In this document: in pieces, positions 1 through 34,624 of the stretch
How positions within the stretch are numbered: the stretch's first letter is position 1
Layout of the letters: each line of letters begins with the position of its first letter
Assembly: GCA_013297775.1 (NCBI GenBank)
Contig: JAAFIL010000038.1
Location: 1-34,624, forward strand
Origin: Bacteroidota bacterium
GTDB lineage: Bacteria > Bacteroidota > Bacteroidia > B-17B0 > Aurantibacillaceae
Direction: 5' to 3'
Length of the DNA stretch: 34,624 bases
Program-made: the position numbers and the translations under genes
Notes under the pieces: model-generated
What the model was told of the DNA's origin: nothing
Database searches by the model: none
What the model saw: the letters and a program-made list of their open reading frames with translations, nothing else

Positions 1-1
1 A

Positions 2-1684
2 TCGCTTGTTTTACTGTGGCGGCACCACTCGCAAACCCCTGTTAACTTTATTGTAGGCGATGCTGGCGATTATTACGCTTACCTCACATCCGTATTTATT
101 CATCATAACCTTCAGCACCAAACTGGCGATGCTTGGTATTTACTGAAAACAAGCACAGGAACAATTAATGTGCACAGCGTGGGTGAGGCACTTTTACTAG
201 TACCATTTTTTGCCTTAGGATATGTGTTAGCACTTATTTTTGGAAGTGAATTAAATGGAGTAAGTACACCTTTTCAGCTTACTGTTGCCTTAGCAGGAAT
301 TTCTTATCTATTAGTTGGACTTCATTTTTTAATGCGGCTATTAAATGAACTAGGGTACACTTTTAAAACCAGTTTACTAACGATTAGCTTATTAGTGTTC
401 GGAACAAATTTATTTAATTACACTGTCTTTGAGCCAGCCATGTCGCACGTATATTCGTTCAGTTTGATTAGTATATTTTTATACTATAGTTACCAATTGA
501 CCAATCAAGTTAATCCCGCCAATGTATATAAAACGATGTTAGTTTTGGGCTTAATTGTATTAACTCGGCCAAATAACGTATTTATAATTGCTGCGCCCTT
601 ACTATGGTTTAACTCTAAAACGCAATTATTTGAAGTTATAAAAAAAGTAATTCGCTTGCCTCATTTTTATTGGGCCGTAAGCATGGCTGTTGGTATTATG
701 TTTTTACAAAATTTAATTTGGTACTATCAAAGTGGACAGTTTTTTCACCACACTTATAAAGCCGATGGATTTTATTGGACACAGCCACAAATTTTAAAAC
801 TCTTATTCGGATTTGATAATGGCTTTTTTATTTACACACCCGTTTGCCTTATCTTTTTAACAGGCTTTATTTTTTTATACCGCAGCAACCGTTTTGCATT
901 TTGGGCAGGGCTTTTGTTTTTCGCCGTACTGATTTATTTCTTTGCCGCCTTTTGGGCTTACACATATTTTGATGGTTTAGGCATTCGCGTGTTGGTTGAC
1001 TATTACGCTGTGTTAGCCGTAATTGGAGCGAAGGTTAGTGAGTATGTTTTACAATCGCGTACCCACACATTGATGTTTACGCCCTTACTCAGCTTTTTAG
1101 TAGTATTAAATTTAGTTTATTGCTACCAAAATAATCGTGCCATTATTTTACGCGCAGGTATGACCTTTGAACAATGGCGTTACACATTTTTAAAAGTTGG
1201 TAAATCTTATCAAGGTTGTTTAGGAGGAGCTAATGATTTAGAACCTTATGCCAAGACTCGACCCACGGTTTTTGCGAGTATTTTCGATACCTTGAAAGCC
1301 CCTTTTAATTATGCAGGAAAAGAATTTGGATTACAATTAAAAATGGATAGCCTAGGCATAAGCAGCAATCGCTTACACATTAAGTTAGAATTGGAGAGAG
1401 AAGAGCAAACACTAAACAGTAGCAACGAAGCCTTAGTATGTTTACAATTTGAACGCCAAGAAGAATTAGGTAAAGCCTATTTATATTACCCAGTAAAACT
1501 AAACGATGTTCCAAGCACAAAAAAAGCAGATCAAAAAAAACAGTTAAGATATGCCATTAATGTAGGTGGTCAGTTTAAACCTACCGACCGTTTATTGGTT
1601 TACATTTGGAACAAAGGCAAACAAGCATTCCGCATTTCAAAATTTAACTATAAACTCTATAATTACAATTACAGTATAAACTAA
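2..1684 (+). CDS. Polytopic membrane protein, glycosyltransferase-like, 5' end cut by the window
   Basis: The reading frame is open from base 2 with no stop, so the gene begins before the window; the GTG at 170 is probably internal. The residues before it include GDAGDYYAYLTS, which I associate with the N-terminal loop of Bacteroidota membrane proteins related to GT39/ArnT-type glycosyltransferases. About nine to ten hydrophobic segments follow, then a soluble C-terminal tail of roughly 150 residues containing beta-type sequence. It probably uses a lipid-linked sugar donor at the cytoplasmic membrane, but I see no proof of catalysis. The stop lies 5 bp before sufC, so the two are probably co-transcribed, which is odd because the function has no clear link to Fe-S assembly. 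The family call is tentative; membrane location is secure. Confidence 0.7.
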   Translation, partial: SLVLLWRHHSQTPVNFIVGDAGDYYAYLTSVFIHHNLQHQTGDAWYLLKTSTGTINVHSVGEALLLVPFFALGYVLALIFGSELNGVSTPFQLTVALAGISYLLVGLHFLMRLLNELGYTFKTSLLTISLLVFGTNLFNYTVFEPAMSHVYSFSLISIFLYYSYQLTNQVNPANVYKTMLVLGLIVLTRPNNVFIIAAPLLWFNSKTQLFEVIKKVIRLPHFYWAVSMAVGIMFLQNLIWYYQSGQFFHHTYKADGFYWTQPQILKLLFGFDNGFFIYTPVCLIFLTGFIFLYRSNRFAFWAGLLFFAVLIYFFAAFWAYTYFDGLGIRVLVDYYAVLAVIGAKVSEYVLQSRTHTLMFTPLLSFLVVLNLVYCYQNNRAIILRAGMTFEQWRYTFLKVGKSYQGCLGGANDLEPYAKTRPTVFASIFDTLKAPFNYAGKEFGLQLKMDSLGISSNRLHIKLELEREEQTLNSSNEALVCLQFERQEELGKAYLYYPVKLNDVPSTKKADQKKQLRYAINVGGQFKPTDRLLVYIWNKGKQAFRISKFNYKLYNYNYSIN

Positions 1685-1689
1685 AAAAC

Positions 1690-2451
1690 ATGATAAGCAT
1701 TAAAAACTTACACGCATCGGTAGATGGAAAAGCCATTTTAAAAGGCATTAACTTGGAAGTGAAAGCAGGCGAAATACACGCTATTATGGGGCCCAATGGT
1801 TCTGGTAAATCAACCTTGTCGAGCGTATTGGCGGGTAAAGAAGACTACGAGGTAACCGAAGGCGAAGTAGTTTTTAATGGTAAAGATTTGTTAGAGATGG
1901 CGCCCGAAGACCGTGCGCGCGAGGGTTTGTTTTTGGCCTTTCAATACCCAGTCGAAATTCCAGGGGTTAGTAATATTAACTTTTTAAAAACAGCACTTAA
2001 CGAAAAAAGAGCCTATCAAGGTTTAGAACCCATCGAAGCCAAAGATTTTTTAACCTTAGTAAAAGAGAAACAAAAACTAGTAGAGTTAGATGGTAAACTC
2101 GCCAATCGCAGTGTTAACGAAGGGTTTAGCGGTGGTGAAAAAAAACGTAACGAAATTTTTCAGATGGCCATGCTACAACCAACTTTAGCTATACTCGATG
2201 AAACCGACTCGGGCTTAGACATTGACGCCTTACGCGTAGTGGCTAATGGCGTAAACACCCTTAAAACAGATGCTAACGCTTACATTGTTATTACACACTA
2301 TCAACGTTTACTCGATCACATTGTACCCAACTTTGTACATATTCTTTACAACGGCCGCATTGTTAAAAGTGGTGGAAAAGAATTAGCCTTAGAATTGGAA
2401 GCCAAAGGTTACGACGAAATAAAAAAAGAATTTGATATAATTAATGCTTAG
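1690..2451 (+). CDS. sufC: Fe-S cluster assembly ATPase SufC
   Basis: This is the ABC-type ATPase of the SufBCD scaffold, cytosolic despite its ABC fold. Its ATP cycle drives rearrangement of the SufB-SufD partners during Fe-S cluster assembly. The 253 residues match the usual family length. Visible motifs are Walker A GPNGSGKST (residues 34-42), the signature FSGGEKKRNE near 147-156, Walker B LAILDETDSGLD and the switch histidine in ITHYQRLL. It starts 5 bp after the membrane protein gene and ends 12 bp before sufD, so it belongs to the suf operon. SufB, normally encoded just upstream in this phylum, is not in the window. Confidence 0.97.
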   Translation: MISIKNLHASVDGKAILKGINLEVKAGEIHAIMGPNGSGKSTLSSVLAGKEDYEVTEGEVVFNGKDLLEMAPEDRAREGLFLAFQYPVEIPGVSNINFLKTALNEKRAYQGLEPIEAKDFLTLVKEKQKLVELDGKLANRSVNEGFSGGEKKRNEIFQMAMLQPTLAILDETDSGLDIDALRVVANGVNTLKTDANAYIVITHYQRLLDHIVPNFVHILYNGRIVKSGGKELALELEAKGYDEIKKEFDIINA

Positions 2452-2463
2452 TAGCTATTAAAT

Positions 2464-3741
2464 ATGTTAGCAGAAAAAACAAATACAGCGCAACAAATAA
2501 TGGATAGGTTGAGCCACTTTGCTGGAAAGGTAGATTTTATGAGTGATGCCACGCTTACCGAGAGTTTACGTTGCCTCGAAAATCTTGGCTTACCCACCAA
2601 TAAACACGAAGATTATAAATACTGTAATTTAGATGTTATTTTGAAACGCGAGTTTAAGAACATTGAAGCACCCATTGAAAAAACAATGGACTTATCTAAG
2701 TTCAAATTAGAAGATACCATTACTTTGGTTATGCTTAATGGGCAGTTTAACGAAACTCTCAGCGATAAAACCGTTTTAAAAGGCTTGCATATTTCGGCAT
2801 TTTCTAATTTGCAGACCCACGAAAAAAATAAACTTCATAGTTTAAGTGAAACCAATACCGATGCTTTTGTAGCCCTCAACACAGCTTTTAGTGGCTCGGG
2901 TTTTTTCATGCGAATCGAAAAAAACATATCGTTACAAATTCCCATTCATATTTTATACATTTCTAACTCTAGCACCGAAACCCTTGCTAATCCTCGAAAT
3001 TTTATCCACGTAGAGGCAGGTGCTTCGGCAACTGTTATAGAACATTTTGTAAGCATTGAAAACAGTAAAACCTTCACTAATTTTTTAAGTGAGAAATTAA
3101 TAGAACCCAACGCCCGTTTAACTGCTTATACTATTCAAGATGGCGGCAAGCAAAGTTATGCCGTGCATACCAATCAAGTACAAGTGAACCGCGATGGGCA
3201 TTACGATAACACCACCATTACCCTAAGTGGACAAACGGTGCGTAATAATCATAACGTTGTATTAGCTGGAACCAACGGACAGGCTCATCTTTATGGCTTA
3301 TTCAAAATAAACGATACCCAATTAGTTGACAACCACACCCTCATGGATCATCAAGTGCCACATTGCGAAAGTAATGAGTTGTATAAAGGCATCATAGATG
3401 GTAAAAGTACAGGTGTATTTAATGGTAAAATTTTTGTTCGTAAGGATGCGCAAAAAACAAATGCTTACCAAAGCAGTAAAAATATTTTGTTAAGCGACGA
3501 TGCCACCATTAATACCAAACCACAGTTAGAAATTTACGCCGATGATGTGAAATGCTCGCATGGCACATCTACCGGAAAAATAGATGAACAAGCTTTGTTT
3601 TACTTAAATGCGCGTGGTATTGGTAAAGAAAGCGGTACCCGCTTACTATTACAAGCCTTTATGGGCGAAGTAACCAATCAATTAGAAGTAGATAGCCTTA
3701 AACATCTGGTAGAACAACGCTTGGTTTATTTAAACGATTAA
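2464..3741 (+). CDS. sufD: Fe-S cluster assembly protein SufD
   Basis: SufD is the SufB paralogue that pairs with SufB and SufC in the SufBC2D scaffold. Its 425 residues fit the family. The C-terminal half shows the right-handed beta-helix region typical of SufB/SufD, with HNVVLAGTNGQAHLYG, then the conserved stretch from DHQVPHCESNELYKG to FNGKIFVRKDAQKTNA. ADDVKCSHGTSTGKID and LNARGI follow, as in other SufD C-termini. It sits 12 bp after sufC and 1 bp before sufS, which supports one transcript and coupled translation. Confidence 0.95.
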   Translation: MLAEKTNTAQQIMDRLSHFAGKVDFMSDATLTESLRCLENLGLPTNKHEDYKYCNLDVILKREFKNIEAPIEKTMDLSKFKLEDTITLVMLNGQFNETLSDKTVLKGLHISAFSNLQTHEKNKLHSLSETNTDAFVALNTAFSGSGFFMRIEKNISLQIPIHILYISNSSTETLANPRNFIHVEAGASATVIEHFVSIENSKTFTNFLSEKLIEPNARLTAYTIQDGGKQSYAVHTNQVQVNRDGHYDNTTITLSGQTVRNNHNVVLAGTNGQAHLYGLFKINDTQLVDNHTLMDHQVPHCESNELYKGIIDGKSTGVFNGKIFVRKDAQKTNAYQSSKNILLSDDATINTKPQLEIYADDVKCSHGTSTGKIDEQALFYLNARGIGKESGTRLLLQAFMGEVTNQLEVDSLKHLVEQRLVYLND

Positions 3742-3742
3742 T

Positions 3743-4990
3743 ATGGAAATGAAAACGGTAGATAGCAACATTCATTTAGATGTAGAAGCCATACGTCTTA
3801 ACTTTCCAATACTAACTAAAAAAGTAAATGGTCAAACGTTGGTTTATTTCGATAATGGTGCTACCGTTCAAAAACCAATTGCCGTTATTGATGCCATCAA
3901 TGATTACTACTCGCACTACAATGCTAACATTCACCGAGGGGTACACACGCTCAGTCGCGAAGCCACCGAACTATTTGAACAAGCCCGTCAAACGGTAGCC
4001 GCACACTTTCGTGTTGTAAATCCACAGCAATGTATTTTCACGGCAGGTACAACCGATGGCATTAACATGATTGCACAAGGTTTAGCCAAATCTATTTTAA
4101 AACCAGGCGATGAAATTTTATTAACGGCTTACGAACACCACTCTAATATTTTACCTTGGCAACTTTGGGCGCACGAAAATGGTGGCGTATTAAAAGTAAT
4201 CCCGCTACTCAGCAACCACAGTTTAGATATTGACTCCATTTCCACTTTAATTACAGCCAAAACTAAAGTAATAGCTGTAACACAAGTGAGCAACACGCTA
4301 GGATTAATTACACCGCTTGAACCTCTACTAAAGCTCGCTAAACAACATGGCATCATTACGGTTATAGACGGGGCGCAAGCTGCACCGCATTTACCTGTTG
4401 ACTTAACGGCATTGAATCCCGATTTTTTTGTGTGCAGCGCGCATAAAATGTATGGCCCCACAGGCATTGGTTTATTATACATGCGTGAACAATGGCTAAA
4501 AACCTTGCCTATGGCTAAAACAGGCGGTGGAACCATTAAAACAGTAAGTTTTGAAAAAACGGAATATGCAGAAGGTGCCTTACGCTTTGAGCCAGGAACA
4601 CCTCACATTGCAGGAGCAGTTGGGTTTGCAGCCGCTTTAAAATTTATGAATGCAGTAGGCGTATCAAACATTTACCAACACGAAACCGAATTGGTAAACG
4701 AAGCCCAACACCAATTACTACAGTTGCCTGAGGTAGAAATTTACGGTCAAAGCGAACATAAAGCCGGTGTTATTTCTTTTAATCTCAAAAATGCACATCC
4801 TTTCGATGTTGGAACGTTATTAGATAAATATGGTATTGCCGTTCGAACAGGGCACCATTGCACGCAACCTTTAATGCAATTACTGGGTATTCAAGGTACG
4901 GTGCGTGCATCATTTGCGGTATATAATACCAAAGCCGAGGTTCATCATTTTATTGAAAAATTAAAACGTGTCATTCATTTATTAGCCTAG
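3743..4990 (+). CDS. sufS: Cysteine desulfurase SufS
   Basis: SufS is the PLP-dependent desulfurase that turns L-cysteine into L-alanine plus an enzyme persulfide for Fe-S assembly. The 415 residues show the class V aminotransferase fold: FDNGAT near residue 36, the HRGVHTLSREAT stretch, PLP-binding VIDGAQAAPH, the Schiff-base lysine in SAHKMYGPTG (K235), and the persulfide cysteine in RTGHHCTQP (C373). This is the SufS/CsdA (group II) form, not the IscS form. The gene overlaps neither neighbour but is only 1 bp from each. Sulfur passes to SufE, encoded next. An alternative start two codons downstream (second Met) cannot be excluded. Confidence 0.97.
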   Translation: MEMKTVDSNIHLDVEAIRLNFPILTKKVNGQTLVYFDNGATVQKPIAVIDAINDYYSHYNANIHRGVHTLSREATELFEQARQTVAAHFRVVNPQQCIFTAGTTDGINMIAQGLAKSILKPGDEILLTAYEHHSNILPWQLWAHENGGVLKVIPLLSNHSLDIDSISTLITAKTKVIAVTQVSNTLGLITPLEPLLKLAKQHGIITVIDGAQAAPHLPVDLTALNPDFFVCSAHKMYGPTGIGLLYMREQWLKTLPMAKTGGGTIKTVSFEKTEYAEGALRFEPGTPHIAGAVGFAAALKFMNAVGVSNIYQHETELVNEAQHQLLQLPEVEIYGQSEHKAGVISFNLKNAHPFDVGTLLDKYGIAVRTGHHCTQPLMQLLGIQGTVRASFAVYNTKAEVHHFIEKLKRVIHLLA

Positions 4991-4991
4991 T

Positions 4992-5411
4992 ATGGAAATA
5001 CGCGAAATAGAAAATGAAATTATAGAAGAGTTCGAACTCTTTGGAGACGACTGGGAACAGAAGTACGAACATTTAATTGATTTGGGAAGATCGCTACCTT
5101 TAATTGCGGAACAGTATAAAACTGAGTCCAACATCATACAAGGCTGTCAAAGTAGGGTGTGGTTAAATGCCAGGTATCAAGATGGTAAACTTGTATTTAC
5201 CGCCGATAGTGATGCTATCATTACTAAAGGCATGGTGGCGTTAATGATACGTTTACTAAGTTACCAAACACCCGAAGCTATTATTAAAGCACCTTTGGAG
5301 TTTATAAATAAAATCGGATTAAAAGAACACCTATCGCCAACACGCGCTAATGGTTTGGTGAGTATGATTAAACGCATGAAACAAGAGGCTGTTCAACACC
5401 TCGCTAAATAG
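4992..5411 (+). CDS. sufE: Sulfur acceptor protein SufE
   Basis: SufE takes the persulfide from SufS and passes it to the SufBCD scaffold. The 139-residue length is normal. The acceptor cysteine is in IQGCQSRVWL (C52). The N-terminal helix has the family pattern EFELFGDDWEQKYEHLIDLG, and the LSPTRANGL motif is present near the C-terminus, followed by a basic helix. It starts 1 bp after sufS and ends 13 bp before the DUF59 gene, so it is translated with the operon. Confidence 0.96.
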   Translation: MEIREIENEIIEEFELFGDDWEQKYEHLIDLGRSLPLIAEQYKTESNIIQGCQSRVWLNARYQDGKLVFTADSDAIITKGMVALMIRLLSYQTPEAIIKAPLEFINKIGLKEHLSPTRANGLVSMIKRMKQEAVQHLAK

Positions 5412-5424
5412 AAAGATAATTAGT

Positions 5425-5754
5425 ATGGCTGCCATTATTAAATCTCAAAATACTGAATTAACGCAACGCGTAATAGACGAAATTAAAACTTGTTTCGATC
5501 CTGAAATTCCAGTTGATGTGTGGGAACTTGGTTTAATTTATGAGGTTGAACTTAACGAAGCTAATGAATTAAAATTAGTAATGACATTAACATCTCCCAA
5601 TTGCCCTGCTGCCGAAACGCTTCCTGCCGAGGTCGAAAATAAGTGTAAATTATTACCAGGCATTACTTCAGTTGAACTCAAGCTCACCTTTGAACCTACA
5701 TGGGAGAAAGAAATGATGAGTGAAGTGGCTCAGTTAGAACTTGGATTTATGTAA
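5425..5754 (+). CDS. DUF59/MIP18-family Fe-S maturation protein (SufT-like)
   Basis: A 109-residue protein of the DUF59 (MIP18) family, whose members help mature Fe-S proteins and often sit in suf operons as SufT. The diagnostic stretch is FDPEIPVDVWELGLIYEV near residues 24-41, followed by the conserved cysteine of TSPNCPAAETLP (C60) and a C-terminal FEPTWEKEMMSE. It is the last gene of the suf run; about 790 bp without a convincing gene follow. PaaD-like proteins share the fold, but the suf context favours SufT. Confidence 0.92.
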   Translation: MAAIIKSQNTELTQRVIDEIKTCFDPEIPVDVWELGLIYEVELNEANELKLVMTLTSPNCPAAETLPAEVENKCKLLPGITSVELKLTFEPTWEKEMMSEVAQLELGFM

Positions 5755-5934
5755 AAAATTATTACTTCATAAATTCTGTATAAATTTTGAGTTTATAATG
5801 GAGATAACTCAAAAGCAGTAAAGGTCAAATGCAAACTTATATACCTTCTTTTAACAGTAAATAGGTAGTAGCTCAACAGTTTTTATTTTTATTCAGTTTA
5901 GTAGTAAAAATTCTAACACACTTTTATGTATGTA

Positions 5935-6109
5935 CGTTAACCGAGATTATGCAATAGAAATCTATTACGAGCCGAAATCCCTTCAAAACAGTAAACTTCG
6001 TCACTTTTTCTTCTTCACCATAGAAGCACTATGCCTCAGTCGAAAAAGTACCTGTTTTATTGGGCTTTCGCCTCTCACTAAGATTCCTATTGCATAATCT
6101 CGGTTAATG
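5935..6109. repeat. Full-length palindromic MITE-like element, family A (single copy here)
   Basis: The ends are inverted repeats of 29 bp (5935-5963 and 6081-6109) differing at two positions; the core TAACCGAGATTATGCAATAG is perfect. Similarity between the arms continues inward with gaps: AAAACAG and CACTTTTTC on the left pair with CTGTTTT and GAAAAAGTAC on the right, so nearly the whole element folds on itself. It carries no reading frame. TTAA occurs at both outer ends and could be part of the repeat or a target duplication. Size and structure fit a non-autonomous transposable element; it could also end suf transcription. Confidence 0.75.
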
Positions 6110-6499
6110 CCATTAAAATCAAATAAGTAGATAGTTACTAAATCACTTTACAATAGTTGGTTAGTTAAGGGTCAGGATTTAGTTTATGTTCAAACTACAA
6201 AGGTTTATAATTTTGAGTCGGGCGGAATTTTCAGCACAAATATTGATTCGGAGATTTGAATTTTCGGCTACCGCAAAACTGTCTGTGGAGAATTAAAACC
6301 TACCTATTGTAAATGTGTTGTTACCTGACATGAGTCTTCTCGGTCGAAGTGCTGTTGCGCCAAGGCTTCACTGTTACTTGTGCGTTGGCTTGCAAACTCT
6401 TTTTAATTTTCGTGTATTTGCATTGTGCGAAGATGAAGATAAAAGATGCTTGCAAAAGCATTAGGTTGTTGAAAAGTTACATAAAAATATTATCGTATT

Positions 6500-6533
6500 T
6501 GATAATTATTATCATATTTGCAAATAATTATCA
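6500..6533 (+). promoter_or_regulatory. Inverted repeat and half-site before the DUF6471-methyltransferase genes, possible operator
   Basis: TGATAAT-T-ATTATCA (6500-6514) is a perfect 7-bp inverted repeat around one base. The half-site ATTATCA recurs at 6527-6533, 19 bp after its first occurrence. A TAnnTTTG-type box (TAAATTTG, 6534-6541) follows, but it is only 4 bp before the ATG at 6546 and has no TTG at the expected distance, so a promoter there would give an almost leaderless message. The site may bind a regulator of the restriction-modification genes. The region is AT-rich, so chance palindromes are possible. Confidence 0.35.
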
Positions 6534-6545
6534 TAAATTTGTCGA

Positions 6546-6839
6546 ATGCAAGAAACAGATTGGAACGAAAAAGCTAAACGCTTATTAAAGTCTGAACTTG
6601 TCCGCAGAGGAGTAAGTTCAGAAGATTTAGTCGCCTTGTTAGAAAACATTGGGGTCGAAGAGACGAAAGCGGGTATTGATAGTAAAATTAGTCGTGGTAC
6701 ATTTAGTGCCGCCTTTTTAATACAATGCCTAAATGCAATTGGCGTAAAAACATTTGTTCCCGAAGTAGAAGCTAATATGATTTTATCTGAACCTTTCGTA
6801 TTGTATAAACCCAAAAACATAAAAACTAAAGTCAAGTAA
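6546..6839 (+). CDS. Small DUF6471-family protein, partner of the DNA methyltransferase
   Basis: A 97-residue, probably all-helical cytosolic protein. The stretch from WNEKAKRLLKSELVRRGVSS through LIQCLNAIGV matches my memory of the DUF6471 family, short proteins often encoded beside DNA methyltransferases; the function is not established. The pattern of short helices with KISRGTFSAAFLIQ resembles a helix-turn-helix, so a controller role like that of C proteins is a fair inference only. The stop codon ends 1 bp before the methyltransferase ATG, so the two are translationally linked. An inverted repeat lies directly upstream (6500-6514). The start was chosen because no earlier in-frame start has support. 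Confidence 0.8.
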   Translation: MQETDWNEKAKRLLKSELVRRGVSSEDLVALLENIGVEETKAGIDSKISRGTFSAAFLIQCLNAIGVKTFVPEVEANMILSEPFVLYKPKNIKTKVK

Positions 6840-6840
6840 A

Positions 6841-8181
6841 ATGGAAGCAATTAAGTTTATTGATTTATTCGCTGGTATTGGTGGGCTTCGTCTTGGATTT
6901 GAGGAAGCCTTTAAAAATACTGGATTGAAAACAGAATGTGTAATGACTTCTGAAATAAAACCGTATGGTTTGAAAGTTTTGGAAGCAAATTTTTCTCACG
7001 ATTATTTTGTCGGTGATATTACAAAAGTTAAAAATGAAGCTATTCCAGACTTTGATTTTTTATTAGGTGGGTTTCCTTGCCAGCCCTTTAGTGCTGCTGG
7101 AAATCGTTTAGGATTTACTGACACGAGAGGTACTTTATTTTTTGAAATTGAAAGAATACTTGGACATAAAAAACCCTATGGATTTATTCTTGAAAACGTT
7201 GAAGGACTTGTAAAACACGACCTTGAAAATAAAAAAGATGAAATTGGTAGAACACTTAAAACAATTGTCGAAAAATTAGAAGCACTTGGATATAACACAA
7301 CTTGGAAAGTTTTAAATTCTGCTGATTTTGCACTACCACAAGCAAGGAAAAGAATATTTATTGTAGGCACTTTGAATGAAAAAGTGCAATTAAATAATTT
7401 CCCTGTAAAACGTAAAAAAATTAAAAGCATTTTAGAAAAAGGCTTGCCTTCAATGAAAAGTAAATTTGCTGACTTGCTTTTACAACATTTTACTTTAGAA
7501 GAATTGCACGGAAAATCCATAAAAGACAAACGTGGTGGAGATGATAATATACACAGTTGGGACATTGAATTAAAGGGTAGTATTACAAAAGAGCAATCAA
7601 TTCTACTAAGTAAATTATTTAAAGAAAGGCGAAAAAAACAGTGGTGTGTCGAAATCGGAATTGATTGGATGGATGGAATACCATTGACTTTAGAACAGAT
7701 AAAAACGTTTCACGACTCGCCAAACCTAAAAGAAATATTGGACGATTTGGTAGCTAAAAAATATTTGAAAATTGAACACCCCAAAAGTTTAGTTAGAGAA
7801 GTAACTTTATTAGGGTCTAAAACGTTTCGTCAAGAAAATCCGAAAATTAAAGCAGGTTACAATATTGTTTCGGGCAAATTGAGTTATGAAATAAACAAAA
7901 TACTTGACCCAAATGGAATAACGCCAACACTTGTAGCTACTGATATGGCTCGTCTGGTTGTGCCTAACGGAACAGGATTAAGAAGAATGACACTTCGTGA
8001 AGGGCTTCGGTTGTTCGGTTATCCCGAATGGTTTAAAATGCCAGTAACAGATGGTGAAGGTTTTGACTTACTTGGAAATACTGTTGCTGTAAATGTTGTT
8101 ACTGCGGTTGCCGAAAGGTTAGCAAATGTTTACAAAGAAACTCTCTTAACTTCCAAATTAGAACCCGTGTGTGCTTTGTAG
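6841..8181 (+). CDS. DNA (cytosine-5) methyltransferase, type II
   Basis: A C5-cytosine methyltransferase of the Dcm/HhaI type; 446 residues. Motif I (SAM binding) is FIDLFAGIGGLRLGF at residues 6-20, motif IV has the catalytic Cys in GGFPCQPFSAAG (C80), motif VI is ENVEGL, motif VIII QARKRIFIVGT, and motif X is GNTVAVNVVTAVAERL near the C-terminus. The target recognition region lies between motifs VIII and IX (about residues 190-350). The convergent endonuclease relic resembles the NgoBV type (GGNNCC), which suggests that target, but I cannot read specificity from this protein. Its 3' end overlaps the extended endonuclease frame by about 50 bp. With the endonuclease broken it may now act as an orphan methylase. 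Confidence 0.93.
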   Translation: MEAIKFIDLFAGIGGLRLGFEEAFKNTGLKTECVMTSEIKPYGLKVLEANFSHDYFVGDITKVKNEAIPDFDFLLGGFPCQPFSAAGNRLGFTDTRGTLFFEIERILGHKKPYGFILENVEGLVKHDLENKKDEIGRTLKTIVEKLEALGYNTTWKVLNSADFALPQARKRIFIVGTLNEKVQLNNFPVKRKKIKSILEKGLPSMKSKFADLLLQHFTLEELHGKSIKDKRGGDDNIHSWDIELKGSITKEQSILLSKLFKERRKKQWCVEIGIDWMDGIPLTLEQIKTFHDSPNLKEILDDLVAKKYLKIEHPKSLVREVTLLGSKTFRQENPKIKAGYNIVSGKLSYEINKILDPNGITPTLVATDMARLVVPNGTGLRRMTLREGLRLFGYPEWFKMPVTDGEGFDLLGNTVAVNVVTAVAERLANVYKETLLTSKLEPVCAL

Positions 8182-8828
8182 TTTTTGATAACACTTTTCA
8201 ACCAATGAGAATTATCATGATGCGTTTTTGAGTATTGGTATCGTGTTTCATTTAATGCAGTCAGAAATTCTTCTTTTGATTTGAATGCGCCAAATTTTGA
8301 CCTTTCCGAAAACCAAATTATTGGTCTGATATTGTAAATTACTTTTTTCTTTTCTTAAACTTTCAATGGATATGTTGAACTCCCGCCTGATAATTCCCAA
8401 ATCTTTTTCAGCCAAATATTTTTGATTGTTATTTCAGAACCTTTCATTTGATAGGCTAAAATCAAATAGTCAGAATCTATTCTATAGGCATTTGTCAAAA
8501 GTGAATTACTATAAGAGTCAAAGTTAGCCAAATCAAAACCAGGGCCACGGTCAAAGTCGAAAGTTTTAATTTCTAAAAGTCCTTTTTTGTAGTTTGTTGT
8601 ATCTAAAAAAATGTCGGGAAATGTTTGTGATTGTGGGTTTTCTTCAAAATCAATTTTCTCGCTCTTCATCCATTCCTTTAGCCATTCTTGAATTAAATTT
8701 CCAACTGTGTCTTTGGTTTCAATTTTTACGGTAATGTCTTTAAGCGTAAAGTTTATTCGCCCTGTTTGCCCAACTAATTTGTAGTCATTTACAAGTTTTT
8801 TATATAGTTGTTCTGCAGATACTTTCAT
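8130..8828 (-). pseudogene. Type II restriction endonuclease, NgoBV-like, broken by an in-frame TAA
   Basis: From the ATG at 8828 the frame encodes 157 residues and stops at TAA (8355-8357). Reading on in the same frame gives about 74 more sensible residues, including VIYNIRPIIWFSERSKFGAF and HWLKSVIKNY, up to a stop at 8130-8132. The whole would be near 232 residues, a normal size for this kind of enzyme. The PD-(D/E)xK site is in the first part: FPDIFL (D72) and LLEIKTFD (E86, K88). The bases around the stop read PLKV-TAA-EKKKV, as expected if CAA (Gln) became TAA. The NgoBV family call is from memory and moderate. The cognate methyltransferase is convergent and intact. Sequencing error or a functional short protein are the alternatives. 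Confidence 0.75.
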
Positions 8829-9170
8829 TCTAATTTTTAAATTTTCGACTTACAAAGTAAGCAAAAAACTGGTATAAAAAGTTCCCAAAGTCATCAATTT
8901 TGTAGTTGTTCAGGGGTAAGCAGGCTGAGAGGGCAGTTGGCAGAATTAAATGCCGTATTTGCGATCGATAATTACGTTGGCGAAACACTTGTTTTAATTT
9001 TGTGAAGCCGTAGCTTTCTGTTGTCCGTTTTAGCACTGTCATTCAAGTTTTGCAATATCGTTAAGCCATTTCAGGTAGCTAGTGCATTCACATCATTAAA
9101 TTGCGCTTTTAAATCACCTAAAAAATTAAAGTAATTCGTTAGTTTAATTTTTCTGTGAGTGGTGGAAGCG

Positions 9171-9266
9171 GCAGCCCAATGCGGACCTTTGCGAGCATTG
9201 CAAGCACGAGGAGGCGACCTTAGAAGCCACCGCAGGCTTAGCTATGCCGCAAAGGGCTAATTGGCT
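9171..9266. other. GC-rich hairpin-forming segment of unknown role
   Basis: In an otherwise AT-rich intergenic stretch, about 96 bases are clearly richer in G and C and fold on themselves. CCTTTGCG (9186-9193) pairs with CGCAAAGG (9248-9255). Outside it, AGCCCAAT (9173-9180) pairs with ATTGGCT (9260-9266) with one bulged base. Inside, AGCC and GGCT form a small hairpin. The segment ends about 20 bp before the family B repeat. It could be a structured RNA, a terminator-like element or part of a larger repeat. Confidence 0.4.
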
Positions 9267-9288
9267 AAAGCGGACGACACGACCCCTA

Positions 9289-9450
9289 ATACCAACATCA
9301 TTTCTAAAAGATACGTTGACCCAGTTTCTTTTTCTCTTATACTTCCTCAAAAATTATACCCGTAGGCATTGCTACGCCTATAATTTTTTCGTCGCCTAAA
9401 AGAAAAATAATTCTGGTTCAACTTGTATCTTTTAGAACCGATATTGGTAT
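9289..9450. repeat. Full-length palindromic MITE-like element, family B, copy 1
   Basis: The left end ATACCAACATCATTTCTAAA and the right end (complement ATACCAATATCGGTTCTAAA) form imperfect terminal inverted repeats of about 26 bp that run on through AAGATAC. Pairing continues to a central hairpin around CGTAGG-CATTG-CTACGC flanked by AAAATTATA and TATAATTTT. A copy with few differences lies at 11657-11817, on the other side of plsX-fabH. Both copies are preceded by TA and followed by AAGT. No coding capacity; a non-autonomous mobile element or a long structured intergenic repeat. Confidence 0.85.
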
Positions 9451-9726
9451 AAGTAGAACTCTTCCACTGCAGAAAACAATTGTAGCACGCAGATTGGTTT
9501 TCGTGGCTGAATAACTTGGGGGCACAGCCTGCATTTAACCTTATAAGAAGTATCTTTATAACATTGATTGTGTTGAACAACCTGAGATACAACCTTCATT
9601 TACCCCTTGTTAAGCAACTGTAAAACATACTGTTACCGCCTCTCGGTTAAAAACTTATCTATTATTGTTATAATAAAACCCGTCATTTTCGTATTTTTAG
9701 CGTTTTAACGGCATTTGCAGTATAGC

Positions 9727-10665
9727 ATGAAAATTGGATTAGATATAATGGGCGGCGACTTTGCCCCAAAAAATTGTTTAGATGGTGTTATTTTGGCTAC
9801 CAAAGAACTTCCAGAATCGGTTACCCTCGTGTTGATAGGCGACTCGGAGCAAGCCAAAGCGTATTTTAAAACGCAAGGGTTTAACGATAGCCACATCGAA
9901 TACGTGCACACTACCGAGGTTATCGAAATGAGTGAACACCCAACCAAGGCTTTGTCGCAAAAGCCACAAAGTAGTATAAGCGTGGGTTTCAAATTGTTGA
10001 AGGAGGATAAAATTCAAGTGCTGGCGAGTGCGGGCAACACGGGTGCCATGTTAGTGGGGGCTATGTTTTCGGTAAAATCAATTCCGGGGGTTATTCGCCC
10101 TTGCATTACCACCATTTTACCCAAAGAAAACGGGGGCTATGGCATTATGTTAGATGTTGGTACTAACGCTGATTGTAAACCTGATGTATTGTATCAATTT
10201 GGGATTTTAGGTTCTATTTTAGCTCGCGAAGTTTACAAAATTCAAAATCCGAAAGTAGGCTTGTTAAACATTGGTGAGGAAGCCGAAAAAGGAAACTTGG
10301 TATCGCAGGCAGCACATAATTTAATGAAAGAAAGTAAAGACTTTAATTTTATTGGGAATGTAGAAGGGCGCGATTTGTTTGATGATAAAGCCGACGTGAT
10401 TGTTTGCGAAGGTTTTGTTGGAAACGTGGTGCTTAAAACGGCAGAAGCCTTTTTTAAATTAATGAAAACTCGTAAACGCAGCGATGATTACTTTGACCGT
10501 TTCAATTATGAATTGTATGGCGGCACTCCTATCTTAGGTGTTAATAGCAATGTGATGATAGGGCATGGTATTAGTAGTGCCTTAGCGTTTAAAAATATGT
10601 TAGTGTTGTCGAAAGATGTGGTAGATGTTAAACTAACCGATAAAATAAAACAAGTATTTCAATAA
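9727..10665 (+). CDS. plsX: Phosphate acyltransferase PlsX
   Basis: PlsX makes acyl-phosphate from acyl-ACP for phospholipid synthesis and works at the membrane surface. I start it at the ATG at 9727, because MKIGLDIMGGDFAPKN is the standard N-terminus; an in-frame TTG at 9715 would add four residues without family support. Seen motifs are GDFAPKN, ASAGNTGAMLVGA, LDVGTNADCKPD, GEEAEKGN, NVEGRDLF and VCEGFVGNVVLK. The 312-residue length is normal. The stop overlaps the fabH start (TAATG), so the pair is translationally coupled. Confidence 0.96.
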   Translation: MKIGLDIMGGDFAPKNCLDGVILATKELPESVTLVLIGDSEQAKAYFKTQGFNDSHIEYVHTTEVIEMSEHPTKALSQKPQSSISVGFKLLKEDKIQVLASAGNTGAMLVGAMFSVKSIPGVIRPCITTILPKENGGYGIMLDVGTNADCKPDVLYQFGILGSILAREVYKIQNPKVGLLNIGEEAEKGNLVSQAAHNLMKESKDFNFIGNVEGRDLFDDKADVIVCEGFVGNVVLKTAEAFFKLMKTRKRSDDYFDRFNYELYGGTPILGVNSNVMIGHGISSALAFKNMLVLSKDVVDVKLTDKIKQVFQ

Positions 10666-11657
10666 TGATAAGAGCAGCCATAACAGCCATAGGCGGATAT
10701 GTTCCAGAAAATATTGTAACCAATTTTGATTTGGAAAAAATAATTGATACAACCGACGAGTGGATAACTACGCGAACGGGTATTAAGCAACGCCACATCG
10801 AAAACGATCCAAAAAAAGCTACATCCGATATGTGTGTGGAGGCTGTTAAACAACTGTGTCAAAAGCGTGGCATTAGTCCCGAAGAAATTGACATGTTGAT
10901 TTGCGGAACGGTAACTCCCGATATGGTTTTTCCTTCGACTTCTAATGTTATATGTGCCAAACTAGGGGCTAAAAATGCTTGGGGCTACGATTTGTCGGCC
11001 GCTTGTTCTGCCTTTATTTATGGGTTGGCCACGGGCTCGCAATTTATTGAAACCGGACGCTACAAAAAAGTAGTAATTGTTGGGGCCGATATGATGAGTC
11101 GTATTTTAAACTTTGAAGACCGCACAACCTGTGTGATTTTTGGCGATGGTGCGGGTGCTGTTTTGTTAGAACCTAGTGTTGATGAAAACGGTGTGCAAGA
11201 TTTTATACTTCATGCAGATGGGAATGGAGCTAACTTTTTACACATGAAAGCGGGGGGCTCTTTAAATCCGGCAAGCGTAGATACCGTTACCAATAAAATG
11301 CACTATGTGTATCAAGAAGGGCAAACTGTTTTTAAAAATGCCGTGTATAACATGGCCGAAGTGAGTGCCAAAATAATGGATAAAAATGGACTAACTGCTA
11401 ACGACGTGAATTGGTTGGTAGCGCATCAAGCTAACAAACGTATTATAGATGCTACGGCTTCGCGTATGGGCCTTGGCAGCGATAAGGTGATGATGAACAT
11501 TGAACGCTATGGGAACACAACGGCGGGTACGATTCCTTTATTGTTATGGGATTACGAAAAACAACTTAAAAAAGGCGATAACCTTATTTTATCGGCATTT
11601 GGCGGTGGCTTTACTTGGGGTGCCGTGTATGTAAAATGGGCTTATGATGGGGATTAA
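10665..11657 (+). CDS. fabH: 3-oxoacyl-ACP synthase III (KAS III) FabH
   Basis: FabH starts fatty acid synthesis by condensing acyl-CoA with malonyl-ACP. The 330 residues carry the Cys-His-Asn triad: C114 in DLSAACSAFIYGL, H254 in AHQANKRI and N284 in RYGNTTAGT. The glycine-rich end SAFGGGFTWGA is present. It overlaps plsX by one base. The last base of the stop codon is the first base of palindromic element B copy 2, so that element directly abuts the coding end, and the last residues (AYDGD) may have been set by its insertion. Confidence 0.96.
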   Translation: MIRAAITAIGGYVPENIVTNFDLEKIIDTTDEWITTRTGIKQRHIENDPKKATSDMCVEAVKQLCQKRGISPEEIDMLICGTVTPDMVFPSTSNVICAKLGAKNAWGYDLSAACSAFIYGLATGSQFIETGRYKKVVIVGADMMSRILNFEDRTTCVIFGDGAGAVLLEPSVDENGVQDFILHADGNGANFLHMKAGGSLNPASVDTVTNKMHYVYQEGQTVFKNAVYNMAEVSAKIMDKNGLTANDVNWLVAHQANKRIIDATASRMGLGSDKVMMNIERYGNTTAGTIPLLLWDYEKQLKKGDNLILSAFGGGFTWGAVYVKWAYDGD

Positions 11658-11817
11658 TACCAACATCATTTCTAAAAGATACGTTGACCCAGTTTCTTTT
11701 TCTCTTATACTTCCTCAAAAATTATACCCGTAGGCCTTGCTACGCCTATAATTTTTTTGTCGCTTAAAAGAAAATAATTCTGGTTCAATTTGTATCTTTT
11801 AGAATCGATATTGGTAT
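11657..11817. repeat. Full-length palindromic MITE-like element, family B, copy 2
   Basis: Near-identical to 9289-9450 and read in the same direction, with a handful of single-base changes and small indels (for example GGCCTTG versus GGCATTG in the central loop). It starts at the last base of the fabH stop codon and lies between the convergent ends of fabH and the terminal NRPS gene. Its long stem followed by a T-run (ATAATTTTTTT) could act as a transcription terminator for both. The 107 bp to the NRPS stop show nothing else. Confidence 0.85.
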
Positions 11818-11924
11818 AAGTCTAAAGGTGTGAAGTTATTTGCTTCGACTACGCTAAGTATAAATTTTATCAGTACGATGAAAAAGAACGAGTAGATTGG
11901 GCTAAAATACAAGTTCACCTGGTA

Positions 11925-14900
11925 TTACACATCACCTGTTCCAATAAATTGAGATAATGCTTTGTAATTCCTTGCCTCAAAAATTGCATCATGAGCCGAT
12001 TTTATTTCTGTTCGCTTGAATGTACCCCGTGTATATTTTTTCCATAATTCCATCCGTTGCGCCGACTCATTGCTTTCTAAACAGTAAATATTAGATTTGA
12101 TTTTACCGTTAGTGCTATACTTATCCAACAAACTAAGATTATGAATAATTCCTTTTCTCAACCCTGGTAAATCTTCGTTAGGAGAAATTTCTGTGGCAAT
12201 TGCAACCTGCTCGTTGAGCCACTTATTTTCATCACTTGAGTTGGTTTTATGAATCATATTTAAAAGCGACTTGGTATTTGGCATACGATCAATCATAAAA
12301 AGTTGGCAAGTAAAATTCAAACCTTCTAGTATTTTAACGATTTCAAAAGCAATAGGTACACCCATTGAAAAACCCATTATATTGAGCGTGATACCTCGAC
12401 CTGAAAATTGCTTATAAATTGCACTTGCATAATACTCACTAAGTTCTTTTAGCGATTTAAAATCATGATTTATGCCATAACTTATCCCGTAGCAATTGTG
12501 CGTCGTTTCTATAAATTTTGAAAAACCCATGAAATAGATGGCTTCACCTTGAATTGGTGGAATCATCACCACGATTTCATTACTTTCCGAGAATATATTC
12601 AGTTTGATTAAACTTTCTTGGCTCTTTATTGAGTCACCACCTAACTGACTAATATATTCGGCATGTTTACGGATTGTTAGATTGGAAAAGAAAAAGTCTA
12701 ATGGTACTTTTATACTAAACGAAAACTTGTATTCTTTAATCACCTGAATTATTTTTATACTATGCCCTCCTAGCGTAAAAAAATCATCTTCAATACCTAT
12801 GTTTTCTTTCATTAATACCAGTTCCCATATTTTTACTAATTCCTTCTCTAGTTCGGTATTTGGCGCAATGTACTGCATACCACTAATTAATTGCATACCC
12901 TCTGGGTTGGGTAATGCCTTACGGTCTATCTTACCATTGCTAGTTAAAGGCAATGCGTCTAGCTGAACAAAGTAGGAAGGAATCATGTAATCGGGTAAAC
13001 TCAATTTTAAATTATTACGCAGTTCAATTATGTTTTGTTCGTTCTCAGATACAAGATATGCCACCAACTCTTTTTCACTACTCTGATTCTCTTTGACAAT
13101 AACTACTGCCTCTTTTATCGCTTTGTTCTTTAACAGCGCATGTTCTATCTCACCCAACTCAATTCTATACCCTCGTATCTTCACTTGATTGTCTTTTCTG
13201 CCAATAAACTCAATGTTGCCATCGCTCGTCCATCTGCCCAAGTCCCCAGTCTTATACAAACGCTCACCTTCCTTGAATGGACTTTTTATAAACTTCCCTG
13301 CTGTTAACTCCTGTTTGTTTAAGTAGCCACGGGCTAGTGATGGTCCCGAAATTACAATCTCTCCAGTTACATTAAGTGGAACCAATTTTTCGTATACATC
13401 TATTATATAAAGTTTCGTATTGCCTAAAGGCTTTCCGATGATGTTAGATTCAAAAGCGTGTATGTCTTGATTTACAATTGCATCTATCGTTATCTCGGTA
13501 GGGCCATAGTGGTTATTTAATATAATATCTGAGAACTTTTCTTTTACTAAGTCAACTAACTTAGTGTTTAAAGACTCTCCACCAACACAAATTCGCTCAA
13601 GTGATTGGTTTAAGTCTTTCATATTTTCTTTTGAGAAATTTGAAATTAATTGTGTTAGATAGGTTGGTGTTACTTGGAGTAGATTTACTTTATTAGTTAT
13701 TATTTCTTCCAGTACAAGTCCAGTATTACCTGTAATTTGCCAACTCGGTAAAATAACTCTTCCACCAAATATCAATGGGAATATCATTTCAAGTAAAGAA
13801 ACATCAAAAACATAATTCGTGAAACAGTAACTTACTATTTCCTTACGCAGTAACAAGGTTGTTTTTTCCTCGAACAGTTTATTAACCAAACTACCATGCT
13901 CAATCATCACGCCCTTGGGATTACCTGTTGAACCTGAAGTATAAATGACGTAGGCTAAATTACTAGGTTTTGCAGCTGATGATATGGTCTTGTTTGAATG
14001 GTTTACCTTGCTCGCTTTGAACTTACTCAACTCTTCGTTATCTATACAAACTTTACAATTGGTATCTTGCTCAATATAATCTATTCGCTCTTGTGGATAG
14101 GTTGGATCAATAGGAACATAAGCTGCTCCCGATTTTAATACACCCAATATCGCAATCAGCATCCACTCGCTTCGCTCTAATTTTATACCAATTAAATCAT
14201 CAGGTTCGATGTGATACTTCGTTTGTAAGTAATGCGCTAATTGGTTCGAGTGTTCGTTGAGTTCACTGTACGTGAGTGTTTGCTGCTCGAAGATGACCGC
14301 AACATTTGTTGGAGTTGCTTCTACCTGCTCCTCAAATAAATCTACAATCGTTTTATCGCTAGGATAAGCTACTTGTGTGTCGTTGAATGTAACAAGTAGT
14401 TGCTCTTTCTCTGCTTGAGAGAGATAATCTATTTCTGATAGTTTTTCCTCTGGGCTTTCTAACAAAGTTTGTAGTAGTTGTTTATAATGATTCAATAAAC
14501 TTGATACCATCTCCTTTTCATAGACATCTTCGTTATAAACCACTTGTAAAGACAAGTAATCCCCTAACTCCTGAAACGTTATCTCTAAATCAAATTTGGA
14601 GGCACTATAACCATGATCTATTATTCCGTTTAATTCCGCTTCTTCGATTTTAATCCCTTCTACTTTTTCGCCAACATTTTGAAGCACCAACATCACATCA
14701 AATAGGGCACTTCGGCTCGTATCTCTTTGAAGATGTAACTCATCTACCAATCTATCAAAAGGATACATCTGATGGTTATAACTTGTTAAAGTATTTGTTT
14801 TTAAACGTTGGTAAAATAAATTAAAAGTATCATCCAAGTTGATTTCATTTCGTAAAGCTAAAGTATTCACATAAAATCCAATTTGATTTTCTAAATCCAC

Positions 14901-17900
14901 ATGCTCTCGTCCTGCAACTGGTGTTCCAATAATAATATCTGTTTGACCCGTATAACGGTACATCAACACATTCCACGCAGCTAGTAATCCCATGAATAAG
15001 CTACCACCATTTGCCTCCGTATATTTTTTTAGTTTGATGCTTGTTGCTGCATTAATATAAGTGCTTAAACCATGACCATTATAGCTTTTTAACCTAGGCC
15101 GTTGTTTGGAACTTGGAAGTTCTAGGATGGGCAGCTCGCCTTTCAATTGCTCTAACCAATACGATCTATGTTCTTTAAAGACTTCTTCGTTTAATTGGTT
15201 TAACTGCCACGCCGAATAATCTTTATACTGAATACGCAAGGGTTGTAAAGATGGCTCTCGACTTCCTCTATAAGCTTCGTAATATGCAAAGACCTCTTTA
15301 CTTAACACCTCCATTGACCAACCATCGCTAATAATATGGTGCATATTAAAGTAAAAAACATACTTTAATTTATCGGTTTGTAATAAGGCCGCTCTTAACA
15401 AAGGGCCTTGCTCTAAATCAAAAACTTTGTAAGAATCGTCGGCTATGTATGTTGTGATTTTTTCTTCTTTGTTTTTAGATTTCCTAAAATCTTTATAATC
15501 TATTTTAAAACCTAACTCTTCCGTTTGCAAAATCCACTGTTTGATTTCGCCTTGCTCGTCCGCTTTAAATACCGTGCGCAATACCTCGTGCCGTTCTATC
15601 AACCTATCAAATGACTTTTGAAATAAACTCAATTCATACTCACCTTCTAGTTCTATACTACTTGGCATGTTATACGCCGATGAACCGCCCTCAAATTGAC
15701 TCAACACCCAAAGCCTTCGCTGGGCATCAGACATAAGGTAGTTTACTTGCTCAACGGTTCTTTCGATTTCGACAAACGCTTCCTTTTTTGCCTTGGCCAA
15801 TAATGCAGCATGACCTTCTATCGTGCTTTGATTAAAGATCGCCTGTATGCTTAACTTTACATCGAATACTTGGTGGTACTCACTAATTAAGCGAATCGCT
15901 TTTAAACTATGACCCCCTAAAATAAAAAAGTCATCGGTAACGCCTATCTGTTCACGTTGTAGTAACGTTTGCCATATCTCCACCAACTTTTGTTCTCGTT
16001 CATTTCTCGGGGCTACATATTCTAATCCACTTGAAAGCCCCATCGCCTCTGGGTTAGGTAGTGCCTTACGGTCTATCTTACCATTGCTAGTTAAAGGTAA
16101 TGCCTCTAACTGAACAAAGTAAGAAGGAATCATATAATCAGGTAAACTTAATTTTAAACTATTACGCAGTTCAACTATGTTTTGTTCATTCTCAGATACA
16201 AGATAAGCCACCAACTCTTTTTCATTACTCACATTCGATCTTGCTATCACAACCGCTTCTTTTACCGCTTCATTCTTTAACAAGGCATGTTCTATCTCAC
16301 CCAACTCAATGCGGTAACCGCGTATCTTTACTTGGTTATCTTTTCTGCCAATAAATTCTACATCACCATCTCTTGTCCATCTGCCCAAGTCCCCCGTCTT
16401 ATATAAACGTTCACCGTCCTTAAACGGATTTTTTATAAACTTCTCCAACGTTAAATCAGGTTTATTTAAGTAGCCGCGTGATAAACCATCACCTCCTACA
16501 CATAGCTCGCCTGTTACACCAATGGGTACAACTTTGTTATATTCATCTAATATATAAACACTACTGTTTGATATTACAGGCCCTATAGGGATTGTTAACG
16601 CTTTAGGTTCAATATGATTTATTGTATATACGGTTGAAAATGTTGCATTTTCGGTTGGCCCATAAACGTGAAGAATTTTAACGCCTGGATATAACTGCTT
16701 AAATTTAATAACATGATTAACAGATACCTGTTCCCCACCAAATAGAATATAACTTAACTGATTTAATGACTTAAATTCTGAATCAACTAATGAATTAAAT
16801 AATGCTGTTGTTAAAAGAAAACCTTTTATACCTCTATACTCTATTATTTTTGCAAACTTTTCAAAGTCTAAGAAAACATCTGGCAAGGAAATTACTAATT
16901 CTCCACCATTTAACAAAGGCATGAATATATCAAATACCGAACCATCAAACGAAAAGTTTAATAGACCTAGTATTTTATCTTTAGATGACATTTGCATGTA
17001 ATTCGCATTCTTTACCAAACGAATTACAGACTTATGTTCAATCATTACCCCTTTTGGTATCCCTGTGGAACCTGAGGTGTACATTGCATAAGCAAGATGA
17101 TTAGATTTTGTGATTGATATTACTTTACCTTCCGAATATTCTTTTTGATGCTCTTTAAATTTACATAACTCTTCTTTATCTATACAAACCTTACAATTGG
17201 TATCTTTCAATATATAATTTATACGCGCTTGAGGGTAACTCGGGTCTATTGGCACATAAGCTCCACCAGATTTCAGTATGCCTAGCATCGCAATTATCAC
17301 CCACTCACTTCGCTCTAACTTTATCCCAATTAAATCATCGGGTTGAATATCATAATTCTTTTGTAAGTAATGCGCCAGTTGATTCGATTGCTCATTAAGT
17401 TCTTGGTACATTAATTCTTTATCTTCAAAAACAATAGCTACATTTTTTGGCGTGGCTTCTACCTGCTCCTCAAATAAATCTACAATCGTTTTCTCTCTAG
17501 GATAAGCTACTTGGGTGTCGTTGAATGTAACAAGTAATTGATCTTTCTCTGCGTTAGAGAGATAATCAAGTTCCGAAATTTTCTCCGCAGTATTTTCTAA
17601 TAAGGTGTTTAATAGTTTCTTGTAATGAGATAGTAGCTGTTCTACCATCTCCTTTTCATATACATCTTCGTTATATACTACTTGTAATGACAAGTAATTC
17701 CCCAACTCTTGAAACGTTATTTCTAAATCAAATTTGGAAGCACTATAACCATTATCTTGTATCTGATTTAATTCCGCTTCTTCTAATTTAAGCCCTTCTA
17801 CTTTTTCGCCAACATTTTGAAGTACCAACATCACATCAAAAATTGCATTTCGACTCGTATTGCGTTGAAGATTTAATTCCTCAACCAACCTATCAAAAGG

Positions 17901-19088
17901 ATACATTTGATGACCATAACTCATTAAGGTCTCCGTTTTTAAACGTTGGTAAAATAAATCAAAATTATCCTCAGGGTGTATTTCATTTCGTAAAGCCAAG
18001 GTATTCACATAAAACCCAATTTGATTTTCCAAATCAACGTGTTCCCGTCCTGCAACAGGCGTTCCAGTTATTATATCCGTTTGACCTGTGTAACGGTAAA
18101 TCAACACATTCCATGTGGCCAATAAACCCATAAACAAACTGCCACCATTTGCCTCGGTATATTTTCTTAATTTGATGCTTGTTGCTTCACTAATATAAGT
18201 GCTTAAACTATGACCATTATAGCTTTTTAGTCTTGGTCGTTGTTTTGAACTTGGAAGTTCTAGGATGGGTAACTCACCTTTCAATTGCTTTAACCAATAC
18301 GATCTATGTCCTTCAAAAGTTGCTTCGTTTAATTGGTTTAACTGCCAAGCTGAATAATCTTTATACTGAATACGCAAAGGTTCTAATTTGACTTCCCGAT
18401 TTTCTTTATAAGCTTCATAATAGGCGAGTACATCTTTACTCAATACTTGCATAGACCAACCATCGCTAATGATATGGTGTATGTTAAAGTAAAAAATATA
18501 TTCTGCTTCTCCTGTCTGTAATAACGCTGCTCTCAATAAAGGACCTTTCTCTAAATCAAAAACTTTATAAGAATCATCGGTTATATATTTTATGATTTTC
18601 TCTTCTCTGTTTTTAGATTTTCTAAAGTCTTTGTAGTCTATTTTAAAGTTTAATTCCTCTGGTTCTAAAATCCATTGCTTTACTTCGCCCGTTTCATCTG
18701 TCTTAAATACCGTACGTAAAATCTCGTGCCGTTCTATTAACCTATCAAATGACTTTTGAAATAAACTCAACTCATACTCGCCTTCCAGTTCTATACTACT
18801 TGGCATATTATACGCCACTGAACCACCCTCAAACTGGCTCAATACCCAGAGGCGACGTTGAGCATCGGATATAGCGTAATTTGATTTTATACCAACTGAT
18901 GGAATACCTGAATAACTCGGAGTACTCGTGTACTTCCGCAAATAATTAATGAGTAAACTTTTGTTGGCTTTAATTTTAGAAATCAAATCATCTGATAAAT
19001 CACCACCCTCAAAATCAATCACCAACTCATCTTTATCCAAGGATAAGTAAATACGTTGTAATTTTAATTCAGAAATTAACTCTCTCAT
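11925..19088 (-). CDS. Terminal non-ribosomal peptide synthetase, C-A-T-C-A-T-TE
   Basis: A 2387-residue cytosolic assembly-line enzyme. Residues 1-55 resemble a TubC-type N-terminal docking domain. Module 1: C about 70-510 (HHIISDG 204-210), A about 535-1010 (TSGSTGIPKG 671-680), T about 1030-1100 (LGGHSL, S1061). Module 2: C about 1115-1555 (HHIISDG from 1250), A about 1575-2060 (TSGSTGNPKG 1717-1726), T about 2080-2150 (S2110). The C-terminal thioesterase has GFSMG (S2241), IDRMP (D2267) and SAHDAIF (H2366), so it releases or cyclizes the product. Hand-read codes are DGFLLGVTFK (Ile/Val-like) and DVLQCGHIDK (unassigned, possibly polar or basic). No epimerization domain. The two C domains are very alike. 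It lies 299 bp after the dioxygenase gene, so it may have its own promoter. Confidence 0.95.
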   Translation of the reverse strand: MRELISELKLQRIYLSLDKDELVIDFEGGDLSDDLISKIKANKSLLINYLRKYTSTPSYSGIPSVGIKSNYAISDAQRRLWVLSQFEGGSVAYNMPSSIELEGEYELSLFQKSFDRLIERHEILRTVFKTDETGEVKQWILEPEELNFKIDYKDFRKSKNREEKIIKYITDDSYKVFDLEKGPLLRAALLQTGEAEYIFYFNIHHIISDGWSMQVLSKDVLAYYEAYKENREVKLEPLRIQYKDYSAWQLNQLNEATFEGHRSYWLKQLKGELPILELPSSKQRPRLKSYNGHSLSTYISEATSIKLRKYTEANGGSLFMGLLATWNVLIYRYTGQTDIITGTPVAGREHVDLENQIGFYVNTLALRNEIHPEDNFDLFYQRLKTETLMSYGHQMYPFDRLVEELNLQRNTSRNAIFDVMLVLQNVGEKVEGLKLEEAELNQIQDNGYSASKFDLEITFQELGNYLSLQVVYNEDVYEKEMVEQLLSHYKKLLNTLLENTAEKISELDYLSNAEKDQLLVTFNDTQVAYPREKTIVDLFEEQVEATPKNVAIVFEDKELMYQELNEQSNQLAHYLQKNYDIQPDDLIGIKLERSEWVIIAMLGILKSGGAYVPIDPSYPQARINYILKDTNCKVCIDKEELCKFKEHQKEYSEGKVISITKSNHLAYAMYTSGSTGIPKGVMIEHKSVIRLVKNANYMQMSSKDKILGLLNFSFDGSVFDIFMPLLNGGELVISLPDVFLDFEKFAKIIEYRGIKGFLLTTALFNSLVDSEFKSLNQLSYILFGGEQVSVNHVIKFKQLYPGVKILHVYGPTENATFSTVYTINHIEPKALTIPIGPVISNSSVYILDEYNKVVPIGVTGELCVGGDGLSRGYLNKPDLTLEKFIKNPFKDGERLYKTGDLGRWTRDGDVEFIGRKDNQVKIRGYRIELGEIEHALLKNEAVKEAVVIARSNVSNEKELVAYLVSENEQNIVELRNSLKLSLPDYMIPSYFVQLEALPLTSNGKIDRKALPNPEAMGLSSGLEYVAPRNEREQKLVEIWQTLLQREQIGVTDDFFILGGHSLKAIRLISEYHQVFDVKLSIQAIFNQSTIEGHAALLAKAKKEAFVEIERTVEQVNYLMSDAQRRLWVLSQFEGGSSAYNMPSSIELEGEYELSLFQKSFDRLIERHEVLRTVFKADEQGEIKQWILQTEELGFKIDYKDFRKSKNKEEKITTYIADDSYKVFDLEQGPLLRAALLQTDKLKYVFYFNMHHIISDGWSMEVLSKEVFAYYEAYRGSREPSLQPLRIQYKDYSAWQLNQLNEEVFKEHRSYWLEQLKGELPILELPSSKQRPRLKSYNGHGLSTYINAATSIKLKKYTEANGGSLFMGLLAAWNVLMYRYTGQTDIIIGTPVAGREHVDLENQIGFYVNTLALRNEINLDDTFNLFYQRLKTNTLTSYNHQMYPFDRLVDELHLQRDTSRSALFDVMLVLQNVGEKVEGIKIEEAELNGIIDHGYSASKFDLEITFQELGDYLSLQVVYNEDVYEKEMVSSLLNHYKQLLQTLLESPEEKLSEIDYLSQAEKEQLLVTFNDTQVAYPSDKTIVDLFEEQVEATPTNVAVIFEQQTLTYSELNEHSNQLAHYLQTKYHIEPDDLIGIKLERSEWMLIAILGVLKSGAAYVPIDPTYPQERIDYIEQDTNCKVCIDNEELSKFKASKVNHSNKTISSAAKPSNLAYVIYTSGSTGNPKGVMIEHGSLVNKLFEEKTTLLLRKEIVSYCFTNYVFDVSLLEMIFPLIFGGRVILPSWQITGNTGLVLEEIITNKVNLLQVTPTYLTQLISNFSKENMKDLNQSLERICVGGESLNTKLVDLVKEKFSDIILNNHYGPTEITIDAIVNQDIHAFESNIIGKPLGNTKLYIIDVYEKLVPLNVTGEIVISGPSLARGYLNKQELTAGKFIKSPFKEGERLYKTGDLGRWTSDGNIEFIGRKDNQVKIRGYRIELGEIEHALLKNKAIKEAVVIVKENQSSEKELVAYLVSENEQNIIELRNNLKLSLPDYMIPSYFVQLDALPLTSNGKIDRKALPNPEGMQLISGMQYIAPNTELEKELVKIWELVLMKENIGIEDDFFTLGGHSIKIIQVIKEYKFSFSIKVPLDFFFSNLTIRKHAEYISQLGGDSIKSQESLIKLNIFSESNEIVVMIPPIQGEAIYFMGFSKFIETTHNCYGISYGINHDFKSLKELSEYYASAIYKQFSGRGITLNIMGFSMGVPIAFEIVKILEGLNFTCQLFMIDRMPNTKSLLNMIHKTNSSDENKWLNEQVAIATEISPNEDLPGLRKGIIHNLSLLDKYSTNGKIKSNIYCLESNESAQRMELWKKYTRGTFKRTEIKSAHDAIFEARNYKALSQFIGTGDV

Positions 19089-19280
19089 AATTTTATATAC
19101 TTAGATTTTACTGAATGTTTCGTTAATTTTTTTAATTTTCAGAATTCTAATAAGATTTCTATTAAGCATTTGTTTCGATTACTTACTTTAAAAAACTAAT
19201 ACTACTAGAAGTTTGAGTAGAAATTTGATGTGGAAACTTTGTAATTATTGGTTTACAATATTTTTGAAAGTCCGCCTTAT

Positions 19281-19306
19281 CGAAAAGGAAAAATCCTTTT
19301 TTATTC
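19281..19306 (-). terminator. Weak hairpin in the 299-bp gap before the terminal NRPS gene
   Basis: AAAAGGA-AAAA-TCCTTTT (19283-19300) is a perfect 7-bp stem with a T-run on either strand, about 80-105 bases past the stop of the dioxygenase gene on its strand. Only two G-C pairs support it. If real it would end or weaken the upstream transcript before the terminal NRPS gene. The rest of 19089-19387 is AT-rich with no gene and no exact TAnnTTTG box on the minus strand. Confidence 0.3.
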
Positions 19307-19387
19307 GATGAATACTCAAAATTTCCGTACTTCTCTTGCTTCATTTAGGTAGTTGATTAATTTATGTTTTGAAAGTATTTTTTCAGT

Positions 19388-20524
19388 TTAATCATTCTTG
19401 ACCATCAGTTCGGCTTCCATTGCTTCAAATAATGCGTGAATATTATTTAATCCAAAGCCCTCATAATTATTAACACGCTGTACTATTTCATAAAAAAAAG
19501 TAGCACGATCGCCAATTGGTGCCGTAAATATTTGGAAGAGCAATGCATCGTCTAAAACATCGCACAATACACCATGCTTCTTTAAAAGCGTTACATCTAG
19601 GTTTGGGTACTTGGATGCTAACTTCTCATAATACACATCGGGGTATTTCGTAAACTTAACGCCATTTTGCTTAAGTAATTCAACCGATTTAAAAATATTA
19701 CCCGAAGCAAATGCTATGTGCTGTATGCCCGCTCCATAATTTTGATCAATAAAAAGTTGAACTTGAGATTTAACGCCATGCTCGGGCTCTACTAATACGT
19801 TATTCATATTTTTATTCTCCGACTGTAATACTTTCAACAACATCCCAATTTTCTTTTCGCCTGACTGCTTCTCTCCAACTGCTTTTCGCTCATCAAACTT
19901 TTTTACTGTTTTTGAATTGAAAATATTATTAAAATAATTTTCCCACAAATTAATTTCGTTTAATCGTAAGGCACAAGCAACATGATCTATTTTTTCTAAC
20001 TCTGTATCTTCTGATGGTAAATCCCATTCAGCCTCTATGTTTTTATAGCCAGGTATAAAATCACCTCTGTAATTATCATAATTAATCAATACAATTTCAT
20101 TATCATCAAATACTTTTAAAGAGGCTTGTTCTACCGTTCCTTTCTCATCGGAGAGAATGTATGGATGTTGTAAGGCAATGGCTCCGTTTTTTATAGCTTC
20201 AGTAAAAAACTCTTGTACGTTGTGTACCTTTACTGCAATCTTCTTTATACCGTTTCCATGCAGGTCAACAAAAGAAACAATTTTATATGAACTTGGCTGC
20301 GATGCCGAAGTAATAACTAGTTTAATATCATTTTTAACTATGTAATACGAACACTTATCTTCTATGCCGGTTTCGGGCCCACAATAGGCTACAACTTTAA
20401 ACCCTAAGGCTTTAACATGCCAATAAACAACCATTTTTGCCATACCTACATAATACTCTATGTAGTCGTATTCCATTTTCAAAAAATCTGTTTCTACTAT
20501 TTCATTCTTTTTCAAATTTTCCAT
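19388..20524 (-). CDS. 4-hydroxymandelate synthase-like / HPPD-family Fe(II) dioxygenase
   Basis: The 378 residues form the two-domain vicinal-oxygen-chelate fold of 4-hydroxyphenylpyruvate dioxygenase (HPPD) and 4-hydroxymandelate synthase (HmaS). Iron ligands are H181 (IDHVACAL), H269 (GIQHIAF) and E346 (FYEIVQR); the C-terminal lid helix GFGLNNIHALFEAME is present. HPPDs usually have PxNEP on the substrate strand; here it is VLVEP (residues 243-247), without the Pro and Asn, as in HmaS. HmaS turns 4-hydroxyphenylpyruvate into 4-hydroxymandelate, a step to hydroxyphenylglycine. The gene ends 10 bp past an HpgT-like aminotransferase, which supports this reading. Plain HPPD for tyrosine breakdown is the alternative, but the location inside an NRPS cluster argues against it. 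Confidence 0.75.
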   Translation of the reverse strand: MENLKKNEIVETDFLKMEYDYIEYYVGMAKMVVYWHVKALGFKVVAYCGPETGIEDKCSYYIVKNDIKLVITSASQPSSYKIVSFVDLHGNGIKKIAVKVHNVQEFFTEAIKNGAIALQHPYILSDEKGTVEQASLKVFDDNEIVLINYDNYRGDFIPGYKNIEAEWDLPSEDTELEKIDHVACALRLNEINLWENYFNNIFNSKTVKKFDERKAVGEKQSGEKKIGMLLKVLQSENKNMNNVLVEPEHGVKSQVQLFIDQNYGAGIQHIAFASGNIFKSVELLKQNGVKFTKYPDVYYEKLASKYPNLDVTLLKKHGVLCDVLDDALLFQIFTAPIGDRATFFYEIVQRVNNYEGFGLNNIHALFEAMEAELMVKND

Positions 20525-20534
20525 AAGTTATGTT

Positions 20535-21836
20535 TTAGTGATTGGTTATTCTACTTTTAAAATATGTTGCCAAATTTTTTATGGCAGATTCAATTTCATG
20601 ATCTTTAATATTACTAAATGCAAGTCTAATTTCGTTGCTGCCGCCTTTAGCTAAATAGAAGAACGACATTGGTGTAACAATTACTTGATGGTTCTCTGCA
20701 CAAAAAACCACGTCGGCTTTAGTTACATTAAATGGTACATAAATGGTTATAAAAAATCCTCCATTGGGAATGTTCCAACTAATTTCTTTAGCCCAAGGAA
20801 ACTTTTTTACATCCATCCATTTTTTTAAAGAAGCTAATAATTGATTTCGTTTGCGCTTCATACTGAGTACCTTTTCGTTATTCATTTTCTTTAAAGAAAA
20901 GTTATTTTGAATAAGGATTCCGCCAAATATAGCTTGGTTGATGGAGGAGGTATTAACCGTTAAATAGCCTTTTGTTTTAGCCATCAAATCGCTTAGTGCT
21001 TCGGGTTTGCCATTATTCAAAACTTGCTGGTCGGCAACCATTGCGCCTAAACGCAAGGAAGGGTAAAGTGTTTTTGAGAAGGATCTTAAATAGATCACTC
21101 TTTTATTTACGTCGAGTGCTTTTAGTGTTAAAGACTTTTTTCCGCTATAAATAAACTCGCTATAAGCGTTGTCCTCTAAAATTAAAAAATCATATTCCAT
21201 TGCTAACTCTAACAAGCGATGTCTATTTTCGAGTGTCATACTATTGCCTGTTGGATTTTGATGATCGGGTATAACGTAAACAACTTTTACTTTTTTACCT
21301 TTAGTTTTAAAATACTTTATTTTTTCTTCTAATGTTTGAAGTGATATTCCGTCTTGATTAACTGGAACGGGTTCCATTTGATAGCCAGCAATTATTGAAA
21401 AATGTGTGATGCCAACATAAGCGGGATCTTCAACTATAATAACATCACTATTGCGGTTACACAAAGTTAATATAGCCATCGCAAAACTTTCTTGAGTACC
21501 AACTGTAACCAGTATATCCTCGGGTTTTACATTTATTCTTTCATCCTTATATAAATACTTAGCAACTAATGTATTGATAATCCCTTTCGTTCGGTTATAC
21601 TGCCCGAGGCTGTTTAGTACTTTTAATTTACTTTTCTTTTCAGAAGTGGCAATTGTTTTAACGTATAAATCGAAATACTTTGAAAAATCTTTAAGGTCAA
21701 AGTAGTCTTCATCGGGTCGGCCGGATGCAAAAGAAATGGCCTTAGGATATTTTAGCTGAATTTCATTTAAAAACCCCATAACATCTTCTCCTACGTGGTT
21801 CAACAATGGATTTATATCACTCAAACTTTTTTTCAT
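20535..21836 (-). CDS. PLP-dependent aminotransferase, HpgT-like (arylglycine-forming)
   Basis: A 433-residue fold-type I aminotransferase. Seen motifs are ISFASGRP (34-41), GQYNRTKGII (78-87), VIPDHQNPTG (188-197), EDNAYSEF (221-228), the PLP lysine in RSFSKTLYPSLRLG (K255), TVNTSSINQAI and the terminal RLAFSN arginine motif. YxRTKGII, TVNTSxxxQA and the FASGRP start resemble HpgT, which transaminates arylglyoxylates to (dihydroxy- or hydroxy-)phenylglycine in glycopeptide-type clusters. It is 10 bp upstream of the HmaS-like gene and 46 bp downstream of the PKS gene, so they should be co-transcribed. A general 2-aminoadipate/aspartate-type aminotransferase (MocR-like domain alone) is the alternative. 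Confidence 0.8.
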   Translation of the reverse strand: MKKSLSDINPLLNHVGEDVMGFLNEIQLKYPKAISFASGRPDEDYFDLKDFSKYFDLYVKTIATSEKKSKLKVLNSLGQYNRTKGIINTLVAKYLYKDERINVKPEDILVTVGTQESFAMAILTLCNRNSDVIIVEDPAYVGITHFSIIAGYQMEPVPVNQDGISLQTLEEKIKYFKTKGKKVKVVYVIPDHQNPTGNSMTLENRHRLLELAMEYDFLILEDNAYSEFIYSGKKSLTLKALDVNKRVIYLRSFSKTLYPSLRLGAMVADQQVLNNGKPEALSDLMAKTKGYLTVNTSSINQAIFGGILIQNNFSLKKMNNEKVLSMKRKRNQLLASLKKWMDVKKFPWAKEISWNIPNGGFFITIYVPFNVTKADVVFCAENHQVIVTPMSFFYLAKGGSNEIRLAFSNIKDHEIESAIKNLATYFKSRITNH

Positions 21837-21882
21837 TTTCTATTTTAATTGACATTTTTATATTTACTAATTCTTTTATCAT

Positions 21883-24800
21883 TTATAATCGTATCTGTTT
21901 AGAACTTACAGCTTGACTTTCGGGCTTCTTTAATTCTTTAACTTCTAATGCCAGTTCTATTTCTTTACCCAATTCTTCTATGTTACTTTTTCTAAAAAAA
22001 TCGGCAATACCAATTTCGATATCAAATGCTTTGTGAATTCTTTTTAGTAACACAGATGCTTTTAATGAGTCGCCTCCCAACTCAAAAAAATCATCATTTA
22101 CGCCTATTTCATCGTACCCAAACAGTTCTTTCCATAATTCGCATAATGCTTTTTCGGTTTCTGATTGTGCGTTTTTAAATGCTGCATTAACGGGTGGTGC
22201 TTCTGTGTAACGATTCTTTTCAACCTGATTTGTATCTTGTATCTCTAAAGTTGCGTTGGGTATAAATTTATGTAAAGCAGAAACTTGAACATTACCATCC
22301 TCCTTCATCATTTCACTTTGTAATAAAGATGCATTTAATTCAATAAACTTTTTAATTGGATTTACTCGTGAAGGAAATAGTATTTTATCGAATGAATAAC
22401 CAGGTGCTTGTAACTTATTCCGAACTTCATTTAGATAATACTTATTCCAGTCCACCTCTACGCCGCAAGCCCAAAGCGACCCCAGCGCACTTAGTAAATA
22501 ATAGGAATCATCCTTTGTTTCTTTAGGATGTTTAAGAACAGTTACAAAATTCAAATCAGAACTATAATTTTTATTTTGTCTTACAAAAGTTAAAAGTGTT
22601 TTTGATGAGCCTATTTCAATATAAGTGCCGTATCCTTCTCTTAATAAAGTATCTAATCCTTTACAAAAGTTAACCGTTTCCTTTAAGTGTTTTACCCAAT
22701 ACTTAGGTGATACCGCTTCTTCCTTTTCAATAGGAAGACCTGTTGTACAAGAAATAAATGGGTACTTAGGCTCATTGAAATTTATTTTATTTAATACTAC
22801 TTCATAATCCTTCAAAATTGGATTCATCATTTGAGAATGGAAGGCATGAGATGTTTTAAGTTTAGAAAAAGGAATTTCCTTTGCGCTAAAAAGTTCGGCA
22901 ACGGCATCTATATCTGATGTACTTCCAGAAATAACGCAGCTTGTTTCTGTATTTATAGCTGCTATACTTAAACTTGGCGAAATAAACGCTGTAACTTGAT
23001 TCATTGGTAAATCAACACTAAGCATAGAACCGCGCTCTAAATCACTCATTAATTGGGCGCGCTTAACAATAAGTTTTAATCCATCCTCAAAGCTAAATAC
23101 TTCGCTGATACAAGCCGCTACATACTCACCAAGACTGTGTCCTATCATGTTTGAAGGAGTTATGCCTAACTCTAGTAACAACTTGGCAAAGGCGTATTCT
23201 AACAAGAATAATAAGGGTTGCGTATAACGGGTATCGTTAATCAAATCGTTATCTGGTTTTTCGACATCGTTATATCCAATAATAGCTGCATAATCTTCTC
23301 CCGTCTCCCGCTTCAAAATTTCAAAACCTTTATCCATACAGGATTTAAAAAACGGATAGTGCCAATAAATTTGTTTACCCATTTCATAATATTGACTTCC
23401 TTGTCCCGAAAACAGAAAGACAATTCCCTTTTTTTCTTTGGTTTGGAAAGGCTCGTTTGCGCTTATTTTATTGAGCTGTATAATGGCATCATCGGTGCTC
23501 TTACAAAGAATAAAATTTCGGTACTTAAATCTATTTCTTCTTGCTTTTAAAGTAAACGCTAAATCGGCTAAATTTATTTCTTCGTTAGCTTTCAAGAAAT
23601 TTTCTAGGTTATGCTGATAATTTTTTATTGAGGTTTTTGTTTTTGCACTATATACTAAGAGTTGATAGGCTTTTGGTGGACTGGTTTCTATTGGCGCAGG
23701 AGCTTCCTCAAGTAGAACGTGCGCATTAGTGCCACCTATTCCGAAACTGCTAACCCCAGCCAACCTTGCTGTTTCGCTTAACCATTCTGTTGAGGTTGAA
23801 TTAACATAAAATGGACCTGCTTTAAAATTAATTTCGGGATTAGGTACTTTGAAATTTAACGATGGTGGAAGTACTTTATTTTTGAGGGCGAGTGCTGTTT
23901 TTATTAAACTGGCAATGCCTGCCGCTGCATCTAAATGCCCCAGGTTTGTTTTTAAAGATCCAATTGCACATTGGTGAGAGGTATCGTAATTAAAGGCTTT
24001 ATTTAATGCTTCAATTTCGATGGGATCTCCCAGTTTAGTTCCAGTTCCGTGAGCTTCCACGTAAGAGATTTGTTTGGGATCTACTTCTGCCATTTGATGA
24101 GCCGCTTTAATACATTCGTATTGACCAATAATACTTGGTGCGGTGTAACCTACTTTCCGATTGCCATCGTTGTTTACTGAACTTGCACGGATGACACAAT
24201 AAATATAATCACCATCTTTTAAAGCATCTTCTAACCTTTTTAGAACAACCGTTGCTGCACCCTGACCACTGATAACACCCGAAGACTCGCTGTCGAATGC
24301 TCGGCAATGACCATCTTTAGACAATATGGAACCCTCTTCATAAACGTACCCTACATCGGTAGTTGAACTAATACTTGCACCGCCCGCCAAAGCCATTGTA
24401 CATTCTTTCAATAATAAAGCGCGGCAAGCCATGTGTGTTGCTACGAGTGAACTTGAGCAAGCTGTATCAATAAAATAACTTGGGCCTTTTAAATTTAAGG
24501 AATAGGAAACCAATCTACTTACAGAATTACTGTTAGATAGGTGCTTAACAAAAAATGGATTTACATTTTGAGAACTTGACAATGTTACGTGCGTTCGCCA
24601 ATTTATATTATCACTTGCACTAAGAAAACAACCGATTTTATCTGAATAGTTAAATGGGTTATACCCTGCATCTTCGAGCGAAAGCCAAGCCTGTTGATGA
24701 AGCAGTCTTAGCTGAGGATCCATTAGAGCGGCCTCTTCTTGGGTGTAACCAAAGAAAGAATGATCAAAGTTTCCTTCATCCTTTAAAAGAGAATTTACTT

Positions 24801-25005
24801 TAACGTAATTTTTATTTTTAAGTTGTTCATCACTTGCACCTAATTGCTTCAATTCAGTATCAGAATAAAAGTGGAGTAATTCATTGCCCTCCACTAAATG
24901 TTTCCAAAATGCTATTAAGTTATCAGACTCAGGAAAATTTCCTGACATCCCAATTATGGCAATATCTTTTTTTATGGATCTTTTATTCATACTTAATTTA
25001 AACAA
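21883..25005 (-). CDS. Type I polyketide synthase module, KS-AT-T, no reductive domains
   Basis: A 1040-residue single-module PKS. KS spans about residues 13-435 with C183 (DTACSSSL), H319 (EAHGTGT) and H357 (NLGHLDAAAG). AT spans about 525-830 with S624 (GHSLGEY) and HAFH (720-723), the malonyl-CoA type. The carrier domain is about 950-1020 with GGDSL (S980). There is no KR, DH, ER or methyltransferase, so the unit added should keep a beta-keto group unless changed by an enzyme from elsewhere. The second Met (start at 24990) fits the usual KS N-terminus as well as the first. It follows the two-module NRPS after a 244-bp gap, so it probably extends that peptide by C2. The C-terminal tail is basic rather than acidic. 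Confidence 0.93.
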   Translation of the reverse strand: MFKLSMNKRSIKKDIAIIGMSGNFPESDNLIAFWKHLVEGNELLHFYSDTELKQLGASDEQLKNKNYVKVNSLLKDEGNFDHSFFGYTQEEAALMDPQLRLLHQQAWLSLEDAGYNPFNYSDKIGCFLSASDNINWRTHVTLSSSQNVNPFFVKHLSNSNSVSRLVSYSLNLKGPSYFIDTACSSSLVATHMACRALLLKECTMALAGGASISSTTDVGYVYEEGSILSKDGHCRAFDSESSGVISGQGAATVVLKRLEDALKDGDYIYCVIRASSVNNDGNRKVGYTAPSIIGQYECIKAAHQMAEVDPKQISYVEAHGTGTKLGDPIEIEALNKAFNYDTSHQCAIGSLKTNLGHLDAAAGIASLIKTALALKNKVLPPSLNFKVPNPEINFKAGPFYVNSTSTEWLSETARLAGVSSFGIGGTNAHVLLEEAPAPIETSPPKAYQLLVYSAKTKTSIKNYQHNLENFLKANEEINLADLAFTLKARRNRFKYRNFILCKSTDDAIIQLNKISANEPFQTKEKKGIVFLFSGQGSQYYEMGKQIYWHYPFFKSCMDKGFEILKRETGEDYAAIIGYNDVEKPDNDLINDTRYTQPLLFLLEYAFAKLLLELGITPSNMIGHSLGEYVAACISEVFSFEDGLKLIVKRAQLMSDLERGSMLSVDLPMNQVTAFISPSLSIAAINTETSCVISGSTSDIDAVAELFSAKEIPFSKLKTSHAFHSQMMNPILKDYEVVLNKINFNEPKYPFISCTTGLPIEKEEAVSPKYWVKHLKETVNFCKGLDTLLREGYGTYIEIGSSKTLLTFVRQNKNYSSDLNFVTVLKHPKETKDDSYYLLSALGSLWACGVEVDWNKYYLNEVRNKLQAPGYSFDKILFPSRVNPIKKFIELNASLLQSEMMKEDGNVQVSALHKFIPNATLEIQDTNQVEKNRYTEAPPVNAAFKNAQSETEKALCELWKELFGYDEIGVNDDFFELGGDSLKASVLLKRIHKAFDIEIGIADFFRKSNIEELGKEIELALEVKELKKPESQAVSSKQIRL

Positions 25006-25034
25006 TAAACGTAGTTCTATAAATCAATACTTGA

Positions 25035-25196
25035 TTAATAACAACTATTTGAACTTTTATTTGAACTGCTGGTATTCGTAAAAATATAACTATAACCAAG
25101 GTGGGGATTAGACCTCTGATAGAGTGAATGGATATTAAATTCGATAGTGTTTGTGTAATTTACAACGTTGCGTTGAGAATTTTCAAGGTCTTTCAT
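25035..25196 (-). CDS. Small reading frame of 53 codons between NRPS and PKS genes, unknown
   Basis: In the 244-bp gap, far longer than the other gaps of the upstream part of the cluster (8-46 bp), the coding strand has an ATG at 25196 and a stop at 25035-25037. The peptide begins MKDLENSQRNVVNYTNTIEF, has a middle part LYQRSNPHLGYSYIF and ends in a Ser/Asn-rich tail NTSSSNKSSNSCY. It has no signal peptide or membrane segment and resembles no family I know. A promoter-like motif lies about 40 bp upstream. It may be a real small protein or a chance frame; the AT-rich DNA makes chance frames of this length uncommon but possible. Confidence 0.3.
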   Translation of the reverse strand: MKDLENSQRNVVNYTNTIEFNIHSLYQRSNPHLGYSYIFTNTSSSNKSSNSCY

Positions 25197-25234
25197 GTTT
25201 AGTACTTATTAGTTCGTTTTATTGGCATTTTTAT

Positions 25235-25263
25235 CAAATTTAAAAAAAATCACATTAAATCAA
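25235..25263 (-). promoter_or_regulatory. Bacteroidota-type promoter candidate before the small frame and PKS
   Basis: On the minus strand TTG (25261-25263) is followed after 18 bp by TAAATTTG (25235-25242), a full match to the TAnnTTTG box with a -33 TTG at fitting distance. A start near 25228 would leave a leader of about 30 bases before the ATG at 25196. The motif overlaps the last codons of the upstream NRPS gene, so it would be an internal promoter for the PKS, aminotransferase and dioxygenase genes. The region is AT-rich, so it is not certain. Confidence 0.4.
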
Positions 25264-28200
25264 TTATTTCATCCATTTCATTCGAGATGTTATTTTCGCT
25301 TTCTGTTTCGACTATACCACTCGATTTATTGTGTATATATTCTGTTAATGTAGCTACATTTGAAAACTCGAATACAGAAACGGCGTTAAGGTTTGACTTT
25401 AACTCTTTATTAATAGAAGTATAAAGTTTGATTAGTCCTAACGAACTCATCCCGAGATCAAAAAAATTATCGAAAATACCAATGTGGTCTTTTGGTTTTC
25501 CTAAAATATCGGTTATGGCTTCAACAATTTTTTCTTCTATTTTGTTTCTTGGTGCCACATATTCTACTGCATTTGAAACGCTATGTTCGTTCACATCGGG
25601 GAGTAATTTCCTATCTATTTTGCCATTTGTTGTAATGGGCATTTTTTCTAATTGAACAAAGTAGGCGGGCAGCATGTATTCGGGTAAGGTTTCTTTTAAA
25701 AACGATTTTATTTCGCTGGTATTTTGTTCGGTTGAACTGATATAATAAGCAATCAGTTCCTTTTCTTTATTTTGATTGTCTTTGGCAATAACAACGGCTT
25801 CTTCTATCTGTTTGTGTTTTAATAAAGCCTGTTCTATTTCGCCCAATTCTATTCGGTAACCTCGCACTTTTACTTGATCATCTTTTCGCCCCATAAATTC
25901 TATGCTACCGTCGGTTAACCATCGCCCTTGGTCGCCGGTTTTATAAACGTGTGTTCCTTCTTTGAATGGATTTTTTATAAATTTCACACGTGTTAATTCA
26001 TCTTGGTTTAAATAGCCTTTTGCTAAACCGTCACCAGCAATACATATTTCGCCCGTTATACCAATTGGACAGAGACGTTGCTCGGTATTTAAAATATACA
26101 CCTGATTGTTTCCAAATGGTTTACCTAACGATAGTTTGAAATCCTTTTCGGTAATGTCAATGTGCTTAATTAATTTTCCGATGGTGGTTTCGGTTGGTCC
26201 GTAGTGATTATACACGTTACAAGTAATTTTACCCACTTTCATGTATTCTACTATTTCCTCAGGAAATTGTTCACCACCTAAAATCAAACATTTATTTGGT
26301 ATATAAACCTCTTCGTCTGCTTGTAAAGCTTTCCAGTGCGAGGGTGTTATCTTCAAGCAATCTAAATTAGCGGCTCTTAATTTATTTACTTGAATTATAT
26401 CTTCTTTGGCGAGTATATGTAAACTTGCACCTATTAATAGCGAGGTATAAATAACTGTATTTCCTAAGTCGGCGGCTATTGTAGAAATAAGCCCAAAAGT
26501 GGCGCATTCTCTCATATTCGTTTTTGATAACACGCCAAACGAATAATCAACAAGCGACTTAGAACTAATCATTACACCTTTCGGTTTACCCGTTGAACCC
26601 GACGTATATATTACATAAGCCAAATTATGGGGTTGGGTGATGCGTGGACATTTTTCGGGGCTATAGTTTTCGGCATCAAATTCTACATCAATTGCAAAAA
26701 TATTACCATCGTAATAATCAATATCGTGAATAAAATTTACTTCTGTGATTAATACTTTTAAAGAGGCATCCTTTAAAATAAAATCTTTTCTTGAAGAAGG
26801 ATCTTCGGGATCTATTGGTACATAAGCCCCACCAGCTTTTAATATCCCTAGTATGGAAACAATGAGCCATTCGCTCCGGTGTAATTGTATCCCTATCAAA
26901 TCATCGGGTTTAATTTCGTAAGTAGTTCTTAAGTAATGCGCTAAACGATTCGATAGTTCATCCAGTTCTTTATAACTTAAGTGTTTATCTTTAAAAACAA
27001 CGGCGGTATGATTAGGGGTTTTTACTGCTTGTGCCTCAAACAATTCCACCACCGTTTTTTCGCTTGGATAGCTTATTTCACTTGTATTGAAGGTTTTGAG
27101 CAACGTTTCGTTTTCATCTACTGAGAGGAAATTTAATTGAGCAATTTGTTCTTTGGGGTTTTCCATAACGGCATGCAATAACTGCTTGAAATGTTTTATC
27201 AAAACCGTTATCATCTTTTTATCATACACATCCGTATTATAAACAACTTGTAACGACACGCAATTGCTTACTTCAAAAAGTCCTATATTCAAATCAAACT
27301 TTGAAGCTCGGTAACCTGTATCTTCAATACTATTAATAGTTTTTTCATCTAACTCTACTCCAACTATTTTTTCACCTGTATTTAATAGAAAAAGCATCAC
27401 GTCAAATATCCCGTTTCGGCTTGCATCTCTCTTAAAATTCAATTCTTCGGCTAACCTTATAAAAGGATACATTTGATGATTATAACTTTTAAGGGTATTT
27501 TCTTTTACCGTTTTATAAAATCCATCGAAACTTTCGTTGGGGTTTACTTCATTTCTTAAAGCTAAGGTATTCGAGTAAAAGCCAATCTGATTTTCAAGAT
27601 CAGCGTGTTCTCTGGCAGCTACCGAAGTTCCAATTATTAAATCGGTTTGTGAGGTGTATCGGTACATTAAAATATTCCAAGCAGTAAGTAAGCCAATGAA
27701 AAGACTTCCACCATGTTCTTCAGCATACGTTTTTAATTTTGCGGTTGTTGCCCTATCAACATAAGCATCTAGTCCACTACCGTTACTTGTTTTCATTTTT
27801 GGTCGTTGCAAAGTACTTGGCAAATCCAATAAGGGTAATTCGCCTTTTAAGATGTCTAACCAAAAAGTTCTATGAACTTGAAAAGACTCTTCCTTTAATT
27901 GAGTGAGTTGCCAAGCCGAATAGTCTTTATATTGAATACGAAGTGGCTTTAACTTAGGGGCCTTACCTTTTTTATAAGCTTCATAGTATGCTAATACATC
28001 TTTGGTTAAAACCTCTGACGACCACCCATCGCTAATGATGTGGTGTATATTAAAATAAAAGATGTATCTCTTCTCATCAACTTGTAGTAAAGCTGCCCGC
28101 AGTAAAGGCCCCTTCTCCAAATCAAATTTACGATATGCATCTGCGGCTATATAATTTGCAGCTTGCACTTCTTTTTCTTTTTCTTGTCGGAGGTCTTTAT

Positions 28201-31200
28201 AATCTATCTTAAATCCAAAATCTTCTTTTTCTAATATCCATTGTCTTATTTCTCCTGTTTCATCTTCTTTAAAAATGGTTCTTAAAATTTCGTGACGCTC
28301 TATGGCAGACTCTAATGCTTTCATAAAACTATTAATGTCTATATCCTGTTCCAGCCGAATAGTATCGGGTAAATTATAAGCAATAGAAGCCCCCTCAAAC
28401 TGACTTAATACCCAGAGGCGGCGTTGGGCATCGGATATGGCATAACTTTTTTGATGGCTTGTCTTTTCTATCTGAGAGAATTGTTTTTTCTTTGAATTGC
28501 GTATAAGTCTAGCTTGCGACTCTATATTGATGTGTGCAAATAAATCTTTTAAAGATAATTTTACAGATAAAGCCTTTTCATACTCATTACCTAATCGTAC
28601 GGCCTTAATACTGTGTCCGCCTAAAGCAAAAAACGAATCTTTAACCCCAATATTTTCTCTTACCAAAACTTTCTGCCAAATACTTACCAGTTGTTCTTCT
28701 AGCTTATTTCTTGGCGCAACATATTTCACTCCATTTGCCATACCCATCTCTTGCGGATCTGGTAACGATTTTCGGTCTATCTTACCATTGCTGTTAAGCG
28801 GAAATGATTCGAGTTGAACAAAATAATCGGGTATCATATAATCAGGCAAAGACTGTTCAAGATAGGAGCGTAATTCGCTTGCATTTTGTTTTGTTTTAGC
28901 AATAATATAGGCTACTAATTCTCTCTCTTTACTTTGATTTTCTCTAGCCAACACCACAACCTCTTCCACTTCCTTATTTTTTAACAAGGCGTGTTCAACC
29001 TCTCCTAACTCAATTCTATGCCCTCGTATTTTTACTTGATTATCTTTTCTACCAATAAACTCAATATGACCATCCTCTGTCCATCTGCCTAAATCGCCTG
29101 TTTTATATAGCCGATCATCTTTACGAAAAGGACTCGAGATAAACTTTTCTGCTGTTAACTCAGATTTGTTTAGGTAGCCTCTTGCTATCTGAACACCTCC
29201 TAATAGTATCTCGCCTATTACACCTTGCGGTTGAAGTTTGTTTAATTCGTTAACTATATACACTACGGTATTATCAACAGGCTTCCCTATTGTTACAAAC
29301 TTTCCCTTACCAGGATATTTCGTTAAGTTCACGGCAGTAACATCAACAGAAGCCTCCGTTGGCCCGTAGTAATTATGTAACTCTATAGAACCCGTCCGTT
29401 CACCGAACTCATCCACGAGACTCTTTTGTAATGCCTCACCACTACAAACAACATGACGAAGCGTGGTTAATTTTAGCCAATCTATATTCTCCAACATTGC
29501 ACTTAGCATGGAGGGAACAAAGTGTATAATACTTACTTTATGGTTAATAATTAACTCTTCTAAATACGAAGGATCCTTATGTCCGTTCGGAAGTGCAACT
29601 ACAAGTTTACTGCCTATTAATAAAGGAAGAAAAAGTTCCCAAACTGATACATCAAAAGTAGTAGGTGTTTTTTGAAGGAAAATATCTTGGGCAACTAAAT
29701 TTAAATCACGGCGCATCCATAAAAGTCGGTTCACAACTCCTGTATGTTCTACTAAAACCCCTTTAGGATTGCCTGTTGAACCCGAAGTATAAATTACATA
29801 CGCTAGGTTATCCGATTTTATAGAAGACGGTGCTTTAGATTTTGAATACTCTATTTGATTTTCTTTGAATTTGTTTAATAGTTCTTCATCTATACAAACT
29901 TTACAATTTATATCTTTCTCCATATACTCGATACGTTCCTTTGGATAACTTGGATCTATGGGCACATAAGCTGCACCCGATTTTAATATCCCAAGTATCG
30001 TTATCATCAACCACTCACTTCGCTCTAATTTCATCCCAATCAAATCATCAGGTTGGATGTGATAGTTGGTTTGCAGATAATGCGCCAGTTGATTCGATTG
30101 TTCCTCCAACTCCTTATATGTTAGCTCTTTGTTTTCAAAGGCGACAGCCGGGCTATTGGGTGTTTCTTTTACCTGTGCTTCAAATAGATCTACAATTGTT
30201 TTTTCTTTAGGATAATTTACTCGAGTATCATTAAAAGTATGCAGTAACTCGTGTTCTTCTTCTTGACTTAATGCTTTGTATTGAGAACAAAAACTCATAT
30301 CCGCTATTTCGTGGATATTGACTAGCTTACAAGATGGGTATTGTAATTGCCAACTCTCCGTTTTACTGGAGTTAGCTCTTCCCCCGTTAAATATAACGCA
30401 GCGAACTTGAAGACTCGTATCTGCTTTTATGTACTTAATTAAATTATAAAAATCAATCGGTGTGTGATTTAATACGGTAACTTTTTCGTTTAATAATAAG
30501 GATAGGTATAAATCTGTATCTTGAATGATGGGCGTTGGAACAATTACCACTTTTGCACCCGTTAGTAAAGCTCCATAAATTTCCAGTAAAGAAACATCCG
30601 ATTCATTCGCATAAATATTTGTCCAAACATCTGTACTGCTAAAATCGTAGAAAGGATTCTTTGTATTGAGCAACTTCACTATATCCGTATGTTTTACGGC
30701 AATCTCTCGAGGTTTATCTAATGTTTCGAAATCATAAATAGTACAGGCTAAATAATCTGCTGCAACATTAATAGTTGGATTTGTTAAAGGCTGATTATTT
30801 AAAGCTATTCGTCCGTATTGATATTTATGTTTTGTTAATACATCATTTTCTTTTTTTGGTCTTTCTTTATTGACATGAAGTATAACATCGTACCTAAACT
30901 TTGTTAACTCATTTTCAATAGTTCTAATTTTTTCACTAATAATAGTGCTTACTACTGCCGCTTCGTCCATTACTAAATCTTCAAAGTAACCACGCGAAAC
31001 AAATAAGTCGGCTGAGAAATCTGTTTTTGTTACATAGTTTTCATCTTTATTGTCTTTTTTAAATGCCTCTAAATCTTCAATCAAATCATTCTTCTTATTA
31101 AGGTCCATTACATCACCAATAAATATTCTCCCTTCTTTTTTAAGTAATCCAATACAATCTCTTATTACCTTTAGTAAATAATTATGCCCATCAAAATTTT

Positions 31201-33646
31201 GAATTACACTATTCACAATGATGATGTCAAAATCACATTCCTCAATCTTAGAAATATCATGCGCCGCCATCTGTTTCAACTTCACATTTTTCAATCCTTT
31301 CTGTGCAATCAATTTTGTTGTTTTTGAGAGGATAACAGGCGAAAGATCGGTTCCATAGTAAAATGAAACTTCGGGAGCTATTTTACTTAATGTTAATCCA
31401 GAAGAACAACCTATCTCTAACACACGCATTCCAGTATGTAAACTGTTTTTAAGTTTAGCATAGACATTCATTCTGTACTCTTCCATTTCAACATCGGGAA
31501 TTGCCATACCTGTATAGCTGCTCAACCACCCACCTCCAGTAATCTGATCGGCGGTGCTCTCTCCGACATAATCCCATAAATCTTGGCTTCGCATCACATT
31601 CACGTGATGCTCCCTTTCTGATCGAACGTCGTCAACATCTGTACATAAATAATGCTTTAAGTTAGTTGAAGACCACTGTAATCTATTTGCAGGCTCTATA
31701 AATTCTTTCTCCGTAATCATTACCCGTGCCGCAGTATCAGATACCATAAACATTAACTGTTCTTCAGATAACTTTGGATTCATTGGTACATAAGCCCCTC
31801 CTACTTTTAATACCCCTAACATTGCAGCTATTGTATCTACACCTCTATTTAATAATAAAGCTACCTTTTCTTCTTTCTCTAATCTGACTTCGTTCAATAA
31901 AAAATTAGCGATTTGATTTGAACGTTCATCTAATTCTTGGTAGGTAAACGCCGTATCCTTATATACTAATGCTAAATTATGTTTGTATTCTTTTACTTGA
32001 CTTTGAAAAACTTCTGTCACGGTTTTCTCATCGAAAGTGCGTGTTTTAAATTCATCGAGAACTACTAAATTACTCTGTTTCTCTTCTTCTGTTAAATAAT
32101 CTATAGATTCTATTGGTGTTAATGGATTTGATGTACCCAAAGCCACCAGTAACTTAAAGTGGCGAATGAGCTGTTCGATCGTTTCTTTTTCATACACATC
32201 TGTATTATACTCTATTAACAAACGTAAGTAATGACCTTCTTCGCAGAAATCGAATTTAATATCATAAATACAAGTACCACTTTCATACTCAGTGATTGCA
32301 TCTATTTCTTCTTGAGATAGTATTGCATCCCGAGTCTTATCTCCAGTATTTTGAAGAACGACAAGAATATCAAATATAGCACTTCGACTAGTAAGCCTAT
32401 TTTGTTCTAAGTCCTCTACTAAACGATCAAAAGGATAGGTTTGGTGAGCATTAGCCTCTATAATTGTATTTCTTACTTTTTGATAAATTTCTTCAAAGCT
32501 ATTCGTTTTATGAACCGATGTTCTTAGTACCAATGTATTAACATAAAATCCAATTTGATTTTCTAAATCAGGGTGATTTCTTCCAGCAACTGGTGTACCT
32601 ATTATTATATCGTGTTGACCTGTATATTTGTACAAAAGTGCTTTTAAAACAGAAACGATACTCATAAAAAAAGTACCTTTACGTTTTAGTGCGTAATCTT
32701 TTAACGCATTAGTCAAATCTTTATTGAGGTATGTAACAACCGTCTTACCATTATGTGTCTTTACTTGCGGGCGTGGCTTAGAACCAAGTAAAGTCAACAC
32801 AGGTAATTCTTTTGAGAGAATATCTAACCAATAGGCTTTATGTTTTTTAAACGCATCCTCATTAAACTGCGAAAGTTGCCAAGCCGAATAATCTTTATAC
32901 TGAATAGTGAGTGGCTTTATATCTTCAGCGATTTGTTCAGGTGTGTTATTTTCTTTATAAGCTTCGTAATACGCAAACAAATCCTTAATTAACACGTTCA
33001 TTGACCAGCCGTCACTAATGATATGATGCATATTGTAATAAAAAACATACTCCTCTGATCCTACTTGAAGTAAGCTTGCACGTAGAATAGGTCCTTTCTC
33101 TAAATCGAAGGCTTTTAATGCGTCGTTACCAATATAATGCTTTACACTTTCGTCCTTATTCTCTTCACTTTTGAAGTCTTTATACTCAATTTTAAAACCG
33201 AGGTCTTCTAATGTTAAGATAACTTGTCTTACCTCTCCAGTTTCATCTATTTTAAAAACTGTTCTTAATATCTCGTGGCGTTCTATTGTTGCATTGATTG
33301 CTCTTTTGAAAGCGTCAACATCAATACCTTGCTTCAGATAAATATTTCCAGACATATTATAGGCCACAGACGCATCTTCAAATTGGCTTAACACCCACAG
33401 CCTTCGCTGAGCATCAGAAATAGAATAACTGTCTTGCTTATCAACTGGAACAATGGTTTGACTTACCAAAATTTGTGCTTTCAAAAAGGAAATCAAATCG
33501 GTTTTATTATCTGTAATTTCCTGCCTATCAGAGGAAGTCAACTGCTTCAGATTGCCTCTAACTCTTAGATTCTCAAAAGAATCATCTAAAGAAATAGAGA
33601 TCTGTTTTTTTTTAAGTTTTGCTAAAAAAGCAAGTATATTATCCAT
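25250..33646 (-). CDS. Hybrid NRPS, two modules plus an interrupted relic A domain with methyltransferase
   Basis: A 2798-residue assembly-line protein. Residues 1-60 look like a TubC-type docking domain. C domain about 70-515 (HHIISDG from 207). Residues 525-1125 hold an incomplete A domain split by a methyltransferase (separate entry). A complete A domain follows (about 1135-1630; TSGSTGNPKG from 1287, NYYGPTE), code DVWHVSYVDK, close to serine, and T with S1679. Module 2: C from about 1735, A of the STIAADLGNT type, code DLTKIGHIGK, close to aspartate, and a final T with DLGMSSL instead of LGGHSL. The C-terminus NEMDEIIDLM is short and acidic, as in partners of TubC-type docking domains. 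No epimerase. It is 8 bp after the upstream NRPS gene. Confidence 0.95.
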   Translation of the reverse strand: MDNILAFLAKLKKKQISISLDDSFENLRVRGNLKQLTSSDRQEITDNKTDLISFLKAQILVSQTIVPVDKQDSYSISDAQRRLWVLSQFEDASVAYNMSGNIYLKQGIDVDAFKRAINATIERHEILRTVFKIDETGEVRQVILTLEDLGFKIEYKDFKSEENKDESVKHYIGNDALKAFDLEKGPILRASLLQVGSEEYVFYYNMHHIISDGWSMNVLIKDLFAYYEAYKENNTPEQIAEDIKPLTIQYKDYSAWQLSQFNEDAFKKHKAYWLDILSKELPVLTLLGSKPRPQVKTHNGKTVVTYLNKDLTNALKDYALKRKGTFFMSIVSVLKALLYKYTGQHDIIIGTPVAGRNHPDLENQIGFYVNTLVLRTSVHKTNSFEEIYQKVRNTIIEANAHQTYPFDRLVEDLEQNRLTSRSAIFDILVVLQNTGDKTRDAILSQEEIDAITEYESGTCIYDIKFDFCEEGHYLRLLIEYNTDVYEKETIEQLIRHFKLLVALGTSNPLTPIESIDYLTEEEKQSNLVVLDEFKTRTFDEKTVTEVFQSQVKEYKHNLALVYKDTAFTYQELDERSNQIANFLLNEVRLEKEEKVALLLNRGVDTIAAMLGVLKVGGAYVPMNPKLSEEQLMFMVSDTAARVMITEKEFIEPANRLQWSSTNLKHYLCTDVDDVRSEREHHVNVMRSQDLWDYVGESTADQITGGGWLSSYTGMAIPDVEMEEYRMNVYAKLKNSLHTGMRVLEIGCSSGLTLSKIAPEVSFYYGTDLSPVILSKTTKLIAQKGLKNVKLKQMAAHDISKIEECDFDIIIVNSVIQNFDGHNYLLKVIRDCIGLLKKEGRIFIGDVMDLNKKNDLIEDLEAFKKDNKDENYVTKTDFSADLFVSRGYFEDLVMDEAAVVSTIISEKIRTIENELTKFRYDVILHVNKERPKKENDVLTKHKYQYGRIALNNQPLTNPTINVAADYLACTIYDFETLDKPREIAVKHTDIVKLLNTKNPFYDFSSTDVWTNIYANESDVSLLEIYGALLTGAKVVIVPTPIIQDTDLYLSLLLNEKVTVLNHTPIDFYNLIKYIKADTSLQVRCVIFNGGRANSSKTESWQLQYPSCKLVNIHEIADMSFCSQYKALSQEEEHELLHTFNDTRVNYPKEKTIVDLFEAQVKETPNSPAVAFENKELTYKELEEQSNQLAHYLQTNYHIQPDDLIGMKLERSEWLMITILGILKSGAAYVPIDPSYPKERIEYMEKDINCKVCIDEELLNKFKENQIEYSKSKAPSSIKSDNLAYVIYTSGSTGNPKGVLVEHTGVVNRLLWMRRDLNLVAQDIFLQKTPTTFDVSVWELFLPLLIGSKLVVALPNGHKDPSYLEELIINHKVSIIHFVPSMLSAMLENIDWLKLTTLRHVVCSGEALQKSLVDEFGERTGSIELHNYYGPTEASVDVTAVNLTKYPGKGKFVTIGKPVDNTVVYIVNELNKLQPQGVIGEILLGGVQIARGYLNKSELTAEKFISSPFRKDDRLYKTGDLGRWTEDGHIEFIGRKDNQVKIRGHRIELGEVEHALLKNKEVEEVVVLARENQSKERELVAYIIAKTKQNASELRSYLEQSLPDYMIPDYFVQLESFPLNSNGKIDRKSLPDPQEMGMANGVKYVAPRNKLEEQLVSIWQKVLVRENIGVKDSFFALGGHSIKAVRLGNEYEKALSVKLSLKDLFAHINIESQARLIRNSKKKQFSQIEKTSHQKSYAISDAQRRLWVLSQFEGASIAYNLPDTIRLEQDIDINSFMKALESAIERHEILRTIFKEDETGEIRQWILEKEDFGFKIDYKDLRQEKEKEVQAANYIAADAYRKFDLEKGPLLRAALLQVDEKRYIFYFNIHHIISDGWSSEVLTKDVLAYYEAYKKGKAPKLKPLRIQYKDYSAWQLTQLKEESFQVHRTFWLDILKGELPLLDLPSTLQRPKMKTSNGSGLDAYVDRATTAKLKTYAEEHGGSLFIGLLTAWNILMYRYTSQTDLIIGTSVAAREHADLENQIGFYSNTLALRNEVNPNESFDGFYKTVKENTLKSYNHQMYPFIRLAEELNFKRDASRNGIFDVMLFLLNTGEKIVGVELDEKTINSIEDTGYRASKFDLNIGLFEVSNCVSLQVVYNTDVYDKKMITVLIKHFKQLLHAVMENPKEQIAQLNFLSVDENETLLKTFNTSEISYPSEKTVVELFEAQAVKTPNHTAVVFKDKHLSYKELDELSNRLAHYLRTTYEIKPDDLIGIQLHRSEWLIVSILGILKAGGAYVPIDPEDPSSRKDFILKDASLKVLITEVNFIHDIDYYDGNIFAIDVEFDAENYSPEKCPRITQPHNLAYVIYTSGSTGKPKGVMISSKSLVDYSFGVLSKTNMRECATFGLISTIAADLGNTVIYTSLLIGASLHILAKEDIIQVNKLRAANLDCLKITPSHWKALQADEEVYIPNKCLILGGEQFPEEIVEYMKVGKITCNVYNHYGPTETTIGKLIKHIDITEKDFKLSLGKPFGNNQVYILNTEQRLCPIGITGEICIAGDGLAKGYLNQDELTRVKFIKNPFKEGTHVYKTGDQGRWLTDGSIEFMGRKDDQVKVRGYRIELGEIEQALLKHKQIEEAVVIAKDNQNKEKELIAYYISSTEQNTSEIKSFLKETLPEYMLPAYFVQLEKMPITTNGKIDRKLLPDVNEHSVSNAVEYVAPRNKIEEKIVEAITDILGKPKDHIGIFDNFFDLGMSSLGLIKLYTSINKELKSNLNAVSVFEFSNVATLTEYIHNKSSGIVETESENNISNEMDEIIDLM
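30272..32074 (-). other. Relic adenylation domain interrupted by a SAM-dependent methyltransferase, inside the NRPS
   Basis: Residues about 525-1125 of the NRPS. The A-domain start is normal up to core motif A2 (LKVGGAYVPMNP, 613-624). Then a methyltransferase runs from about 688 to 928: LWDYVGESTADQITGGGWL, SAM motif VLEIGCSSGLTLSKIAP, YYGTDLSP and the end RYDVILHV. After it the A domain resumes, but A3 has decayed to LACTIYDFETLDKPREI (967-981) where an active domain has YTSGSTGxPKG. An A4-like part (SDVSLLEIYGALLTGA) follows; A5 to A10 are missing and the sequence joins the linker of the next, complete A domain. It probably cannot activate an amino acid; the methyltransferase looks intact. 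Confidence 0.8.
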
Positions 33647-33653
33647 AAAATTA

Positions 33654-34622
33654 TTATATTATGATTTCATCTTGTTCAATATCCATTTCTTCACCTTTAG
33701 TCTTTATCCATCTCAACGTGCTTATATCTTCAGCCAATCCATTAATGGTTGGGTTAATGATAAAATTTCTAAGATTAATTTTGACTCCGAAACTTATCTC
33801 TACTCTGACAATTAACTGAGTCGCTTTCAAACTGTGACCACCTAAAATAAAAAAGTCATCGGTAACACCTATCGGTTTGAGTTGTAACAGTTCCTGCCAC
33901 AATTCTACTAAAGCCATCTCCAACTCCGTGCGAGGAGCCACGTATTCCGTTCCGCTTCTCATTCCCACAAACTCTGGGCTAGGTAGTGCCTTACGGTCTA
34001 TCTTTCCATTGCTAGTTAAAGGCAATGCCTCCAACTGAACAAAGTAGGAAGGAAGCATGTAATCGGGTAAACTTAATTTTAAACTGTTACGCAGTTCAAC
34101 TATGTTTTGTTCGTCCGCTGATACAAGATAAGCCACCAACTCTTTTTCATTACTCTGATTCTCTTTGGCAATAACTACCGTCTCTTTTATGGATTCATTC
34201 TTTAACAAGGCATGTTCTATCTCTCCCAACTCAATACGGTAACCGCGTATCTTCACTTGATTATCTTTTCTTCCTATAAACTCAATGTTACCATCGGGTA
34301 GCCATCTGCCCAAGTCCCCAGTCTTATACAAACGCTCGCCTTCCTTAAATGGATGTTTTATAAACTTCTCTTTTGTTAACGCTTCTTGATTTAAGTAACC
34401 TCGTGCTAAACCCTCGCCACCTATACATAACTCGCCTATTGCTCCCTTGGGCACAAGTTGATTTTCTTCGTTTAAAAAATATACTTGCGTATTGGAGATA
34501 GGTTTACCTATCAAATCGCGCTCATCTTTATCTACTCTAAAAACCGTGCTGTAAGTGGTATCTTCCGATGGACCATATAGGTTTCTTATCTCCTTAACTT
34601 TCCCCTTCAATCCATTCCTACA
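33654..34622 (-). CDS. C-terminal part of an upstream NRPS (A-T), cut by the window edge
   Basis: The frame is open to the last bases of the window, so the gene starts beyond the right edge; the TTG at 34610 is not a real start. The visible part begins just before A-domain motif A5 (NLYGPSEDTTYST), continues with A7-A8 (YKTGDLGRW, GRKDNQVKIRGYRIELGEIE) and A10 (NGKIDRKALP), then a carrier domain with LGGHSLKATQL. Only part of the specificity code is visible (L, T, Y, K at its last four places), which does not name a substrate. The C-terminus EEMDIEQDEIII is acidic and should dock on the basic TubC-type start of the next NRPS, 8 bp downstream. There is no termination domain, so the chain is handed on. 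Confidence 0.95.
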   Translation of the reverse strand, partial: CRNGLKGKVKEIRNLYGPSEDTTYSTVFRVDKDERDLIGKPISNTQVYFLNEENQLVPKGAIGELCIGGEGLARGYLNQEALTKEKFIKHPFKEGERLYKTGDLGRWLPDGNIEFIGRKDNQVKIRGYRIELGEIEHALLKNESIKETVVIAKENQSNEKELVAYLVSADEQNIVELRNSLKLSLPDYMLPSYFVQLEALPLTSNGKIDRKALPSPEFVGMRSGTEYVAPRTELEMALVELWQELLQLKPIGVTDDFFILGGHSLKATQLIVRVEISFGVKINLRNFIINPTINGLAEDISTLRWIKTKGEEMDIEQDEIII

Positions 34623-34624
34623 TG

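Follow-up and report, generated by a model that had tools for sequence, protein, structure and literature searches.

By convention, the core motifs of adenylation (A) domains in nonribosomal peptide synthetases (NRPSs) are numbered A1 to A10, and we use that numbering here. Some A domains are interrupted by an embedded methyltransferase (MT), and because such domains are well known, we rule out that the locus described here is a wholly new kind of system. In TioN, MarQ and TtcC/TtmB, the MT sits between A2 and A3, as it does in our locus, and the accessible part of PMC11355689 lists S-methylation for TioN and MarQ and N-methylation for thalassospiramide TtcC and TtmB. KtzH (kutzneride) is, like our locus, a serine module with an embedded MT; the same part of that source gives its insertion site as A8/A9 and its reaction as serine O-methylation. 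The MT of TioS is named a backbone N-methyltransferase in the accessible text of the lyngbyapeptin paper (PMC10127204), which sets the presumed O-MT of LynB3, similar to arginine methyltransferases, apart from TioS-like N-MTs.

The window, i.e., the whole stretch of DNA that was analysed, is one whole contig of a draft genome (G000:C61, 34,624 bases). In its NRPS gene, an MT-interrupted A domain appears to have decayed to a remnant lying directly ahead of a second, complete A domain (the live A domain). We consider it probable, from sequence comparison, that the remnant serves as a pseudo-A scaffold to the MT, which would methylate the residue of the neighbouring serine-type A domain. The features are as follows:

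33654..34622, minus strand: C-terminal part of an A domain and a T domain closing the upstream NRPS gene, which is truncated at the contig end
25250..33646, minus strand: NRPS gene, 2798 aa, read with Pfam and purpose-built profiles as C - A_N - MT - pseudo-A - A(Ser-like) - T - C - A(DLTKIGHIGK) - T
32081..33436, minus strand: condensation (C) domain, HHIISDG, with 65% identity to the C domain preceding the intact A(MT)A module of L039
~31652..32029, minus strand: A_N, the A-domain N-terminal part up to core A2, keeping 17 of the 19 columns conserved in 26 intact relatives
~30815..31552, minus strand: SAM-dependent MT inserted between the A2 and A3 positions, keeping 66 of 67 conserved columns
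~30269..30769, minus strand: pseudo-A remnant of apparent threonine-type ancestry, ending near A5, with A3 and A5 lost and 9 of 24 conserved columns kept
~30224..30274, minus strand: junction, a C-A-linker-like stretch ALSQEEEHELLHTFNDT directly after the remnant, its position shared with Flavobacterium and Niastella
28751..30205, minus strand: complete A domain with serine-like specificity residues DVWHVSYVDK and with A3, A5, A7, A8 and A10 motifs present
28508..28723, minus strand: single T domain of the relic module, GGHSIKA
25340..28453, minus strand: next C-A-T module of the same protein, A code DLTKIGHIGK
21883..25005, minus strand: PKS module KS-AT-ACP, with 62% and 61% identity to genes of Flavobacterium UGB4466 and Niastella populi, respectively

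The same profiles place a docking region at the N-terminus of the protein, ahead of the first C domain. A_N contains an A2-like LGVLKVGGAYVPMNP (31775-31819, minus strand), and the MT contains the SAM motif VLEIGCSSG (31397-31423) and scores above the cut-off with Pfam Methyltransf_31, _12, _11, _25 and _23. Across the interrupted domain, the HMM order is A(1-124)-MT-A(121-312) on a profile of length 497, with a weak second A match, and this order, together with an alignment with 26 intact relatives, confirms that the MT splits one A domain between A2 and A3. Against the A-domain profile, the remnant scores 89 bits. Its A3 position reads YDFETLDKPRE (30704-30736), compared with YTSGTTGxPKG in threonine-type intact relatives, and its A5 position reads NIHEIADMS (30293-30319), compared with NMYGITETT; A6-A10 are absent. 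The order that the earlier note had read from the letters (C, A up to A2, MT with VLEIGCSSG, A with A3 replaced by DFETLD and ending near A4/A5, full A, one T) is thus seen in place; the interval it gave for the arrangement, 30272-32074, covers A_N, MT and remnant but leaves the live A domain (28751-30205) outside.

Several neighbouring features deserve mention in their own right. The A C-terminal part of the upstream NRPS gene (33654-34622) has 76% identity to the A domain expected after the relic in Niastella, a hint at A-domain exchange within the cluster. Aminotransferase and glyoxalase-fold genes (19388-21836) lie between the PKS and the last NRPS, with 72% and 83% identity to genes adjoining the MT module of L039, and may supply an unusual building block. 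Further away (6841-8828), a C5 DNA methylase gene adjoins an NgoBV-type restriction endonuclease gene on the opposite strand.

The live A domain is complete against both Pfam AMP-binding (1-384 of 384) and our profile (1-497 of 497). It has serine-type residues as well as complete motifs, and its code DVWHVSYVDK is one residue off DVWHVSLVDK, which we take to be the serine code. Among its single-stretch PDB matches, the highest is Txo2 (452 bits), a serine module by entry title; LgrA (725) and 8xjz (481) are higher, each over two stretches. The PDB matches include the serine modules Txo2, Txo1, EntF and FscH, plus other modules. The equivalent domain in Niastella, linked to its relic contig by synteny only, has residues ...NNALTYK, presumably Ala-like and so without a hydroxyl, and the Flavobacterium A fragment after the relic is too short for a code.

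To quantify decay, we defined conserved columns as those shared by at least 85% of 26 intact relatives. These rows comprise L031 and, from a scan of 84,980 genomes, 25 of 32 intact loci; L051 (cut), L058 (a copy of L031), L067, L068, L069, L070 and L072 were left out. In the A3-A5 region, the window and the two other relics (see below) keep 9, 8 and 8 of 24 columns, compared with 21-24 in intact rows. The MT is kept at 66, 64 and 64 of 67 columns (intact rows 60-67) and A_N at 17, 15 and 15 of 19 (intact rows 15-19). The interrupted A domain thus lacks its own complete set of adenylation motifs, and because the conserved A3-A5 columns are lost and A6-A10 are absent, adenylation by the remnant is very unlikely. 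These counts bear out the earlier note, which had judged the first A domain decayed and the SAM motif of the MT intact.

The scan covered 84,980 species genomes with an A_N-MT alignment and returned 34 loci; it used two exact peptide patterns, so distant relics can escape it. An intact A3 follows the MT in 32 of these loci (some are cut later by contig ends), and the remaining two, in Flavobacterium sp. UGB4466 (L040) and Niastella populi (L041), have a decayed A domain as in the window. The earlier note had asked for its domain order in other Bacteroidota, and these are such cases: both have an open frame, the same junction and then the start of a second A domain, just inside which the contig ends. 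A three-way alignment of the remnants has no stop codon, three gap columns between the window and either relative, and none between L040 and L041.

Five further searches (395, 87, 299, 394 and 299 genomes, some recurring) gave 36 loci, L093-L128, all read with domain profiles. Three or four candidates per genome were scored in these searches, except in the 87-genome search, where up to 15 were. The relic layout occurs among these loci only in L093 (the window), L119 (Niastella) and L123 (Flavobacterium), and across the loci read with an A domain after the MT, A3 is missing only in the window, L040/L123 and L041/L119. The frame of L099 covers only A_N and part of the MT; the insertion in L127 is at A8/A9; and 12 loci (L103, L104, L108-L113, L115-L118) have an A domain with no MT. 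From a separate 100-genome search, five of the hits were read (L012, L013, L014, L015 and L016), either as such or in longer stretches.

Beyond the contig ends of the two relatives, the T-C-A-T part that follows the live A domain in the window has 60% identity to putative continuations on other Flavobacterium and Niastella contigs. When the Niastella genome was searched with the last 130 bases of its relic contig, no other contig repeated them (next best 88% identity). As no end overlap was found, the links from the relic contig to C251 (Niastella) and from C95 to C139 (Flavobacterium) rest on synteny and identity only. The order C-pseudoA(MT)-A is seen in three genomes, with the T domain after it seen directly only in the window. 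The 89-bit profile score, the threonine-type BLAST matches described below, and the same order and junction in two other genomes make the relic layout more than chance.

The searches also turned up other interrupted A domains. In L141:13928-16585 (minus strand; Flavobacterium UGB4466) and L148:3-2645 (Niastella populi), an A domain is interrupted after A4 by about 350 residues; the insertion in L141 is a luciferase-like monooxygenase, and L148 has the same split. The L141 domain shares its contig with the Flavobacterium relic gene, at a distance of about 10 kb, and we take the code of the A domain interrupted in these two genomes to be glycine-like. Eight genomes from a single genus (g103; 2.2-3.3 Mb; L095-L102 and L160) encode a protein with an A2/A3 MT insertion and a very long MT branch; its frame is 1181-1212 residues in seven of the eight, and the code begins DGHDIGAV in the seven read. 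L160:1472-4996 (G314:C2) is A(MT)A-T-thioesterase and adjoins phosphopantetheinyl transferase and AMP-ligase genes. Two successive A2/A3 MT-interrupted modules occur in Chitinophaga sp. GbtcB8 (L067) and in a Niastella-family genome (L121/L122, G1182:C2). In L124 and L125 (G1438:C4 and G1307:C11, Flavobacterium set), the A domain after the A2/A3 MT is split again at profile positions 373/376 and may hold a second insertion.

With two relics from related clusters, it is possible to ask whether the remnant still evolves under constraint. Between Flavobacterium and Niastella, dN/dS by NG86 is 0.14 for the C domain, 0.17 for A_N, 0.16 for the MT and 0.33 for the remnant; YN00 gives 0.19, 0.32, 0.22 and 0.43, respectively. 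The NG86 remnant value has a 95% CI of 0.21-0.54, i.e., below 1, for this one genome pair, and 980 of 1000 paired bootstraps put it above that of the MT. Between these two genera, the remnant is under constraint. With the other two, the window remnant shares only 24-26% identity, so the measure rests on the Flavobacterium-Niastella pair.

We built an AlphaFold2 model of residues 538-1130 (A_N-MT-remnant), using an alignment that included 26 intact and two relic relatives. The model was limited to this region because an alignment of the full stretch placed plain A domains on the relic and not on the live A domain. Mean pLDDT is 88.7 and pTM 0.89. The A part overlays NRPS A cores (ObiF1, Z 37.1, 2.1 Å over 308 residues; PheA, Z 36.3) and ends near residue 359 of PheA. 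Foldseek ranks TioS (5wmm) first, with a TM of only 0.36 over the whole model. Intact homologues shaped the alignment, so the model is best taken as a picture of the parent fold; a control built from the three relic sequences alone reached a pLDDT of 34.2, MT included, and is uninformative either way.

The nearest intact relative is L039, from an uncultured Bacteroidota member, and the same stretch is found in a genome of the window's own family (G495). It has a complete A domain with a Leu-type code after the same MT, and its identity to the window is 65% in the C domain, 73% in the MT, 72% in the aminotransferase and 83% in the glyoxalase-fold gene. Its MT module (L039:480-7958) follows a PKS carrier-domain end and does not precede the PKS, so module order changes within the cluster family.

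In the MT tree, built without L058 (a copy of L031), L125 (a near copy of L124) and L127 (A8/A9 type), the window groups with L039, L040 and L041 (support 100/98). A wider set of 10 (100/99) adds six rows, all with threonine codes. The relic rows need two changes on this tree; a clade test, run also without L016, L070, L095-L098, L100-L102, L114 and L128, found them as a single clade in 0% of 200 bootstrap trees, and the AU test did not reject their monophyly (p-AU 0.351). The window remnant has 34-41% identity to the A domains of the six threonine rows (56-67 of 165 columns) and 19% to the Leu-type A domain of L039 (29 of 154 columns). In BLAST, its eight best matches listed after itself are all threonine-coded A domains (36-42% identity), and the remnant therefore looks threonine-derived. 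Our reading is a history that begins with an interrupted threonine-type A domain whose core was exchanged in the L039 lineage; in the other lineage, the interrupted domain would have decayed after a complete A domain came to lie behind it. The junction, being common to three genomes, suggests a deletion or recombination between A5 of the interrupted domain and the C-A linker of another module, an event that would have kept the methylation step and changed the amino acid.

The mechanism we propose starts from a threonine-type A domain, interrupted by an MT between A2 and A3, that would have lost adenylation together with everything after A5 and now stands directly ahead of a complete A domain in a one-T module. 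The remnant would persist as a pseudo-A platform, folding and holding the MT in position; loading of the T domain would fall to the serine-type A domain, and the MT would methylate the T-bound residue, most likely on the backbone nitrogen, giving N-methylserine in the window. That the MT serves the residue of the serine-type neighbour was also the suggestion of the earlier note and is still its most plausible role. We hold more tentatively, as a possibility somewhat short of an even chance, that pseudo-A and MT form a portable methylation cassette behind which the A domain can be exchanged (serine in the window, presumably Ala-like in Niastella) and the residue stays N-methylated. Such a cassette would offer another natural route besides replacing the A core within an interrupted domain, as seemingly happened in L039.

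Which atom is methylated can be approached through the company that related MTs keep. Their A domains have codes that we read as Leu-like (L039, L068), Val/Ile-like (L050, L056) and Gly-like (L055, L061), and presumably Asn-like codes occur as well. By the same reading, a 39-row MT tree has 12 rows with threonine/serine codes, 6 with Leu-, Val/Ile- or Gly-like codes and 21 unclassed, with at least three changes of substrate class. Leucine and glycine offer no side-chain nucleophile, so an MT acting on them would target the backbone nitrogen. Against the PDB, the MT has one strong match, TioS 5wmm (E 1.6e-22; next 6.8e-6), which is weak evidence for N over O because TioS is the only MT-interrupted A domain in the PDB lists met, with no O-methylating counterpart for comparison. 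Given the Leu-, Val/Ile- and Gly-like codes, the TioS match and the Ala-like live A domain of Niastella, backbone N-methylation is favoured over O-methylserine, with N-methylserine the most likely product in the window. Codes without a nucleophilic side chain, as we read them, also speak against the rule in the earlier note that A2/A3 insertion means side-chain methylation. We reject that rule: as far as the accessible part of PMC11355689 goes, TtcC and TtmB N-methylate with A2/A3 insertions and KtzH O-methylates with one at A8/A9.

That the MT instead acts on the side-chain oxygen from the same scaffold is, in our view, unlikely, and O-methylserine, offered as an example in the earlier note, no longer stands as the likely product. 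The live A domain is serine-like and, in the nearest-10 MT set, threonine codes occur in six of the seven intact members, so a hydroxyl is often present and leaves room for O-methylation; however, the nearest intact relative, L039, is Leu-type and others appear Val/Ile- or Gly-like. As we read them, the family codes, Asn-like ones included, fit backbone N-methylation, and the Niastella equivalent (...NNALTYK, by its synteny link only) is presumably Ala-like. Within the accessible part of PMC11355689, there is precedent in interrupted A domains for serine O-methylation (KtzH) and cysteine S-methylation (TioN), but the KtzH insertion is at A8/A9. The MT also resembles the N-MT of TioS, whereas LynB3, the presumed O-MT, is arginine-methyltransferase-like according to the accessible text of PMC10127204.

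Less probable again is an MT that acts on the peptidyl or aminoacyl group of a neighbouring carrier protein, with the live A domain independent of it. A remnant without A6-A10 has lost the usual geometry between interrupted A and T domains, but just one T domain follows the MT before the next C domain begins, and three genomes share the order C-pseudoA(MT)-A (its T directly visible only in the window). We give still less credence to a passive fossil, in which MT and remnant decay together and nothing is methylated: the remnant has lost its motifs and evolves faster than its neighbours, but its dN/dS of 0.33 is below 1, and the MT matches its intact relatives in conservation (66 of 67 columns), with a dN/dS of 0.16. 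An assembly or sequencing artefact joining two modules has next to no probability. NRPS genes are repetitive, and the earlier note held that intact homologues would point to such an error; they exist, with intact A3 in 32 of 34 loci, but the decay consists of substitutions within an open frame and recurs, junction included, in separate assemblies from two other genera (L040, L041), which rules out an assembly error. The reading we prefer thus remains a pseudo-A scaffold whose MT serves the neighbouring live A domain.

If that reading is true, the MT of an interrupted A domain is separable in nature from adenylation, with a dead A domain as its mount. The locus would then be a blueprint for methylation in NRPS modules without bifunctional A domains, and which part of an A domain an embedded MT needs would become testable.

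Set against the known systems, the locus shares the A2/A3 insertion site with TioN, MarQ and TtcC/TtmB, but in those the interrupted A domain also adenylates, whereas in the window it is, by its sequence, dead and truncated, and a second, complete A domain supplies the substrate. TioS is both the best PDB match of the MT and the top Foldseek row of the model; its MT, in contrast, is inserted between A8 and A9 of an active A domain and methylates the backbone nitrogen. KtzH likewise has an A8/A9 insertion, into an active serine A domain with O-methylation, whereas here a dead A domain carries the MT. StsA and cereulide-type keto-acid modules also use a non-catalytic A piece as structure around an embedded tailoring domain, but there an A_sub copy stands beside a ketoreductase, and here an A_core piece surrounds an MT. 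Albicidin, ramoplanins and enduracidins are, like the window, cases where a non-functional in-line A domain is retained in the assembly line; in the accessible part of PMC8949500, however, a separate A-T protein loads in trans, whereas in the window the functional A domain is fused behind in cis and the dead one holds the MT. A literature search of open-licence papers met no dead interrupted A domain in cis with a live one, consistent with the earlier note, which knew of no described C-(relic A/MT)-A-T arrangement. What is already known, then, is the MT-interrupted A domain and, from that part of PMC8949500, the dead A domain complemented in trans; what appears new, as far as the open-licence papers searched go, is a dead interrupted A domain together with a live A domain in cis.
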